64,000 nt of DNA from Pseudomonadaceae bacterium (lineage in GTDB: Bacteria; Pseudomonadota; Gammaproteobacteria; Pseudomonadales; Pseudomonadaceae). How positions within the stretch are numbered: position 1 is the first letter of the stretch; the number at the start of each line of letters is the position of its first letter. Below the pieces are notes generated by a model. The model was given only the letters and a program-made list of their open reading frames with translations, was not told the DNA's origin and ran no database searches. The translations under genes and the position numbers were made by a program. The stretch is taken from the NCBI GenBank assembly GCA_019745275.1, contig JAIETJ010000062.1, forward strand, positions 1 to 64,000, read 5' to 3'. Shown in pieces: positions 1 through 64,000 of this stretch.

Positions 1-1
1 G

Positions 2-247
2 CGCCTCGGCGGGCGGATCTGCCGCTTTCACCTGCCGGCAGCGCCTGATGCTGCATTGACCGAGCTGATGCTCTGGCACGGCGTTGACGACTGGCGAGAG
101 GCCATTCAGACCCTGCTGCTTCGGCTGCACGAGGCAGGGCCTGAGGCGTCCGCGCCTTTCCTTGCCGTGTCACGACACAAAATAAGCGTATCCGCAAAAG
201 TGTCACGCCAACTCGCCGAGTTCGTGGCGCCTGCCGAAGCCGAGTAA
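2..247 (+). CDS. 3' part of an unrecognised element gene
   Basis: A reading frame enters from the left edge with no stop and ends in TAA at 245-247, so only the last 81 residues are visible and the start lies outside the window. An internal ATG at 68-70 could begin a shorter product but has no evident ribosome binding site. The visible part is soluble, helix-forming and Leu/Ala-rich, without a motif I recognise. It is the first of the co-oriented genes that run to the integrase, so it most likely belongs to the same integrated element. Function unknown. Confidence 0.5.
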   Translation, partial: RLGGRICRFHLPAAPDAALTELMLWHGVDDWREAIQTLLLRLHEAGPEASAPFLAVSRHKISVSAKVSRQLAEFVAPAEAE

Positions 248-305
248 CCCACACCCTTATTGCTGCATCCGGTCACGGAGGGCGGCGCCTGACTGGAGAA
301 CGACC

Positions 306-491
306 ATGCAAAATGTGATTTACGCCGGGCTGCGCAATCCTGCGCGCGACCAGCAGATATTCGACACCCTGAAAGGCATGTCTGTTGGCGAAGCTGCCGA
401 GCACTTTGGTTTGGCGCCGAGCACGGTTCGCGCAGCAGCAAAGCGGATCGCCGACCTGGCCGTGTTTGACCTGAAGTTGCAGGGGGGGTAA
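306..491 (+). CDS. small helix-turn-helix protein of the integrated element
   Basis: A 61-residue protein preceded by a good ribosome binding site (GGAGAACGACC before the ATG). Residues about 25-50 (SVGEAAEHFGLAPSTVRAAA) have the pattern of a helix-turn-helix: an Ala-Ala helix, a Gly turn, then a Ser-Thr-Val-Arg recognition helix. This suggests a DNA-binding regulator of the element, but no family could be named. The gene ends in a run of seven G followed at once by TAA; the next coding stretch begins five bases later in another frame. It is seen in the sequence as a plausible gene; the regulatory role is inferred from the HTH pattern only. Confidence 0.6.
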   Translation: MQNVIYAGLRNPARDQQIFDTLKGMSVGEAAEHFGLAPSTVRAAAKRIADLAVFDLKLQGG

Positions 492-495
492 GACC

Positions 496-690
496 ATCCC
501 TGTTGGTCACATCGCGGCCAAGTCTTTCCGGCGTGCCGCGCTTGGCGCCTACCGCCACTTCTGCGGGACGTTCCGAAGCCTTGAGCTTCCGCAGTGGGCA
601 GTTACCGACGGGGTGGCAACCATCTCGATTCAGGAGTTGCGCGACCTTGATGTTGGTGTCGCCTCCGTCACCGAAGACGATCACGCCTAG
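496..690 (+). CDS. unrecognised element protein with apparent ATC start
   Basis: From 475 to 690 one frame is open and looks coding: third codon positions are strongly G/C and the translation is ordinary soluble protein (IPVGHIAAKSFRRAALGAY..., ending EDDHA at TAG 688-690). It has no ATG, GTG or TTG until a GTG at 613. An ATC at 496 lies seven bases after the purine tract AGGGGGGG (481-488), a Shine-Dalgarno-like position. Three readings remain: initiation at ATC, a one-base indel in the G7 tract that split a longer gene with the HTH protein at 306-491, or frameshifting on that tract. Function unknown. Confidence 0.45.
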   Translation: MPVGHIAAKSFRRAALGAYRHFCGTFRSLELPQWAVTDGVATISIQELRDLDVGVASVTEDDHA

Positions 691-797
691 TACCGCCCTA
701 CCCGGCCAGTTAATAGCCGCCTGATGCAGCCGGCCGAGCGGGCGGCGACCAATCATAACCAAATTCACACCTCGCCAACTGGCGAATGGGGGAAGTC

Positions 798-1466
798 ATG
801 CCCGAAGAAAAGAAACAACAGTCATTCCTGCGTGACGTTGCTGAGCATGCTATCGAGGTCGTCCGTGATGACGGGGTTTACCGGCACATCCGACTCAAGA
901 AGCCGGGTACCACCTGCATGCACTTTGACCTCATAACGTGGCCCGGATACCTCTGTTACACGGGCGACATGGGCACCTATGTGTTCCAGCGCCTGCGCGA
1001 TATGTTCGAATTTTTCCGGACAGATCAACAGCGTGCCAATCCTGGCGAGCTGCGCATAAATCTCAGCTACTGGTCAGAGAAGCTGACGGCCGTTGACGGA
1101 AGCCGCCATGCTGGCAGCGCCACAGAGTTCAGCGAAGAGAAGTTCACCAAGGTCATCAAAGAGCAGCTTGTAACGTGGATGCGCGAAAGCGGGCTTAACC
1201 GCGAGGGACGCAGTGAGCTGCGCAAGTCCATCGAAGAGGACGTTCTTTATTACACCGGCAGCGGTGACGAACACCGTCTATACCGGGCGGCCAATGAGTT
1301 CAGCGCTGAAATTGACGGCCAGGAATTCCAGTTTGAAGACCTGTGGGATCACGACTTCACCGAGTACACGCATCGCTTTGTCTGGTGCTGCTATGCCCTG
1401 ACCTGGGGCATTCAGCAATACGACGCACTGAAAACAGTGGCCCCGGCGGCTGAGGTAGCGGCATGA
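798..1466 (+). CDS. unrecognised phage-type protein
   Basis: A 222-residue protein. The ATG at 798 is preferred over the in-frame ATG at 786 because GGGGGAAG sits just before it. The sequence is acidic and soluble, with aromatic-rich stretches (HFDLITWPGYLCYTGDMGTY near residue 45; DLWDHDFTEYTHRFVWCCYALTWG near 185). This composition is common among small proteins of Pseudomonas phages, but I cannot assign a family or function. Its stop overlaps the next start (ATGA at 1463-1466), so it is the first gene of a translationally coupled series of element genes. Confidence 0.7.
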   Translation: MPEEKKQQSFLRDVAEHAIEVVRDDGVYRHIRLKKPGTTCMHFDLITWPGYLCYTGDMGTYVFQRLRDMFEFFRTDQQRANPGELRINLSYWSEKLTAVDGSRHAGSATEFSEEKFTKVIKEQLVTWMRESGLNREGRSELRKSIEEDVLYYTGSGDEHRLYRAANEFSAEIDGQEFQFEDLWDHDFTEYTHRFVWCCYALTWGIQQYDALKTVAPAAEVAA

Positions 1467-1981
1467 GCATGCAGTCATCAGCAACCGCCAGCCACATAGA
1501 TGCGCTGTGCTCCAAACAGACCGTCGCGCCGCAATCCATGCAGGCGGCGCTGCAAATTATTGCGGAGAAAGATGCGCGGATTGCTGAGCTTGAGGCATCT
1601 ATTTTTGGGCTCCGCTCCGATGTGTCTAGGCTGCGAATCAAAAATAAGACTTTCTCAGACGCCTGGGGTTCAGAAGGCGAAGCAATCGCCGAACTCGCCG
1701 CTATCAAGGCGCAGGAGCCGGTGATTGATGCGCCATACGGCGGAATCTTGCGTATCGAAGCTGGCAACCTGCCTGACAGCTGGGTGCGGATCAATCCGTG
1801 CAAGCTCTACGCCGCGCCAGTTGCCAAGCCGCAAGTGGTGATGCCTGATCTTTGGCAGTCGGCAGTCAACAACGTGGCCGGCTATGCGCACCTGTACAGC
1901 AGCGGCTACGGGATAATCTGCGAAATCAGGGCAGAAGTCGCCCGCCTAAACGCTGCCGACCACGCTGAAGGTGGCGTATGA
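1463..1981 (+). CDS. unrecognised element protein with coiled-coil segment
   Basis: A 172-residue protein starting at an ATG that overlaps the previous stop (ATGA). Residues about 25-65 (LQIIAEKDARIAELEASI and onward) carry a heptad-like Leu/Ile/Ala pattern typical of a short coiled coil. The C-terminal part (PVIDAPYGGILRIEAGNLPD and VRINPCKLYAAP) resembles phage ead/Ea22-like accessory proteins in style, but this is impression rather than assignment. It ends in another ATGA overlap with the next gene. Probable early-region accessory protein of a prophage; function unknown. Confidence 0.65.
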   Translation: MSMQSSATASHIDALCSKQTVAPQSMQAALQIIAEKDARIAELEASIFGLRSDVSRLRIKNKTFSDAWGSEGEAIAELAAIKAQEPVIDAPYGGILRIEAGNLPDSWVRINPCKLYAAPVAKPQVVMPDLWQSAVNNVAGYAHLYSSGYGIICEIRAEVARLNAADHAEGGV

Positions 1982-2187
1982 GCATAGTGAGCCGAATTTA
2001 CTCAGCAAAGCCTGTCAGCGAAGCCGTTGAGGCCGCTTACAATTCCTTTGACATTTCTGTTGGCAAGGCAATCGATCAGGCAAAGGATGATGGACTTCCT
2101 CAGGCGCTATTGGTGGCCGCGCTAACTGGGCACCAGCATCTGCAAATAGATTGCATGCTCAAAAATAGGGGTGGCCAAGATGAATAG
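1978..2187 (+). CDS. small unrecognised element protein
   Basis: A 69-residue protein whose ATG overlaps the previous stop (ATGA at 1978-1981), so translation is probably coupled. It is mostly helical (KPVSEAVEAAYNSFDISVGK; DGLPQALLVAALTGHQHLQ) without Cys/His clusters or membrane segments. The end overlaps the beginning of the next gene by eight bases. No family recognised. Its support is tight packing, direction and codon pattern shared with the neighbouring element genes. Confidence 0.55.
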   Translation: MSIVSRIYSAKPVSEAVEAAYNSFDISVGKAIDQAKDDGLPQALLVAALTGHQHLQIDCMLKNRGGQDE

Positions 2188-2626
2188 CCAAGTGCTGATA
2201 GATCGGGAGTTGCTGGAGCGATTAGCAATTCAGCGGAAACCGGATGGATGGTTAGAGCTGAACACTGCTACGGCTTTCACGGCCGCTAAAGAACTGCGCG
2301 AAATACTGGATGCCACGCCCGCCCCTATTCCTGATGCCGGGGAAGGGGTCGAGGCATGGTTTACCGAAGACTATCTAACGGATAAGTCGGCTACAACCTA
2401 CGATCCTGTTGTCGCTGATCGTTGGCGCACAAAAGGCTGGCCGGTTACTCGACTCGTCAGCGCCTTGCAGGCTAGCGCAATGGCCGTGCCGGATGGGTGG
2501 CAGTTGGTACCGGTTGAGCCGACCGAATTGATGATCCGGCACGGCGACCAAAATTATAGCTGGAGCGTGGCGAATATTTACCGCGCCATGCTCGCCGCAT
2601 CCACTGCACCGGGATATAGCCAATGA
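2180..2626 (+). CDS. unrecognised phage-type protein
   Basis: A 148-residue protein. The ATG at 2180 is preferred to an in-frame GTG at 2171 because AGGGGTGG lies at a suitable distance before it. It contains two short modules seen in many phage accessory proteins in this style: a Pro-rich hinge (TPAPIPDAGEG) and a segment MAVPDGWQLVPVEPTELM followed by a helical tail ending in MLAASTAP. The 'PDGWQLVPVEPT' type of segment recurs in hypothetical proteins of temperate phages, so a prophage origin fits. No molecular function can be given. It overlaps the next gene by ATGA. Confidence 0.6.
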   Translation: MNSQVLIDRELLERLAIQRKPDGWLELNTATAFTAAKELREILDATPAPIPDAGEGVEAWFTEDYLTDKSATTYDPVVADRWRTKGWPVTRLVSALQASAMAVPDGWQLVPVEPTELMIRHGDQNYSWSVANIYRAMLAASTAPGYSQ

Positions 2627-2895
2627 GCGGGATTAAGCGGTACAAACTACAAGCAGCCTATAGAGACTGCCGTTTGGCAGACGATACGCTAATAGTCACA
2701 CTTGAAGACCACCTAGCCAGCCATGCCTGCGATGAGGCGGTTGAGCGGGCGGCGTTTGAGGCTGAATATCCAGACCTAACTAAAAAACGCTGCGTAAACG
2801 CGCCCGATGTTTATTGGTCAGCAATGACGCAAAACAGGTGGGCGGACTGGATTCGGTGCGCCAAATCCCGCGCCAAGCGGGCTGGGGGTGCTTGA
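2623..2895 (+). CDS. small unrecognised element protein
   Basis: A 90-residue protein starting in an ATGA overlap and ending in TGATG, where the last base of its stop is the first base of the next start. It has a basic C-terminus (AKSRAKRAGGA) and an aromatic segment (DVYWSAMTQNRWADWIRC) near residue 65. That arrangement, 'a helix, a YW..M..., W..W' is frequent in phage proteins that list sample residues around Trp, but no family is assigned. Function unknown; the overlap on both sides supports it as part of one transcript. Confidence 0.6.
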   Translation: MSGIKRYKLQAAYRDCRLADDTLIVTLEDHLASHACDEAVERAAFEAEYPDLTKKRCVNAPDVYWSAMTQNRWADWIRCAKSRAKRAGGA

Positions 2896-3344
2896 TGATT
2901 ACCAGCGAAGAAATCGCCGAATGGCGAGCGCTGCAAGGCGAGGGGATGGTTAGCGCAATTGGCGAGTACACGCCGCCCGAGTTCTGGCTAGTGCTTGATG
3001 ATCTTGATGCGGAGCGTGCCAAGGTGGCGGAACTGGAGAAAGCGTTAAAGCTCGTCCAGTCTCATGCGTTTACGGCGTGGCAGCGAGGAAATCAGGCCGG
3101 CATTTCGTCGAATGCCCGAGCCGTTCGCGAGGCCGTTGATGCCATGAACAAGGCAAGACAGGTAACGCTTGATGAGAACGCGATATTCACTGACCTGCTT
3201 GAGCGCGCAGAGGGTCGAGTAGGCCAACTGGCAGCGCTGTTGCGCGAGGCGCACGACACATATCGAGCGGCAATCCACTGGGAAGACCTGCGCGGCACCA
3301 TGAAACGCATCAGTACCGCCCTGGCCGAACTCACTCCGCAATAA
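2895..3344 (+). CDS. unrecognised element protein with long helical region
   Basis: A 149-residue protein. The start ATG at 2895 follows GGGGGTGCTT and is directly coupled to the previous stop (TGATG), so it is preferred to an in-frame upstream start at 2814. Residues about 40-140 are almost wholly helical, with a heptad-like stretch (DAERAKVAELEKALKLVQ) followed by further Ala/Leu/Glu helices, suggesting a coiled coil. No catalytic motif is seen. It ends the tightly coupled run that began at 798. Function unknown. Confidence 0.6.
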   Translation: MITSEEIAEWRALQGEGMVSAIGEYTPPEFWLVLDDLDAERAKVAELEKALKLVQSHAFTAWQRGNQAGISSNARAVREAVDAMNKARQVTLDENAIFTDLLERAEGRVGQLAALLREAHDTYRAAIHWEDLRGTMKRISTALAELTPQ

Positions 3345-3374
3345 CCCAAAACTCAAAATTACCGAAAATTGAAA

Positions 3375-3393
3375 CCGCCGGCAGTGCCGGCGG
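3375..3393 (+). terminator. GC-rich hairpin between element genes
   Basis: CCGCCGGCA-G-TGCCGGCGG forms a perfect 9-bp stem with a one-base centre between the gene ending at 3344 and the gene starting at 3406. It lacks a following T tract and lies just before the GAGGAT ribosome binding site, so it could be a pause or RNA-stabilising element rather than a terminator. Confidence 0.35.
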
Positions 3394-3405
3394 CGAGGAT
3401 TTGTT

Positions 3406-3774
3406 ATGTCTGAAGATCGTGAATTGCTGGAGATGGCGGCGAAGGCTGCTGGATTTGAGGACGCAAGAGTCACGATGTGCATTGTAAGTGGGTCTATTAA
3501 GCTAAGGGTCGTCAATGCCGGCTCGATACGGCTGTGGAACCCACTAACCGACGACGGTGACGCGCTGCGGCTTGCGGTGAAGCTCAGTCTTCTGGTTGAG
3601 TGCTATACGGGCGTCAAGATTCATCCGCTGTACGACGCAAGCAATATTACTGATGTTCGTAGCGTTGAATTTGACGACATCGCTCTTAGCGAGGCGCATG
3701 GCGATGACCCATACGCAGCCACCCGCCGCGCCATCGTTCGCGCAGCAGCAGCTATCGGCAAAGCCCAAGCCTAA
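3406..3774 (+). CDS. phage-type protein, DUF2591-like
   Basis: A 122-residue protein with ribosome binding site GAGGAT before the ATG. The segment WNPLTDDGDALRLAVKL (about residues 44-60) and the C-terminal ATRRAIVRAAAAIGKAQA are typical of small Pseudomonas and enterobacterial phage proteins similar to the DUF2591/NinX-type group. That similarity is from memory of the motif, not a search. No enzyme motif is present. It lies just upstream of the excisionase-like gene and the integrase, as such proteins often do at the lysogeny end of temperate phages. Function unknown. Confidence 0.65.
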   Translation: MSEDRELLEMAAKAAGFEDARVTMCIVSGSIKLRVVNAGSIRLWNPLTDDGDALRLAVKLSLLVECYTGVKIHPLYDASNITDVRSVEFDDIALSEAHGDDPYAATRRAIVRAAAAIGKAQA

Positions 3775-3816
3775 CCCCATCACGCGCCCGGCTAAGGCTG
3801 GGCGGGAGGTAAATTT

Positions 3817-4023
3817 ATGCACATCCAATTTCTTAGCCCTGCCGAGGTGCGCGAACTTACCGGGGCGGGCACAAAGGCCGGCCAGATTCTTAACTTGAAG
3901 CGCAACGGCGTGCGGCACACTATAAAAAAGAATGGATGGCCAAGCGTTACCGCTGCGGCGGTGACAGCAATAGGTTCGATTGAAACTGAAAAAGCAGCGT
4001 GGATACCGCGCAAGGCAGGCTGA
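3817..4023 (+). CDS. DUF4224 protein, excisionase-like
   Basis: A 68-residue protein with a strong ribosome binding site (GGGAGGTAAATTT before ATG). The N-terminus FLSPAEVRELTG, then a short basic helix, then NGVRHTIKKNGWPSV, matches the layout of DUF4224 proteins: a two-helix DNA-binding fold followed by a wing ending in 'G.P.V'. These small proteins are regularly encoded just before phage integrases and are thought to act as excision or directionality factors. Its stop is one base before the integrase ATG, so both are almost certainly co-translated. The excisionase role is inferred from family and position. Confidence 0.75.
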   Translation: MHIQFLSPAEVRELTGAGTKAGQILNLKRNGVRHTIKKNGWPSVTAAAVTAIGSIETEKAAWIPRKAG

Positions 4024-4024
4024 C

Positions 4025-5053
4025 ATGGGGCGCCGCCCAACAAAGCCAGGCGCTATTGCGCGCCTGCGGGAACGCCAGCGCGGCGCTACCACTTACTATT
4101 TTTATGATGCTGGCGGCACGCCCCGCAAAGAAATATCGCTCGGCAAAGATTACGGCCTAGCAATCATGGAATACGCGCGGCTTGAGCGTGACCGCACGGC
4201 GGACGCTATTGTCGAAAAGGTGCTGACCTTCCGCTATGTGGCCGACCGCTACCTGGTTGAAGTCGTGCCATCCAAGGCGCCGGCCACTCAGAAAGACAAC
4301 CAGCGTGAGCTAAAGAACCTGATTGCCTATTTCGACGACCCGCCCGCACCGCTCGACGCCATCGAACCGCAGCACGTTAGGCAGTATCTGCGCTGGCGGC
4401 AATCCGCACCCGTGCGCGCCAACCGCGAGAAAGCCTTGCTCAGCGCGATCTGGAACTATGCACGCGAAACTGGCTATACATCGCTTGCCAATCCATGCGC
4501 CGGCGTCAAAGGCAACAAGGAGCAAGGCCGAGGGGTCTACGTTGAGGACAGTTTGTTTCAGAGCGTCTATGAGGTTGCTGATGTTGGACTTAAAGACGCA
4601 ATGGACCTTGCGTATCTGACCGGTCAGCGGGTAACCGATACACGCCTGATGGACGAGCGAGACGTGCGAGACGGGCAAATCTGGATCAAGCAAGCAAAGA
4701 CCGGGGCCAAGCGTCGTATTGAAATAATCGGGGAATTGGCAGAACTGATTAGCCGAATCAAGGCGCGCAAGGCTGCCCATAAGGTCAGGTCTACGCGGTT
4801 GATCGTCACGGAGGATGGCACACCAATGTCGGCGGCGATGTTGCGGGGTCGGTTTGACCTTGCCAGGACGGCGGCCAAGGTAGACAAAAAGCTGTTTCAG
4901 TTGCGCGACTTGCGCGCTAAGGCCGGCACGGATAAGGCTGAGTCAAGCGGCGATATCATGCAGGCAAGGGACCAGCTCGGGCATACAACGGTCGTCATGA
5001 CGGAGCAATATATCCGTGAGCGCAAGGGCAAAAAAGTTACCCCGACTCGATGA
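4025..5053 (+). CDS. int: tyrosine recombinase / phage integrase
   Basis: A 342-residue site-specific recombinase expected to insert and excise the element at the adjacent tRNA-Leu gene. An N-terminal arm-binding region precedes a core-binding SAM-like domain (about residues 65-155). The catalytic domain shows R202 (LTGQRVTDT), K225 (AKTGAKR), R297 within QLRDLRAKAGTD, H320 (DQLGHTT) and the nucleophile Y329 (TEQYIRER). In box II the usual first His of HxxR is Arg294, a variant common among phage integrases. The ATG at 4025 follows the excisionase-like stop by one base. The gene faces the 3' end of tRNA-Leu, the usual arrangement for tRNA-targeting elements. Confidence 0.93.
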   Translation: MGRRPTKPGAIARLRERQRGATTYYFYDAGGTPRKEISLGKDYGLAIMEYARLERDRTADAIVEKVLTFRYVADRYLVEVVPSKAPATQKDNQRELKNLIAYFDDPPAPLDAIEPQHVRQYLRWRQSAPVRANREKALLSAIWNYARETGYTSLANPCAGVKGNKEQGRGVYVEDSLFQSVYEVADVGLKDAMDLAYLTGQRVTDTRLMDERDVRDGQIWIKQAKTGAKRRIEIIGELAELISRIKARKAAHKVRSTRLIVTEDGTPMSAAMLRGRFDLARTAAKVDKKLFQLRDLRAKAGTDKAESSGDIMQARDQLGHTTVVMTEQYIRERKGKKVTPTR

Positions 5054-5090
5054 ATTGCGGAAAAGTCTTAAAATTGCGGAACTGAAACAA

Positions 5091-5127
5091 CAAGGGCCTG
5101 CTAGCGTAAACGCCTGCAAGCCCTTGA
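5091..5127 (-). terminator. hairpin after tRNA-Leu, at the element junction
   Basis: CAAGGGCCTGC (from 5091) pairs with GCAAGCCCTTG (ending about 5127), an 11-bp stem with one G-T type mismatch; an inner GCG-TAAA-CGC can extend it. On the minus strand it is followed by TTGTTGTTTC. It fits a rho-independent terminator for tRNA-Leu. Whether this segment belongs to the chromosome or was brought by the element is unresolved. Confidence 0.6.
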
Positions 5128-5134
5128 TTTTGAA

Positions 5135-5181
5135 TGGTGCCCGAAGCCGGGGTCGAACCGGCACGTCCTTACGAACGAGGG
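5135..5181. other. inferred attachment site in the 3' half of tRNA-Leu
   Basis: The integrase gene ends 81 bases from the 3' end of tRNA-Leu, and the tRNA gene is intact. Elements of this type recombine within the 3' half of the tRNA gene and restore it, so the crossover is expected between about the anticodon stem and the CCA end. The partner repeat at the other end of the element is outside the window, so exact limits cannot be read here. Confidence 0.4.
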
Positions 5182-5221
5182 ATTTTAAGTCCCTTGCGTC
5201 TACCGATTTCGCCATTCGGGC
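5135..5221 (-). tRNA. tRNA-Leu (anticodon TAA)
   Basis: The minus strand folds as a class II tRNA: acceptor stem GCCCGAA pairs with TTCGGGC, the anticodon loop reads ACTTAAAA with anticodon TAA, there is a long variable arm, the T arm contains GGTTCGAACC-type sequence (plus-strand GGTCGAACC), and CCA is encoded. It is the target gene of the adjacent integrase. It stands in the Gly-Cys-Leu order usual for Pseudomonas but is separated from tRNA-Cys by a strong hairpin. Confidence 0.95.
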
Positions 5222-5292
5222 GGTAGCACAGGTGTCACTTCGTTGCGGTTGCAATACGCGGTGTTGCTGGCGCCACAACGAGGGCTGAAATA

Positions 5293-5323
5293 TATACAGC
5301 CAGCGGCGTTGACGCAAGGTCAA
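5293..5323 (-). promoter_or_regulatory. possible sigma70 promoter for tRNA-Leu
   Basis: On the minus strand TTGACC (5318-5323) is followed, at a long 19-base spacing, by TGTATA (5293-5298). A separate promoter would explain how tRNA-Leu is transcribed despite the terminator-like hairpin at 5368-5402. The spacing is not optimal. Confidence 0.35.
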
Positions 5324-5367
5324 ATAGCTCGCCAAAGCGTTTTAAACGCTCAATCATTCAATATAAA

Positions 5368-5402
5368 AAAAGCCCCGTAAATCAGTGATCTACGGGGCTT
5401 TT
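5368..5402 (-). terminator. rho-independent terminator after tRNA-Cys
   Basis: AAAAGCCCCGTA (5368-5379) pairs perfectly with TACGGGGCTTTT (5391-5402) around an 11-base loop. It has an A tract on one side and a T tract on the other, so it can work in both directions. It lies five bases after the CCA end of tRNA-Cys in the direction of transcription. Confidence 0.85.
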
Positions 5403-5406
5403 AATA

Positions 5407-5480
5407 TGGAGGCGCGACCCGGAATCGAACCGGGCTAGCTGGATTTGCAATCCAGTGCATAACCGATTTGCTATCGCGCC
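5407..5480 (-). tRNA. tRNA-Cys (anticodon GCA)
   Basis: The minus strand gives a 74-base cloverleaf: acceptor stem GGCGCGA (plus) pairs with TCGCGCC, anticodon stem CTGGA/TCCAG encloses TTGCAAA with anticodon GCA, the T loop matches TTCGATTC, the discriminator is T, and CCA is encoded. Second gene of the Gly-Cys-Leu cluster. Confidence 0.96.
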
Positions 5481-5487
5481 TTAAAGC

Positions 5488-5513
5488 AAACAGGCCGTAT
5501 TAACGGCCTGTTT
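5488..5513 (-). terminator. hairpin between tRNA-Gly and tRNA-Cys
   Basis: AAACAGGCCGT and ACGGCCTGTTT form a perfect 11-bp stem with an ATTA loop, five bases after the CCA end of tRNA-Gly. It ends in TTTGC on the minus strand with little further T. It may be a weak terminator or a processing structure within a Gly-Cys precursor. Confidence 0.5.
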
Positions 5514-5517
5514 AATT

Positions 5518-5593
<76 letters not shown>

Positions 5594-5607
5594 GTTTTGG
5601 TGGCGCC

Positions 5608-5635
5608 ATTCTATACGATCACAACAACTCGTCAA
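5608..5635 (-). promoter_or_regulatory. sigma70 promoter of the tRNA cluster
   Basis: The minus strand has TTGACG (5630-5635), a 16-base spacer and TAGAAT (5608-5613), followed by the GC-rich stretch GGCGCC. A GC-rich discriminator after a good -10 is the mark of stable-RNA promoters under stringent control. It lies 15 bases before the tRNA-Gly 5' end. Confidence 0.75.
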
Positions 5636-5654
5636 GCCCTTGATTCAATATACT

Positions 5655-6221
5655 TTATTTCTTTTCAGGGGTACTGCTCAGGTGCGGCCAGGCAGCCCGT
5701 AAATACTGCGCCATCGACAGCAAGGTAAGCGCCGAGGAGATATACAACAGGCCATAGCCAACGGCGACCCAAGGTGAAAACACGGGTGGCACGGCTAACA
5801 AAATCACTAAGGCGAGCATTTGCGCAGCGGTTTTCCACTTGCCGAGGTCAGAAACCGCCACTTGCGCACGCGCACCAATCTCGGCCATCCATTCGCGCAA
5901 GGCGGAAACCACAATTTCACGACTAATAATGATGATCGCCGGCAGGGTCAGCCATAGGTTGTGGTGCGCCTCAACCAGCAGCACCAAGGCCACTGCGACT
6001 ATCAGTTTGTCGGCCACCGGATCGAGAAAGGCACCGAATGGGGTGCTTTGCTGTAAGCGCCGAGCCAAGTAGCCATCCAGCCAATCGGTCGCGGCGGCAA
6101 ACGCAAACACTGCACTCACGGCCAGCGGACTAGGGCTCCAGGCAGCCGGCAAATAAAACAACAAGACAAAAACCGGAATCAGTAACACGCGTAGAACGGT
6201 AAGCAGGTTGGGGATATTCAT
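5655..6221 (-). CDS. pgsA: CDP-diacylglycerol-glycerol-3-phosphate 3-phosphatidyltransferase
   Basis: A 188-residue inner-membrane enzyme that makes phosphatidylglycerol phosphate from CDP-diacylglycerol and glycerol 3-phosphate, the committed step to phosphatidylglycerol and cardiolipin. The CDP-alcohol phosphatidyltransferase motif D-x2-D-G-x2-A-R-x8-G-x3-D-x3-D is complete, beginning at TDWLDGYLARR (about residue 45) and ending FLDPVADK. Several hydrophobic helices fill the rest, and length is normal. It lies 47 bases after uvrC and before the tRNA cluster, the usual Pseudomonas and enteric order gacA/uvrY-uvrC-pgsA-tRNA. Confidence 0.95.
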   Translation of the reverse strand: MNIPNLLTVLRVLLIPVFVLLFYLPAAWSPSPLAVSAVFAFAAATDWLDGYLARRLQQSTPFGAFLDPVADKLIVAVALVLLVEAHHNLWLTLPAIIIISREIVVSALREWMAEIGARAQVAVSDLGKWKTAAQMLALVILLAVPPVFSPWVAVGYGLLYISSALTLLSMAQYLRAAWPHLSSTPEKK

Positions 6222-6268
6222 CAGTACGACAGGTCCGCAAGGTGGTCTGGGATTCTACCCGCTGCAGT

Positions 6269-8107
6269 CTACTCACTGTGCAACGCGGCATAAATTAACT
6301 CTGCAAGTTTTTTACTGATGCCGGGAGCTTTAGCGATCTCATCAGAACTGGCGCGACCCAACTCGTGCAACCCACCAAAATGCTTGAGTAGTTCGCGCCG
6401 CCGCGCCGGACCGACCCCTGCGACATCTTCCAAGCTCGAGGTACGCCGCGCTTTGCCGCGCCGTGCGCGGTGGCCAGTTATGGCAAAACGGTGCGCCTCA
6501 TCGCGCACCTGTTGAATCAAGTGCAAGGCGGGCGAGTCGCCGGGCAGGGTAAATTCGTGGGCGGCATCGTTCAAGTACAGAGTCTCTAGCCCCGGCTTAC
6601 GGGTAACTCCCTTGGCCACACCGAGCAAAATCAGTTTAGGCACAGCCAATTCAAGCAGCACTTCTTGAGCCATCTTCAGCTGCCCCTTGCCACCATCGAC
6701 CAAGAGAATATCCGGCAACTTGCCCTCGCCCTCTTTGGCCCGGGTAAAACGTCGCGTCAGCGCCTGATGCATGGCGGCGTAATCATCACCACCGGTAACG
6801 CCCTCGATGTTGTAGCGCCGGTAATCGGACTTCAACGGACCTTCTGGGCCGAACACCACGCATGAGGCCACCGTTGCCTCACCGCTGGTATGGCTAATGT
6901 CAAAACACTCGAGGCGTTGCGGTAACCGCTCAAGACCCAAGGCTTGCGCCAGCGCTGTGAAGCGTGCGGCCAAATGCTGGCGATTAGCCAAGCGCGAGAT
7001 TAATGCTTGCTCGGCGTTAGTCACCGCCATTTGTTGCCAGCGCGCCCGAGTGCCGCGCACCCGATGAGCGATGCTCAGGGCGTGCTGGCGGGACTCAACC
7101 AGTGCGTCAATCAGTGCTGGGAAATCTTCGTGGACGACATTGACGATCAGTTCAGCGGGCAACTCACGCTCATGACTACCCAGATAGTACTGAGCTAAGA
7201 ACGCCGACAGTACCCCACTACCCTCTTCCTCAATTGCCACCTGCGGGAAGAAGTTTTTGCTGCCCAGCACTCGCCCGCCGCGCACGCTGATTAGATGCAC
7301 GCAGGCACCGCCCGGATTGACGATGGCGGCGATTACATCGACGTCGCCGCTGCCACCCTCCATGCTTTGCTGGTCCTGCACGCGGCGCAGCAAAGCCAGC
7401 TGATCGCGCACCTCGGCGGCCCGCTCAAACTCAAGCTGCTCGGCAAAGCCCTGCATGCTCAGCGATAGCTCATCACTCAGGGCATTACTGCGACCCTCGA
7501 GAAACATCGCCGAACGGCGCACATCGGCCGCGTACTCATCGGCCTCGACCAAACCGACACAAGGGGCTTTGCAACGTTTGATCTGATACTGCAAACAGGG
7601 CCGACTGCGATTATTGAAAAAACTGTCTTCGCACTGGCGTACCTGAAAGGTTTTCTGCAGCAGGTTAAGACTTTCGCGAATCGCCCCAGCGCTGGGATAA
7701 GGCCCAAAATAACGGCCCTTAGCTTTTTTCGCGCCACGATGCAAGCTCAATCGCGGGAAGGCGCCGTCCGAGAGCAGCACGTAGGGATAGGACTTATCGT
7801 CGCGCAGGAGGATGTTATACGGCGGACGCGAAGCCTTAATCAGCGTTTGCTCGAGCAACAGCGCTTCGGTTTCATTGGCGGTAATGGTGGTTTCGATCTG
7901 CGCGATCTTCGCCACCAAGGCGGCCGTCTTCGGCGCTAAGCCGGTTTTGCGAAAGTAACTGGAGAGGCGTTTTTTGAGGTTTTTCGCCTTGCCGACATAC
8001 AGCAGTTGCGCCTGCGCATCGAACATCCGGTAGACCCCCGGATGGCTGCTGCAAACGGCTAAAAACGCGGCCGAATCAAGCGTGCTAGCGGGCTCAGTTG
8101 ACGACAT
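6269..8107 (-). CDS. uvrC: excinuclease ABC subunit C
   Basis: A 612-residue UvrC that makes the 3' and 5' incisions of nucleotide excision repair with UvrB. The order of domains is complete: N-terminal GIY-YIG nuclease ([20 protein letters not shown], near residue 20), Cys-containing linker, UvrB-binding UVR motif ([18 protein letters not shown], near 210), RNase H-like nuclease domain ([21 protein letters not shown]), and C-terminal helix-hairpin-helix pair ([18 protein letters not shown]). The ATG at 8107 gives MSSTEPAS and overlaps the end of gacA by 14 bases; an upstream in-frame start would reach far into gacA. Co-transcription with gacA is the family norm. Confidence 0.95.
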
Positions 8108-8738
8108 CGACCATGCCATGACGCACCGCGAGCAGGGCCAATTCAACATCACTGCTGATCGCCAGCTTGTCGTAAATTCGATAGCGATAGGTGTTGACGG
8201 TTTTCGGCGATAAACAGAGCTTGTCGGAGATGCTCTGGACCTTTTGACAGTTAGCTATCATCAGGGCGATTTGCACCTCGCGCTCGGACAACAACTCAAA
8301 GGGTGAGCCATTGGTTTGCGGCTCAAACGCCTTTAGGGCTAGCTGCTGGGCAATTGGCGGACTGATGTAGCGTTGCCCGGCGAACACCATGCGGATCGCC
8401 CGGACCATCTCATCCAGCGCCGCACCCTTGGTCAAATAGCCGGCGGCGCCGGCTTGCAGCAACCAGGTTGGAAAAGGATCTTCTTCACAGGCGGTGACGG
8501 CCAAAACCTTGATATCTGGGTGGCTGCGAATTAACTTGCGGGTGGCTTCCAAGCCGCCGATACCGGGCATTTTAACGTCCATCAAGACCACGTCAGGCTT
8601 GAGTTCGCGAACCTTTTTCAGCGCTTCTTCACCACTTTCAGCCTGCCCAATTACCTGCAAGCCATCGATATCGGCCAGCATGCGGGTGATCCCGGCGCGC
8701 ACCAAATCGTGGTCATCAACCACCAACACCTTAATCAA
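8094..8738 (-). CDS. gacA: response regulator GacA, probable TTG start
   Basis: A 214-residue NarL/FixJ-type response regulator. In Pseudomonas, the sensor kinase GacS phosphorylates GacA, which then activates small RNAs that sequester RsmA and so alter secondary metabolism, biofilm and motility. The receiver domain has D8-D9, phospho-acceptor D54 ([10 protein letters not shown]) and the usual lysine (YLTKGAA); the C-terminal LuxR-type HTH is at about 145-205 ([14 protein letters not shown]...[16 protein letters not shown]). The N-terminus [13 protein letters not shown] starts at TTG (8736-8738), preceded by GAGGTGG. An in-frame GTG at 8750 would add four residues and lies inside the Shine-Dalgarno sequence, so TTG is preferred. 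Confidence 0.95.
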
Positions 8739-8915
8739 ATGCCACCTCACCTAACCGACCAAACAAAGCGCTAGCCGGCATAAAGCCATCAATCAACGCG
8801 GGTTAAATAGCTTACCAACTTAGCCAAACGGTAAACACCCTTTGTTGGCACCCGCAGTGAACGCTGATTGGCGTATAACCTCTACTACTCAGACCATGTA
8901 GCACCGGAGTTTCCA

Positions 8916-9956
8916 ATGATTTACCGCTCGCTCGGCCAAACCGATATTCAAGTCAGCGCACTGGCGCTGGGCAGCATGACGTGGGGTGAGCAGAATACTG
9001 AGAGCGACGCTTTTGCCCAGATTCAGCACGCACAAGCCGCGGGGATCAACTTTATCGATACCGCCGAGATGTACCCCGTACCGCCCAAGGCAGAGACCTA
9101 TGGTGCAACCGAGCGAATTATCGGCAATTACTTCAAACGCTTTGGCGGCCGTAGCGACTGGATCGTGGCCAGCAAGGCGGCGCCACCGGGCAATGGCATG
9201 CGTTATATCCGTGGCGGCAACAACCACTTCGATCGCGCCAACCTAAATGCCGCGGTCGACAGCAGCTTGCAACGCCTGCAAACCGACTACATCGACCTCT
9301 ACCAACTGCATTGGCCAGACCGCAGCACCAACTACTTCGGGCAAATGGGTTACCAGCACGACGCCAATGCCCAGCAAACGCCGATTGAAGAAACACTTGA
9401 GGCGCTGACCGAACTGGTACAGAGCGGCAAGATTCGCCATATCGGCTTGTCTAATGAAACGCCTTGGGGCGTGCATCGTTTTTTACAGTTAGCGCAGAGC
9501 CAGGGATGGTCGCGGGTGGTGTCGATTCAAAACCCTTACAACCTGCTCAATCGCAGCTTCGAAGTGGGTCTGGCAGAAATGGCCATTCGCGAACAGATGG
9601 GCTTGCTGGCCTACTCGCCAATGTCCTTCGGGCTACTTTCGGGCAAATACGAACACGGCGCATGGCCGGCTAAGGGCCGCTTAACGCTGTTTGAGCGTTT
9701 TCAGCGCTACAACAACCCGCAAGCCCGCAGCGCCGCCAGCGCCTATATCCAACTGGCCCAGCAACACGGCATTGACCCAGGGCAAATGGCCTTGGCCTTC
9801 GTCACTGCCCAACCGTTTGTCACCAGCAACATCATCGGGGCGACCAACTTAGAACAACTCAGCAGCAATCTGGCCAGCATTCACCTCAGCTTGAGCGCCG
9901 ACCTATTGGCTGCGATTGAGCAGATTCATCACCAGCAACCTAATCCGGCCCCTTAA
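8916..9956 (+). CDS. tas: NADP(H)-dependent aldo-keto reductase, Tas type
   Basis: A 346-residue aldo-keto reductase. The ATG at 8916 follows GGAGTTTCC and gives MIYRSLGQTDIQVSAL, the usual Tas-like N-terminus. The TIM-barrel catalytic residues are present: D in FIDTAEMYP, Tyr in the same segment, Lys in VASKAAPP, and His in DLYQLHWPDR. GLSNETPWG and the C-terminal cofactor-binding segment (ATNLEQLSSNL) follow. Members reduce aldehydes and related carbonyls with NADPH; the physiological substrate is unknown. It is divergent from gacA and ends 54 bases before the exoribonuclease-like gene. Confidence 0.88.
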   Translation: MIYRSLGQTDIQVSALALGSMTWGEQNTESDAFAQIQHAQAAGINFIDTAEMYPVPPKAETYGATERIIGNYFKRFGGRSDWIVASKAAPPGNGMRYIRGGNNHFDRANLNAAVDSSLQRLQTDYIDLYQLHWPDRSTNYFGQMGYQHDANAQQTPIEETLEALTELVQSGKIRHIGLSNETPWGVHRFLQLAQSQGWSRVVSIQNPYNLLNRSFEVGLAEMAIREQMGLLAYSPMSFGLLSGKYEHGAWPAKGRLTLFERFQRYNNPQARSAASAYIQLAQQHGIDPGQMALAFVTAQPFVTSNIIGATNLEQLSSNLASIHLSLSADLLAAIEQIHHQQPNPAP

Positions 9957-10010
9957 TCCGGCCGACGGCTACCCGACCCCAAACCCACGATTCAACCCGC
10001 AAGGAACTGC

Positions 10011-10475
10011 ATGCGCCGGCTCTATATCGACACCGAGTTCACCCAACTAAACAGTGCTCGCCAGCTCATCTCGCTAGCCTTGGTCGATGCCCACGGCCAC
10101 GAGTTTTACGTTGAGATCAACGATACCTGGACAGAACAAGACTGCTCCGACTTCGTCAAAGAGATCGTTCTGCCCCAGTTGGATCTAAGCGCGCTGGGGC
10201 TGCCAGTCCAGCAAGCACGTAGCGCGCTGAAAGCCTTCTTGGCGAGCCTCGGCCCAGTGGAAGTCATCGGCGACGCCCTGGCCTGGGATTGGCCACTGTT
10301 CTTAGAACTGCTTGGCCCTGACGGCCTGCCCGCGAACGTGCTGGGGTGCCGAGAGATCGCCCCAGAATCCCTGGGACTGAGCGTCGACCTGCAACAGTTG
10401 TTGGCCAGCGCGCCGCATCACGCCCTGCTGGATGCGCGAATTTTGGCTGAGATTTATCAAGCGTATTTACCCTAG
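10011..10475 (+). CDS. 3'-5' exoribonuclease-like RNase H-fold protein
   Basis: A 154-residue protein with AAGGA before the ATG. The start RRLYIDTEFTQLN supplies the DxE of a DEDD exonuclease (D7, E9). VIGDALAWDWPLF (about residue 85) supplies the second Asp, and HHALLDARILAEIY near the C-terminus gives the His and Asp of the DEDDh pattern. Its small size and motif order agree with the Rv2179c-like 3'-5' exoribonuclease family. It is expected to be a soluble metal-dependent nuclease on RNA or short oligonucleotides; the substrate is not known. It converges with two unrecognised genes, one DHH-phosphoesterase-like. Confidence 0.75.
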   Translation: MRRLYIDTEFTQLNSARQLISLALVDAHGHEFYVEINDTWTEQDCSDFVKEIVLPQLDLSALGLPVQQARSALKAFLASLGPVEVIGDALAWDWPLFLELLGPDGLPANVLGCREIAPESLGLSVDLQQLLASAPHHALLDARILAEIYQAYLP

Positions 10476-10584
10476 CCGATGAGTGTTAGCTGACCTCGAC
10501 GACCCAGCCGAGCCCCAGCGCCAAAGGCTGACGCAGAACAGGCGCCTGTAGCGGTGTAAATTGGCAAAGGCTGTTAACCGCCGA

Positions 10585-11046
10585 TCAACGTTTAAAAAGC
10601 CCCCAAGGGTCGATAAACAGGGCTGGCTTGTCTTGGGTTTTAAACAAATCCAGGGTGATAAACTGCACGCGATACACCGGCAATTCCAGTTCCGGCAACG
10701 TGACCACAAAGCCATAGCTGGTGAGCAAATTATCCGCGGCCTTAAGCTTGGCCATGATCGCGTCTGGGATCCCGTCGCGGGCATAAAACTTGTTCTCATA
10801 GGTACCGACCACCTCAGTGTCAGCCTGCTCGGCGAGCCCAAGGTGCTGGATAATCTGCGCCTTGACCAAGGTTTCGATTTCGACCTGAGAGTATTTTTCC
10901 GGATCGAATGAAATCGGTTCGGTAACGAAATAATGGATGCGCTCAGCGGCATTACCAATGATTTCTTTAACCACTATCTGGTGCGGCGTGGTGCGCTGAT
11001 TAGACTCAAACAGCGAAAAGTCACGATTGCTAAACACACATTTCAC
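10585..11046 (-). CDS. unrecognised protein next to a DHH-like gene
   Basis: A 153-residue protein starting at GTG 11044-11046 after GAGGGGGGCTAAT. It is soluble, mixed alpha/beta and mildly acidic, with no signal peptide, no membrane segment and no cysteine cluster after Cys3. Segments such as HQIVVKEIIGNAAERIHYFV and LPVYRVQFITLDLFKTQDKPALFIDPWGLFKR look well ordered, so a real folded protein is likely. I do not recognise the family. It follows the DHH-like gene by 72 bases on the same strand and probably shares its transcript. Confidence 0.65.
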   Translation of the reverse strand: MKCVFSNRDFSLFESNQRTTPHQIVVKEIIGNAAERIHYFVTEPISFDPEKYSQVEIETLVKAQIIQHLGLAEQADTEVVGTYENKFYARDGIPDAIMAKLKAADNLLTSYGFVVTLPELELPVYRVQFITLDLFKTQDKPALFIDPWGLFKR

Positions 11047-11118
11047 ATTAGCCCCCCCTCAATGCGTTAGGCCGGCGCAGCTAGTAACGCGGCCAACACC
11101 CGGTGCCGGCTCACCCAC

Positions 11119-11904
11119 TCAACTCGTTGGGCGCACATAGGCACCGGCATAGCCACGGTCCGGATCGCCATACAGTTGCATCAAATAGCTTTGCTCCGCC
11201 GCCCACTGCATCCACGCGGTGAGCGCTGGTGCCGTACCGTTTAACACCCCCACTTTGGTCAGCCCAAGCCGTGCCTCGCGCCGGGTGTAAATGATCGGCA
11301 TATTGAGCATGGCTGAAGCCTCCGGCAACTCCGGAACGAAGCGATCCATGGCGTCCTTAAACGGGTGACCGGCGATTTCAATACTCGGCAATCCGTTGAT
11401 AACTGCAACAGCCGCATTAATTTTACTGAGCATCTGCGCGGGCGAAATACCTTGGAACTTTGCTCGACTGTTAATCCGCGACTGACGCACCTCGTGCGGC
11501 TCAACGCCGGGACAGTGGCCTTGATAAGCATGATTCAGGCAATGATCGGAAGCGGCAATGATGCTCAGGGCCTTGCTCTGCGCGACGCCCAAAAACGCAC
11601 ACACTTGACCGATGCTTGAGCCCTGCCAATAGCGTTCAGCCGGCAGGCTGTAGCCCGGATCGCCCGGTTTGTGGTGGTCAGCCACCAAGTGCTGCGCACA
11701 GCGCAAGGCCGGCACCGAGCACTCGACCCAGACCACCGGTTGCGTCCAGTCGATCTCGCCGCTTAACGCGTCAGCCACGTAGGCGTTGCCACTGATTACT
11801 CGCCGCCCGCCAAGTTTCGCGTGGGTAAAGTGACGCTTATGCTGAGTGAGCAACTGCTCAATAGTGTGCATCTCTGGATCGAGAGCACCGAGGATGAATT
11901 GCAT
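11119..11904 (-). CDS. unrecognised protein with DHH-phosphoesterase-like motifs
   Basis: A 261-residue protein with AAAGGTAG before its ATG. Asp9 and His13 (GALDPEMHTIE), Asp76-His77-His78 in LVADHHKPGDPGY, the following SSIGQVCAFLG, and Asp120-His121 in IIAASDHCLNH fall in the order of motifs I, III and IV of DHH phosphoesterases, in which DHH is followed by a Ser-Ser helix. These enzymes use two metal ions to cleave nanoRNA, cyclic dinucleotides or single-stranded DNA. Motif I is weak and the C-terminal part (about 140-261) does not look like a DHHA1 domain, so this may be a divergent or new subgroup. Gene is probably real; function inferred. Confidence 0.65.
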   Translation of the reverse strand: MQFILGALDPEMHTIEQLLTQHKRHFTHAKLGGRRVISGNAYVADALSGEIDWTQPVVWVECSVPALRCAQHLVADHHKPGDPGYSLPAERYWQGSSIGQVCAFLGVAQSKALSIIAASDHCLNHAYQGHCPGVEPHEVRQSRINSRAKFQGISPAQMLSKINAAVAVINGLPSIEIAGHPFKDAMDRFVPELPEASAMLNMPIIYTRREARLGLTKVGVLNGTAPALTAWMQWAAEQSYLMQLYGDPDRGYAGAYVRPTS

Positions 11905-12182
11905 ACAACTACCTTTAGGCCAAGCTCTTGGCGCAAATCAAAATACGCCATCAGCATGCATTATGGACACTATGGGGAGCTACCGACACTGACGCACGCA
12001 GCGGCGCCTAAACCATCACTTAGAAACGAAGCTGACAGGTGCGAAAACAGCTCAACGCCGATCCGGCTATTAGCCCCCTGCAAACTAGGCCGACCACAGC
12101 GGCGCTGATGTGACGAGCTGACTTGGCCCTGAGTAAGGTAAAATCGCCAATCACTGGCACTGCTCGCACAAGGACAACAACT

Positions 12183-13034
12183 ATGTTCATCATCGCCTCG
12201 GTTCGACGCTTTGCCGCGCTCGCGCTGCTGCTGGTAGTTGCCAGCACAGCCGCGGCCAACGAGCAGGCGCAATTGGTTGAGTCGATCAACGCCTATCGCA
12301 ATCAAATTCAACGCTGTGCGGGTCAAGCCTCGCCGGAACTGCCGCCGCTGGCCATCGATCAGCGCCTCGTCCTGCCCCTGAACACCCTCGGCGATCTGCA
12401 ACAAGCCCTAGCGCGGGCACGTTATCCGATGACCAGTGTTCAGGCCATTAGCTTATCCGGCCCGCGCGATGTGCAATCGGCCATGACCGCACTGCAGGAG
12501 AGCTTTTGTCAGGTGCTGCTGGACCCGCAGTTCGTCGATATCGGCATGAACCGCGACGGTCGCGAATGGCGCATCGTATTGGCCCGCCCACTACTGTCTG
12601 CACGCCTGGCTGACTGGCAAGCGGAGGGGCAGAAAATGCTCGAAACGCTCAACCTCGCTCGCGCCCAAACACGCCAATGTGCTACCCAAACTTTTGCCGC
12701 CAGCCCGCCGTTAACCTGGAGCACGACCCTAGCAACGGCCGCCGAGAGCCATTCGCGAGCCATGGCCAATCACAACTTCTTCGATCACAAAGACCTCGAT
12801 GGCCGCACGCCTAGTGATAGAGCTGAACTGGCCGGTTATAGCGCTCAACTGATTGGCGAGAACATCGCAGCCGGCCACGACAGCGCGAGCAAAGTCGTCG
12901 AAGGCTGGCTGGCCAGCCCCGGCCATTGCGCCAACCTGATGAACCCGCAGTTTCGCGAACTGGGCGCGGCCTATGCCATTGACCCAAAGAGTGACGCCGG
13001 CATTTACTGGACCGCGCTGTTCGGCGCCCCGTAA
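12183..13034 (+). CDS. secreted CAP-domain (SCP/PR1-like) protein
   Basis: A 283-residue protein with AAGGA before the ATG. The N-terminus RRFAALALLLVVASTAAA followed by N-E-Q is a cleavable signal peptide. After an N-terminal region of about 130 residues of unknown type comes a CAP domain (about residue 155 to the end): LNLARAQTRQC, LATAAESHSRAMANHNFFDH, GENIAAGHDSASKVVEGWLASPGHCANLMN and the final YWTALFG. The two His and Glu of the CAP cavity are present. Bacterial CAP proteins are periplasmic or secreted, and their activity is generally unknown. A stand-alone gene between unrelated neighbours. Confidence 0.85.
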   Translation: MFIIASVRRFAALALLLVVASTAAANEQAQLVESINAYRNQIQRCAGQASPELPPLAIDQRLVLPLNTLGDLQQALARARYPMTSVQAISLSGPRDVQSAMTALQESFCQVLLDPQFVDIGMNRDGREWRIVLARPLLSARLADWQAEGQKMLETLNLARAQTRQCATQTFAASPPLTWSTTLATAAESHSRAMANHNFFDHKDLDGRTPSDRAELAGYSAQLIGENIAAGHDSASKVVEGWLASPGHCANLMNPQFRELGAAYAIDPKSDAGIYWTALFGAP

Positions 13035-13294
13035 TCGCGTTTAGCACAGCACGATTAGGCAGCGCAGGGAAAAATCCTCGCCCATCCCGAAGGCGGTTGT
13101 GCGCCCTGCTTTAGCCCAATGTACCAACAATAGCGACTGGACGATTGCAGACATCCGGCCGCTACCAAGCAACGATGTAGCCTGCGGCGCATGGGTAAAC
13201 GCATACTCATCACGGCGCCTACTGCGCTGCGCAGACAACGCAATGGTGCGCTCTAGTTAGGCTGGCTCGCCGCATCTACCGATCAAGGGCTCTT

Positions 13295-13702
13295 ATGCAA
13301 GTCGACATATCCTTAACCGACCAGATTCACCCCGACGAAGTGCTGGAAATCTATCGTGCCAATCAATGGTCATCGGCCGACAAGCCCGAGGCACTGCTGG
13401 CCGCACTACGCAACTCGCACAGCCTGGTGACAGCGCGCAGCGCAGGAAAACTACTGGGGCTGGGCAATGCTATTTCGGACGGTTTTTTGGTGGTGTACTT
13501 CCCGCATATGCTGGTCCACCCGCAGTATCAGGGGCAGGGCATCGGCCGGCAGATGATGGCCGCGCTATTGGACAAATATGCCGGCTTTCATCAGCAGATG
13601 CTCACCGCAGACGGTAAAGCCGTGGCCTTTTATCAGTCGCTCGGTTTCGTTCACGCAGGCAAAACCGAGCCGATGTGGATCTACGCCGGCAGCGAGCATT
13701 GA
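13295..13702 (+). CDS. GNAT-family N-acetyltransferase
   Basis: A 135-residue acetyltransferase with AAGGG before the ATG. The acetyl-CoA-binding motif A is clear: MLVHPQYQGQGIGRQMMAALL (Q/R-x-x-G-x-G/A) at about residues 72-92, followed by motif B, AVAFYQSLGFVHAGKTEPMWIY. This is the normal size of a single-domain GNAT enzyme. It should transfer an acetyl group to an amine of a small molecule or protein; substrate unknown. It ends in a strong bidirectional hairpin that also serves the convergent lipoprotein gene. Confidence 0.85.
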   Translation: MQVDISLTDQIHPDEVLEIYRANQWSSADKPEALLAALRNSHSLVTARSAGKLLGLGNAISDGFLVVYFPHMLVHPQYQGQGIGRQMMAALLDKYAGFHQQMLTADGKAVAFYQSLGFVHAGKTEPMWIYAGSEH

Positions 13703-13721
13703 TCTGCAGTCAATGCTCGCC

Positions 13722-13761
13722 GCAATAAGTAACGGCGACCTAGGTCGCCGTTACTTATTGC
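13722..13761. terminator. perfect 40-base palindromic bidirectional terminator
   Basis: The 20 bases from 13722 are the exact reverse complement of the 20 bases ending at 13761, with CCTAGG at the centre and no spacer. The outer ends are A/T-rich (GCAATAAGTAAC and GTTACTTATTGC), so either transcript ends in a T-rich arm. It lies between convergent genes, and the stop codon of the lipoprotein gene (13755-13757) is inside the right arm. Confidence 0.75.
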
Positions 13762-14096
13762 CCATAATGCCGGCTTAAACCGGCCGGCACGGCACTGCTG
13801 GCGCAGGCTTGCCAAGGGCCTTGGGGCTGCACCGCCCAACTCCAGCCGTTATTCCAGCGATAGTAAGTGCGCTGGCGGTAATACACGCCGGGGATATTTT
13901 CCAACACATGCACGCCGAGCTGCCCATCCCAATGACTCGGCCCTTGCGGTGGCGGCGCGAAATGCGGATGCGGCTTGCTGCTCGGCGCACTGCTGCTGCC
14001 CGGCGCTTGATGCGGTTGCAAGCTACAAGCACTAAGCCCCAGCAGCATGGCAACCAGCAACAAGCGACTGGCGCGAATCAGGGTAGATGCACTCAC
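13755..14096 (-). CDS. small putative lipoprotein after ccmI
   Basis: A 113-residue protein with a lipoprotein signal: basic start, hydrophobic [10 protein letters not shown] and lipobox LSAC with Cys24. A Ser/Pro/His-rich linker (residues 30-55) precedes a Trp/Tyr-rich C-terminal domain ([19 protein letters not shown]). It starts at GTG, overlapping the ccmI stop as GTGA, so it is translated with the ccm operon. Similar small lipoproteins with YY-R-x-x-Y patterns occur in Pseudomonas, but I know of no function. A role in cytochrome c maturation is suggested only by position. Confidence 0.75.
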
Positions 14097-15304
14097 TGAT
14101 CGGCGCTGTCGATCAGCAATTGCTGCACGTCGCGGCTATTGCTGGCCAGCGGCTGACTACGCACCATCCACTCACCGGCCTTGGCATCGCCGGCTCGGGA
14201 GATTCGCGCTTGCAACTGCACGCGAGGGAAGTTCGACAGCTTCAGTTGCGGCATCATCGCATCGCTATCGGACAGGCTCACCTCGGCGGGCAAATCGGCC
14301 ACGGTTAGGCGCTTGACCGCCAAGGGCATCGGCGGCCCTTCGCTGGCCTTGGCGAAGATAAATACGCTGTCGCCGGGCAGAACTTTATCCTTCAGGGCCG
14401 GGGCCAAGCTGACCCGCACCTTCAAGCTGGTGCCGTCAGCCACGGCCGTTGCAACAGGCTCAGCTGGCAAACTTTGCCCGGCGCTGAGCATTTGCTCCAA
14501 GGCTCGCGCGATGCCGTCCTCAAGCGGGGCGCGAGAAGGATCGCCGGCGGGCAGTTGCGCCACCAAGCGTCGCCAAAACACCACGGCATCGTTGAAGCGT
14601 CCCGCCTCGAAGGAGGCAATGCCCAGCAAGCCAAGGCTGGTGGTTTCTTGCGGATCGGCTTTTAAGGCTTCATCGGTAAGTGTTTGCAGCTGCGCCGACC
14701 ATTGTTTGTCGGCAGCAAAATACAGCGCTTGCGCCCATTGGCCGAGCAGTTCTGGCTGGCGACCGGCATTATTTACCGCTTTTTCAAACGCTGTAGCGGC
14801 GTCCGCCGGGCGACTTTGCGCCATATAGGCACGACCTAGAAAGTACCAAGCCTCGGCTGAGTCCGGCTGCAGTTGTACGGCTTGCTCAAGGCGCGTGGTC
14901 ATTTCAGCAACTGACTGCGGCGCTTGGGCAAATTGCCGGCTCAGCGCTACTTGGTCGCTCGCGCCCCAATGCAGATACAAGCCCAAACCCAGCACCGGCA
15001 CCAGCAGCGCGGCGGTGATCGGCAACCACCGCCCAAGCCGCGCAGTACGCTCGGTTTCGCAACCCTCGGTATCGGCCAGCAGTTCACGGGCGGCTTGCGC
15101 TTGAGCCTGTGCGGCTTGTTCTGCGGTCAGCACGGCGGCGCTCACCTGCGCCTGCAACTCGGCCACACGCTCTTGGTACAGCGCCACATTTAAGGCGGTG
15201 CGATCTTCTTCGGTTTGCGCTTTACGGCCACGCAACAGTGGCACTAGCAATACGGCGAGGGCGACCAGCAACAACAGGCTGGCGGCGATCCAGAAATCCA
15301 TCAT
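14093..15304 (-). CDS. ccmI: c-type cytochrome biogenesis protein CcmI
   Basis: A 403-residue membrane protein (also called CycH) that chaperones apocytochrome c to the haem ligation complex. Two N-terminal hydrophobic segments ([40 protein letters not shown]) flank a cytoplasmic helical loop. The periplasmic part carries TPR repeats (about residues 130-250, for example [21 protein letters not shown]) and a C-terminal beta-rich domain. Length is normal for Pseudomonas CcmI. It follows ccmH by five bases and overlaps the lipoprotein gene by GTGA. Confidence 0.93.
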
Positions 15305-15309
15305 GGGGC

Positions 15310-15813
15310 TTATTTATCCAGCTGATTGGTGGTGGGCGACGGGCTGTCGAGCGACTTGCTATTGAGCAAACTGGCGAGGCGCTCGCGCTCATCAAGGCTG
15401 AGCTCGGCTTTGCTAGCGTCGTAACGACGGCGGCGACGAACAATCAGCAGCAGCGTCATGGCGCCGACACTGAGTAAACCGGCCGGGCCGTACCATAGAA
15501 TTAAGGTGCGGGTGGTCAGCGCTGGCTTGTAGCGCACAAATTCGCCATAACGGCTGACTAGATACTCGACGATTTGCTCATCGCTCTGGCCTTCTTGCAG
15601 CATGCGATAGATCTCGCGGCGCAAATCCATGGCGATCGGCGCGTTGGAGTCGGCCAGATCTTGGTTTTGACACTTAGGGCAGCGCAGCTCTTTGATCAAG
15701 GTGCCGAAACGCTCACGACTGGCTTGGTCGGTGAACTCGTAGGTATCAATAGCGGCGTGCGCCACACCGGTGAACAGCAGAGCGCACAACACCGAGCTAA
15801 CTAACCGATTCAT
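15310..15813 (-). CDS. ccmH: cytochrome c maturation protein CcmH (thiol-oxidoreductase)
   Basis: A 167-residue protein with a signal peptide ([17 protein letters not shown]) and one C-terminal membrane helix ([23 protein letters not shown]). The redox motif [16 protein letters not shown] is the hallmark of CcmH/CycL, which reduces the apocytochrome haem-binding cysteines in the periplasm together with CcmG. The middle residue is Lys rather than the more common Val in CPVC. The start overlaps the ccmG stop by ATGA. Short form, with the TPR part encoded separately as ccmI, as is normal in Pseudomonas. Confidence 0.95.
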
Positions 15814-16346
15814 GGCCGCGCCTCGTCCACCAGGCCCTGATAGAGCCCAGCTAATTGCTCACGCCAGACCTGCGTATCAATCACGCCGACATATTTGTGG
15901 CGGATGATGCCGTTTTTATCGACCAAGAACGTCTCAGGCGCACCATACACACCCAAGTCCAAACCGAGACTGCCCTTGGCATCATTGATATTCAGCTGAT
16001 AAGGGTCATGTAAATCGACCAGCCATTTTTGCGCCGCCGCGTTGTCGTCTTTGTAATTAACGCCAATGATGCGCACCCCTTGAGCACGCAACTCAGTCAG
16101 AAACGGGTGCTCGGCGCGGCACGCTGGGCACCACGTGGCCCAGACGTTAACCAACGCCGGTTGGCCCTTGAGATCGGCCAGAGTGATCACTTGGCCACCG
16201 CTAACAGCGGGCAAGCTAAAGGCTGGGAATGGCTTATCGATCAAGGCCGAAGGCAACTCCGTCGGATTCAAATACAGACCACGATAGAGAAATACCGCCA
16301 CGCCTAAAAACAACGCCAGAGGTAATAACAGCAACGCCCGTTTCAT
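15810..16346 (-). CDS. ccmG: thioredoxin-like cytochrome c maturation protein CcmG/DsbE
   Basis: A 178-residue periplasmic thioredoxin held by an N-terminal membrane anchor (LLLLPLALFLGVAVFLYRG). The active site is WATWCPACRAEHP (Cys-Pro-Ala-Cys) at about residue 70, and the cis-proline segment is VYGAPETFLVDKNGIIRHKYVG. It passes electrons from CcdA/DsbD to CcmH and apocytochromes. ATGA overlaps link it to ccmF upstream and ccmH downstream. Confidence 0.95.
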   Translation of the reverse strand: MKRALLLLPLALFLGVAVFLYRGLYLNPTELPSALIDKPFPAFSLPAVSGGQVITLADLKGQPALVNVWATWCPACRAEHPFLTELRAQGVRIIGVNYKDDNAAAQKWLVDLHDPYQLNINDAKGSLGLDLGVYGAPETFLVDKNGIIRHKYVGVIDTQVWREQLAGLYQGLVDEARP

Positions 16347-18331
16347 GCTGCAGCTCCCGTCAGGCCCAGCGCATCGCGCACCCGGCTTTTAACCTTGAGA
16401 CGATAACGACGATCACAAGCGGCCAATAAACCACCTAAACCGGTCATCATCGCGCCCAGCCAGATCCAGCGGATATACGGCTTCACGTGGACGCGCACCG
16501 CCCAGGCGCCGTTCTCCAGCGGCTCGCCGAGGGCCACATAGAGGTCACGGGTAAAGCCTGCATCAATCCCGGCCTCGGTCATCATCGAGCCTTGCACGGT
16601 GTACAGGCGCTTCTCGGGATGCAGTAGCACCACTTCCTTGTCACCACTAAACACCCGCACATGGCCACGATCAGAGGTGTAATTTGGCCCTTGATGATGT
16701 TCAGCGCCTTCAAACACAAAGCGATAACCACCTAACTCCATGACTTGGCCCGGTTCCATGCGCAAATCGCGCTCGCTGTTATTTTGACTGGATAACACGA
16801 TACCCAGTGCGCACACCGCAATGCCCAAGTGCGCCAACTGCATGCCCCAATAGCTGGCAGGTAAACTCAGGCTGCCCTTGAGCAAGCCTTTGTTGCGGGT
16901 TTTCTCCAGCAGATCACGCAGCCCAGCCAGCACCACCCAAGCCGCCAGTACGCAGACCGCTAAGACCGCCCAATGAAAATCACCGGAGACCATTGACCCC
17001 ACGCCACCGAGCACGGCGCTGCCGAGCAACACCGGCGCTAGCATACTCAGCAACCATTTACTCGGTGTGTTCTTCCAGCGCACCAAGACACCCACCGCCA
17101 TCACGGCCATCAACACCGCCATCAGTGGCAAGAACATGGCGTTAAAGTACGGCGGGCCAACGGACATTTTTGCCCCGCTGAGCGCGTCTAATAACAACGG
17201 GTAGAGGGTGCCCAGTAAAATCATCGAAGCGGCGACGATCAAGACCAGATTATTGGCCAGCAACAGCGTCTCACGCGACAGCAGGGCAAAACCCACCTGG
17301 CTTTTAACCACCGGCGCACGCAAGGCAAACAAGGTCAGCGAGCCGCCGACCACTACCAGCAAGAACGCCAAGATAAAAATCCCGCGTTCAGGGTCGGTGG
17401 CAAAGGCATGCACCGAGGTCAGCACCCCGGAGCGCACCAAAAAAGTTCCAAGCAGGCTTAACGAGAAGGCGGCAATCGCCAGCAACACCGTCCAGCTTTT
17501 AAACACCCCGCGCTTTTCCGTGACCGCCAGCGAATGAATCAGCGCGGTACCGACTAACCAAGGCATAAAGGAGGCGTTCTCGACCGGGTCCCAGAACCAC
17601 CAGCCGCCCCAGCCTAACTCGTAATAGGCCCACCACGAGCCCAAGGCGATACCGATACCGAGAAATGCCCAGGCCACTAACGTCCACGGCCGCGACCAGC
17701 GCGCCCAAGCGGCGTCTAAGCGCCCGCCGAGTAATGCCGCAATAGCAAACGCGAAGGCCACTGAAAAACCCACATACCCCATGTACAGCATCGGCGGGTG
17801 AACGATTAAGCCAACGTCTTGCAACAGCGGATTAAGGTCGTTGCCATCGGCCGGCACATTGGGTAACAGCCGGGTGAAGGGGTTGGAGGTCAGTAGCAAA
17901 AACAACAAAAAGCCGATACTGATCATGCCCATGATCGCCAGCACACGGGCCAGCATCACCTCGGGCAGTTGTCGCGAGAAGATCGACACGGCGCAGGTCC
18001 AGCCGCCCAAGATCAGCACCCACAACAACAACGAGCCTTCGTGCGCGCCCCACACGGCGCTGAATTTGAAGTACCAAGGCAAGGCACTGTTGGAGTTGTT
18101 GGCCACATAGGCCACCGAGAAATCATCGGTGACAAAGGCATAGGTCAGCGCGGCAAAAGCCAGCAGCAAAAAACCAAACTGGCCGCGAGCAGCGGGCACC
18201 GCCAGACTCATCCATTGCCGATCACCGCGCCAAGCGCCAATCAGCGGCAAGCTGGCTTGCACCAACGCAAAACACAGCGCCAGCGCCAAGGCCAGATGGC
18301 CAAGCTCTGGAATGATCAAGGCGAAATTCAT
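16343..18331 (-). CDS. ccmF: haem lyase subunit CcmF
   Basis: A 662-residue multi-spanning inner-membrane protein that transfers haem from holo-CcmE to apocytochrome c with CcmH/I. The Trp-rich haem-binding WWD segment [19 protein letters not shown] is complete near residue 235, and conserved periplasmic His residues occur around it ([25 protein letters not shown]). About 15 transmembrane helices are visible, and length is normal. ATG overlap with the ccmE stop shows tight coupling. Confidence 0.96.
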
Positions 18332-18783
18332 GGTTTAACCTCCACAGCAGGGGCTGATTGGCCGCTGTCCTTTAAGGCTTTAGTAACTTCTGGCGGCATG
18401 TATTTTTCATCATGTTTGGCCAGCACTTCATCAGCGATTAACACGCCGTCACTGTTGAGTTTGCCAAGCGCAACGATGCCCTGCCCTTCACGAAATAAGT
18501 CGGGGAGAATGCCGCGATAGCGAATAGTCACGTTTTTGACAAAGTCGGTGACCACAAACTCGACGTCCAGTGAGTCGCCAGAGCGCTTCAGCGAACCCTT
18601 CTCAACCATCCCGCCGGCGCGAATCCGCGTTTCGACAGGCGCATCACCATTGGCGATCTGGGTCGGCGTATAGAACAGGTTGATGTTCTGCTGCAAGGCG
18701 CTCAAGGCCAAACCCACAGCGATGGAAATACCGGCGAGAATGGCCAGGATGATTAACAAACGTTTCTTGCGCAGCGGCTTCAC
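18328..18783 (-). CDS. ccmE: haem chaperone CcmE
   Basis: A 151-residue periplasmic haem chaperone with an N-terminal anchor ([23 protein letters not shown]) and an OB-fold domain ([16 protein letters not shown]...). The covalent haem-binding His is in [14 protein letters not shown], the conserved H-D/N-E-x-Y-x-P-P motif, followed by a flexible tail. It starts at GTG (18781-18783), overlapping the ccmD stop. It receives haem from CcmC/CcmD and gives it to CcmF. Confidence 0.95.
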
Positions 18784-18956
18784 TTCAACTCCTCACGGCG
18801 CAAACGACGCGCCTGCTCTTGCAAATAACGACGTTTGGCCAGCAGCGGCACGCCTACATTAATCACCAATACCAACAGGCTAATGCCATAGGCCGACCAC
18901 ACGTAAAGCGCGTGATTACCCATGGCAAGAAACTCGGCAAACGAGTTGAAACTCAT
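18780..18956 (-). CDS. ccmD: small membrane protein CcmD (58 residues)
   Basis: Reading the minus strand from ATG at 18956 to TGA at 18780 gives a 58-residue protein: [20 protein letters not shown], then a single membrane helix ([19 protein letters not shown]), then a strongly basic tail ([18 protein letters not shown]). This is the classic CcmD layout. CcmD helps release holo-CcmE from the CcmABC complex. It overlaps ccmC by ATGA upstream and ccmE by GTGA downstream. The short length makes it easy to miss. Confidence 0.93.
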
Positions 18957-19708
18957 AACTCACGCTCCGTGGCCGCTTGCACTTCAGCCTTGACCCAACT
19001 GCTACGCGCCTCACGTTTAAGCACTTCAAGGCGCATGCGCATGATCAGTACACAGGCAAAAAAACAGTAAAAACCTAGAGTCATCAACAACAGTGGCAGC
19101 CACATTTCAGCCGGCATGGCCGGTTTTTCGGTCAATTTAAAAGTGGCGCCTTGGTGCAGGGTGTTCCACCAATCCACCGAGTACTTAATGATCGGAATAT
19201 TGATCACGCCAACAATCGCCAATACCGCACAGGCCTTCGCCGAGCTGTCACGATTGCTGATGGCCTGGCCCAGTGCGATCACGCCAAAGTACAGGAACAA
19301 TAAGATCAGCATCGAGGTTAGGCGCGCATCCCAGACCCACCAAGCACCCCAGGTTGGCTTGCCCCAGATAGCCCCGGTCATCAGCGCAATGACCGTCATC
19401 CAAGCGCCAATAGGCGCGGCGCACTGCAGCGCCACATCGGCCAGTTTCATCTTCCATACCAGCCCAACCACCCCCGCTACCGCCAGCATCAGGTAGCACG
19501 ACTGGGCGAGCATGGCCGCCGGCACATGGATATAGATGATGCGAAAGCTATTACCCTGCTGATAGTCGGCCGGCGCGAAGGCCAAGCCCCAGACCAGGCC
19601 GACGCCAATCAGCAACAGCGTCGCCACCGCCAGCCACGGCAACCAACGGCCGCTGGTTTGGTAAAACCACTTGGGCGAGCCGAGCTTGTGAAACCACGTC
19701 CAATTCAT
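18953..19708 (-). CDS. ccmC: haem exporter/handling protein CcmC
   Basis: A 251-residue inner-membrane protein with six predicted helices that loads haem onto CcmE. The WWD motif [19 protein letters not shown] is intact near residue 120, and the conserved His residues lie in [12 protein letters not shown] and TLHQGATF. The ATG at 19708 gives [12 protein letters not shown], the usual Pseudomonas N-terminus; an upstream in-frame start at 19747 would only lengthen it. It follows ccmB after 67 bases. Confidence 0.95.
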
Positions 19709-19775
19709 ACCATCTGCCTCAAAGCTAATGCGCTGCTGACGTTGCACAACGATTTTTGGGGAATTTTCATATGGG

Positions 19776-20447
19776 TTATTCAGCCACGCTGATAGTCAAA
19801 CCAGCCGCAATAGCAAAAGGACTTAAGGTAATGGTCAGCATGGTCAAGCTGGCCATCCATAACAGGTAACCGCCGGTTGGCAAGCCTTGCAGCGAGGCTT
19901 GCAATACCCCGCTGCCGAAAATCAGCACAGGGATATACAGCGGCAAAATTAACAACGCCAACAACAGACCTCCGCGTTTAAGGCCCACGGTTAACGCCGC
20001 GCCGACCGCGCCGAGTAGGCTCAACACCGGCGTACCCAGCAACAGTGACAGCAGTAGCGTCGGCACGCAGCGCCCCGGCAAGCCGAGCATTAACGCCAAC
20101 AGCGGCGACAACAAGACCAAGGCCAAACCGGAAAAAAGCCAGTGCGCCAACACCTTAGCCAGCACCAAGAGCGCCAACGGATGCTTGGAGACTACCCACT
20201 GCTCCAGCGAACCATCTTCAAAGTCGCCGCGAAACAGCCCATCGAGCGACAACAACACCGCCAACAACGCCGCAACCCAGAGCAATCCCGGCGCGATGGT
20301 TTTTAACAATTGGCTTTCAGGGCCAACCGCGAGGGGAAACAGCGCTATCACTATGGCAAAAAACACCAAGGGGTTAGCCAGTTCAGCCGGCCGGCGAAAC
20401 AGCAGCCGCGCCTCACGCGCCAGTAACAGACTAAATACGTTGCTCAT
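19776..20447 (-). CDS. ccmB: CcmB, membrane subunit of the CcmAB transporter
   Basis: A 223-residue membrane protein with six hydrophobic helices, for example [16 protein letters not shown] and [22 protein letters not shown]. With the ATPase CcmA it forms the ABC complex that uses ATP to release holo-CcmE from CcmC/D. The conserved [15 protein letters not shown] segment (about residue 75) is present. ATGA overlap with ccmA. Confidence 0.95.
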
Positions 20448-21076
20448 GCCGCCCCCAGCAATAGTTCGCGGTAGCCGGCCGGTTTAACACTCAGGGTATG
20501 GTGAGTGGTGAGAATGACCATACCGCCCTGCTCGCAATGCGCCGCCAAGTGCTGTTCGAGTTGGGCCACCGCGTGCTTGTCTAAGGCGGTGAACGGCTCA
20601 TCGAGAATCCACAGCGGCGGTGCTTGCAGGTACAGACGCGCCAAAGCTACCCGCCGCTGTTGACCGGCCGAAAGGGTATGGCAAGGCACATCTTCGAAAC
20701 CGTGCAAGCCCACCGCCGCCAAGGCTGCCCAGATGGCGCTGCGTTCAGCCGGATGCTGCAGGGCGCAGAGCCAAGCGAGGTTCTCTTCAGCAGTCAACAA
20801 GCCTTTAATCCCGGCAGCATGACCGATCCACAACAGACTGGCGGCCAATTGCGCACGCTGCTGAGCCAGTGGCTGACCGTCGAGTAATATGTGCCCAGCA
20901 CTGGGCTCCATCAAGCCGGCCAATAGCCGTAACAGACTGGTTTTGCCGCTGCCATTGGGGCCACTGATTTGCAGCATTTGCCCGCCCTGCAGGCTTAACT
21001 CAAGCTGACTGAACAGCAGGCGCCAATCACGCTCACAGGCAAGCGCCACAGCTTGAATAAAAGGACGGGTCAGCAC
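20444..21076 (-). CDS. ccmA: CcmA, ATPase of the cytochrome c maturation ABC complex
   Basis: A 210-residue ABC ATPase. Walker A is [16 protein letters not shown] (about residue 39), the signature is [14 protein letters not shown], Walker B is [12 protein letters not shown], and the switch His is in ILTTHH. Small size without extra domains is typical. Start codon is GTG (21074-21076), preceded by GGTAGGA. It is the first gene of the ccm operon and is divergent from the fliK-like gene; the 189-base gap between them must hold both promoters, which I could not place firmly. Confidence 0.95.
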
Positions 21077-21265
21077 ATTCCTACCTATTTTTTATGAGTC
21101 GGGGCATTCAAGTCCAAGCCGTGGTTGGCCGCTATACTGACGCAAGCGCTGACCCTCGGCGCGCACTGACGAATACCATCGTCACGGCTCAGCCCGCTAA
21201 TAGGGCGGAATTATACATGCCACGCCCGACGCTTCGAGCAGGCATTTTCGACAGGTTGTTACCCG

Positions 21266-22828
21266 ATGCCAGCTGAAATCAGCAGCCCCCGCCCGCTCGC
21301 GCCATCTGCGCCGGCTGTGCGTCCAAATGCCGCGGCCGAACAGGCGATCAAACTGCTACAGCCATTAGGCAGCCTGCTGGCCGTTGGCGAGACAGCCAAC
21401 GCCGAAGTTATCGCCCTTAAAGAAGTGGCGCAAAGCTTCCAACTGCTGCTCAAGCTGACCCTGGCTAACGGCCAACAGAGCACCGTGCAGGCCAGCAGCA
21501 ATCAACCACTGGCTCAAGGCACTGCGCTGGCGGTTACCGCGCTATCGCAAACCGGTTTAAGCATTGCCCTGCTGGCCCCGCAAGCACCGCTGCAAAGCCT
21601 CGATCTTGAGCAGTTACCGCTAGGCACTCTGCTGCAAGCGCGGGTGGTTAGCAGCGAACAGCAGCCGCCTAACAAAGCCCAAGCCGGTTTGTATAAGGTG
21701 GTCGTCAACTTGCTCAACAGCTCACTAGCCGGCACTAAGTTGAGCATCGAAACACCACTCGCGCTGCCGCTTGGCAGCCTACTCAGCGCGCAAGTGCAAG
21801 GCGCACAAGCCTTGAGCTTTGTACCGTTAAGCAGTCGCCTCGATCAACTGGCGCTCGGCCAACAATTGCAAACCCAACAAGAGCGCCAAGGCTCACTCGA
21901 AGGCTTAGTCAAAGCCCTGCAAAGTTTGACCAACAGCAACACGCCAGAGGGCCCAACGCTGTCGACAGAACTGCGTGCAAGCATCGATAAACTGCTTGGC
22001 GCACTGCCCGACATGCAGCAAATGCGCAGCGCCAAGGGTGTGGCGCAAGCCCTAAGTGACAGCGGGGTATTTCTCGAGGCGAAATTGCTCGAAGGCAAAT
22101 CAGCAGCGCTGCCGCTTGACCTTAAAGCCAACCTGTTGCGCTTAGTCGCGCAACTGCTGCCAGCCCTACCCAATGCGGCGAGTAGCGCCCTGTTGGCCGG
22201 CAGCAATCAGGGCAGTTTGGCCCTAGCCCTGCCGCTGTTTGTGCGCAATTTACTCGGCAACCTTGGCCAAGCCGGCGTACGCCAACAAGCCGGCAGCTTT
22301 CCCCTGCCTAGCCGGGCCCTGCAAAACCTTGATGATGAGGGCGACTTAGGCAGTTTACTGCGCATGGCGGCCGCCGCCGTTTCGCGCCTGCAAACCCATC
22401 AACTGTCGAGCGTGGGGCAAAGCCAAGTCGGCCCAGATGGCAATTTATTGACCACTTGGCAGCTGGAAATCCCGATGCGTAATCAGCAGGAGATAGTTCC
22501 TCTGCAAGCAAAAATACAGCGTGAGGACAGCCCGAAAAAGACCCCCAAGGAGCCCGGCGAAACGCTTTGGCGGGTAGAGCTGGCCTTCGACCTTGCCCCC
22601 TTAGGGCCACTGCAAGTGCAGGCACAACTGGCACGCGGCAGTGTGTCCAGCCAGTTATGGGCAGAACTGCCCAGCACGGCAGACCTAATCGGCAAAGAGT
22701 TGAGCCATCTACGCGAGCAACTCACCAATGCCGGTTTGAGCGTGGGCGAACTGGCCTGCACGCAAGGTACTCCACCGCAAGGTCAGCGCACGACCTTAGA
22801 ACAACGCTGGGTGGATGAAACTGCATGA
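21266..22828 (+). CDS. FliK-like (hook-length control) protein, second copy
   Basis: A 520-residue protein rich in Gln, Leu, Ala and Ser over its first 400 residues. The C-terminal domain (about 415-510: LAFDLAPLGPLQVQAQLARGS..., ELSHLREQLTNAGLSVGEL) matches the Flg_hook domain of FliK, which binds FlhB and flips export specificity. The true fliK of the flagellar cluster is at 43426-44805, so this is a paralogue. Its stop overlaps the next gene (ATGA), which encodes a stand-alone FlhB C-terminal domain, the partner of FliK. The same pairing is known as ylqG-ylqH in Bacillus. Role not established. Confidence 0.75.
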   Translation: MPAEISSPRPLAPSAPAVRPNAAAEQAIKLLQPLGSLLAVGETANAEVIALKEVAQSFQLLLKLTLANGQQSTVQASSNQPLAQGTALAVTALSQTGLSIALLAPQAPLQSLDLEQLPLGTLLQARVVSSEQQPPNKAQAGLYKVVVNLLNSSLAGTKLSIETPLALPLGSLLSAQVQGAQALSFVPLSSRLDQLALGQQLQTQQERQGSLEGLVKALQSLTNSNTPEGPTLSTELRASIDKLLGALPDMQQMRSAKGVAQALSDSGVFLEAKLLEGKSAALPLDLKANLLRLVAQLLPALPNAASSALLAGSNQGSLALALPLFVRNLLGNLGQAGVRQQAGSFPLPSRALQNLDDEGDLGSLLRMAAAAVSRLQTHQLSSVGQSQVGPDGNLLTTWQLEIPMRNQQEIVPLQAKIQREDSPKKTPKEPGETLWRVELAFDLAPLGPLQVQAQLARGSVSSQLWAELPSTADLIGKELSHLREQLTNAGLSVGELACTQGTPPQGQRTTLEQRWVDETA

Positions 22829-23142
22829 AGCGCCAAGCCCCTCGTCAAGCCATAGCCCTCAGCTACGACGGCAACCACGCGCCCACCCTCACCGCCAAGG
22901 GCGACGAGCAACTGGCCGAAGCCATACTGGCAATCGCCCGTGAATATAAAGTGCCAATTTACGAAAACGCTGAACTGGTGAGTTTGCTCGCCCGCTTAGA
23001 ACTGGGCGATGCGATCCCCGAAGCGCTGTACCGCAGCATCGCCGAAATCATCGCTTTCGCCTGGTACTTAAAGGGCAAGTTCCCCGCCGACTTCGACCCC
23101 GCAAACGACGGAATACCACCGCTGCGCACGCCGCAACGCTAA
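22825..23142 (+). CDS. stand-alone FlhB C-terminal domain protein (FhlB type)
   Basis: A 105-residue protein aligned by eye with the cytoplasmic end of FlhB: AIALSYDGNHAPTLTAKGDEQ corresponds to AVALKYD...APVLLAKGSD of the FlhB in this window, and VPIYENAELVSLLARLELGDAIPEALYRSIAEIIAFAWYL to the following part. It starts exactly after the position of the FlhB self-cleavage motif NPTH and lacks that motif and all membrane helices. Related FlhB homologues (FhlB, YlqH) can partly replace the cleaved FlhB tail. Translation is coupled to the FliK-like gene. A role in export switching is inferred. Confidence 0.85.
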   Translation: MKRQAPRQAIALSYDGNHAPTLTAKGDEQLAEAILAIAREYKVPIYENAELVSLLARLELGDAIPEALYRSIAEIIAFAWYLKGKFPADFDPANDGIPPLRTPQR

Positions 23143-23305
23143 GCCAAGATCAAGTATTCACAGCTATCTATGCGCCACTGGCTGGCGTGTTCAAGACCTA
23201 GAGCACACTCAAAACGGGGTAGGCAGGTTGTGCGAAAGGGTAGCGAGCGCGGTAGTTTTAACACAGCCTGTAAAGCGAGGAGTTACAGCAATAAATAGCG
23301 GACGA

Positions 23306-23701
23306 CTAGGCTTTGGAGCGATGTAATTTACGCACCAACTCTGCCTCTGCCGTGCTTAGACCGCAGGACTGGGTGAGTTCGTCGACACTTGCACCTAAGC
23401 CAGCCAAGCGTGCCGCTTGGGTAAACGAGAGACTGCTCGGGTCACGCTGCTCCATCTGGGTTAACTTGTCGGGCAGTGGTGCCACCACCCGGCGCAGTTC
23501 ATGTAGTTCTTCACCCATGCGAATACTGCCGGTTAAGTAGGCGTCCAAACGCCGTGCCAGCTCTTTGCTGCGCTGGTCACGGACAACATCGCGCTCGGCC
23601 TGCAGCTGGGCCTGATGGCGCTGATTAAGTCTCAGCCACCAACAAGCGCCCGCCAATATCAGGCAAATAACCCCGAGCACGACAACCGCCACTTCGAGCA
23701 T
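23306..23701 (-). CDS. DUF2802 membrane-anchored protein at the end of the che cluster
   Basis: A 131-residue protein with one N-terminal membrane helix (VAVVVLGVICLILAGACWWL), a cytoplasmic coiled-coil region (residues 30-85) and a C-terminal helix-turn-helix-like part (LSFTQAARLAGLGASVDELTQSCGLSTAEAELVRKLH). This layout is that of DUF2802 proteins, encoded after cheW in Pseudomonas. The C-terminal segment resembles the start of a sigma-like or DnaA-like HTH. It follows cheW by three bases, the last gene of the minus-strand region. Function unknown. Confidence 0.8.
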   Translation of the reverse strand: MLEVAVVVLGVICLILAGACWWLRLNQRHQAQLQAERDVVRDQRSKELARRLDAYLTGSIRMGEELHELRRVVAPLPDKLTQMEQRDPSSLSFTQAARLAGLGASVDELTQSCGLSTAEAELVRKLHRSKA

Positions 23702-23704
23702 AAA

Positions 23705-24184
23705 TTAGAAGTTCTCCATGTCCGACCATTCTTCTTCGGACATCATTTTGTCGAGTTCAACCAGAATCAGCAGCTCGCCATTTTTGTTGCATACGCCCTG
23801 AATAAACTTGGCCGATTCATCGTTGCCAACGTTAGGCGCGGTTTCAACTTCCGACTGACGCAGGTACACCACCTCCGCCACGCTGTCGACCAAGATGCCG
23901 ACCACTTGTTTGTCGGCCTCAATAATCACAATTCGACTGTTGTCGGTGATCGAGGCGGAATACAAGCCGAAGCGCTGACGGGTGTCGATTACCGTGACCA
24001 CGCTGCCGCGCAAATTGATAATGCCCAGCACATAGCTCGGCGCACCTGGCACCGGCGCAATCTCGGTGTAACGCAGCACTTCCTGAACCTGCATCACGTT
24101 GATGCCGTAGGTTTCGTTGTCTAAACGGAAGGTAACCCACTGCAGAATGGGATCTTCGGAACCGTGTGCAGAGCTTTTATTCAT
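23705..24184 (-). CDS. cheW: chemotaxis coupling protein CheW
   Basis: A 159-residue CheW-domain protein linking chemoreceptors to CheA. It covers one full CheW fold: LQWVTFRLDNETYGINVMQVQEVL, then APSYVLGIINLRGSVVTVIDTRQRFGL with the conserved NLRG, then VGILVDSVAEVVYL. The ATG at 24184 is chosen because it begins the short hydrophilic leader MNKSSAHGSED; an upstream extension has no homologous character. A hairpin lies in the gap to parP (24251-24268). Confidence 0.93.
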   Translation of the reverse strand: MNKSSAHGSEDPILQWVTFRLDNETYGINVMQVQEVLRYTEIAPVPGAPSYVLGIINLRGSVVTVIDTRQRFGLYSASITDNSRIVIIEADKQVVGILVDSVAEVVYLRQSEVETAPNVGNDESAKFIQGVCNKNGELLILVELDKMMSEEEWSDMENF

Positions 24185-24250
24185 GTCCAAAACCTCATCA
24201 AAAACCGCATTCAGCGGCGTACGCGGGTAGCGCGCTGTTATTACTATAGA

Positions 24251-24268
24251 ACCTTGTGAGCACAAGGT
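24251..24268 (-). other. inverted repeat between parP and cheW
   Basis: ACCTTGTG-AG-CACAAGGT forms an 8-bp perfect stem with a two-base centre, 10 bases after the parP stop and 66 bases before cheW. On the minus strand it is followed by TCTATAGTAATAA, not a T tract. It could be an operator or an RNA hairpin that changes the ratio of ParP to CheW. Confidence 0.35.
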
Positions 24269-24278
24269 GCTGCTATCA

Positions 24279-25091
24279 CTAATGTAATTGTCCGTTGACC
24301 ATACGCTTAGCCGCGCCGCTGGCGATTAGCTCGGCTAAAACTGCCACATCGAGTAACGCGCACATATGCTCAATCACCGTACCGGCCAGCCACGGACGCT
24401 GGGTACGTTGACCGCGCCATTTGACCGCATTGGGGTCCAGACGTATTGAGCGACTCACTTCATGCACCGCCAAACCCCACTCGTAGCCCTGTACCGAAAT
24501 CACATACTGCAAGCCGTCGCGCAGCTCATCACGGTAACGCTCAGGCATCACCCAGCGCGCCGTATCGAGCACCTTAAGATTGCCGCTCGGGGTCGGTAGA
24601 ATCCCCAAGAACCAATCTGGCTGACCAAACAGCGGGGTCAGCTCTTGCCCGGCTAAAGGGTGAATCGAACCCAAACACACCAGTGGCACCGCTAAGGTCA
24701 AACCGGCCACATCAAACAGCAAGCACTCGAAGGGCTCCTGCGCCCAACTCGGAGGCCCGCCAGCGGGCTGCAATACGGGGTTATGCGTATCGAGTTGCGG
24801 GGCCGGTGCAACAACCGGCGCTACCAGCAACACATCCACTTGCACCGGTATTACCGGCTGCGGCACGACCTCAAGCGTTAAGGTTTCGATAACCGGCAGC
24901 GTTGCCTGCACAACAGGCTGGGCAACGACTTGCAAACGCGCATCACGAACCTGCTCTTCGAGCACAGCCGTGGCAAATTCATCCAGCTCGGTACTCTGTG
25001 CCAGTTCAGCACTGGCGTCCTGCAGCAAAGCATCCAAATAGGACATCAAGGCCAGTTGCGGGCGCGTGGCGGTGACGACTGGACGACTCAT
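24279..25091 (-). CDS. parP: ParP-like CheW-domain protein for polar chemotaxis arrays
   Basis: A 270-residue protein with an N-terminal variable part rich in Val, Pro and Gln (residues 20-125) and a C-terminal CheW-like domain starting near FECLLFDVAGLTLAVPL and running to the end. Just downstream of a ParA-type ATPase gene and before cheW, this is the position and form of ParP of Vibrio and Pseudomonas, which binds ParC and CheA and keeps chemotaxis arrays at the old pole. The ATG at 25091 is preferred over a GTG at 25097. A candidate sigma28 promoter lies 32 bases upstream. Confidence 0.8.
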   Translation of the reverse strand: MSRPVVTATRPQLALMSYLDALLQDASAELAQSTELDEFATAVLEEQVRDARLQVVAQPVVQATLPVIETLTLEVVPQPVIPVQVDVLLVAPVVAPAPQLDTHNPVLQPAGGPPSWAQEPFECLLFDVAGLTLAVPLVCLGSIHPLAGQELTPLFGQPDWFLGILPTPSGNLKVLDTARWVMPERYRDELRDGLQYVISVQGYEWGLAVHEVSRSIRLDPNAVKWRGQRTQRPWLAGTVIEHMCALLDVAVLAELIASGAAKRMVNGQLH

Positions 25092-25122
25092 AAACACATC
25101 CCGTTAAAACGGCCTTGAGGAT

Positions 25123-25150
25123 TTATCGGCCGCAAACGGGTCAAACTTGA
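25123..25150 (-). promoter_or_regulatory. candidate sigma28 promoter before parP
   Basis: The minus strand has TCAAGTTT (25143-25150), 12 bases, then GCCGATAA (25123-25130). The -10 box matches the sigma28 consensus in all eight positions, and the -35 matches TAAAGTTT in seven; the spacer is one base longer than the usual 11. It lies in the parC-parP gap. Confidence 0.5.
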
Positions 25151-25175
25151 GCGCGTAGCCGTGCAGAGCAACATC

Positions 25176-25964
25176 TCAAGCCACCTGCGCACTGGGTTGT
25201 GCGGCCAACAGTTGCTTGAGCAGTGCGCGATACGCCAATACGGCCCGGCAATTCACATCGAATTGGGAGGGCGTGAGGCCAGCACGACTGGCATCGCGCA
25301 ATCGTGTATCGACCGGTATATAGGCCGGCCACAGATTGTCAGGATAGCTATTACGCAGCACCCGCAAAGTGCTCATCGACGCTTGAGTGCGCCGGTCAAA
25401 CAGAGTCGGCACTATCACGTACGGCAAGGCTTGCTTGCGTGAGCGGTTAATCATCGCCAAGGTGTTAACCATCCGTTCCAAACCTTTAACGGCAAGAAAC
25501 TCGGTTTGCACCGGAATCACTAACTGCTGACTGGCAGCCAACGCATTGACCATCAAGATACCCAACAATGGCGGGCTATCGATGATCGCGTAATCAAAGT
25601 CGCCCCATAGCTGCGCCAAGCTCTTGGCGATTACCAAACCCAAACCACTTTGCCCCGGCGATTGCCGTTCAAGCGTGGCCAACGCCGTGCTGGCCGGCAG
25701 CAGCGCAATCCGCTCATGGCTGGTGGGCAACAACAATTGATTTGGCAAGCCTTGCGGCACCACGCCCTGATGTAAAAAAAGATCGAAACTGCTGTGTTCC
25801 AAGGCATCCGGATCATGGCCAAAATAACTGGTCATCGAACCATGCGGGTCGAGATCGACCATCACCACGCGTTTGCCGGCATCGGCCAACAAGCCTGCGA
25901 GGGCGATGGATGTGGTGGTTTTACCGACTCCACCCTTTTGATTGGCGACTGCCCAAACTCTCAT
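25176..25964 (-). CDS. parC: ParA-family ATPase (ParC of the chemotaxis locus)
   Basis: A 262-residue MinD/ParA-type ATPase. The deviant Walker A is NQKGGVGKTTTSIALA (residues 8-23) with the signature Lys, Walker A' is VVMVDLDPHGSM, and Walker B is YAIIDSPPLLG. It is encoded between motD and the CheW-domain parP. In Vibrio and Pseudomonas, the ParA-like ParC in this position directs chemotaxis arrays to the cell pole through ParP. It is distinct from FleN, the flagellar-number ATPase at 33149-33982. Start ATG at 25964, five bases after the motD stop. Confidence 0.85.
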   Translation of the reverse strand: MRVWAVANQKGGVGKTTTSIALAGLLADAGKRVVMVDLDPHGSMTSYFGHDPDALEHSSFDLFLHQGVVPQGLPNQLLLPTSHERIALLPASTALATLERQSPGQSGLGLVIAKSLAQLWGDFDYAIIDSPPLLGILMVNALAASQQLVIPVQTEFLAVKGLERMVNTLAMINRSRKQALPYVIVPTLFDRRTQASMSTLRVLRNSYPDNLWPAYIPVDTRLRDASRAGLTPSQFDVNCRAVLAYRALLKQLLAAQPSAQVA

Positions 25965-25969
25965 TATTT

Positions 25970-26887
25970 TTATCCTCCCGGCGCGATCACTTGCTTACCG
26001 AGAACTGGCGCCGCCACAGGGGCTGGCGACTGGGAATTGACGGCGCCGACATTCGGCGGCGTAGTTTCAGGCGCTGCTGCAGGTTGCGTGCCAGCGCGCT
26101 GTAAAGCGCTATCCGGACGCGCATTAGCACTGCCAACGCCACTCACACTACGGCGCACCTCAAGATTACGCGAGACCACTAACACTACCCGCCGATTGCG
26201 CGCCCGCCCTTCTGCCAAAGCATTATCGGCAATTGGCTGAAACTCACCGTAACCGACCGCCGCCAATCGCCCGGGGTCGACCCCATCCATCGCCAACATG
26301 CGCACAATGCTGGCGGCGCGAGCAGTCGACAGTTCCCAGTTACTGGGGAACTGCGCGGTATTAATTGGCAAATTATCGGTAAAGCCTTCGATATGAATCG
26401 GGTTCTCGTAAGGCGCCAGAATTTTGGCAATTTTCTCGATGATCGTGAAGGCCATATCGGTGGGCAGCGCGTCGCCACTGGTAAACAACAAGCTGGAATT
26501 AAGCTCAATCTCAATCCATAGCTCATTGCCGCGCACGGTCATTTGATCTTTCATGATCATCTCACCAAAGGCCTCGCGCATGCCTTTAGCAATATCCTTC
26601 AGCGGGTCCGGCGCGGTTTCACTGCGAGCGCTCTCAGCCACCGTGGAAAGGTCCGGTTCGGTGGTACGCGGACGTTCTTCGCCGACAGGCACAGGCTTGA
26701 TTGAGCGATCAGGCTGATTGAATACGCCTTCGAGGCTATCGGAAAGAATCCGATACTTACCCTCGTTAATCGAGGAGATTGAATACATCACCACAAAAAA
26801 CGCAAACAATAAGGTAATGAAGTCGGCATAGGAGACCAGCCAACGTTCGTGATTTTCATGCTCTTCTGGGTGGCGCCGACGAGCCAT
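25970..26887 (-). CDS. motD: flagellar stator protein MotD (MotB family)
   Basis: A 305-residue stator B subunit. The single membrane helix SYADFITLLFAFFVVMYSIS contains Asp22, the proton-carrying residue of the family. The C-terminal OmpA-like peptidoglycan-binding domain (about 140-250) shows IHIEGFTDNLPI, NWELSTARAASIVRML and GYGEFQPIADN. A Pro/Ala-rich tail follows. With MotC it forms one of the two stator sets known in Pseudomonas. It lies two bases after motC. Confidence 0.93.
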   Translation of the reverse strand: MARRRHPEEHENHERWLVSYADFITLLFAFFVVMYSISSINEGKYRILSDSLEGVFNQPDRSIKPVPVGEERPRTTEPDLSTVAESARSETAPDPLKDIAKGMREAFGEMIMKDQMTVRGNELWIEIELNSSLLFTSGDALPTDMAFTIIEKIAKILAPYENPIHIEGFTDNLPINTAQFPSNWELSTARAASIVRMLAMDGVDPGRLAAVGYGEFQPIADNALAEGRARNRRVVLVVSRNLEVRRSVSGVGSANARPDSALQRAGTQPAAAPETTPPNVGAVNSQSPAPVAAPVLGKQVIAPGG

Positions 26888-26889
26888 GC

Positions 26890-27630
26890 TTAATCCATAA
26901 AACCTTGTAGTTTTAATTCAATCGAGCGCGGATTTTCACCTTCGGCGATAGATAAGATGCCCTCTAAAAGCATCTCTCGATAACGCGACTGGCGCAGCGC
27001 CACCGCCTTAATTTTGGAAGCGATCGGCAGCAACAACAGGTTGGCAAAACCTACCCCGTAAATGGTTGCGACAAAGGCTACAGCGATACCGCTACCGAGC
27101 TTACTGGGGTCTGCCAAGTTACCCATGACATGAATAAGGCCCATCACCGCGCCAATAATACCGATAGTCGGCGCGTAACCGCCCATGCTTTCAAACACCT
27201 TGGCGGCCTGAATATCCCGCCCTTCCTGAGTGTACAGATCAACCTCTAAAATACTCCGAATAGCCTCGGGCTCCGCACCATCAACCAACAACTGCAGCCC
27301 TTTGCGGGCGTAGTCATCGCGCTCTGTATCGGCCACTGACTCCAACCCCAGCAAGCCCTCTTTACGCGCAGTCATGCTCCAACTAACCACCCGCGCAATA
27401 CCCGCTGGCAAATCAATTTTAGGCGGCAAGAAAATCCACCGTACCACCACCCCGGAACGTTTAAGCACATGCACTGGAGCCTGTAGAAAAGCCGCGCCCA
27501 AGGTGCCGCCGATCACGATCAAGGCTGCCGGACCATTAATCAAAGCACCGACATGCCCGCCTTCCAAATAATTACCACCGAGAATGGCTACAAAGGCTAA
27601 GACAATCCCGACGAGACTGAGCACATCCAT
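26890..27630 (-). CDS. motC: flagellar stator protein MotC (MotA family)
   Basis: A 246-residue stator A subunit with four membrane helices: LVGIVLAFVAILGGNYLEGG, INGPAALIVIGGTLGAAFL, YAPTIGIIGAVMGLIHVM and GIAVAFVATIYGVGFANLLLLPI. The conserved MotA proline pairs and the cytoplasmic loop with basic and acidic residues that touch FliG are present. Its ATG overlaps the cheB stop (base 27630 shared), so it is coupled to the chemotaxis operon. Confidence 0.93.
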   Translation of the reverse strand: MDVLSLVGIVLAFVAILGGNYLEGGHVGALINGPAALIVIGGTLGAAFLQAPVHVLKRSGVVVRWIFLPPKIDLPAGIARVVSWSMTARKEGLLGLESVADTERDDYARKGLQLLVDGAEPEAIRSILEVDLYTQEGRDIQAAKVFESMGGYAPTIGIIGAVMGLIHVMGNLADPSKLGSGIAVAFVATIYGVGFANLLLLPIASKIKAVALRQSRYREMLLEGILSIAEGENPRSIELKLQGFMD

Positions 27631-28733
27631 CAGATGCAGGCCTCAGCCAAATGCTTGCCGATATCATCAAGGCTATACACCGCATCGGCCAAATCGGCCT
27701 TAACCACCGCCATGGGCATGCCATAAATCACACAACTGGCTTCGTCCTGCGCCCATACCTGGCTGCCGCATTGCTTAAGCAGACGCGCGCCCTCGCGGCC
27801 ATCGGCGCCCATACCGGTAAGTACCAGTGCCAACACCTTGTCGTTAAACGACTTAGCCGCCGAACCAAAGGTAATATCCACGCACGGTTTGTAATTTAAG
27901 CGCTCATCGCCCGGCAATATTTTTACCGCGCCGCGCTGATCAATCATCATTTGCTTACCGCCAGGAGCCAATAGGGCTAGGCCTGGACGGAGTAGATCAC
28001 CATCTTCAGCCTCTTTAACCGAGATCCGGCAAAGTTTGTCTAAGCGCTCGGCAAAGGCCTTGGTGAAAGCCGCCGGCATGTGCTGGATCAATACGATCGG
28101 CGCCGGGAAGTTGGCCGGCAACTGTGTTAGCACGCGCTGCAGCGCCACCGGCCCACCGGTTGAGGTGCCAATGGCGACTAACCGATAGGCTTTACGCTTG
28201 ACTGCCGCAGCGTTTGCAACAGGAGCGGCAGGCATAGGCGGCCGCGGCGCGGCAGGAGCACTCCCGACATGTGCAGCCTGACTAGGTGAGCTGGCGGTTT
28301 GCGTCGGCGCGGAAACGGGGCTGCTATAGCGTCTATTACTACGGGCAATGCTATGGACTTTCTCACAGAGCATTTGCTTAACCTTTTCCGGGTTACGCGA
28401 AATGTCTTCAAAGTTTTTCGGTAAAAAATCTACCGCGCCGGCATCGAGCGCATCCAAGGTGACGCGCGCGCCCTCATGGGTAAGCGAAGAAAACATCAGT
28501 ACCGGGGTTGGACAGCGTTGCATGATGTTACGCACGGCCGTAATGCCATCCATCATCGGCATTTCATAATCCATGGTAATCACATCAGGTTTAAGCGCTA
28601 TGGCCTGATCGATTGCTTCACGGCCGTTAGTGGCCGTGCCTATGACCTGAATATTAGGATCCGCAGAAAGAATCTCCGAAACGCGGCGGCGAAAGAAACC
28701 CGAGTCATCCACCACTAAGACCTTAACCGCCAT
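27630..28733 (-). CDS. cheB: chemotaxis methylesterase CheB
   Basis: A 367-residue receptor methylesterase/deamidase with receiver domain. Receiver: D9-D10, phospho-acceptor D55 ([14 protein letters not shown]) and K in DFLPKNF. A Pro/Ala-rich linker spans about 140-175. The catalytic triad is in [12 protein letters not shown] (Ser), [10 protein letters not shown] (His) and [12 protein letters not shown] (Asp). The ATG at 28733 gives [12 protein letters not shown]; a GTG two codons earlier is possible. It is followed directly by motC. Confidence 0.95.
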
Positions 28734-28841
28734 ACCCACTCCTAAAAACTGCTTAGCTTGTTGTACCGCAACCGACGACTACTCACCCAGCAACAAGCTT
28801 AGCCAAGCGAGTGACCGAGATCGCCGCCACCGCCCGGCTCA

Positions 28842-31103
28842 TCAACCACGACGGGCGTAGCGCTTGAGCATACTTGGCACATCAAGAATTAAGGCAATAC
28901 GTCCATCGCCGGTAATGGTTGCCCCGGACATCCCCGGAGTGCCTTGCAGCATTTTGCCCAAGGGTTTAATGACCACCTCCTCTTGGCCAACCAACTGATC
29001 AACCACAAAGCCGATACGCTGAGTGCCCACCGACAAAATAACCACATGTCCCTCGCCCTGCTCTTCGCAGTCAGAGCCATTAACCAGCCAGCGCTTGAGA
29101 TAAAACAGTGGCAAGGCCTTGTCGCGGACAATCACCACCTCTTGGCCATCGACCACATTGGTACGGGTCAAATCGAGGTGGAAGATTTCGTTCACATTCA
29201 CCAGAGGGAAAGCGAAAGCTTGGTTACCCAGCATCACCATCAAGGTCGGCATAATCGCCAAGGTTAATGGCACCTTAATAACAATCTTGGTGCCCTGGCC
29301 CTTGGTTGAGTAGATGTTAATGATGCCGTTGAGCTGGGAAATCTTGGTTTTCACCACGTCCATGCCAACGCCACGTCCGGACACGTCGGTAATTTCGGCC
29401 TTGGTAGAAAAACCTGGGGCGAAGATCAAGTTAAAGCACTCGGCGTCACTTAAGCGATCGGCTGCGTCTTTATCCATCACGCCTTTTTCTACCGCTTTGG
29501 CGCGCAGTACATCCGGGTCCATACCGTTGCCGTCATCGGTAATCGACAAAAGGATATGGTCGCCCTCTTGTTGCGCCGCCAAAATAATCTTACCGCCACG
29601 GCTCTTACCGTTGGCCTCGCGTTGATCGGGCAATTCGATGCCATGGTCAACCGAGTTGCGCACCAAGTGCACTAAGGGATCGGCCAGCGCCTCGACCAAG
29701 TTTTTGTCGAGGTCGGTTTCTTCGCCGACCAACTCCAAGTTGATTTCTTTTTTCAGGTTGCGGGCCAGATCGCGAACCAAACGCGGGAAGCGACCAAACA
29801 CTTTTTTGATCGGCTGCATGCGGGTTTTCATCACCGCCGTTTGCAGATCGGCGGTTACTACATCGAGGTTAGAAACCGCTTTGGCCATGGCCTCATCGTT
29901 GCTGTTGGAGCCCAACCGCACCAAGCGGTTACGCACCAGCACCAACTCACCGACCATGTTCATGATTTCATCCAGCCGTGCGGTGTCCACTCGCACGGTG
30001 GTTTCAGCTTCACTGGCAGCGGGCTTGTCACCCGTCGCAGGTACTGCTGCTCGAGCAGGCTCAGCTCTAGCTGGGGCCGGTACCGGCTCAACTGCGCGGG
30101 CAGGTTCCTCGACACTGGCAGCAACCGGCTTAGCTGCCGCGACAGGTTTGGCCGGTGCAGCAGGTTTTGGCGCCACTACCGCTGGCGCACTGGCGGCAGG
30201 CTCAACAAACTTGCCCTTGCCATGCAACTGGTCGAGCAAGGCCTCGAACTCATCGTCGGTGATATTTTCACCACCGTTTACAGCAGCCGCACTGGACGAC
30301 TCGGCAGAAGTTTCCGGTGCAGAGTCTGCCGGAGCTTCAAACTTACCTTTGCCGTGCAACTGATCGAGCAATGCCTCGAACTCGTCATCGGTAATTTCAC
30401 CATCCGGGGTTGCCGCAACGGGTGCCGGTGCAACTGGCGCAGCTTCGGGGGCAGCAAACTGACCCTTGCCGTGCAATTGATCGAGCAACGACTCAAACTC
30501 ATCATCGCTAATGTCATTAGACGAAGAAGTACTCACAGAAACTTCCGCCGCTGGCTCTGCCAGCACCTCAGCGGGTTGCGCCAAGGCATCTAATAACTGC
30601 TCAAACTCACTGTCGGTAATATCATTGTTATCGCTAGCAGCGGGCGTTTCTTGATACTCAACCTCAGGCTCTACCGCTGCAGCAACTGCCGCGGGTGCGG
30701 GTGCGGGTGCGCCACCGGGCTCAGCCAAACGCGCCAAAGCAGCTAATAGCTCCGGCGTGGCATGCGTCACTTCGCTACGTTCGCGCACTTGGGCAAACAT
30801 CGAATTAACCGCATCGAGTGTTTCTAGCACCACGTCCATGAGTTCGGAATCAACCCGACGTGCACCTTTACGCAGAATATCGAACACGTTTTCTGCGATA
30901 TGGCAGCATTCCACCAGCGCATCCAGCTGGAGAAAACCGGCTCCACCTTTGACCGTGTGAAAACCACGGAAAATGGCATTGAGCAAATTCATATCGTCCG
31001 GGCGATTTTCAAGCTCAACCAACTGTTCGGACAACAGTTCAAGAATCTCGCCGGCCTCTACCAGGAAGTCCTGGAGAATTTCTTCATCGGCGCCGAAGCT
31101 CAT
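28842..31103 (-). CDS. cheA: chemotaxis histidine kinase CheA with repeated linker motif
   Basis: A 753-residue kinase that phosphorylates CheY and CheB. P1 Hpt domain with His49 (FRGFHTVKGGAGF), a long linker and P2 region, dimerisation domain (AETTVRVDTARLDEIMNMVGEL, about residue 365), HATPase with N box LVHLVRNSVDHGIE and G boxes DDGNGMD and GRGVGMDVV, and a C-terminal CheW-like P5 domain. The linker contains four copies of I-T/S-D-x-E-F-E-x-L-L-D, three of them continuing QLHGKG-K/Q-F (near residues 162, 198, 237 and 281). It lies 11 bases after cheZ; the gap to cheB is 108 bases with no promoter that I could place. Confidence 0.95.
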   Translation of the reverse strand: MSFGADEEILQDFLVEAGEILELLSEQLVELENRPDDMNLLNAIFRGFHTVKGGAGFLQLDALVECCHIAENVFDILRKGARRVDSELMDVVLETLDAVNSMFAQVRERSEVTHATPELLAALARLAEPGGAPAPAPAAVAAAVEPEVEYQETPAASDNNDITDSEFEQLLDALAQPAEVLAEPAAEVSVSTSSSNDISDDEFESLLDQLHGKGQFAAPEAAPVAPAPVAATPDGEITDDEFEALLDQLHGKGKFEAPADSAPETSAESSSAAAVNGGENITDDEFEALLDQLHGKGKFVEPAASAPAVVAPKPAAPAKPVAAAKPVAASVEEPARAVEPVPAPARAEPARAAVPATGDKPAASEAETTVRVDTARLDEIMNMVGELVLVRNRLVRLGSNSNDEAMAKAVSNLDVVTADLQTAVMKTRMQPIKKVFGRFPRLVRDLARNLKKEINLELVGEETDLDKNLVEALADPLVHLVRNSVDHGIELPDQREANGKSRGGKIILAAQQEGDHILLSITDDGNGMDPDVLRAKAVEKGVMDKDAADRLSDAECFNLIFAPGFSTKAEITDVSGRGVGMDVVKTKISQLNGIINIYSTKGQGTKIVIKVPLTLAIMPTLMVMLGNQAFAFPLVNVNEIFHLDLTRTNVVDGQEVVIVRDKALPLFYLKRWLVNGSDCEEQGEGHVVILSVGTQRIGFVVDQLVGQEEVVIKPLGKMLQGTPGMSGATITGDGRIALILDVPSMLKRYARRG
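30207..30620 (-). repeat. in-frame tandem motif repeats in cheA
   Basis: Four related coding units lie in the cheA linker. Each encodes D/E-I-T/S-D-x-E-F-E-x-L-L-D; three continue QLHGKG-K/Q-F followed by an Ala/Pro-rich spacer. Spacing between units is 36, 39 and 44 codons. DNA identity is high between units 2, 3 and 4, which points to duplication. Confidence 0.8.
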
Positions 31104-31114
31104 GCGTGTGCTCC

Positions 31115-31903
31115 CTAAAAACCAAGACTAGATAGCAGATCGTCGACATCGACCTGACCAGATACAACGTCTTCACGTGTATCGGCATGAATCTGCGGAC
31201 CTTCACCCTTGGATGGCTCTTTTTGTTGTTTTTGTTCAGCACGCAACTCATCGTGGTCGTGCTTGATGCCGGTATAGCGGTCGATTTGCGAAGCCATGCA
31301 AACCAGCTTGAGCAAATTACTCTCAACCTCAGTGACCATTGCCGTCACCCGCTTGATCACCTGCCCCGTTAAATCTTGGAAGTCTTGGGCAAGTAAAATA
31401 TCGTTCAAGTGGCCAGACAGTTTGCTGCTATCGCGATCACTTTGTTCAAGAAACGCTTCAATCCGCTTGGCCAATTCGCGAAACTCATCGGCACCCACTT
31501 CGCGGCGCATAAAGCGCGCCCAATCGGCACTCAAAGCGCGCGACTCTGCGCCAATGTCATTGACCAGCGGTGCGCATTCTTCAACTAAGTCCATGGTGCG
31601 ATTGGCCGCTTTCTCGGTCATGCGCACAACATAGTTAAGCCGCTCACTGGCATCGCTGATTTCCGAGACTTCGGCGGCGTGAGAGCCACTCAAGTCAACT
31701 TGAAAATTAACGATGGAGTTGTGCAATTCGCGGGTTAACTTGCCGACCTCATGGTAGAGGCCTTGATCACGGGCTTTGTTTAAATCATGAATAACTTCAA
31801 TCGCGTCACTGAAATTACCGCGCTCAAGGCTTTCCATCAGCGAGCGTGCGTGGTTTTTCAGACTCGACTCAAGGTCAGTCATTTGCGGCTCTTTATGCTC
31901 CAT
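31115..31903 (-). CDS. cheZ: CheY phosphatase CheZ
   Basis: A 262-residue all-helical phosphatase that dephosphorylates CheY-P. The active-site helix ILLAQDFQDLTGQVIKRV carries the catalytic Gln of the D-x-x-x-Q motif near residue 150. The C-terminal DVDDLLSSLGF is the CheY-binding tail. The ATG at 31903 is chosen because GAGGGCG precedes it and it gives MEHKEPQMTDLE, the usual Pseudomonas N-terminus; an earlier in-frame start would overlap cheY. It lies 19 bases after cheY. Confidence 0.94.
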   Translation of the reverse strand: MEHKEPQMTDLESSLKNHARSLMESLERGNFSDAIEVIHDLNKARDQGLYHEVGKLTRELHNSIVNFQVDLSGSHAAEVSEISDASERLNYVVRMTEKAANRTMDLVEECAPLVNDIGAESRALSADWARFMRREVGADEFRELAKRIEAFLEQSDRDSSKLSGHLNDILLAQDFQDLTGQVIKRVTAMVTEVESNLLKLVCMASQIDRYTGIKHDHDELRAEQKQQKEPSKGEGPQIHADTREDVVSGQVDVDDLLSSLGF

Positions 31904-31922
31904 AGCGCCCTCGCGACTGCCA

Positions 31923-32297
31923 CTAGCCGTTAACCCGCTCAAAGATCTTGTCGATCTTCTCTTTCAGCACTTGCGCGGTAAACGGCTTAACTACATAGCC
32001 ATTCACGCCTGCTTGCGCCGCTTCGATAATCTGGTCGCGCTTGGCCTCAGCCGTCACCATTAACACAGGCAACTGCTTGAGCCGCTCATCGGCGCGCACG
32101 GCTCGCAACAGGTCGATACCGGTCATCCCGGGCATGTTCCAGTCGGTTACCAGAAAGTCAAAGCTGCCGCTTTGCAGCATCGGCAGTGCAGTGACGCCAT
32201 CATCAGCCTCAGCGGTGTTGGTAAATCCCAAGTCACGCAAGAGGTTCTTGATGATTCGCCGCATTGTCGAAAAGTCATCGACGATGAGGATTTTCAT
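31923..32297 (-). CDS. cheY: chemotaxis response regulator CheY
   Basis: A 124-residue single receiver domain that binds FliM when phosphorylated. D7-D8, phospho-acceptor D52 ([11 protein letters not shown]), Thr in VTAEAKR and Lys in YVVKPFTA are all present. The ATG at 32297 gives [12 protein letters not shown], as in other Pseudomonas CheY; an in-frame TTG at 32309 would add four residues. Its leader contains a 20-base perfect palindrome (32333-32352). Confidence 0.95.
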
Positions 32298-32332
32298 GTT
32301 CTTGTCCAAATCGACCTCCGTACAGTCCTAAA

Positions 32333-32352
32333 CATGTGCAAATTTGCACATG
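32333..32352. promoter_or_regulatory. 20-base perfect palindrome upstream of cheY
   Basis: CATGTGCAAA followed directly by TTTGCACATG, with no spacer, lies 36 bases before the cheY start and 54 bases after the fliA stop. It is A/T-rich at its centre with GTG/CAC arms, the form of a dimeric regulator's operator, and it could also form a hairpin in a fliA-cheY read-through RNA. No T tract follows. Confidence 0.5.
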
Positions 32353-32369
32353 CCGTTAAACGTGAATTT

Positions 32370-32397
32370 GTTCTATTGCCCAGCGTACTGTGTTCAA
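32370..32397 (-). promoter_or_regulatory. weak candidate promoter before cheY
   Basis: On the minus strand TTGAAC (32392-32397) is followed after 16 bases by TAGAAC (32370-32375), 73 bases before the cheY start and just upstream of the palindrome. No sigma28 match was found in this gap. Confidence 0.3.
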
Positions 32398-32405
32398 GCG
32401 ATGAC

Positions 32406-33152
32406 TCAGTGCGCACGCCACTCAGCTAAGCGTGCCCGCAAACGTGCGGCGCACTGACTATGTAACTGGCTGACCCGTGATTCGCTAACCCCAAGCACCT
32501 CACCAATTTCTTTAAGGTTCAGGCCTTCATCGTAGTACAACGATAAAACCAAACGCTCACGCTCCGGCAAGTTACTAATGGCATCGGCCAAAGCTTGCTG
32601 AAACCGCTCATCCTCCAGATCCCGCGAAGGTTCAAGTTGCGACGCCCCCGTGTACTCACCGACACCGCCAGGCTCGTTTTCCTGCAAGAGGTCATCGAAG
32701 CTAAACAGGCGACTGCCTAGAGTATCGCTGAGAATGCCGTAGTAATCCTCGAGACTTAATTCTAATTCGGCCGCAACCTCTTGATCTTTAGCGTCTCGGC
32801 CGACTCGCGCTTCAATTTTTCTGATTGCATCGCTGACCATGCGGGTATTGCGATGCACCGAGCGCGGTGCCCAATCACCTTTACGCACATCATCAAGCAT
32901 AGCTCCCCGAATGCGAATACCGGCGTAGGTTTCAAAACTTGCGCCCTTGCTGGCGTCGTACTTGGTTGAGGCTTCGAGCAAACCGATCATCCCCGCTTGG
33001 ATCAAGTCATCTACTTGAACATTAGCTGGTAATCGGGCTAGCAGGTGGTAAGCAATACGTTTAACCAAAGGTGCGTATTGCTCGATGAGCTGATGCCGGG
33101 AGTCTTGTGCCTGCGCTTTGCTATACATGCGAAGCCCCATAGCGACTGTCAT
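32406..33152 (-). CDS. fliA: flagellar sigma factor FliA (sigma28)
   Basis: A 248-residue sigma factor for late flagellar and chemotaxis genes. Region 2 is at about 20-95 (LIEQYAPLVKRIAYHLLARLPANVQVDDLIQAGMIGLLEA, then FETYAGIRIRGAMLDDVRKGDW), region 3 follows, and region 4 HTH ends the protein (LPERERLVLSLYYDEGLNLKEIGEVLGVSESRVSQLHSQ). Start overlaps the fleN stop by ATGA. Its probable targets in this window are the sigma28-like sites at 25123, 58748, 62369 and 63780. Confidence 0.96.
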   Translation of the reverse strand: MTVAMGLRMYSKAQAQDSRHQLIEQYAPLVKRIAYHLLARLPANVQVDDLIQAGMIGLLEASTKYDASKGASFETYAGIRIRGAMLDDVRKGDWAPRSVHRNTRMVSDAIRKIEARVGRDAKDQEVAAELELSLEDYYGILSDTLGSRLFSFDDLLQENEPGGVGEYTGASQLEPSRDLEDERFQQALADAISNLPERERLVLSLYYDEGLNLKEIGEVLGVSESRVSQLHSQCAARLRARLAEWRAH

Positions 33153-33982
33153 ACACCGGTGTCTGCCGTCGAGTTTTGCACCAAGCGTTCGACGAAAAAC
33201 TCCAGATGACCACGTGGATTGGCCGGCAATGGCCAGGCATCAACTTTCTGCGCGATAGCCTTAAAGGCCAGTGCACATTTTGAACGTGGAAAAGCCTCAT
33301 ACACGGCGCGCTGCTTTTGCACTGCTTTTCGCACCGATTCGTCGTAGGGCACCGCGCCGACATATTGCAGCGCCACATCGAGAAAGCGGTCGGTCACTTT
33401 AGTCAGCTTAGCGAACAGGTTGTGCCCTTCCTGCGGGCTGTGCGCCATATTGGCCAGCACTCGAAAGCGGCTCATGCCGTAATCGCGGTTGAGCAATTTA
33501 ATCAGCGCATAGGCGTCGGTAATCGAGGTCGGCTCGTCGCAGACCACCATTATCACTTCTTGGGCAGCGCGCACGAAACTCACCACGCCATCGCCGATGC
33601 CGGCGGCGGTGTCGATAATCAGCACGTCAACGTTGTCGCTAATTTCGCTAAAGGCTTGGATTAAACCGGCGTGTTGCATCGGCGACAGTTGCACCATGCT
33701 CTGCGCGCCCGAGGCGGCCGGCACGATACGAATACCACCGGGGCCTTGGATCAATACGTCACGTAAATCGCACTCACCGGCGATCACGTCTTCCAACGTG
33801 CGCTTGGCGGTCAGGCCGAGCAATACGTCGACGTTGGCTAAACCTAAGTCGGCATCCATCAGCAACACGCGCCGACCGAGGTCCGCTAACGCCAGCGCCA
33901 AATTAACCGACACATTAGTCTTGCCAACGCCGCCCTTGCCGCCGGTCACTGCAATCACCTGTACGGGATGCTTACTACTCAT
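33149..33982 (-). CDS. fleN: flagellar number regulator FleN (FlhG)
   Basis: A 277-residue MinD/ParA-type ATPase that limits polar flagella to one by antagonising FleQ. The deviant Walker A is VTGGKGGVGKTNVSVNLA (residues about 12-29), A' is VLLMDADLGLANVDVLLGL, and Walker B is VLIIDTAAGIGD. Length and position between flhF and fliA are as in all Pseudomonas. ATGA overlap couples it to fliA. Confidence 0.95.
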   Translation of the reverse strand: MSSKHPVQVIAVTGGKGGVGKTNVSVNLALALADLGRRVLLMDADLGLANVDVLLGLTAKRTLEDVIAGECDLRDVLIQGPGGIRIVPAASGAQSMVQLSPMQHAGLIQAFSEISDNVDVLIIDTAAGIGDGVVSFVRAAQEVIMVVCDEPTSITDAYALIKLLNRDYGMSRFRVLANMAHSPQEGHNLFAKLTKVTDRFLDVALQYVGAVPYDESVRKAVQKQRAVYEAFPRSKCALAFKAIAQKVDAWPLPANPRGHLEFFVERLVQNSTADTGV

Positions 33983-34085
33983 GCTGTTTTAACACCTTGT
34001 GTTGCTTGGACTGGAATCGATGGCCAGCGCTGCGCGGCCAAGGATACAAGGTACTGCGGGTGTAAAATTCTGTGCTCCGAGCAGT

Positions 34086-35396
34086 TTAACCAACCTGCCG
34101 GGGTTGTTGCTGATACAAACCAGCAAACATATCGGCCATGGCATCCTCGCTCGGGTCCTCGGGTACTTGCAAGCTTACCGCTCGACTGACCAATTGATGA
34201 CTGCGTGGAAACTGTAAATCGTCAGGAATTCGAGGCCCATCAGCGACATAGGCTACCGGCAGGCGCTGACTGATAGCCAGCCCTAAAACTTCACCAAGGC
34301 TGGTTGCTTCATCTAGCTTAGTCAAAATACAGCCAGTCAAACCACAATGCTTATAACTATGGTAGGCGGCCTTGAGCACTTGACCCTGACTGGTTGCGGC
34401 TAAAACTAAATAATTTTTAGCTTTTATGCCGCGTCCGGCCAGGGTTTCCAGTTGCATGCGCAACGCCGGATCATTGCCAGGTAAACCGGCGGTATCGATT
34501 AACACCACTTTACGCCGCGCTAAAGGCGCCAGCGCCTGGGTTAAGGACTGACCCGGATCGACGTGAGTAACCGACACATTCAGAATCCGCCCAAGGGTTT
34601 TCAGCTGCTCTTGGGCGCCAATGCGATAGCTGTCCATGCTCACCAAGGCGATATTTTGCGCGCCGTACTTGAGCACATAACGGGCGGCCAACTTGGCTAG
34701 GGTGGTGGTTTTACCCATGCCGGCCGGTCCGACCAAGGCGATGACCCCGCCCTCTTCTAGCGGCTCAACGGGCGCGATCCGAATCGCATGGGCCAAATGT
34801 GCCAAGAGCATCCGCCAAGCTTGGCGCGGATCAGTAATGGTGGCGACTTTTTCCAGCAGCGCGCGGGCCAGTTCAGCCGCTATACCCATGCGTTGCAACC
34901 GCCGCCATAAATTGGCTTGCTGCGGCTTGCGAGTTTGCAGTTGACCCCAGGCAATTGAGCCTAACTGCACCTCAATCAATTCACGCAAGCCGTGCAGTTC
35001 AAAACGCATGGCCTCCAGCGCCCGCTGATCACCCGCGGGCAATGCCGCTGCAGCGGCTGGCGGGGTTGCCCGCGCAGGCGGCGCCGCGCGCGCTGGCGAA
35101 GCTTTAGCCGGGCCGGCGAACAACTGACCGTCTTTACCCGCATCCGCCTGAACACGGTTATGCAGTTCAGCTTGCGCCGAGGCGATGCGCGTTTGGGTCT
35201 TGCGCAGCTCAGTTTCCAGCTCAACATTCGGCTGACGGCTGGGCGCGGCAGGTATCTGATAGTCCAGGGCAGCTGTCAGTTCAACCCCACCCGCCACCCG
35301 GCGATTGGCAATTATTGAGGCATCAGCACCCAATTCATCACGGACCAGCTTCATGGCTTGGCGCATATCGGCGGCAAAAAAGCGTTTGACTTGCAT
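34086..35396 (-). CDS. flhF: flagellar placement GTPase FlhF
   Basis: A 436-residue SRP-type GTPase that places the flagellum at the pole. An N-terminal basic B domain (MQVKRFFAADMRQAMKLVRDELG) and a Pro/Ala-rich linker (residues 105-130) precede the NG domain. G1 is GPAGMGKTTTLAKLAARY (about residue 225), then SMDSYRIGAQEQLKTLGRIL, G3 VLIDTAGLPG, G4 LTKLDEATSLG. It begins 10 bases after flhA and is expected to share its transcript. Confidence 0.95.
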   Translation of the reverse strand: MQVKRFFAADMRQAMKLVRDELGADASIIANRRVAGGVELTAALDYQIPAAPSRQPNVELETELRKTQTRIASAQAELHNRVQADAGKDGQLFAGPAKASPARAAPPARATPPAAAAALPAGDQRALEAMRFELHGLRELIEVQLGSIAWGQLQTRKPQQANLWRRLQRMGIAAELARALLEKVATITDPRQAWRMLLAHLAHAIRIAPVEPLEEGGVIALVGPAGMGKTTTLAKLAARYVLKYGAQNIALVSMDSYRIGAQEQLKTLGRILNVSVTHVDPGQSLTQALAPLARRKVVLIDTAGLPGNDPALRMQLETLAGRGIKAKNYLVLAATSQGQVLKAAYHSYKHCGLTGCILTKLDEATSLGEVLGLAISQRLPVAYVADGPRIPDDLQFPRSHQLVSRAVSLQVPEDPSEDAMADMFAGLYQQQPRQVG

Positions 35397-35406
35397 GGCC
35401 TAGACC

Positions 35407-37536
35407 TCAGTTCTGCCCCACCGTCGCAACGATGGTGACCTGCTTGTTATCCGGAATTTCTTGGTAGGCCAGCACGTGCATATTCGGCACTGCGAGGCGC
35501 GCAAAGCGCGAAAGCATCGCCCGAACCGGGCCAGCCACCAGCAAAATCGCTGGCTTGCCGAGCATCTCCTGACGCTGCGCTGCGTCCACCAAGGAACGTT
35601 GTAACTTTTCAGCCATGCCAGGCTCCAAAAGAATGCCTTCTTCGGAGCCTTGGCCGGCCTTCTGAATACTGTTGAGCAATATCTGTTCCAACCTTGGCTC
35701 AAGGGTGATCACCGGCAGCTCCGGCTCTAGTCCCACAACGCTTTGCACAATTGCGCGGGCCAATGCGACCCGCACAGCGACTACCATGGCGGCGGGATCT
35801 TGACTCTTGCTGGCGACATTGGCGATGGTCTCGGCGATGGTGCGAATATCGCGCACTGGCACCTGCTCTTGCAGCAGCGCCTGTAGCACCTTGAGCAAGG
35901 TCGACAGCGATACGGTGCCCGGCACCAGCTCTTCGGCGAGTTTAGGTGAACTCTTGGCCAGCAACTGCAGCAATTGCTGCACTTCCTCGTGACCGAGCAG
36001 CTCATGGGCATGCTTGTGCAGCACTTGATTGAGGTGAGTGGCAACCACAGTACTGGCGTCCACCACGGTATAACCCAGCGATTGTGCTTGATCGCGCTGG
36101 TTCGCGTCGATCCACACGGCTTCCAGACCAAACGCCGGATCCTTGGCGGCAATGCCATTCAGCGGGCCAAATACTTGCCCCGGATTTATCGCCAACTCAC
36201 GATCGGGATACACCTCTGCTTCGGCCACGCTAACGCCCATCAAGGTCAAACGGTAGGCATTGGGCAACAGGTCGAGGTTGTCGCGAATATGCACCGAGGG
36301 CATCAAAAAACCCATTTCTTGTGAGAGTTTCTTGCGCACCCCCTTGATGCGGGCCAGCAACTGCCCACCTTGGGTACGATCGACCAACGGAATCAGCCGA
36401 TAACCCACCTCCAAGCCGACCATATCCACCGGAGTCACATCTTCCCAGCCCAGCTCCTTGGTCTCCTGCGCGCGCGCAGCTGGCAGTAACTCTTGCTGGC
36501 GCTGCACCTCCTGCACCGCCTCCTCTTTGACCTTGCGCTGCTTGTTGGCGATCCAATAAGCCCAACCGGCAGCTGCCAAACCGAGACTCACAAAGGAGAA
36601 ATGCGGCATGCCTGGCACCAAACCCATGGCGATCATGATGGCCGCCGACACCGCCAGTGCGCGCGGCGAGGCAAACATCTGCCGATGCACCTGCTCGCCC
36701 ATAGCTTCCGAACTGGATACCCGAGTCACCATGATCGCCGCGGCAGTTGACAGCAGCAGCGAAGGAATTTGCGCCACCAAACCATCACCGATGGTCAACA
36801 GGGTATAAACCTTGCTCGCCTCGGAGAACGCCAGATCATGCTGAAATACGCCGATGGCGATACCGCCGATCAAATTGATAAACAGGATCAGCAAACCGGC
36901 GATCGCATCACCGCGCACGAACTTGCTAGCACCGTCCATGGAGCCATAGAAATCAGCCTCTTGTGAGACCTCCGAACGGCGTTTTTTGGCTTCCGCTTGC
37001 TCGATCAAGCCGGCATTTAAGTCGGCATCGATGGCCATCTGCTTGCCCGGCATGGCATCCAAGGTAAAGCGCGCACTGACCTCAGAGATCCGCCCGGCGC
37101 CCTTGGTGACAACCACGAAGTTGATGATCATTAAGATCGCAAAGACCACGATACCGACCACGTAGTTGCCGCCGATCACCACCTCGCCGAACGCTTGAAT
37201 CACCTGCCCTGCTGCCGCATGACCGTCATGCCCGTGTAACAACACCACCCGCGTGGAAGCCACGTTCAAGGCTAGGCGCAGCAGAGTAGCCGCCAGTAGG
37301 ATGGTCGGAAATACGGCAAAATCAAGGGGCCGCAAGGAGTAGATACTGACCAGTAACACCACAATCGACAGGGCGATACTGAAAGTGAACAGCACATCGA
37401 GAAGAAACGGCGGAATCGGCAACATCACCATGCCGAGCATGATCAGCAACATCAGCGGAATGCCGAGATTGCCCTCACGCAGCCCCGAAAGGTTGCTGCG
37501 CACGTTGCCGATCATTTGCGTGTGATTTGCTGCCAC
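35407..37536 (-). CDS. flhA: flagellar type III export protein FlhA
   Basis: A 709-residue export-gate protein. The N-terminal half has eight membrane helices and the FHIPEP-type loop (GNYVVGIVVFAILMIINFVVVTKGAGRISEVSARFTLDAMPGKQ region). The C-terminal cytoplasmic domain (about 350-709) forms the nonameric ring that binds chaperone-substrate complexes. Length is normal. A sigma54-type promoter lies 58 bases before the start codon. Confidence 0.96.
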   Translation of the reverse strand: MAANHTQMIGNVRSNLSGLREGNLGIPLMLLIMLGMVMLPIPPFLLDVLFTFSIALSIVVLLVSIYSLRPLDFAVFPTILLAATLLRLALNVASTRVVLLHGHDGHAAAGQVIQAFGEVVIGGNYVVGIVVFAILMIINFVVVTKGAGRISEVSARFTLDAMPGKQMAIDADLNAGLIEQAEAKKRRSEVSQEADFYGSMDGASKFVRGDAIAGLLILFINLIGGIAIGVFQHDLAFSEASKVYTLLTIGDGLVAQIPSLLLSTAAAIMVTRVSSSEAMGEQVHRQMFASPRALAVSAAIMIAMGLVPGMPHFSFVSLGLAAAGWAYWIANKQRKVKEEAVQEVQRQQELLPAARAQETKELGWEDVTPVDMVGLEVGYRLIPLVDRTQGGQLLARIKGVRKKLSQEMGFLMPSVHIRDNLDLLPNAYRLTLMGVSVAEAEVYPDRELAINPGQVFGPLNGIAAKDPAFGLEAVWIDANQRDQAQSLGYTVVDASTVVATHLNQVLHKHAHELLGHEEVQQLLQLLAKSSPKLAEELVPGTVSLSTLLKVLQALLQEQVPVRDIRTIAETIANVASKSQDPAAMVVAVRVALARAIVQSVVGLEPELPVITLEPRLEQILLNSIQKAGQGSEEGILLEPGMAEKLQRSLVDAAQRQEMLGKPAILLVAGPVRAMLSRFARLAVPNMHVLAYQEIPDNKQVTIVATVGQN

Positions 37537-37593
37537 TTCACCACTCCAACCGATTCAATCTTTTGACGCTCGGAGCGCCTTTGAATCTGCTAG

Positions 37594-37609
37594 TGCAAGA
37601 AGCCGTCCA
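37594..37609 (-). promoter_or_regulatory. candidate sigma54 promoter of flhA
   Basis: On the minus strand TGGACG (37604-37609), five bases, then TTGCA (37594-37598). The GG and GC invariant pairs are in register with the consensus TGGCAC-N5-TTGCW; the second half of the -24 box is weaker. FleQ-dependent sigma54 control of flhA is known in Pseudomonas aeruginosa. Confidence 0.6.
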
Positions 37610-37744
37610 ACTTAACCAAGCGATTGAGAAATAAAGAAAAACGTAGGTCGGGTTAGCAGCGAGACAAATATCTTAAAGGTCACCCACTAGCCGAACGCCG
37701 CGGCTATGACAGCTGCAGCAGAACGACTAAAAGCACTTGGCGGG

Positions 37745-38881
37745 TTACACGTCGCGGCGCAGATCTGGCGGAATGGGCAGGTCGGGCAGTGGCGCGGGCC
37801 GTTTGCCCTTGCCGGATTTGAACTGTTTGAGTTGATAGACATACGCCAGCACCTGCGCCACGGCCAAATACAAGCCGGCCGGGATTTGCTGATCGAGCTC
37901 AGTCGAGAAGTACACCGCCCGGGCCAGCGCAGGCGATTCGAGCAACATGACCTTATGTTCTTGGGCAATTTCGCGAATTTTCAGCGCAGTAAAATCGCTG
38001 CCTTTGGCCAGCAGCACCGGAGCCGCACCCTGCGCCGGATCGTATTTAAGCGCTACGGCAAAGTGCGTCGGGTTGGTGATCACCACATCGGCTTGCGGCA
38101 CCGCCGCCATCATCCGCCGCTCGGCCATTTGCCGCTGCAACTGACGAATGCGCGACTTAACTTCGGGCTTACCCTCGCTGTCTTTGTATTCGTCACGCAC
38201 CTCTTGCTTGGTCATCATGAGCTTTTGCTTGTGATCCCAAAGTTGAAATGGTACGTCCACAGCGGCAATCAAAATCAACCCGCTAGCCATCCACAACATG
38301 CTCCAGCCGACAATACTGGCACTGTGGATAATGGCCGACGGTAAGGGTTCATAAGCAATCGCCAGCAAATCCTGCTGATCGGCCGAAAGCACCGCCAACG
38401 CCACCAGCAAAATCACGCTGAATTTACCGATGGCTTTCAGCAATTCAACCAAGGCATGGGTCGAGAACATCCGTTTCAAGCCGGCCGCCGGATTCATTCG
38501 ACTGGCCTTGGGGGCTAACGACTCGAGCGAGAACAACCAGCCACCTAAACTAATCGGCCCCAATACGGCGGCAATCAGCAAAATAAGCAACAAAGGCAGG
38601 AAGGTTTCCAGCACCAGCTTGCCCGAAGCTAACAAATACAGCGCCATGGAGCCGTCATTGAGCAGCACCTCGCGCGGCAAGGTAAAGTTGCCGCGCATTA
38701 ACACCAGCATGGCTTGGCCAAACTCGCCGCCATAAATTATCAGGCCGGCAATCCCCGCCATGGTCACCACCACGGTATTTAACTCGCGCGAGCGGGCTAC
38801 CTGGCCTTTATTGCGCGACTCTTCGAGCCGCTTACTGGTGGGGTCTTCGCTCTTGTCCGCGCCACTTTCACTTTCGGCCAT
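37745..38881 (-). CDS. flhB: flagellar export switch protein FlhB
   Basis: A 378-residue export-gate protein that changes substrate specificity from hook to filament. Four membrane helices (about residues 37-210) are followed by a cytoplasmic domain with the self-cleavage site N270-P-T-H (VVITNPTHFAVALKY). The C-terminus is Pro-rich (RPAPLPDLPIPPDL). The ATG at 38881 is chosen because GGGGA precedes it; an in-frame TTG lies four codons earlier. Last gene of the fliK/fliL-flhB run, 15 bases after fliR. Confidence 0.95.
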   Translation of the reverse strand: MAESESGADKSEDPTSKRLEESRNKGQVARSRELNTVVVTMAGIAGLIIYGGEFGQAMLVLMRGNFTLPREVLLNDGSMALYLLASGKLVLETFLPLLLILLIAAVLGPISLGGWLFSLESLAPKASRMNPAAGLKRMFSTHALVELLKAIGKFSVILLVALAVLSADQQDLLAIAYEPLPSAIIHSASIVGWSMLWMASGLILIAAVDVPFQLWDHKQKLMMTKQEVRDEYKDSEGKPEVKSRIRQLQRQMAERRMMAAVPQADVVITNPTHFAVALKYDPAQGAAPVLLAKGSDFTALKIREIAQEHKVMLLESPALARAVYFSTELDQQIPAGLYLAVAQVLAYVYQLKQFKSGKGKRPAPLPDLPIPPDLRRDV

Positions 38882-38896
38882 TGTGTTCCCCAAGCA

Positions 38897-39673
38897 TTAG
38901 CGTGCCTGCGCCAGTTCGCGCAACCACTGCAGAGCCTCACTGGCCAGCAACTGATACTGGGCAAGGAAGTCCGACAAGCCCAACCAGAAAATCACCAAAC
39001 CAATCACCAAGGTCATCGGGAAACCAATGGAGATGATATTTAGCTGCGGCGCAGCGCGGGTCATGATGCCAAACGCCAAGTTAACCACCAACAAGGCGGT
39101 GATTGCCGGCAACACCAGCAACAAGCCCGCCGCTAGCACCCAACTCAATTTGGCCACCAGCTCCCAGTAATGATTGGTCGACAGACCTGTACCGATCGGT
39201 AAGGTCACGAAGCTCTCAGCCAGCACCTCAAACACCAACAAGTGGCCATTCATGGCCAAGAACAACAAGGTCACCAGGATCAGCAACATCTGCCCCAACA
39301 CCGGCACCGAGACGCCATTACTGGGGTCGAGCATCGATGCAAAAGCCAAACCGGTCTGTACCGCGATAATTTGCCCGGCCACGGAAAACAAGTGAAAGAA
39401 CAACTGCAAACTAAAGCCCAACATCACCCCGATCAGAATTTCTTGAGCTATCAAAAAAACAGCCCGCAGGCTCAAGGCATCGAACGGTGCAATGGGCGGC
39501 AAGGTAGGCACTAAGACCAAACAAATGGCCAAGGCTAAATACAAGCGCACACGCCCCGGGACTAATTTAGTCCCGATGATCGGCATCACCATCAACAAGG
39601 AGGCAATACGAAACAACGGCAGCATAAAGCTGCCAACCCAGGCACCGATTTGCTCAGCACTGAGTTCCAGCAT
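38897..39673 (-). CDS. fliR: flagellar export protein FliR
   Basis: A 258-residue membrane protein of the export gate with about six helices: GSFMLPLFRIASLLMVMPIIG, LYLALAICLVLVPTLPPI, AVFLIAQEILIGVMLGFSLQLFF and more. The ATG at 39673 (MLELSAEQIGAWVG) lies five bases after the fliQ stop and matches the usual N-terminus; the frame stays open upstream but would run into fliQ. Confidence 0.94.
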   Translation of the reverse strand: MLELSAEQIGAWVGSFMLPLFRIASLLMVMPIIGTKLVPGRVRLYLALAICLVLVPTLPPIAPFDALSLRAVFLIAQEILIGVMLGFSLQLFFHLFSVAGQIIAVQTGLAFASMLDPSNGVSVPVLGQMLLILVTLLFLAMNGHLLVFEVLAESFVTLPIGTGLSTNHYWELVAKLSWVLAAGLLLVLPAITALLVVNLAFGIMTRAAPQLNIISIGFPMTLVIGLVIFWLGLSDFLAQYQLLASEALQWLRELAQAR

Positions 39674-39678
39674 GGCGC

Positions 39679-39948
39679 TTAGCCGATCACTTGTGGGATG
39701 TTCTGGATCAGCGTCTGCGTGTATTCCATCAATTCGCGCACCAGCCAAGGCCCGGCCCAGATCAGGGTCAAGAGCATGACCAGCAAGCGCGGCACGAAGC
39801 TTAAGGTTTGCTCGTTAATCTGCGTTGCGGCCTGAAACATCGCCACCAGCAAACCCACCAACAAACTCGGCAACACCAGCAAGCCAACCAGTACAGCGAT
39901 TAGCCACAAGGCCTCACGAATCAGGTCTACCGCTACTTCCGGAGTCAT
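39679..39948 (-). CDS. fliQ: flagellar export protein FliQ
   Basis: An 89-residue protein with two membrane helices (LWLIAVLVGLLVLPSLLVGLLVAMF and LLVMLLTLIWAGPWLVRELMEY) separated by the conserved QAATQINEQTLSFVPR loop. Four FliQ copies join five FliP and one FliR in the export gate. It lies 21 bases after fliP. Confidence 0.95.
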   Translation of the reverse strand: MTPEVAVDLIREALWLIAVLVGLLVLPSLLVGLLVAMFQAATQINEQTLSFVPRLLVMLLTLIWAGPWLVRELMEYTQTLIQNIPQVIG

Positions 39949-39969
39949 ACACGCGCCTCACTGATCCAG

Positions 39970-40725
39970 CTAAAGAGTGCCGAAACTACTGGCCAGGGTG
40001 CCAATCACTAGCGCCCAGCCGTCAATCAGCACGAACAACATGATTTTAAACGGCAACGAAATGATCAGCGGCGAGAGCATCATCATGCCCATCGCCATGA
40101 GAATACTGGCCACCACCATATCGATGATCAGAAACGGGATAAAAATCATAAAGCCGATCTGGAACGCGGTTTTCAGCTCGGAGGTCACGAACGCCGGCAC
40201 CAAGATAGTCATCGGCGCCTGCTCGGGCGAGGCGATGTCGGTGCGCTTGGACAGCCGTACAAACAGCTCAAGGTCGGAGGCGCGGGTTTGCGCTAGCATA
40301 AATTTCTTCAGCGGCACCTCAGCCTTGGCAATCGCCTGCGGCGTCGTCAGTTGTTCATTGAGGTAGGGCTGTAGCGCGTCTTTATTAATTTGATCAAACA
40401 CCGGGGCCATAATAAACAGAGTCAAAAACATCGCCATACCGGTGAGGATTTGGTTCGATGGGGTCTGCTGCAAACCCAAGGCTTGGCGCAAAATCGAAAA
40501 GACAATGATGATCCGGGTGAAGCTGGTCATCAGCATCACAAATGCCGGGATAAAACTCAGCGCGGTCATGATCAGCAGAATCTGCAGATTGACCGAGTAC
40601 TCCTGCTGCCCTGCCGCGTTATTGGTCAGGGTAATCGCCGAGATCGACATCGGATCGCTGGCGGCCAACGCCAAAGGCGCGAGCAAACCCAGCAGCATAA
40701 ATACAACAACGCGCAAGGCCATCAT
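39970..40725 (-). CDS. fliP: flagellar export protein FliP
   Basis: A 251-residue export-gate protein with a cleavable signal peptide ([19 protein letters not shown]) and four membrane helices, including [35 protein letters not shown] and the C-terminal [25 protein letters not shown]. The start ATG (40723-40725) shares its first base with the fliO stop (TGATG). A TTG just before and a second ATG just after are also in frame. Confidence 0.95.
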
Positions 40726-41171
40726 CAAGACTTATCCTTTGAGTCCTTACCCAATATCTCCATCAGCCGTTGGGCAAACTCGGCACTGGCCGGCTCGCTG
40801 TCGGGCAGATGGACCGGGTCTTTAAGCACATGCAACGGGGTAATGCGACCAGCGCTTAAGCCTAGCAAAACTTGTTCGCTACCCACCTGCACCAGCACCA
40901 AGCGATCTCGCGGCCCCAGCGCTTGGCTGGCCAATAGTTTGATTACCTGAGCACCGCGCGGGCCAATACTTTGCACCCGCCGCAATAACCAGGCGAGCAA
41001 AAAAATCAGACCGATAACCAGTATTAGCCCCAGCAACATCTGCCCCAACTGCGAACTCAGACTGCCACTGCTCGCCAGCATGGGCGCTGCCGCAGGAGAT
41101 AATACTGGGCTCGACTCAGCCGCGAACACCGCCAGCGGCAAACCAGCCAACACGCCAATAAGTGCGCGCAT
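40725..41171 (-). CDS. fliO: flagellar export accessory protein FliO
   Basis: A 148-residue protein that stabilises assembly of FliP rings. From the ATG at 41171 it has a signal-like segment ([17 protein letters not shown]), a membrane helix ([18 protein letters not shown]) and a cytoplasmic domain ([23 protein letters not shown]). An in-frame start at 41201 would overlap fliN by 26 bases and is less likely. Ends in a charged tail. Confidence 0.88.
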
Positions 41172-41175
41172 AGCT

Positions 41176-41643
41176 TCAGCGTAACTTCTTAATGCGTTCA
41201 CTTGGACTGATCACATCAGTCAAGCGAATACCGAACTTTTCGTTCACCACCACCACCTCGCCATGGGCGATCAAGGTGCCGTTAACCAGCACATCAAGCG
41301 GCTCACCGGCCAGTCGATCGAGCTCAATAACCGAGCCCTGATTAAGCTGCAGCAAGTTGCGAATGGTGATTTCGGTATTGCCCACTTCCATGGAAATAGA
41401 CACCGGAATATCCAGGATCACATCCAGATTAGGCCCATCCATACTCACCGGCGCGCTTGAGCGCGGCACGCTACCAAACTCTTCCATCTTCGCCCGTGGC
41501 GCGGGCGGCTCGACGGCCGCCGCGCTGGCCATCATCGCGTCGATGTCATCCTGATCGTTATCCCCAGCCTCGGACAGCGCTGCCGCCCATTCATCGGCTA
41601 AGGCCTGCTCTTCGGGAGAGGTGGTTTCTTCTTCGTCGGCCAT
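41176..41643 (-). CDS. fliN: flagellar motor switch protein FliN
   Basis: A 155-residue C-ring protein. A long acidic N-terminal region (residues 1-65, with EEETTSPEEQALADEWAAAL) precedes the SpoA domain (LDVILDIPVSISMEVGNTEITIRNLLQLNQGSVIELDRLAGEPLDVLVNGTLIAHGEVVVVNEKFGIRLTDV in family terms, residues about 73-145). It binds FliM and FliH. It lies 42 bases after fliM. Confidence 0.95.
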   Translation of the reverse strand: MADEEETTSPEEQALADEWAAALSEAGDNDQDDIDAMMASAAAVEPPAPRAKMEEFGSVPRSSAPVSMDGPNLDVILDIPVSISMEVGNTEITIRNLLQLNQGSVIELDRLAGEPLDVLVNGTLIAHGEVVVVNEKFGIRLTDVISPSERIKKLR

Positions 41644-41685
41644 CGGTTGTCCTCGGCGGGCTATACATGTGAATTAAGCGCAGCG

Positions 41686-42657
41686 TTAACGCGAACGCGG
41701 TACCGGGTCGAGCACCTGAAATGCCAGCTTGCCTTTGTGCGCGCCGAGCTTAACGGTAAATGCCGGCACGCCATTGGCACGCAACAATACTTGTTCGGGT
41801 AAATCGACCGGAATGACATCGCCCGGCTGCATATTTAAAATATCGCGCAAGCGTAACTGCCGTGTGGCCACGGTCGCGCCTAGCGGCACGCTAACGTCAA
41901 GAATGTCTTCGCGCAGGGCATTCACCCAACGCTCATCTTGATCGTCGACATCCGACTGAAAACCGGCATCGAGCATGTCGCGAATCGGCTCGATCATCGA
42001 ATACGGCATAGTGACGTGTAAGTCGCCGCCACCGCCGTCGAGTTCGATATGAAAGGTGGAAACCACCACCACTTCACTTGGACTGACGATGTTGGCCAAC
42101 GCGGGGTTAACTTCCGAGCTGATGTACTCAAAGTTAATGTCCAGCACGGCATGCCAAGCTTCTTTGAGGTCGATAAAGGCCTGATCGATGACCATGCGCA
42201 CCACCCGCAACTCAGTTGGGGTGAACTCACGACCCTCGATCTTGGCGTGCCGGCCATCGCCACCAAAAAAGTTATCCACCAGCTTGAACACCAATTTGGC
42301 ATCCAAAATAAACAAACCAGTGCCACGCAACGGCTTCATTTTGACGAGATTGAGGCTGGTCGGCACATACAACGAGTGCACATATTCGCCAAACTTCATC
42401 ACCTGCACGCCCCCCACGGCGACGTCAGCCGAGCGGCGCAACAGGTTAAACATACTCACGCGGGTGTAACGGGCAAAACGCTCGTTGATCATCTCCAGCG
42501 TCGGCATGCGCCCGCGAACGATCCGATCTTGGCTGGACAGGTCGTAGGTTTTGGCCGTGCCGGGCTCAGCGGCGTCTTCAGTCTCGACATCACCGTCATC
42601 GACGCCGTGCAGCAGGGCATCGATTTCGTCTTGTGAGAGCAGGTCTTGCACAGCCAT
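41686..42657 (-). CDS. fliM: flagellar motor switch protein FliM
   Basis: A 323-residue C-ring protein. The N-terminal LLSQDEIDALLHGVD is the CheY-P-binding peptide, the middle CheC-like domain starts near RMPTLEMINERFAR, and the C-terminal SpoA domain ends the protein (VSVPLGATVATRQLRLRDIL...). Contacts FliG and FliN. Twelve bases separate it from fliL. Confidence 0.96.
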   Translation of the reverse strand: MAVQDLLSQDEIDALLHGVDDGDVETEDAAEPGTAKTYDLSSQDRIVRGRMPTLEMINERFARYTRVSMFNLLRRSADVAVGGVQVMKFGEYVHSLYVPTSLNLVKMKPLRGTGLFILDAKLVFKLVDNFFGGDGRHAKIEGREFTPTELRVVRMVIDQAFIDLKEAWHAVLDINFEYISSEVNPALANIVSPSEVVVVSTFHIELDGGGGDLHVTMPYSMIEPIRDMLDAGFQSDVDDQDERWVNALREDILDVSVPLGATVATRQLRLRDILNMQPGDVIPVDLPEQVLLRANGVPAFTVKLGAHKGKLAFQVLDPVPRSR

Positions 42658-42669
42658 TAGTGCATGCTC

Positions 42670-43221
42670 CTACTGCAATACGATATTGGTAAACAACACT
42701 TGCTCGACCGCTAACTTGCCGGTCTCTTTCTGCGCCAACGCCTGCACACTGGCGGTGGTTTGTTGACGAAGCATTTCCTTACCCACTGGAGTGGCTAAAG
42801 CCTCAAAGTCCTGCCCAGAAAACAACATGACCAGATTATTGCGCAGTACCGGCATGTGTTCTTTGAGCGCGTCAATCTCGGCCTGATCGCGCCCCATCAG
42901 GGCCACACTCACTTGCATATAACGCTGCCGGCCTTTGTAGTTAAAATTGACCACAAACGCCGGGGCAAGCACCTCGTAGATCGCGACCTGCTTGCCGGGC
43001 TTGGCTTCGCCTTCGGCGGCCGCCGCATGTTCCTCGCCCTTGGCCTCGTCTTTCTTGTCATTCTTTTTCAGAAAGAACACGGCACCGCCAACCGACAAGC
43101 CAATCACCACCAGCAAGCCAACTACAATTAAAATAATCAGCTTGAGTTTACTTTTACCAGCGGGCTTGCCTTCGGCATCGGCCGCTGCAGGTGCAGGTGC
43201 TTTTTCTTCTTTCTTAGCCAT
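42670..43221 (-). CDS. fliL: flagellar basal-body protein FliL
   Basis: A 183-residue inner-membrane protein that surrounds the stators. A charged, Ala/Lys-rich cytoplasmic N-terminus leads to one membrane helix (LIILIVVGLLVVIGLSVGGAVFFL) and a periplasmic domain (about 75-183) with the conserved YMQVSVALMGRDQAEIDALKEHMPVLRN. First gene after a strong sigma54-type promoter (43271-43286), so probably the head of the fliLMNOPQR-flhB transcript. Confidence 0.94.
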   Translation of the reverse strand: MAKKEEKAPAPAAADAEGKPAGKSKLKLIILIVVGLLVVIGLSVGGAVFFLKKNDKKDEAKGEEHAAAAEGEAKPGKQVAIYEVLAPAFVVNFNYKGRQRYMQVSVALMGRDQAEIDALKEHMPVLRNNLVMLFSGQDFEALATPVGKEMLRQQTTASVQALAQKETGKLAVEQVLFTNIVLQ

Positions 43222-43270
43222 GCCAATAATCCGTCACTGATCGATTTATCTCAGCGTTCAAAGGGTTAGG

Positions 43271-43286
43271 AGCAAGTGTTATGCCA
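43271..43286 (-). promoter_or_regulatory. sigma54 promoter of fliL
   Basis: On the minus strand TGGCAT (43281-43286), five bases, then TTGCT (43271-43275): a near-consensus -24/-12 pair 50 bases before the fliL start codon. In Pseudomonas, fliL transcription depends on sigma54 and FleQ. Confidence 0.8.
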
Positions 43287-43375
43287 GTTCGGTAATAACC
43301 CGGCTTAGGCTTGCATTGTTTAACTCGCGCAGCGGATATACCAGTAAGCTCCACCACTGTCACCCAAAAACGCGA

Positions 43376-43395
43376 ACGCCCGGTTACCCGGGCGT
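43376..43395 (-). terminator. rho-independent terminator after fliK
   Basis: ACGCCCGG and CCGGGCGT form an 8-bp stem with loop TTAC, 31 bases after the fliK stop. On the minus strand it is followed by TCGCGTTTTTGGG. It separates fliK from the fliL promoter. Confidence 0.75.
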
Positions 43396-43425
43396 ATTTA
43401 AGCGTAGATCAAGGCCGACCATTAC

Positions 43426-44805
43426 TCAGGCATAGTAATCCACCAAACCACGCGGACTTAACGAACTTTTACCGCGCAACTCGGTGACCGCCATAATCTG
43501 CTGCTCATCGCCAGCGCCCAACGCGCCATCTGACCGGCCACCTCGATGTGCACCGCCACCATTATTCTGTTCCTGACCTTGCCAACCACGACTCAGCGAC
43601 TGATCAGAAACATTCACATCAGCCAAGTTCATGCCCTGCGCGGTGAATAGGTCGCGCAGCCGCTGCATCTGCCCTTCAAGGGTCTCACGCACGCCGGCAT
43701 GTGGACTGGCAAAGGTCACCTGGGTCTGATCTTTAGTCATATCGACCCGCACTTCCAAGCGACCTAAGTCAGCAGGCTCCAGTTGAATTTCGGCAGATTT
43801 AAGGTTTTGGCTCGATAACCACATGACTTTATCGACCACCGACTCACTCCAGCCACTCTGCTGTAGCGCCAAGGGCTGCCCCGGCAACAAGCTTAAGCGG
43901 CTGGCCGCCGGGGTTTGCTGGCTAACCGCTTGACTTAGAGCACTGAGTCGACCGCTCAGGTTCTCGCTACGCAGTTCGGGCGAGGCATCCTTAAGCCCCT
44001 CTGCCCCCTCCACACCCAATTCGTTAAGCGCCGCCAAGGCTGCCTCGCCCAACTTAGCCTCGGGATTTGTCGGCAATAGCTGAGTAGCGCCAGCCAAGGC
44101 ACCCGCAAAGTCTTGCGCCGTATTCGTTGCACCTTGGCCCGCCACGCCTTGCTGCGTCGCCGTCTGGGCGGCTAACTGGGCCTTAGCGGCCAGATCGACA
44201 ACCAACTGTACGCCGGCAGCACTGGTTAGGGTGTCCAAGGTCGAGTCATGGCTGGCATCGGTCATGGCCGCCACACCAGCACTAACCGCCGCCGCGCCAG
44301 CTACCCCAGGCATCAGAGGGCCTTGTCCGGTCAGCTCGCCTTCAGTTTGCTCACTTACAGCGACACCACTCAACGCCGCAGGCGTAACGCTGGTCTCAGC
44401 CGGCAACTGTCCAGTCAGCGCCAACATCATCAACGGGTCGAGTTGCGCTTGCGGCGGCCCCTCTTCGTCCTCTTTCGCCGCAGCAACCTCAGTATTGTCC
44501 GCACTGGTCGCGGCGTCGGCGTTCGCCGGCAAGGTTTTGCCGCTTGCGGCAAAACCTTCAGCGTCCGCCGAAGCAGTTGCGCTATCCGCCTTTGTTACGT
44601 TCGCATCAGCCGATTTATCCCGCGCCGGCTTAGCCACTGGCTCGGCACGCTCGGCGACTTTGTCTTGCCGCTCACGAGCGTACACTTGGGCAAACTCGGA
44701 CTTGCGCTGACTCGCCTGCGGTGTGGCGGCTGGAGTTTTGTTGGGCACCATACGGGCTTTAGTTTTCGCCGCAGGTTGCAGCAACAGATCAGGAACAACG
44801 GACAT
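43426..44805 (-). CDS. fliK: flagellar hook-length control protein FliK
   Basis: A 459-residue Ala/Gln-rich protein that measures the hook and flips FlhB specificity. The N-terminal 330 residues are low-complexity; the C-terminal Flg_hook domain (about 345-435) includes VMWLSSQNLKSAEIQLEPADLGRLEVRVDMTKDQTQVTFASPHAGVRETLEGQMQRLRDLF in family layout. The ATG at 44805 follows GGAGAG and gives MSVVPDLLLQP; the frame is open further upstream without a better start. A sigma54-like site and a 16-base palindrome precede it, and a terminator follows. Confidence 0.9.
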   Translation of the reverse strand: MSVVPDLLLQPAAKTKARMVPNKTPAATPQASQRKSEFAQVYARERQDKVAERAEPVAKPARDKSADANVTKADSATASADAEGFAASGKTLPANADAATSADNTEVAAAKEDEEGPPQAQLDPLMMLALTGQLPAETSVTPAALSGVAVSEQTEGELTGQGPLMPGVAGAAAVSAGVAAMTDASHDSTLDTLTSAAGVQLVVDLAAKAQLAAQTATQQGVAGQGATNTAQDFAGALAGATQLLPTNPEAKLGEAALAALNELGVEGAEGLKDASPELRSENLSGRLSALSQAVSQQTPAASRLSLLPGQPLALQQSGWSESVVDKVMWLSSQNLKSAEIQLEPADLGRLEVRVDMTKDQTQVTFASPHAGVRETLEGQMQRLRDLFTAQGMNLADVNVSDQSLSRGWQGQEQNNGGGAHRGGRSDGALGAGDEQQIMAVTELRGKSSLSPRGLVDYYA

Positions 44806-44819
44806 GGCACTCTCCATAA

Positions 44820-44835
44820 CGGCCATTAATGGCCG
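44820..44835. promoter_or_regulatory. 16-base palindrome in the fliK leader
   Basis: CGGCCATTAATGGCCG is a perfect palindrome 14 bases before the fliK start and just upstream of its GGAGAG ribosome binding site. If transcription starts from the sigma54-like site at 44861-44876, it lies in the leader RNA; as a spacer-free palindrome it is more likely a protein site. Confidence 0.4.
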
Positions 44836-44860
44836 CGTGGGTGGGTCGTGCAGGGAACAA

Positions 44861-44876
44861 TGCAAGGCTAAGGCCA
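44861..44876 (-). promoter_or_regulatory. candidate sigma54 promoter of fliK
   Basis: On the minus strand TGGCCT (44871-44876), five bases, TTGCA (44861-44865). The invariant GG and GC are in register; two bases of the -24 box deviate. It lies between hptB and fliK, 56 bases before the fliK start. Confidence 0.6.
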
Positions 44877-44902
44877 ACTCGCCACGCGCGACCCATTAGC
44901 GC

Positions 44903-45253
44903 TCAACGATGGCGTTGCAACTCAGCTTTATACAAGATGCGCACGATCGCAAACTCGCGCTGCACCTGTTCAAGCACCTCGGCAGTAGCCTCTAAACGCT
45001 CACGGCGCGCCAGTTCTTCCAACTCTTTGCACAGGCCAGCCAGCAGCAGCGCGCCCATATTGCTGCAGCTACCTTTGAAGCTATGGGCGGCCAAGCGCAT
45101 GGCTTGCGCATCGCCACTGCTCGAAGTTTCCAGCAGCAAGCGCAAGCGCTCCTCAGAGTCGAGCAAAAAAGTCTCGAGCAGCAGCGGATATTCATCTTCC
45201 ATGACATCGCGCAAGGTCTCTAACACCGCATTGTCGAGATGAATGTCTGCCAC
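44903..45253 (-). CDS. hptB: histidine phosphotransfer protein HptB
   Basis: A 116-residue Hpt domain with phospho-acceptor His57 in RLAAHSFKGSCSNMGA. In Pseudomonas, HptB takes phosphate from several hybrid sensor kinases and gives it to HsbR, thereby affecting HsbA and through it FlgM/FliA and c-di-GMP signalling. It follows hsbR by 29 bases. In P. aeruginosa the trio lies next to flgM, far from fliK, whereas here it is inside the fli region. Confidence 0.9.
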   Translation of the reverse strand: MADIHLDNAVLETLRDVMEDEYPLLLETFLLDSEERLRLLLETSSSGDAQAMRLAAHSFKGSCSNMGALLLAGLCKELEELARRERLEATAEVLEQVQREFAIVRILYKAELQRHR

Positions 45254-45282
45254 CTAGTGCGCTCCTTTAAGCCACATGCCGA

Positions 45283-46983
45283 TCACGTTGCCTGCGTCCA
45301 GACGAAGTCCACGCTAACACTGCGACCATCCACCGAATAACTACAGCTATCGCTTAGCTGGCGCACCAAAGCCATGCCACGACCACAAAGAACCACCCCA
45401 CCGCTTTGCGGTGCCGGCACCTCCGCCGCGTTGAAGCCAGCACCGCTGTCTTCAACCCGCAATGTCAGCCGGCCACCGCCAATCTCAGGGGTTAACTGTA
45501 GATGAAAACGCACAAATCCTTGATCGAGACTGGCTAACAGTTCACTCCGCTCGCGGTAATAGCGACTAAAACCTTGCGCATCACGCTTAAGCTGCGAGTC
45601 GAGCCCCAGCACGCCATGCTCTAAGGCATTCGAGTAGAGTTCAGCCAGCACGGTGTATAACGCCCCAGCTTGGCTGCGCAGTTCTTGCACCTCCAGTAAC
45701 TGCTGCAATAAAAACGGCAACGGATTGAAATGCCGCAAGGTCTGCGCGCGAAACTCAAAACTGGCCGACCAATCCAGCGGGCTAAATTGCCCACAATTGC
45801 TAATTGCCAGTGCCGGCCGTGGCAACGCATCTTCAGCAACTAAGGTCACTTCAACCATGCTGACGTCATCTTGGGCGGCGCCACAGAACTCACTGATCGC
45901 CAGTTGGATTTCGGCAAACAGCCGATCAGCCGGATGGTTCTGCGCAAAGACCCCCAGCAAACGCTCCTCGCCAAACAATTGCCCGGTACTGTTGCAGCCT
46001 TCGAGCACGCCGTCAGAGAGCAAGAACAATCGATCACCTAGCTCCAGCGGATAGATCTCGTATCGGTCATCGAAGGTGGCAGCGTCGCGCACCCCTAGTG
46101 GTAAGTGCCGGGAGATCAGCGGCACGCGCTCGCCGCTCGCTGCACGATACAAATAGCCGTCCGGCAGGCCGCCATTCCAGACTTCAACCACCCGCCGATG
46201 AAAACTCACATTGAGCAAGGTGGCACAGCAAAATACCCCCACCGGCAAAATCCGTTTCAGCTTAGCGTTCATCTCGCGGAGAATTTCTGCCATCGAATAA
46301 CCCTTGGCGGTCATCCCGTAGAACACCTCTGCCAAAGGCATAGCACCAATAGCAGCGGGTAAACCGTGGCCGGTAAAGTCGCCGAGAAACACATGCATGC
46401 CACCCGAGGGTTTAAACGCGGCCAGCAGCAAGTCGCCATTAAACAAGGCATAGGGCGACTGCATATAACGAATATTGGCGGCGCTCAGGCAACCCGAGTG
46501 GGCTACTTTGTCGAACACCGCTTTCGCTACGCGTTGTTCGGTGAGCAGGTGTTCGTTGTGTTTGGCGATTAGATCACGCTGCTGCAAGACGGTTTTTTGC
46601 AAGCGCCGCAGACGATCCATAGCCTTGATTTTGGCCTCGATAATCACCCGATTGTAGGGTTTGGCGATAAAGTCATCGCCACCGGCCTCCAAGCAGCGCA
46701 CCAGTGCTTCACCCTCCGTCAGCGAGGTGAGGAAAATAATCGGCACCAAGGCCTCGCCCGCACAAGCCTTGATGCGCCGGGCCGCTTCGAAGCCGTCCAT
46801 CACCGGCATCATCGCATCCATCAAGACCAGATCAGGCTGCTCAAGCCGAAACAGCCCGAGCGCCTCCAGACCGTTACAGGCCTCAACCACCCGATAGCCC
46901 TGCCGACTGACCATGGTGGCCAGCAACATGCGGTCGAGCGCATTGTCCTCAGCGATCAGGATGGTTAAACGGTCGCCTGCCAT
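45283..46983 (-). CDS. hsbR: response regulator/phosphatase-kinase HsbR
   Basis: A 566-residue three-domain protein. The receiver has phospho-acceptor D56 (LVLMDAMMPVMDG). The middle PP2C/SpoIIE phosphatase domain (about 165-385) has metal-binding FLGDFTGHGLPAAIGA and the final AAQDDVSMVEV. The C-terminal HATPase of the anti-sigma type (about 425-560) has ELYSNALEHGVLG and RVEDSGAGFN. HsbR dephosphorylates or phosphorylates the anti-anti-sigma factor HsbA depending on its own phosphorylation by HptB. It lies 11 bases after hsbA. Confidence 0.93.
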   Translation of the reverse strand: MAGDRLTILIAEDNALDRMLLATMVSRQGYRVVEACNGLEALGLFRLEQPDLVLMDAMMPVMDGFEAARRIKACAGEALVPIIFLTSLTEGEALVRCLEAGGDDFIAKPYNRVIIEAKIKAMDRLRRLQKTVLQQRDLIAKHNEHLLTEQRVAKAVFDKVAHSGCLSAANIRYMQSPYALFNGDLLLAAFKPSGGMHVFLGDFTGHGLPAAIGAMPLAEVFYGMTAKGYSMAEILREMNAKLKRILPVGVFCCATLLNVSFHRRVVEVWNGGLPDGYLYRAASGERVPLISRHLPLGVRDAATFDDRYEIYPLELGDRLFLLSDGVLEGCNSTGQLFGEERLLGVFAQNHPADRLFAEIQLAISEFCGAAQDDVSMVEVTLVAEDALPRPALAISNCGQFSPLDWSASFEFRAQTLRHFNPLPFLLQQLLEVQELRSQAGALYTVLAELYSNALEHGVLGLDSQLKRDAQGFSRYYRERSELLASLDQGFVRFHLQLTPEIGGGRLTLRVEDSGAGFNAAEVPAPQSGGVVLCGRGMALVRQLSDSCSYSVDGRSVSVDFVWTQAT

Positions 46984-46994
46984 CGCCAGTGGCC

Positions 46995-47300
46995 TTAGGC
47001 GATTTTGAACAGCTGCTCGAAATTGGAAATAGCCAAAATTTTCCGCACATCACTGTTGCAGTTGGCTAAGCGAATTTGCGCGTGATCGCCGCCTGCATGG
47101 TCGCGCAACAGCAACAACATACCCAACGCCGAACTGTCCAAATAAGTCGCGCCTTGCAAGTCGACCAAGTAACTTTTCGGCGAACTATCGAGCCGCTCGT
47201 AAGCATCACGAAAGGCTTGGTGAGCACCAAAATCGAAGCGTCCCTGAATTGAAATGGTCAACTCTTGCTCGTCGGCAGATAACTGCGTGGTAATGCTCAT
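46995..47300 (-). CDS. hsbA: anti-anti-sigma factor HsbA
   Basis: A 101-residue STAS-domain protein. YLVDLQGATYLDSSALGMLL contains the D-S-S phosphorylation site with Ser56, the residue known to be phosphorylated in P. aeruginosa HsbA. Unphosphorylated HsbA binds the anti-sigma factor FlgM and frees FliA; phosphorylated HsbA acts with the diguanylate cyclase HsbD. AAGGAG lies before the ATG. Head of the hsbA-hsbR-hptB run, 71 bases after fliJ. Confidence 0.92.
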   Translation of the reverse strand: MSITTQLSADEQELTISIQGRFDFGAHQAFRDAYERLDSSPKSYLVDLQGATYLDSSALGMLLLLRDHAGGDHAQIRLANCNSDVRKILAISNFEQLFKIA

Positions 47301-47371
47301 CTAAAGCTCCTTATTGTTATCGATAATTGGCAGAACATTTAGCATTAGGCCGCCATCAGGGCAACCAATAT

Positions 47372-47821
47372 TCAACGCTGCAGCGGCGTCGTTAAACGCT
47401 GCGCCAACTCATCGAGCATTTTTTGCTCGCGCTTATCTTCGGCCAAACGCGCCTCTTGTTGATAACGCTGGACCAATTTGCGCAAAGCCTCCAAGCGAGC
47501 ATAGCGCTGCTGCCAGACTTCGCGCGCTTTATTGAGGCTATTTAGATGCCACTCCAATGCTTGGCGCTGTTGGCCGATGGCGGTTTCCAACTGCGATAAA
47601 AAGCGTTGATAGCCCATCAACCACTGACCAGAAACGCCCTGCTGGCCTTTAGTCAACCATTGCTGCTGGTAATCGCCTCGATAGCGCTCTAATTCGCCAT
47701 GCTTGACCTCGGCCTGAGTTAGCAACTGCTGACACCGGCCCAAGCTTCTGGCCGCCTCACGCTCGGCGCGTTCGGCCATTTCGATCACTGGGGCTAGTCG
47801 ACTGGCACGGCTGGGCGGCAT
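47372..47821 (-). CDS. fliJ: flagellar export chaperone FliJ
   Basis: A 149-residue, almost entirely helical coiled-coil protein rich in Arg, Gln and Glu (for example AEREAARSLGRCQQLLTQAEVKHGELERYRGDYQQQW in family pattern). FliJ couples the FliI ATPase to FlhA. It starts three bases after the fliI stop, and its position after fliI is invariant. Confidence 0.93.
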   Translation of the reverse strand: MPPSRASRLAPVIEMAERAEREAARSLGRCQQLLTQAEVKHGELERYRGDYQQQWLTKGQQGVSGQWLMGYQRFLSQLETAIGQQRQALEWHLNSLNKAREVWQQRYARLEALRKLVQRYQQEARLAEDKREQKMLDELAQRLTTPLQR

Positions 47822-47824
47822 GGC

Positions 47825-49183
47825 TTAAACACCTGCCTGCGGGTTAAACAACGCGCTTAGTTGCAGACTGCTTTGCGGCAAACTCTCGCTCTCCGCCAAG
47901 CCTTGGCACAGGTATTTGGCCATTTGTGGTTGCAGGGCGATGGCCAGATCCGTCTGCGGGTCGCCACCGGGCACATACGCACCCACGCTGATCAGGTCGC
48001 GGCTCTGCTGATAACGCGACCACAACTGTTTAAAACGCTGCGACTCGCGCAGATGCTGCGCAGTAATCACCTGCGGCATCACCCGGCTGATCGAGGCCTC
48101 GATATCGATGGCCGGATAATGCCCCTCCTCGGCCAAGCGCCGCGACAGCACGATATGCCCGTCGAGCACCCCACGGGCGGCGTCGGCGATCGGGTCTTGT
48201 TGGTCATCGCCCTCCGACAACACGGTGTAAAAGGCGGTAATAGAGCCACCACCAGCCTCGGCATTGCCAGCCCGTTCAACCAACTTTGGCAATTTGGCAA
48301 ACACCGAGGGCGGATAACCTTTAGTCGCCGGAGGCTCGCCAATGGCCAATGCGATCTCACGCTGGGCTTGGGCAAAGCGAGTCAGCGAGTCCATCAGCAA
48401 TAAAACGTTTTTACCTTTGTCGCGAAAATACTCAGCGATGCGCGTGCAGTACATGGCCGCGCGTAAACGCATCAGCGGCGCCTCATCCGCTGGCGAGGCC
48501 ACCACCACCGAACGTTTTAAGCCTTCTTCACCGAGAATCTGCTCGATAAATTCCTTAACCTCACGACCCCGCTCACCGATCAGCCCGACCACGATAATGT
48601 CGGCCTCGGTAAAACGCGTCATCATCCCCAGCAATACGCTTTTACCCACGCCGGTACCGGCAAACAGGCCCAACCGCTGACCACGCCCCACCGTCAGTAG
48701 GGCATTGATGCTGCGGATACCCACATCCAATGGCTGATTAATCGGATCGCGCTTCAGTGGATTGATGGTCGGCCCGTCGAGCGGCACCCAGTCTTCGGCT
48801 TTCATCCCGCCCTTGCCATCCAAGGCTCGGCCGGCGCCATCCAGCACCCGTCCGAGCATCGACATGCCCATCGGCAAGCGGCCGGTGTCGGGCATCGGCA
48901 CAACCCGCGCACCCGGAGCGATGCCGGCCAGATTACCGACCGGCATCAAGAACACCCGACCGCCAGAAAAACCCATCACTTCAGCCTCAACCTGGACCGG
49001 GTGATAGCTGTCTTGGTTGATTACCATGCAGCGACTGCCCAACGCGGCGCGCAAGCCCTCGGCCTCCAAAGTGAGGCCGACCATACGCAGCAAGCGACCC
49101 TCAACTTGCGGCTGCTCAGGCAGTTTTACCGCCGCTTGATAGCCGCTCAAGCGCTTGGCAAAACTGGTCCGATCAAGGCGCAT
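47825..49183 (-). CDS. fliI: flagellar export ATPase FliI
   Basis: A 452-residue F1-beta-like ATPase of the export machine. Walker A is [17 protein letters not shown], Walker B is [19 protein letters not shown], with the catalytic Glu in [12 protein letters not shown]. The ATG at 49183 ([12 protein letters not shown]) is the usual Pseudomonas start and overlaps the fliH end by 11 bases; an ATG four codons earlier (49195, MSTP) is also possible. Confidence 0.95.
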
Positions 49184-50006
49184 CGGCGTGCTCATCGCCC
49201 GAAGGCGCGTCATCGCCCAATGGCACGTCATCACTTAGTTCCAGCGCTAAATCGGCTAACGGTGGATTGGTGGCTTGCTCTCGCTGCTGCTCAAACAATT
49301 GCTTAATCGCTTGTTCGAGCCGGGTTTCAACGCTGGCGTCAATTTGACTGTGCTCGGTTTCGATCCGACAACCGCCCGGCAGCAACTGCTCATCCTCAAG
49401 GATTCGCCAGTTTTCTTCGTGGCGTTCACGCAGGGCTTTGACCAGCTCGAAGTCTTGCGCATTGATATGAATGCGCACATTGCCAGCCCCCATCGGCAAT
49501 AACTTAAGCGCTTCGCTTAATACGCCTTTCAATTGACTGGAGTCGCACTGCAGCTCACGGCGAATCACCTGCCGGCTGATATGGCTAACCAACTGTACTA
49601 ACGCCTGTTCGATCTGCTGATCTTGCTCGGCAATTGGCACCAACAACTGCCCCATCAATTGCTCAAGACGCAGCAACTTGGCCTGCAACAGCAGTTCAGC
49701 TTCGTGCTTGGCTTTGATCTGGCCAGCATGGAAACCGTCTTTTTCACCGACCGCAAAGCCTTCGTTGTAGCCGTCTTGGCGAATCGCCTCGAGCTCATCG
49801 AGAGTCAAAGGCTTGACTGATTCAAGCTCGATTTCTTCGCTTTGCGCGCCAGCTTGCTCAGCCAATTCCTCAGCACTAACCGGCGGCGTTTCCGGAAAGT
49901 AGGCCGGATCACCGGGCGCGGCCTCAAAACTGGGTAAGGCCCAGCGATCAAACGCGCGAACATCTTTGGCGCGAATCAATTCGCTGGGAACATCCTTGGC
50001 CGTCAT
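49173..50006 (-). CDS. fliH: flagellar export regulator FliH
   Basis: A 277-residue protein that binds FliI and docks it to FliN. An N-terminal acidic region and a long helical middle (about 95-165, with [36 protein letters not shown] in family pattern) precede the ATP-synthase-delta-like C-terminal domain ([13 protein letters not shown] onward). The tail is acidic ([18 protein letters not shown]). The ATG at 50006 follows GGGGCG. Confidence 0.93.
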
Positions 50007-50113
50007 CGTTGCGCCCCTAGTCAATTTTAGTGGCCTAAGCGTGGCCTAAGCGGCCGTTAAAAACCACCTAGATTGCCGATAGAGCGGCGCCGCCTAAGTT
50101 TTTCAACCAGTGT

Positions 50114-51130
50114 TTAAATCATCGCCTCGCCGCCGGCACCGCCGAGCATAATCTCGCCAGCATCGGCCATGCGCCGAGCGATGGTGAGCACTTCTTTTTG
50201 CGCGGTTTCTACATCGCTCACCCGCACCGGCCCGCGCGCTTCAAGGTCATCGCGGAGCAATTCGGCCGCACGTTTGGACATGTTCTTAAAGACTTTCTCG
50301 CGAATGGCCTCGTCCGCCCCCTTGAGCGCGATCACCAGCACATCGGAGGAAACCTCCCGCAGCAACGCCTGAATGCCCTTATCATCAACATCGGCAAGGT
50401 TGTCGAAGACGAACATCAAGTCTTCGATTTGCGTGGACAAGTCTTCATCGACCTCACGAATCGAATCCATCAACTGCCCTTCGATCGAGCTATCGAGGAA
50501 GTTCATGATATCCGCCGCCCGCTTAACCCCACCCATGGTGGCGCGCGATGTGTTGGCACTGCCGGAAAACTGCTTCTCTAAAATCAGGTTGAGTTCTTTC
50601 AGGGCGGCCGGCTGCACGGTGTTCAGTGACGACACCCGCAAGACGATATCCAAGCGCACCTTATGGTCGAAATGGCCGAGCACTTCGCCGGCTTGATCGG
50701 GGTCTAAATAGGCCACCACAATGGCTTGAATTTGCGGGTGTTCGAGGCGGATCACGTCGGCCACGGCACGCGGCTCCATCCACTTCAGGCTGTCTAAGCC
50801 GCTGGTGCTGCCGCCGAGCAAAATTCGATCAATCAGGTTGCCGGCTTTGTCTTCACCCAAGGCTTGGGTGAGCATCTTGCGGATATAACCGTCGGCCCCG
50901 ACGCCTAGGCTGGTTTGATCGCCGACTGTTTCGACAAACTCACCCATGACCCCTTCAACTTGCTCACGCTGCACATTACCCATATGTGACATGGCCACGC
51001 CAACCCGCTGCACCTCTTTCGGGCTGAGATGGCGCAGCACTTGCGCAGCATCGGTTTCGCCTAGCGAGAGCAGCAAAATGGCTGCTTTATCGACTTTGCT
51101 CAATTTGGCAGGGGTGCGTGCTTCACTCAT
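50114..51130 (-). CDS. fliG: flagellar motor switch protein FliG
   Basis: A 338-residue C-ring protein that makes torque with the stators. Three domains: N (binds FliF; VDKAAILLLSLGETDAAQVLRHLSPKEVQRV), middle with the EHPQ motif (LEHPQIQAIVVAYLDPDQAGEVLGHF) and C with the charged torque helix (DEAIREKVFKNMSKRAAELLRDDLEARGPVRVSDVE in family pattern). It lies 17 bases after fliF; the 107-base gap to fliH shows no promoter. Confidence 0.96.
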   Translation of the reverse strand: MSEARTPAKLSKVDKAAILLLSLGETDAAQVLRHLSPKEVQRVGVAMSHMGNVQREQVEGVMGEFVETVGDQTSLGVGADGYIRKMLTQALGEDKAGNLIDRILLGGSTSGLDSLKWMEPRAVADVIRLEHPQIQAIVVAYLDPDQAGEVLGHFDHKVRLDIVLRVSSLNTVQPAALKELNLILEKQFSGSANTSRATMGGVKRAADIMNFLDSSIEGQLMDSIREVDEDLSTQIEDLMFVFDNLADVDDKGIQALLREVSSDVLVIALKGADEAIREKVFKNMSKRAAELLRDDLEARGPVRVSDVETAQKEVLTIARRMADAGEIMLGGAGGEAMI

Positions 51131-51147
51131 ATTGGTTAACCCACAGT

Positions 51148-52941
51148 TTATTCGCCATCATTGATCCATTCTTTAACAACCTGCGCCACGCGCCCGGCAT
51201 CTTCAGCCACCAGCCCTTTGATGGCGTTCAGTTGTGCATCATAACCCTCAGTCGGGCTAGGCAGCAGGATGCTTTGCGGGCCACCGATACTAACCCGATC
51301 TTCGGCCAAATCGGCGCCATAGCCGCCCATTGCACCCAGCGCCACATCACCGCCATGACCGCCGCCGCCCGCTGAATCTTTGCCAGCGCTGCTGATGTTC
51401 TTCAGCACGGGCTTGAGCACACCAAACACCAGCACCAAAATAAACAGCACGCCCAGCACTTGCTTAATAATGTCCCAGAACCACGGCTGGGTGTAGAACG
51501 GAATGCTGATAATTTCGTCGCCATCTTGCGCGGCGAAAGGCGCATTAATCACACTGACGCTATCGCCACGACTGGCATCAAAACCCACCGAGTCTTGTAC
51601 CAAACGGGTGAAGCGAGCCAACTCAGCCGCCGACCAAGGCACATGAGTAACTTCAGCGGTTTTCGCGTCGACTTTAGTCTGATCATCCAGCACCACCGCC
51701 ACCGACAAGCGCCGCAAGCGACCTTGTTGCTGCTTGGTATAGCTCACCGAACGATCCAGTTCATAGTTTCGCGTGGATTGCTCGCGCTTGTCGGCTGGGA
51801 ATGGCGCCAACATCGGCTGCCCCGTGGCCGGATCATTTATCTGCTGACCATTGGCATCCAGCAGCGGATTACCCGCAGCGATCGCCGCCGGAGCTCCAGC
51901 GGCAGGCGCACCACCCGTGGTCTGCGGCGCCGCAGAAGGTCCAGGTGGCTGATTGCTCAGCGCGCCAGGTACGCCTTGCGCGCCCGAGCCTGCCTGACGT
52001 TGTTCATTAACCTTTTGTTCGCTGCGCAGCGCCGGCTGGTCGGGGTTAAACATCTCCGAGGTCGACTCCACCGCACTGAAATCAACGTCTGCCGATACTT
52101 CAGCTTTGTACTTACCCGAGCCCAACACGGGTTGCAAAATATTGTGTACCCGCTGGGTAAACATACCCTCCATGCGCCGGCTGTAATCGTACTGTTTGCC
52201 GGCCATGCTCAGTTCGGAGTTCTCGCCTTGCGAGGAGAGTAAAGCGCCCTTTTGATCAACCACGGTAACTTGCGACTTGTCCAACTCAGGCACGCTGGTG
52301 GCGACCAAATTAACAATCGCCATCACCTGACCGGCCTCCAAGCTACGCCCCGGATACAAATCCACCAACACCGAGGCGGTGGGTTTACGCTCATCGCGGA
52401 CGAACACCGAGCTCTTCGGGATGGCCAAGTGCACCCGCGCCGACTTAACGTTATTCAGGCTCGAAACGGTACGGGCCAACTCGCCCTCAAGGCTGCGCCG
52501 ATAACGGGTCGCTTCCATAAACTGGCTGGTGCCTAGACCCTGTTCCTGATCGAGCATCTCAAAACCATGATTACCGTCGCTGGGGGCCACCCCAACCGCG
52601 GCTAACTTTAGGCGGGCGCGCGCCAAGTCATCCGCTTTAACCAGCAAGGCACCCGAGTTAGGTTCAAGGGTGTAAGCGATGTCTGCGGCGGTCAGTGTCT
52701 CGATCACCTGATTGGTGTCCAACCCCGACAAGCTGCCATACAGTGGCCGATAATCGGGCTGCTGCGACCAGAGCACCACAGCAAAACCCAGCGCCACACT
52801 GGCGGCCAAGCCGACCAGCAAGCCGACTTGGCGGAGCATGCTCATGCCGGAGAGATTTTCTAAAAACGTTAAACCAAACAGCGGCGGCGTTGCTGGCGCT
52901 GCGCCAGTGGTTGCCGGCAGGGTATCGAGGGCTGTGGCCAT
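51148..52941 (-). CDS. fliF: flagellar MS-ring protein FliF
   Basis: A 597-residue MS-ring protein. Membrane helices lie near residues 40-60 (VGLLVGLAASVALGFAVVLW) and 485-505 (IIKQVLGVLFILVLVFGVLKPVL). The YscJ-type ring-building motifs lie between them (VKSARVHLAIPKSSVFVRDERKPTASVLV in family layout), and a Gly/Pro/Ala-rich stretch (about 330-375) sits in the periplasmic loop. The cytoplasmic tail binds FliG. Confidence 0.96.
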   Translation of the reverse strand: MATALDTLPATTGAAPATPPLFGLTFLENLSGMSMLRQVGLLVGLAASVALGFAVVLWSQQPDYRPLYGSLSGLDTNQVIETLTAADIAYTLEPNSGALLVKADDLARARLKLAAVGVAPSDGNHGFEMLDQEQGLGTSQFMEATRYRRSLEGELARTVSSLNNVKSARVHLAIPKSSVFVRDERKPTASVLVDLYPGRSLEAGQVMAIVNLVATSVPELDKSQVTVVDQKGALLSSQGENSELSMAGKQYDYSRRMEGMFTQRVHNILQPVLGSGKYKAEVSADVDFSAVESTSEMFNPDQPALRSEQKVNEQRQAGSGAQGVPGALSNQPPGPSAAPQTTGGAPAAGAPAAIAAGNPLLDANGQQINDPATGQPMLAPFPADKREQSTRNYELDRSVSYTKQQQGRLRRLSVAVVLDDQTKVDAKTAEVTHVPWSAAELARFTRLVQDSVGFDASRGDSVSVINAPFAAQDGDEIISIPFYTQPWFWDIIKQVLGVLFILVLVFGVLKPVLKNISSAGKDSAGGGGHGGDVALGAMGGYGADLAEDRVSIGGPQSILLPSPTEGYDAQLNAIKGLVAEDAGRVAQVVKEWINDGE

Positions 52942-52956
52942 GACTTAATCTCGCTG

Positions 52957-53286
52957 TTAAACCGGCATCTGCATGATGTCTTGATAGGCCTGAACCAGTT
53001 TATTGCGCACCTGGGTCACGGCCTGAAACGAGACGCTGGATTTTTGCGCAGCGATCATCACATCGGTCAGATCAATCCCGCTCTTGCCCATTTCAAAGGC
53101 CGTGGCCAACTGGCTGGAGGCTTGCTGGGTATCGTTGACCTTATTGACGGCCTGTCCAAGCATATCGCTGAAGCTCGGCGCACCGACTTCCTGCACGCTG
53201 GCCGTGGGTTTTGGCCGCGCCATCGCCTCGGTCTGCATGGAGCGCATTTCCAACATCAGACGATTGAATTCGATACCTTGGCTCAT
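52957..53286 (-). CDS. fliE: flagellar hook-basal body protein FliE
   Basis: A 109-residue rod-MS ring junction protein. The conserved C-terminal half [60 protein letters not shown] in family layout is complete. The ATG at 53286 follows GTGGAGGATGTG and gives [10 protein letters not shown]. First gene after the sigma54 promoter at 53344-53359 and so the head of fliEFGHIJ. Confidence 0.95.
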
Positions 53287-53343
53287 CACATCCTCCACTG
53301 GCCGCAGTTTTTTTGACGCTTTGCGGCGCGATAACCAGAGGAT

Positions 53344-53359
53344 TGCAACAAGAGTGCCA
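53344..53359 (-). promoter_or_regulatory. sigma54 promoter of fliE
   Basis: On the minus strand TGGCAC (53354-53359), five bases, TTGCA (53344-53348): a full match to the consensus in both boxes, 58 bases before the fliE start. In P. aeruginosa, fliE is a FleQ/FleR-sigma54 target. Confidence 0.88.
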
Positions 53360-53420
53360 GCTAATGGCGACTGGCGGAGTTTGTGACGCCAGAGTAATGA
53401 TTTAAGCCTGTGACAAACAA

Positions 53421-53454
53421 AATCGCGGTTTTAGCTCAGGCTAAAACCGCGATT
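53421..53454 (-). terminator. terminator after fleSR
   Basis: AATCGCGGTTTTAGC and GCTAAAACCGCGATT form a perfect 15-bp stem with loop TCAG, 53 bases after the fleR stop. On the minus strand TTGTTTGTC follows. It isolates the fleSR transcript from the fliE promoter. Confidence 0.82.
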
Positions 53455-53506
53455 ATTTGCAACAACTGCCGGCGCACAGACGATGCTTTAGCGCACCGCG
53501 CGCCAA

Positions 53507-54946
53507 TCAACTGGCGAACAAGTACGACTCCACATCCATGCCGGCATCGCGCATCTGTGCCAGCTTGTAACGCAAGGTCCGCGGACTGATTCCCAGTCGA
53601 TCCGCCGCTTCTTTGCGCCGACCACGCTCGGCGCGCAGGGTATCGACAATTAACTGGAACTCACGGCGGCGCAAATCTTCACCGAGCGCGCCGTTCGCCA
53701 CCGCCATACTGCTGTCGGCCAGTACCCGCTCAGCAAAGCTTGACGCGGGCGAACTCGGCAACACGGGCGCCACGGGCAACATCGAGGGCAGCAACGGCGG
53801 GCTGATGGCTTGGCCAATTTGCGTGCCCAGACAAAGATCTTGCGGCTGAATCAAGCCGCCCTGTTGCAAGATCAAAGCGCGCTGAATGGCATTATCCAGC
53901 TCACGGACATTGCCCGGCCAAGGATGACTGGTTAAACAAGCTTGGGCCGCCGTCGACAGCCGCACACTGGCGTGATTCATTTTTTTCACATGCTTGGCCA
54001 GCAAGCGTTCGGCCAACGGCAGAATGTCGCCGGTGCGCTCACGCAAAGGCCGCCAAGCCAAAGGGAACACCGACAAGCGATAGTACAAATCCTCACGAAA
54101 GCGCCCCGCCGCCACCTCACCTGCCAGATCACGGTTACTGGTGGCCAGCACGCGAATATCCAGGTTAATCGGCTTACGCGCACCGACCCTCTCCACCTCA
54201 CGTTCCTGCAACACGCGCAACAACTTGGCTTGCAAGCCCAGCGGCATTTCGGAAATTTCATCGAGCAAAATACTGCCGCCCTCAGCCAACTCAAACTTGC
54301 CGGGCTGCGCGGCAATAGCGCCGGTAAAGGCGCCTTTTTCATGACCGAACAGGGTGGCTTCCAACATATTGTCGGGGATAGCCGCGCAATTAATGGCAAT
54401 AAAGGGTTTATTGGCGCGCGGCGATTGCTCGTGGATATAGCGCGCTAACACTTCTTTGCCGGTACCCGACTCGCCGGTTATTAATACCGTTGACTCACTC
54501 TGGGCCACCCGTGCGGCTAATTCGAGTAGCTGCTGACTGGCCGGCTCGCACGCCACCGGCCCTTCGCCGGCAACCGCGGTTACGCGACCCAAGGCGTGCC
54601 GTGCCACCAGATCGAGCAAAGTTTTCGGCTCAAAAGGCTTCACCAGATAATCCGCTGCGCCTTGGCGCATGGCATCCACCGCCCGCTCAACCGCACCGAA
54701 GGCTGTCATCAACAGCACCGGCAGTTGCGGGTAACGCGCACGCACGTGGGCCAGCAACTGATGACCGTCCATGCCGGGCATATTCACATCACTGACCAGC
54801 AAGCTGAACGACTCTTGGCCCAGCGCCTGCACCGCCGCCTCGGCGCAATCCACCGCACGACAAGCATGCCCACCCAGCATCAGGGTATCCACCAAGGCTT
54901 CACGTAGCGCCCGGTCATCCTCGACCAACAAAACTTTAGCCAGCAT
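53507..54946 (-). CDS. fleR: sigma54-dependent response regulator FleR
   Basis: A 479-residue activator of middle flagellar genes. Receiver domain with D53 (LLVSDVNMPGMDG) and Lys in YLVKPFEP; AAA+ domain with Walker [12 protein letters not shown], the sigma54-contacting GAFTGA loop ([13 protein letters not shown]) and Walker B GGSILLDEISEMP; C-terminal Fis-type HTH (GRRKEAADRLGISPRTLRYKLAQ). The ATG at 54946 follows AGGAGTAACTGTC and is five bases after fleS; the frame is open further upstream without good start. Partner of FleS. Confidence 0.95.
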   Translation of the reverse strand: MLAKVLLVEDDRALREALVDTLMLGGHACRAVDCAEAAVQALGQESFSLLVSDVNMPGMDGHQLLAHVRARYPQLPVLLMTAFGAVERAVDAMRQGAADYLVKPFEPKTLLDLVARHALGRVTAVAGEGPVACEPASQQLLELAARVAQSESTVLITGESGTGKEVLARYIHEQSPRANKPFIAINCAAIPDNMLEATLFGHEKGAFTGAIAAQPGKFELAEGGSILLDEISEMPLGLQAKLLRVLQEREVERVGARKPINLDIRVLATSNRDLAGEVAAGRFREDLYYRLSVFPLAWRPLRERTGDILPLAERLLAKHVKKMNHASVRLSTAAQACLTSHPWPGNVRELDNAIQRALILQQGGLIQPQDLCLGTQIGQAISPPLLPSMLPVAPVLPSSPASSFAERVLADSSMAVANGALGEDLRRREFQLIVDTLRAERGRRKEAADRLGISPRTLRYKLAQMRDAGMDVESYLFAS

Positions 54947-54951
54947 GACAG

Positions 54952-56166
54952 TTACTCCTGTGCGGTGAATTGCGCCGCGTGAATCAGCGGCAAGGTCAGA
55001 ATCGCGCACGTGCCACGGGCCACCGTGGAGCGCAATTGCAAATGGCCCTGATGCGCACGAGCCACGGCATGTACCACCGCCAAGCCCAAACCAGTGCCAG
55101 TGGTTTTAGTGGTGAAAAACGGCTCACCTAAACGGGCCAAAATAGCCTTATCGATGCCATTACCGTTGTCGCTGATGCACAGCCGCAGCGAGTTGCCACG
55201 GCTGTATAGATGCACCTTTAAGCGCGAGGCAGGGCCTGCCGCCTGCAAGGCGTTATCGACCAGATTCATCAACGCGCCGACCAGGGTGTCGCGATTGCAC
55301 AGCAACTCGCCGGTGTGACTGTCGCACTGCCAGCGCACGGCGCGATCTTGCACATGCACCTCGGCCGAAGCCCGCAAAGCATCCAGCAAGGCTTTAGGGG
55401 TTAGGCGATCAGGCAGCGGCAAGTCGCCACGAGCGAACACCAGCATGTCGCGAACTTGATGCTCCAGTTCGTGCAAACGCTCTTTCAGCCGCCCAGCAAA
55501 GCGTTGCTGCTGCTCGGCCGGCAGCACCTGCTCAGTCAAATGACTGGCATACAGCAAGGCTGCCGACAGCGGCGTGCGAATTTGATGGGCTAACGAGGTG
55601 ACCATCCGGCCCAGCGCCGACAAGCGCTCATGCCGCGACAGCTGCTCTTGCAAGCGTCGGGTTTCAGTCAGGTCGGTGAGCAGAATAAGCTGCCCCGGCT
55701 CACCGTTCAGCGAACGCGTGGCCATGGCTAAACGTCGGCCGTCTTTGAGAGAGATTTCGTGGCCATCGTCTTCGCGCGGAGCAAAGTTGCGGGCAATCAC
55801 CAAGCGCCAGAGCATGCCCACCAAGGGCAAACCCAGAAAACCACAAGCGGCTGGATTGGCATCGCGCACCACGCCCTGGCCATCGAGCACTACCACCCCA
55901 CCGGGAAGCAAATCGAGCAGGCTTTGCAGGCGCTGGGCGAGGCGCTCCTTCTCGGCCAGCTCAGTAATCCGCTGAGCACTGACCTGTGCCAACTGACCAT
56001 TCAACTCAGCCACTTGAGTCTCAAGCAAGCTGTAAGAGTCGTTGAGCTGCAACGACATCTGATTGAACACGTTGAGTGCCTGCTCCAAGTTGACCCGGGT
56101 AGCCGGTTCAACGGCAGCAGGAGCCTGAAGGTCAGTGGCAGGGATGAGGCGGGTGACTGTATTCAT
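54952..56166 (-). CDS. fleS: flagellar sensor histidine kinase FleS
   Basis: A 404-residue cytoplasmic kinase without membrane segments. Coiled region (30-75), PAS domain (LLPGGVVVLDGQGVVRDANPAACGFLG), HisKA with the phospho-His in VTSLAHQIRTPLSAALLYASHL, and HATPase with NLVDNALQA, DNGNGID and GTGLGLAVVHAV. It phosphorylates FleR. The start ATG touches the left arm of an 11-base inverted repeat whose right arm overlaps the sigma54 promoter. Confidence 0.95.
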   Translation of the reverse strand: MNTVTRLIPATDLQAPAAVEPATRVNLEQALNVFNQMSLQLNDSYSLLETQVAELNGQLAQVSAQRITELAEKERLAQRLQSLLDLLPGGVVVLDGQGVVRDANPAACGFLGLPLVGMLWRLVIARNFAPREDDGHEISLKDGRRLAMATRSLNGEPGQLILLTDLTETRRLQEQLSRHERLSALGRMVTSLAHQIRTPLSAALLYASHLTEQVLPAEQQQRFAGRLKERLHELEHQVRDMLVFARGDLPLPDRLTPKALLDALRASAEVHVQDRAVRWQCDSHTGELLCNRDTLVGALMNLVDNALQAAGPASRLKVHLYSRGNSLRLCISDNGNGIDKAILARLGEPFFTTKTTGTGLGLAVVHAVARAHQGHLQLRSTVARGTCAILTLPLIHAAQFTAQE

Positions 56167-56219
56167 AGTTCTCTCTCGCGCTGCGAGCCGTCATAAAACG
56201 GTCTACTAAGAGAGAACTA
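56166..56219. promoter_or_regulatory. 11-base inverted repeat from fleS start to its promoter
   Basis: TAGTTCTCTCT (56166-56176) and AGAGAGAACTA (56209-56219) are exact reverse complements, 32 bases apart. One arm contains the GAGAGAG ribosome binding region of fleS and the other touches the -12 box of its sigma54 promoter. A DNA site for a regulator, or an RNA stem if transcription starts farther upstream, is possible. Confidence 0.5.
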
Positions 56220-56234
56220 GCAATACTTGTGCCT
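56219..56234 (-). promoter_or_regulatory. sigma54 promoter of fleSR
   Basis: On the minus strand AGGCAC (56229-56234), five bases, TTGCT (56219-56223); only the first base differs from the consensus TGGCAC-N5-TTGCW. It lies 53 bases before the fleS start. In Pseudomonas, FleQ activates fleSR through sigma54. Confidence 0.82.
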
Positions 56235-56286
56235 AAAAATAATATCGTTATTTTTCAATGCTTTAAATATGGATTATCGCAGCGCG

Positions 56287-57765
56287 TCAATCCTCCGACG
56301 ACTCTTCCTCGTCGTCACGCCGATTCATCCCGTACTTACGCATCTTCTCCACCAGCGTGGTACGACGAATCCGCAAACGCTCAGCAGCCCGCGCCACAAC
56401 ACCGCCTGCGTCATCCAACGCCTGCTGAATCAAGCCCTGCTCAAGGTTGCCCAGATAGTCTTTTAAATCCAAGCCTTCGGCCGGCAATACCGCCGGTGCA
56501 TCGATACCAGGCAAACCGGCGCTAATGGCCGCACGCTCTTGCAAGTCGTCACGCAAACTGGCTGCCAATTGTTCGTCTTCATCGTCCACATGGCGGAATT
56601 TTTTCGGCAACTCCATCACGCCGATCACCCCATACGGATGCATGATCGCCATGCGCTCGACGAGGTTGGCCAACTCTCGCACATTACCCGGCCAATCATG
56701 CTGACAGAGCGACATAATCGCCGCGGAATTAAAGCGAATCGAACCGCGTTTTTCGAACTCCATGCGCGAGATCAACTCGTTCATCAGCAGCGGAATGTCT
56801 TCGACCCGCTCACGCATCGGCGCCATTTCGATGGGGAACACGTTTAAGCGATAAAACAGATCTTCGCGAAAAGTGCCGTCCTCAATCATCTTCTCCAGAT
56901 TCTTGTGGGTCGCAGTGATGATGCGCACATCGACGCTCTGGGTTTTATTACTGCCGACCCGTTCAAAGGTGCGCTCTTGCAGCACGCGCAGCAATTTGAC
57001 CTGCATCGGTAAAGGCATGTCACCGATCTCATCGAGAAACAGCGTGCCGCCGTTGGCCAACTCAAAACGCCCGGCGCGGCTGGTAATGGCACCGGTAAAA
57101 GCGCCTTTCTCGTGACCAAACAACTCGCTTTCGAGTAACTCTGCAGGAATAGCCCCGCAATTAACCGGCACAAAGGGCGCATCGCGACGCTTGGAGTGAT
57201 AGTGCAGATTGCGCGCCACCACCTCTTTACCGGTGCCGGACTCACCCAAAATCAACACGCTGGCATCGGTATCGACCACTTGCTGCATCATCTGCCGCAC
57301 TTGCTGAATGGCGCGACTGGTACCGACTAAGCTGCGAAACAAATTCGGTTCGCGCTGACGGCCACGCTCACGGGCCTGATCGTACATCTCGCGGAATACC
57401 TGGACGCGGTGCAGCGAGTCGAGCAATTTGTTGTAGCTCGGCGGCATTTCCAAACTAACCAAAACACGCCGGCGAATATCTTCTGGCCACTCAGCGGGAA
57501 CCTGAGCATCGAGCAGCACCGTCGGTAAAAACTCATCCCAAGCGCCGAGCTGTTTAAGTAGCTCTAATGCGCCGCCCTTAGTTGCCACTTCGCCGAGCAA
57601 TACACTTAGCACTTCGCGGCTAGATTCCAATCCAGCCACAACTTGCGCCCAGTCGGCGCTGCCGCAGGCTAAGTGATCCTCACCGAGAAAATTCAAAATC
57701 ACCGCCATCTGCAGGCGGCGTTCGCTGTTGTCGTCAATCAGAAGCAGTTTGGTTGCGCGCCACAT
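56287..57765 (-). CDS. fleQ: flagellar master regulator FleQ
   Basis: A 492-residue sigma54 activator that also binds c-di-GMP and controls exopolysaccharide genes. Atypical receiver-like FleQ domain (residues 1-130) with the c-di-GMP motif region [15 protein letters not shown] following; AAA+ domain with Walker [18 protein letters not shown] loop ([13 protein letters not shown]) and Walker [15 protein letters not shown]-terminal Fis HTH ([27 protein letters not shown]) and acidic tail. The conserved receiver Asp is lacking, as expected for FleQ. No terminator is evident between fleQ and the fleS promoter. Confidence 0.96.
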
Positions 57766-57838
57766 CTTATTTTTATACTCGACAGCTTAAAGGGAGATCC
57801 GCCAGCCACAATTGCAGCCACTGCGGCACATGGCCATT

Positions 57839-57867
57839 AGTAAAGTCAAAAGCCGGGCAATAGTCAA
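57839..57867 (-). promoter_or_regulatory. possible sigma70 promoter of fleQ
   Basis: On the minus strand TTGACT (57862-57867), 17 bases, TTTACT (57839-57844), about 75 bases before fleQ. The -35 is good, the -10 weak. In P. aeruginosa, fleQ is sigma70-dependent and repressed by Vfr; no Vfr site was recognised here. Confidence 0.4.
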
Positions 57868-58006
57868 TTTTATGGCGTGATTTTTTTGCCTTTCCGATCA
57901 ATAACTTAAGCGCACAAAGAAAGGAATGCAGAGAGATTCAGGAGGATTACAGCCGAGCGAGGGTAAAACGAGGGAAATTGACGCCACGATCAATATAAAT
58001 CGCAGC

Positions 58007-58303
58007 TCAACCGAACAACTGATAAACCTTGGCGCCCTGCTGGGACTGGTTTAATTGCAGCAACTCTTGGGATAAACGCTGCTGCTCTGACTGGCAGACC
58101 AGCACCAACTCGCGATACAAATCGACCAATTCTTGCATGCGCAAGCGTAGCTCAGCCTCATCACGGCCAGTTTCCACCATGGCCTCATCGACGGCTTGCC
58201 GACACTGCAAGTCAAGCGTACCAATCGCGCTCCAATCCTGCGTAGCCAAAGCCTCACGCAGCGCCGAACCGGTGGTTTCGAGAAGCTGTACTGCTGGACT
58301 CAT
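58007..58303 (-). CDS. fliT: flagellar protein FliT-like
   Basis: A 98-residue, wholly helical protein (LLETTGSALREALATQDWSAIGTLDLQCRQAVDEAM...) in the position of FliT, the export chaperone of the cap protein FliD. Sequence similarity to enteric FliT is low, and the call rests on size, helicity and place after fliS. The ATG at 58303 follows GAGGAGCAATGTG; a GTG one codon earlier is also open. 30 bases after the second fliS. Confidence 0.75.
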   Translation of the reverse strand: MSPAVQLLETTGSALREALATQDWSAIGTLDLQCRQAVDEAMVETGRDEAELRLRMQELVDLYRELVLVCQSEQQRLSQELLQLNQSQQGAKVYQLFG

Positions 58304-58333
58304 CACATTGCTCCTCTTGGTACAGGGCCAAAC

Positions 58334-58711
58334 TTAAGCAATTGCATCCCAACTGCTTTTAATTTCACGCAGCATACCTGCTACTTCATCCAGCATCTCG
58401 ATACTGTCCTTCTGATTCGCCTCAAGCAAGCGCGCAATCATGTACTCGTAAAGACGATCCAGATTGCTGGCAACCTCACCACCCTGGGCAAGATCCAACC
58501 CCTCACGCAAGCCACCGATGATGGAGATTGCGTGACCTATCAGCTCACCCTTGAGGGCAAGTTGCCCGCGCTCCATGGCCCCGCGAGACTGCGCAAGCTT
58601 AGATAAGCCGCCTTCCATTAGCATCTGAATTAAGCGATGTGGACTTGCCTCGGCAACCAAAGAGCGAATGCTGACTGAGTGATACTGCTTAAGGGCGCTC
58701 GCTGCGTTCAT
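58334..58711 (-). CDS. fliS: flagellin export chaperone FliS (copy 2)
   Basis: A 125-residue four-helix FliS: LKQYHSVSIRSLVAEASPHRLIQMLMEGGLSKL in family layout, then IISIIGG-type helix (GHAISIIGGLREGLDL), and NLDRLYEYMIARLLEANQKD. It binds flagellin C-termini and prevents early polymerisation. This copy fits the family better than its neighbour at 58783. It has its own strong sigma28 promoter (58748-58774). Confidence 0.92.
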   Translation of the reverse strand: MNAASALKQYHSVSIRSLVAEASPHRLIQMLMEGGLSKLAQSRGAMERGQLALKGELIGHAISIIGGLREGLDLAQGGEVASNLDRLYEYMIARLLEANQKDSIEMLDEVAGMLREIKSSWDAIA

Positions 58712-58747
58712 AGTGTGTTCTCGCCTAGTGATTGCTGCATAAACAAG

Positions 58748-58774
58748 CTATCGGCTTTTCGGCAAAAAACTTTA
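58748..58774 (-). promoter_or_regulatory. sigma28 promoter before the second fliS
   Basis: On the minus strand TAAAGTTT (58767-58774), 11 bases, GCCGATAG (58748-58755): 15 of 16 bases match the sigma28 consensus TAAAGTTT-N11-GCCGATAA. It lies between the two fliS genes, 37 bases before the start. Confidence 0.88.
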
Positions 58775-58782
58775 AAGCAAAT

Positions 58783-59163
58783 TTAGGCCGCCGGCGCAGA
58801 CTCGACAGGCGGCTCAATAGCATCCCAAGCATGCTTAATTTGCAGCAACAACGTCTCAACTTCGTCTAACGGACGAGGTGAGTTATCCAGCGCTACATGT
58901 GACAACTGGCGGGTCATGTAGTCATAAAGAGCATCAAGGTTATTGGCGATCTCCCCCCCTTGCTGCGTATCTAAGCTAGCTTGCAAGACGCCCAAGATAG
59001 TCATGGTAGAGCCAACTGCCGAGCCACGCGCCTCTATATCGCCTTGCTGCAGCGCCACACGAGCCTCAACAAGCCGCTCAAGCGCGGCCTGCAACAGATA
59101 TTGGACGGCATGATAGGGCGAAAGTTGATCGGTCATTTCAGGTAAAGCCTCAGCGCTCAACAT
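58783..59163 (-). CDS. FliS-family flagellin chaperone (copy 1)
   Basis: A 126-residue FliS paralogue: [63 protein letters not shown] in family layout. The N-terminal Tyr and the flagellin-binding groove residues are partly kept. The ATG at 59163 has AAGGAG nine bases before it, directly after fliD; an internal ATG at 59136 would give a shorter form. Two fliS copies after fliD are usual in Pseudomonas (fliS and fliS'). Confidence 0.88.
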
Positions 59164-59176
59164 AGCTAACAACTCC

Positions 59177-60604
59177 TTATTTCTTCACAAACCCAGGCAA
59201 GCTGGCCAACTGACTAGTCAAACCTTCGCTGGTTTTCCTAAGCTGACCAACCAATTGATCCATTGCGTTGTATTGCTTATAAAGCCGTTCTTGTACCTGA
59301 GCGATGCGCACGTCGAGAGCCGCGCGCTGCTTAGTGATGTCACTGCGGGTCGACTCTAGACCCTTCTGCCGCTGATCTATCAAACCGCCGAAACTATTGA
59401 ACGGCTTAACCGCCTCAGCAAGCCGCCCCATCAACCCGCCAGAGCCGCTCATATAACTGGCAACTTTGTCAAAATTGGTACTCAGGGCCGCGTCGAGCTT
59501 CACGCTATCTACGCCGAGCTTGCCGTCTTTTTGCGTGGTAATGCCTAGCTCACCCAAAGAGCGTAGACCTGCAGTAGCGCCCAGAGCTGTCAGCTCCTTA
59601 CGCAAACTGGCCTGCAGATTACGAATCGAGCTATCGCCCAGCAAAGGACCGACCAGTGGCTTTTTATCCTCCCCCACTTTAACCACAGAGGTTAGCTCGC
59701 TAGTGGTGGTGATCAGCTTGTTATAGGCATCGACAAACTTTTGGATATTGGCTCGTGCGCTGGCTGTGTCTTGAGTGATATCGATGTCGACGGTTTTACC
59801 TGCGGCAATATCAGCCGGCGACTGCGCACTCACCAGCTTAATGGTGACACCGCTGACCACGTCATCGATGCTGTTGGTAGCCTTAACGACTGCCAAGCCG
59901 TCCACACTAAACTTAGCGGACTGCGCCTTATTGATAGTACCGGCAGCCCCCGCGCTAGGCGGAGCGGTATTTACCAACGGGTCAAAGGCTAGGCTCGCCA
60001 GATCCGCCGTGCCAGTCGTGATGCCGTTTTCGGCCACAACGACCTTAATATCATTACCCTCACCCGTATTAGTAGAGTTAAGGACCAAGCGCGAACCCGA
60101 CGCATCGGAAATAATGCTGGCGCTAATACCTTTGGCTTGCCCGGCGGTATTAATTGCATCGCGAATATCGGTGAGTTTATCTTTGCCGGCCTCAACGGTG
60201 ACATTCAGGCTGTTGCTTCCCGCCGAAATGGTCAGCACGCCGCTGTCAAAGGTCGCACCCGCAGTTGCTGCCCTCAACGCGACCTTACTACCCGCTGCCA
60301 ACTGCTCTACCTGTAGGTTGAAACGACCTACAGGCAAGTTGCCGCTGGCCGTCGCGGTGAACACCGCAGGGGCCGAAGAGGTCACCAGTTGCTTATTGAA
60401 AGCCGTGGGGGTGTTAAGCGTGGCCAGCATTGAGCCCAGCCCCTCAAGCGCGGAGCGAAGCGAGCCCAGGCCGGAGAGCTGTGCAGTACTGGCCTTATCC
60501 AAACGATCCAGCTGCGTTTGTTTAGGGGCGCGCTCAGCCGCGACAGTGGCTTTGACAATAGCGTCAATGTCTACCCCGGAACCTATGCCAGAAATACCGG
60601 CCAT
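59177..60604 (-). CDS. fliD: flagellar filament cap protein FliD
   Basis: A 475-residue cap protein (HAP2). The N-terminal [25 protein letters not shown] and C-terminal coiled coil ([26 protein letters not shown]) are the conserved D0/D1 parts; the middle (about 75-330) is a variable beta-rich region. It promotes flagellin polymerisation at the tip and may bind surfaces. It follows flaG after 77 bases that contain a hairpin and a degenerate sigma54 site. Confidence 0.94.
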
Positions 60605-60628
60605 TTTTCACCTCGTCAAAACAATGAC

Positions 60629-60653
60629 TGTTTATGCCTTATGAGCATAAACA
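60629..60653 (-). other. hairpin between flaG and fliD
   Basis: TGTTTATGC and GCATAAACA form a perfect 9-bp A/T-rich stem with a seven-base loop, 25 bases before fliD. On the minus strand AGTCATTGTTTTG follows. It may attenuate read-through from flaG or lie in the first transcribed bases of a fliD transcript. Confidence 0.45.
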
Positions 60654-60669
60654 ATCAAAAGCCGTGCCA
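60654..60669 (-). promoter_or_regulatory. degenerate sigma54-like site before fliD
   Basis: On the minus strand TGGCAC (60664-60669) is a perfect -24 box, followed after five bases by TTGAT (60654-60658), which lacks the invariant C of the -12 box. In P. aeruginosa, fliD is sigma54-dependent, so this may be a decayed or weak promoter. Confidence 0.4.
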
Positions 60670-60681
60670 GCGTGGTACGCC

Positions 60682-61035
60682 TTAGGCTTCAGCCTTGAAC
60701 AACAGACTGCGCGCGTCCGACAAATTCTCCGCTAGCTGTAAGGCCTCCTCGGATGGAATCTGCCTAATTACATCACCGGAAGTCGCATCGGTAACCTTTA
60801 CCACCACCTGCCCGCTACCATCATCAACACTGAAATTAAGATCGCGGCTCACCGATTGAGCAAAGGCTTGCAGTGTGACCACCGCATCTTCCACTTGAGC
60901 CCGAGCCGCTTCTTTTACTGGCGGCACCGACACTTCCTCCGCGACACGAACCTCTGGCTTATCCAACGCAGACGGCTGCCTGAATGTTGAGACAACATCC
61001 AAGGCAGCCGATTTTTTTGTTGAGCCAACGTCCAT
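60682..61035 (-). CDS. flaG: flagellar protein FlaG
   Basis: A 117-residue protein of the FlaG family, which influences filament length. The variable N-terminal half precedes the conserved C-terminal domain LNFSVDDGSGQVVVKVTDATSGDVIRQIPSEEALQLAENL in family layout. AGGAGGAT lies before the ATG. It follows the second flagellin gene, from which it is separated by a strong inverted repeat. Confidence 0.92.
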   Translation of the reverse strand: MDVGSTKKSAALDVVSTFRQPSALDKPEVRVAEEVSVPPVKEAARAQVEDAVVTLQAFAQSVSRDLNFSVDDGSGQVVVKVTDATSGDVIRQIPSEEALQLAENLSDARSLLFKAEA

Positions 61036-61057
61036 AACATCCTCCTGGTCATTAGCG

Positions 61058-61083
61058 AGAAGAAGGGGCTAGCCCCTCCTTCT
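61058..61083 (-). terminator. inverted repeat between flagellin and flaG
   Basis: AGGGGCTAGCCCCT (61064-61077) is a perfect palindrome, extended by five more pairs after one mismatch to a stem of about 12 bp. It lies 19 bases after the flagellin stop. On the minus strand no T tract follows, so it may protect the abundant flagellin mRNA end or partly terminate it before flaG. Confidence 0.6.
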
Positions 61084-61102
61084 TTACTTTAGCGCATCAA
61101 CC

Positions 61103-62275
61103 TTATTGCAGCAGGCTAAGTACCGCCTGCGGCAACTGGTTGGCCTGAGCCAGAATCGCGGTACCGGCCTGTTGCAAAATCTGATTCTTGGTCAGCTCCG
61201 AGGTTTCGTGAGCAAAGTCGGTATCGCGAATCCGACTACGGGCAGCCGAGGCGTTCTCAGAGATGTTCTGCAGGTTAGATATGGTGTTATCGAAACGGTT
61301 TTGTACCGCACCTAACGCTGCTCGCTGGGAGTCAATCGTGTTGAGCGACTGGTCGATAACCAAGACCGCTTTTTGCGCACCTTCCGCCGTGGTGATGTCC
61401 AACGAATTGACATCTGAAGTGGTTGCCGCCGTTGCACCTGTAACGGTACCACCATTAGTTATCCCGGTTGCTCCAGTCAAGGTAAAGGTGATGCTAGTCA
61501 GGTTGTTGGCTGGCGGCGTGGCATCGTTGTACTGCGAGACCACATTGGTCGCGCTGCTGCCATAAGCAAAGACCCCTGTATTACTGTCGTTGACCGACTT
61601 GACCGCAAGCTCTTGTATGGACGCAGCGGTCGCACCCGAGGCAACATCAAAGGAAACAGTGGTAGTGCCACCCGCAGTGCCTGCAGTGACAATAGCAACC
61701 GAAACGCTGCCTGAAGCCGTGGCGGTACCAGTAAATGCACTACCCGACTGAGTGTAAAAATCACCCTTCAGGGTTGTCGAGCCGGCATCTTGCAAGGAAA
61801 CACTGATGGTCTCGCTCGCCGCCGCACCCACCTGAAAGGCGGCCGTACCAAAACTACCATCGAGCAACTTCTTACCGCCGAAGCTGGTGGTATTACTGAT
61901 ACGATCCAATTCATTCTTTAGCTGGGTAACTTCTTGGTTCAACGCCTTGCGCTCACCAGCGCCGTTGCTGCCGTTGGCTGATTGCAAGGACAGATCGCGC
62001 ATACGTTGGAGAATATTGGTCGACTGCTGCAAGGCACCTTCAGCCGTTTGCGCCAGCGAAATGCCATCGTTGGCGTTGCGAGTCGCCACATTCAAGCCGC
62101 TGACCTGAGCGGACAAACGGTTAGAAATCTGCAAGCCGGCAGCATCGTCTTTGGCACTGTTAATGCGAAAACCAGTGGAGAGACGCTGCAGAGATACATC
62201 CAAGCCCTTAGAGGAAGTGGACAGGTTACGCTGGGTATTGAGGGAAGCAACGTTTGTGTTGACTGTAAGGGCCAT
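61103..62275 (-). CDS. fliC: flagellin, downstream copy
   Basis: A 390-residue filament subunit. The N-terminal D0/D1 part ([34 protein letters not shown] pattern) and the C-terminal part ending [12 protein letters not shown] are standard; the middle (about 160-290) is Thr/Ser/Gly/Ala-rich and variable. It differs from the upstream copy mainly in this surface region. It has a near-consensus sigma28 promoter 94 bases upstream of the start. Exported by the type III machine with FliS. Confidence 0.96.
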
Positions 62276-62368
62276 GGTGGTATCTCCAGTTGACCGAAAA
62301 TCATGCCTGAACGTGCGAGCCTTGGACCTACATGTTCAGGCAACCAAGTAAATTCGCATTCAAACTAG

Positions 62369-62395
62369 ATATCGGCGCAACCCTGTCCAACTTTA
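62369..62395 (-). promoter_or_regulatory. sigma28 promoter of the downstream flagellin
   Basis: On the minus strand TAAAGTTG (62388-62395), 11 bases, GCCGATAT (62369-62376): 14 of 16 bases match the sigma28 consensus, with ideal spacing. Predicted transcripts have a leader of about 85 bases. Confidence 0.88.
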
Positions 62396-62460
62396 GCCAA
62401 CCGCTACTTTTTTTTGCTTATTTTTTAACCACAACAAAATCAGTGTGTTACAGCAACGAA

Positions 62461-62494
62461 AAAGACCGATGCGAGAAAAAACCAATCCGCATCG
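62461..62494 (-). terminator. terminator after the upstream flagellin
   Basis: CGATGCG (62467-62473) pairs with CGCATCG (62488-62494); on the minus strand GTCTTTTTC follows. It lies 70 bases after the upstream flagellin stop and before the sigma28 promoter of the next flagellin. Confidence 0.6.
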
Positions 62495-62530
62495 ACCATC
62501 GCAGCACATTTACCTAGCCCTCGTTGCCTA

Positions 62531-62550
62531 CGCCCCTCTTTTAAGGGGCG
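62531..62550 (-). other. hairpin just after the upstream flagellin stop
   Basis: CGCCCCT and AGGGGCG form a 7-bp stem with a six-base loop, 14 bases after the stop codon. No T tract follows on the minus strand. It may protect the 3' end of the mRNA ahead of the terminator at 62461-62494. Confidence 0.5.
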
Positions 62551-62563
62551 GAATGCGGACTAT

Positions 62564-63742
62564 TTACTGCTGCAACAGACTCAGCACAGCCTGCGGCAAC
62601 TGGTTGGCCTGCGCCAAGATCGAAGTGCCCGCCTGCTGCAGTATCTGATTTTTGGTCAGCTCAGTGGTCTCTAGCGCAAAATCGGTATCACGAATACGAC
62701 TGCGCGCAGCAGAGGCATTCTCAGCAATGTTCTGCAAGTTGGAGATCGTACTCTCGAAGCGATTTTGCACCGCACCCAGCTCGGCGCGCTGTGAATCAAT
62801 GATGTTGAGCGCCTGATCGATCACTATCACCATTTGCTGAGCGTTTGGCGCACTGAGAATATCCTCAGCTGCGATGTCACTCACTACCGCCACCGCTGAT
62901 GCAGTTATGTTAGTAAAACCCAAGCCAGTCGCGGTGCTGGCGAAAGCTACGTTACCAACGTTGTTAACAGGAGGCGTTTCTGAGTTGTACTGAGAAAGAA
63001 TCTCCAGCCCGCCAGTGCTGTTGGTATAAGCAAACACTCCATTGTTGCTGTCGTTGATTGCCTTGATTGCCAACTCTTGGCCTTGCGCTGCAGTGGCTCC
63101 GGAAGTCACATCAAACGCCAATGTAACTGCGCTAGCGGTGCCCGCAGGGTTAACGTTAAGGGTAATGGTTACGGTCCCTGAGGTGCTGGCTGGGCCTGTA
63201 GCGGCTGCACCCGACTGAGTGTAAAAGTCCCCTCGCAGACCTGCAGGACCAGCATCTTTAAGCGACACGCTAATGGTTTCATTGGCTGCCGCACCGACCT
63301 GGAAAGCAGCTGTTCCAAAACTTCCATCGAGCAATTTTTTACCACCGAAAGTGGTGGTATTACTGATCCGCTCCAGTTCGTTTTGCAACTGAACGACTTC
63401 TTCATTCAACGCTTTACGTTCAGATGGGCCGTTACTACCGTTGGCCGACTGCAAAGCCAAATCACGCATACGCTGCAGCACATTGGTCGTCTGCTGCAAG
63501 GCACCTTCAGCCGTCTGCGCTAACGATATACCGTCACTGGCGTTACGGGTGGCAACGTTCAAACCGTTAACCTGGCTGGTTAGACGGTTAGAAATCTGCA
63601 AGCCAGCCGCATCATCCTTGGCACTATTGATGCGATATCCGGTGGACAATCTTTGCAGGGAGATATCCAGCGCTTTAGACGATATGTTCAGGTTACGCTG
63701 AGTGTTCAGCGAGGCTACGTTGGTATTGACTGTCAAGGCCAT
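62564..63742 (-). CDS. fliC: flagellin, upstream copy
   Basis: A 392-residue filament subunit with the same conserved ends as its neighbour ([20 protein letters not shown]...; [13 protein letters not shown] at the C-terminus) and a different variable middle (about 165-295). Conserved ends are nearly identical to the other copy, so the pair arose by tandem duplication. GGAGGAAGAGACC lies before the ATG. Its sigma28-like promoter (63780-63806) is a weaker match than that of the downstream copy. Confidence 0.95.
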
Positions 63743-63779
63743 GGTCTCTTCCTCCAGAGATTAGTGCTTAGTCCGCCCA

Positions 63780-63806
63780 GATAAGGCGCTGCGGGCCGTT
63801 CTCTTA
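63780..63806 (-). promoter_or_regulatory. candidate sigma28 promoter of the upstream flagellin
   Basis: On the minus strand TAAGAGAA (63799-63806), 11 bases, GCCTTATC (63780-63787). Spacing is exact and the key TAA and GCC are kept, but several other positions deviate from TAAAGTTT-N11-GCCGATAA. Confidence 0.55.
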
Positions 63807-63926
63807 AGCGAGGCCCTAGGCACGCAATGTGCCGACATACACTGAGATAGCCAAAACCATGCCAACTCCAAAAACTATTGATTACTCCTTTAAATACAGC
63901 ACGTTAGAATTCATCAAAAATGCATC

Positions 63927-63942
63927 CGGCAATCCCTTGCCG
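63927..63942 (-). terminator. possible terminator of a gene to the right of the window
   Basis: CGGCAA-TCCC-TTGCCG forms a 6-bp stem; on the minus strand GATGCATTTTTGATG follows, with five T eight bases after the stem. The rest of 63743-64000 shows only the flagellin leader and promoter and no coding sequence. Confidence 0.35.
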
Positions 63943-64000
63943 CTTTCCGCCATAATTTTGCCGCGGCATATTGGGTAACCCAAACGTCAGTCCGGCAGCC

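Follow-up and report, generated by a model that had tools for sequence, protein, structure and literature searches.

The linker between P1 and P3 of the CheA encoded in the window (here, the whole stretch of 64,000 nucleotides that was analyzed) carries four copies of the motif I-[TS]-D-x-E-F-E-x-L-L-D at positions 30207 to 30620 of the minus strand, and the presence of a conserved helical docking motif where a P2 domain would be is well supported. Judged from sequence comparisons, these copies are probably multivalent docking peptides of the FliM/CheZ type for CheY, and perhaps for CheB, that replace P2. A folded domain for docking CheY, usual in such kinases, appears to be missing from the main chemotaxis kinase of Pseudomonas-like bacteria.

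Four motif copies lie in the P1-P3 linker of CheA

The window (features in Table 1) holds one run of genes encoding CheY, CheZ, CheA, CheB, MotA/MotB-like proteins (named by eye and by position), ParC, ParP, and CheW. CheA matched the Pfam domains Hpt (residues 8 to 100), H-kinase_dim (368 to 427), HATPase_c (475 to 614), and CheW (621 to 748), and no P2 or CheY-binding model of Pfam matched it. An earlier note on this DNA had placed motif copies at CheA residues 162, 198, 237, and 281, positions that the translated sequence confirms, and had described a QLHGKG-[QK]-F continuation in three of them, which we found in copies 2 to 4 and not in copy 1. The C-terminus of CheZ (GQVDVDDLLSSLGF) we take, by homology, to be the CheY-binding peptide of that protein. 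Near the N-terminus of FliN (window positions 41176 to 41643), there is a similar short segment, DNDQDDIDAMM. Long open frames also run antisense to cheA and its linker on the plus strand (29841 to 30593, 250 amino acids, and 29638 to 30363, 241 amino acids), most likely as a by-product of base composition.

Table 1. Features of the window discussed in the text
Feature	Position	Strand	Basis
cheA, 753 aa, P1-linker-P3-P4-P5, no P2 domain found	28842..31103	-	ORF and Pfam
P1-P3 linker, approximately residues 127-367, Ala/Pro/Glu rich, mostly disordered	30003..30725	-	AlphaFold2 pLDDT
Motif copy 1, ITDSEFEQLLDALAQPAEV, no LHGKG tail, predicted helix 164-174	30564..30620	-	AlphaFold2
Motif copy 2, ISDDEFESLLDQLHGKGQF, predicted helix 200-211	30456..30512	-	AlphaFold2
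Motif copy 3, ITDDEFEALLDQLHGKGKF, predicted helix 239-249, best Pfam SHOCT stretch	30339..30395	-	AlphaFold2, Pfam
Motif copy 4, ITDDEFEALLDQLHGKGKF, predicted helix 283-294	30207..30263	-	AlphaFold2
cheY, proposed partner of the motif	31923..32309	-	Pfam Response_reg, 3.5e-31
CheZ C-terminus, GQVDVDDLLSSLGF	31118..31159	-	ORF and Pfam; C-termini of related CheZ proteins were hits of the FliM profile
FliM N-terminal core LSQDEIDALL, known CheY-binding motif used for comparison	42610..42639	-	
ParP-like protein, CheW-like C-terminal domain, rival partner	24279..25097	-	Pfam and ParP profile
ParC-like ParA-family ATPase	25176..25964	-	Pfam and ParC matches

The high DNA identity of the copies had been taken as a sign of recent copy-number change. 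A search of the window for DNA repeats returned an 80-nucleotide unit present three times (78% and 69% to the reference) and a 39-nucleotide unit present four times (72 to 79% to the reference). Copies 3 and 4 are identical at 19 of 21 residues, with the same codon at 11 of these 19; the same-codon counts are 9 of 16 for copies 2 and 4 and 12 of 16 for copies 2 and 3, the only pair among copies 2 to 4 clearly above the codon sharing of 0.45 expected from the codon use of the gene. Since codon sharing is mostly not clearly above expectation, the likeness of the copies at the DNA level is mostly due to the conserved protein. With little codon signal in the window, and with copy positions that are stable among close relatives, a recent duplication of the motif was discarded.

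The motif is conserved across the class and excludes P2 in the CheAs examined

A sample of 100 loci was fetched from genomes of the order and the class, and the CheA was taken from each; linker boundaries could be set in 99 of the 101 CheAs, window included (the exceptions being L045 and L067). A regular expression for the motif matched 251 copies in 91 of these 99 proteins. The eight CheAs without a match comprise other CheA types (L113 to L118) and two proteins with variant copies, L058 and L111, which the expression missed and which were recognized by reading. Position 5 is F in all 251 instances, where the expression permitted F, I, V, L, M, or Y, and at two positions left free by the expression the residue preceding F is E in 248 and the residue after LL is D in 238. 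The flanking linker columns are variable, unlike the motif residues, which are near-invariant across the class, and over the 251 instances in 91 CheAs the conservation of the motif residues exceeds chance. Within the sampled Gammaproteobacteria, the strict motif is present in 95 of 97 CheAs of one clade, the exceptions being L286, which has only 67 residues ahead of its core, and L111, with its degenerate variant copies. A lack of conservation beyond close relatives, named in the earlier note as part of the outcome that would count against a docking motif, was not seen, as the motif occurs across the class.

The 91 regex-positive CheAs carry from one to six copies, with at least two in 85 of them. 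Counting the repeats in related CheAs, as had been proposed, gave four copies in 74 and three in 6 of 80 titled loci, all readable, which were the best 80 of 563 relatives and mostly Pseudomonas and Stutzerimonas; a second set of 29 loci, 24 of them readable, had four copies in 23 and three in 1. Moreover, for positions 1 to 3, copies at the same position in different genomes are more alike than copies within one protein, and for position 4, the likeness between genomes is about that within a protein. The motif is old and not a recent expansion.

Because the Pfam P2 models were too insensitive (PF09078 was above its cut-off in 1 of 229 genomes, as was PF07194), we built a P2 profile of our own. 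A first version with two seeds retrieved its seeds only, and the working profile was made from 13 seeds chosen by eye from CheAs outside the clade. It matched none of the 97 clade CheAs and 35 of the 42 others, and, with 13 of these 35 being seeds, it is the 0 of 97, the 22 non-seeds, and the new loci of the phylum draw described below that are free of seed bias. The strict motif was found in none of the 42 nonclade CheAs, bar one regex match inside the P2 of L269. Clade and nonclade CheAs were separated on core identity (at least 48% in the clade, 39 to 46% in the others) and not on the motif, and two of the proteins, L250 and L286, are too short before the core (86 and 67 residues) to show a linker. 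With a relaxed pattern, weak matches appeared in two nonclade CheAs, L279 and L282, and were judged unlike the motif.

A draw of 120 genomes from the phylum yielded 30 CheA loci. The 14 belonging to the clade (8 already in the sample and 6 from new genomes) all have the motif and no P2 match, while among the 16 nonclade loci, the motif was found in 0 and P2 in 12, one of these 12 being already in the sample. Two loci from outside the class, L303 and L304 (48% and 46% core identity), have neither. Next, a FastTree of the CheA core domains was built with the linker left out, in which L105 and L108 are absent on account of their short cores, and it was rerun without L295, a duplicate of L129, leaving 158 tips. 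In this duplicate-free tree, all 99 strict-motif tips fall in one clade of 101 tips, the only other members being L286 and L111; all 46 P2 tips lie outside it, as do 11 tips with neither P2 nor motif. The support for this clade is 0.63 (0.24 with the duplicate) and rises to 0.97 with L114 included. The motif and P2 are mutually exclusive in the CheAs examined, a complementarity that comes from one clade and is in effect one evolutionary event.

Core identity, tree placement, and gene neighbors put the clade tentatively in the F6 class. In an excerpt of PMC7534058, the F6 name is applied to cluster II of Vibrio cholerae, and a CheA of this species is given a P2 ahead of another linker element, the LID; in an excerpt of PMC11978298, the CheA of Pseudomonas putida is drawn with a CheY-binding (P2) domain taken from Pfam. 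Both of these CheAs should belong to the motif clade, and in one strain of P. putida the CheA gave no P2 match at E values up to 1.

The motif resembles the peptides with which FliM and CheZ bind CheY

The N-terminal EIDALL motif of FliM binds the groove between alpha4 and alpha5 of CheY according to an excerpt of PMC9126983, which cites structure 1F4V for this motif in FliM/FliY, and an excerpt of PMC3774744 describes the same face of CheY as common to CheZ and FliM. FliM and the CheA motif have a common helix pattern, hydrophobic-[ST]-x-x-E-[hydrophobic]-[DE]-x-L-L, and the window FliM (LSQDEIDALL) aligns without gaps with ITDDEFEALL of CheA. The CheA motif differs from that of FliM in its place in a kinase linker, in being repeated, usually two to four times, in having F for I, and in an additional D-x-L-H-G-K-G tail. 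The C-terminal peptide of CheZ (of the QDEVDDLLSSLGF type) is retrieved by the same FliM profile and likewise has LL followed by a further L; unlike the CheA motif, it is single and C-terminal and has V in place of F. The CheA motif is longer than that of FliM, and at its most invariant position, F, the peptides of FliM and CheZ have I or V.

The FliM profile had 10 columns and was made from 22 N-termini of 30 FliM loci (8 yielded none), the window FliM included. Over 5,391 ORFs, it ranked FliM first, and most of the remaining top 70 were linkers of CheA or C-termini of CheZ, interspersed with a few unrelated ORFs. The best site in CheA was the motif in 91 of 95 clade CheAs, whose median rank was 108 and of which 87 of 95 were in the top 5%. 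Since 2 of 6 nonclade CheAs reached the top 5% too, protein length helps this rank. Above the 99th percentile of 2,409 background ORFs were 78% of the clade CheAs and 88% of CheZ, and 0 to 2% of ParP, CheB, MotB, CheW, ParC, and CheY. Column-permuted profiles did as well in 2 of 300 cases (6 of 300 by median tail), and none of 280 profiles made from different conserved blocks reached the FliM value of 0.83, although an internal helix block of CheZ (0.82) and a block of ParP (0.75) came close. With this FliM-only profile, the CheA motif shows the core pattern of a short amphipathic helix of the FliM/CheZ kind, a likeness over 10 residues that is weak as evidence and part of which may reflect a generic acidic helix start; copy 1 of the window scored poorly, with a per-site tail of 1.3e-3.

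In the reverse scan, a profile of the CheA motif was run over 5,286 non-CheA ORFs, and the first hit was the N-terminus of a FliM (an ORF of L112 that is FliM by BLAST, with 37% identity over 315 amino acids). The top 45 include the window FliM and several CheZ C-termini, and the top of the scan also holds internal helices of CheZ and unrelated ORFs, one of them ranked second. The literature searched gave no paper for DQLHGKG and no description of the CheA linker motif, and nothing relevant to P2-less, FliM-like, or short-linear-motif docking of CheY by CheA was among the matches listed. On the loss of P2 from CheA, one directly useful survey was among the matches listed, and one paper came up on the CheA LID.

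The motif is kept in genomes in which ParC and ParP were not found

The earlier note had offered CheY, CheB, ParP, or an array protein as the partner of the repeats. A reading that centers on ParP is that the motifs make up all or part of the LID, to which the AIF domain of ParP binds, and that they thereby anchor the array at the pole by way of ParC. The LID is placed in the CheA linker, between P2 and P3, in an excerpt of PMC7534058, and W305 of ParP is required for the contact with CheA in an excerpt of PMC5706961; furthermore, in 65 of the 101 loci, the motif occurs together with a ParP match of more than 100 bits. However, the latter excerpt reports the LID only in CheAs that come with ParC/ParP, and the motif does not need them. 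We tallied both proteins by hand in 78 class-level clade genomes (L039 to L112 and L285 to L288), in which the matches were bimodal: for ParP, the lowest accepted match had 69.6 bits and the next 56.6, and for ParC, matches had about 190 bits and above, with other ParA proteins at 155 or less. ParP was detected in 60 genomes, ParC without detected ParP in 9, and neither in 9. The linker was readable in eight of the last nine, all eight with the motif (L111 as a variant), the ninth being L286.

These eight genomes, in which genome-wide searches found neither ParC nor ParP, are G066, G248, G057, G078, G226, G081 (motif in variant form), G082, and G210, and the genomes checked for the absence of ParP were 91 to 100% complete. 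Rapid evolution of ParP could have hidden it from the search; ParC, which is better conserved, was not found either. The LHG tail, too, is still found in at least one copy in six of the eight genomes. ParP is therefore unlikely to be the only partner of the motif, and as sole partner ParP/ParC is disfavored. The Vibrio LID lies in the same linker, ahead of P3, and, if it is restricted to CheAs with ParC/ParP, it must be something other than the motif, or more than it. Overall, we consider it unlikely that the motifs are the LID. Among the partners named in the note, CheY fits best because of the complementarity with P2 and the likeness to the FliM and CheZ peptides.

One clade CheA (L095:3010-5112) has three copies without the LHGKG tail (ITDDEFEALLNQRD), set in a longer, near-identical repeat with LPEGVDPDG; its genome is one of those in which the searches returned no ParC or ParP.

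The motif copies are the only predicted helices of the linker

A monomer model of the window CheA was made with AlphaFold2 from an alignment of 41 CheAs. Its mean pLDDT is 77, falling below 50 over most of the linker, in which the only helices coincide with the four motifs (Table 1), with mean pLDDT of 52 to 80 in 10-residue blocks. The prediction is of short helices in an otherwise flexible segment, as in peptides of the FliM/CheZ kind, and no P2 fold was seen in the modeled linker. P2, the CheY-binding domain (PF07194, PF09078), occupies the same place between P1 and P3, and the job proposed for the motif, holding CheY and CheB, is also the same; unlike this folded domain, the motif linker is a disordered chain with separate predicted helices. 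Together with the conservation, this disorder with isolated helices supports the earlier idea that the flexible linker carries repeats of a docking motif. A search of the PDB with the motif peptide gave no match, and a fold search with CheA returned CheA and other histidine-kinase-type structures (best 50 of 570).

CheA, CheW, and receptors are the core partners of any CheA array, and with such obligatory partners at hand, the motifs, at least two per protein in 85 of 91 regex-positive CheAs, might make contacts with CheA itself, with CheW, or with the tips of receptors and in this way adjust the activity of the kinase or the packing of the array. The separate helices and disordered chain of the monomer model speak against such contacts, which also give no reason for the mutual exclusion with P2, and we regard this explanation as improbable. 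It is more doubtful still that the motif is a SHOCT-like helix (PF09851), perhaps for oligomerization. PF09851 matches 31 of the 41 aligned CheAs at E values up to 0.01, and the window CheA reaches 31.6 bits against a cut-off of 27; nevertheless, the best stretch covers only model positions 13 to 27 of 28, no single stretch passes the threshold alone, L111 and L058 have no match, and the P. putida CheA is under the cut-off. To our knowledge, the SHOCT domain itself has no clear function, and no paper on SHOCT with CheA and chemotaxis came up in the literature searched. A neutral linker repeat with no partner, with which the copy number of 1 to 6 among the 91 regex-positive CheAs would agree, is scarcely credible given near-invariant residues in 251 instances across the class between variable flanks.

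Discussion

How CheAs without P2 hold CheY is a real question, as over half of all CheAs have no P2 according to an excerpt of PMC10542144, and docking on a conserved, repeated FliM-like motif would, if true, offer a specific answer for a large clade with Pseudomonas among its members. The position of the motif, its exclusion of P2, and its likeness to FliM and CheZ lead us to regard CheY as its rather likely ligand. CheB shares P2 with CheY and, by analogy, could share this docking site as well.

In the mechanism that we propose, each copy would fold onto the alpha4-beta5-alpha5 face of CheY, as the EIDALL helix of FliM does, and the repeats would keep several CheY molecules near the phosphorylated histidine of P1. 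Phosphorylated CheY would then depart for FliM and CheZ, which would compete through similar peptides. How tightly CheY is held, or whether its unphosphorylated form is preferred, may depend on the LHGKG tail and on the invariant F, for which FliM and CheZ have I or V. We put forward more tentatively, with the odds slightly against it, that the folded CheY-docking domain was replaced once in the clade by a string of peptides mimicking the helix of the motor, that variants of one peptide on the kinase, the phosphatase, and the motor all compete for a single face of CheY, and that a CheA dimer, having four copies on each chain, could keep as many as eight CheY molecules at the array. If CheY docking on the motif is true, competition of the kinase, the motor, and CheZ for CheY is what it predicts. 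Caution is also warranted against labeling this linker region P2 or SHOCT in CheAs of the clade.

Other linker repeats were observed in the course of this work. The second CheA of the same genome (L002:1471-3381, contig C30), which has no Pfam P2 match, carries a different linker repeat, [FY]G[FL]F-x-D-[AE]-P, with the copies FGFFADAPGAP, YGLFADEPP, and YGFFDDAPGAP, and a similar motif occurs in four copies in L249 and in one copy each in L115 and L116. In the nonclade linkers of L251, L264, and L303, two degenerate G[EDQ]-x-L-[VL] helix units stand just before P3.
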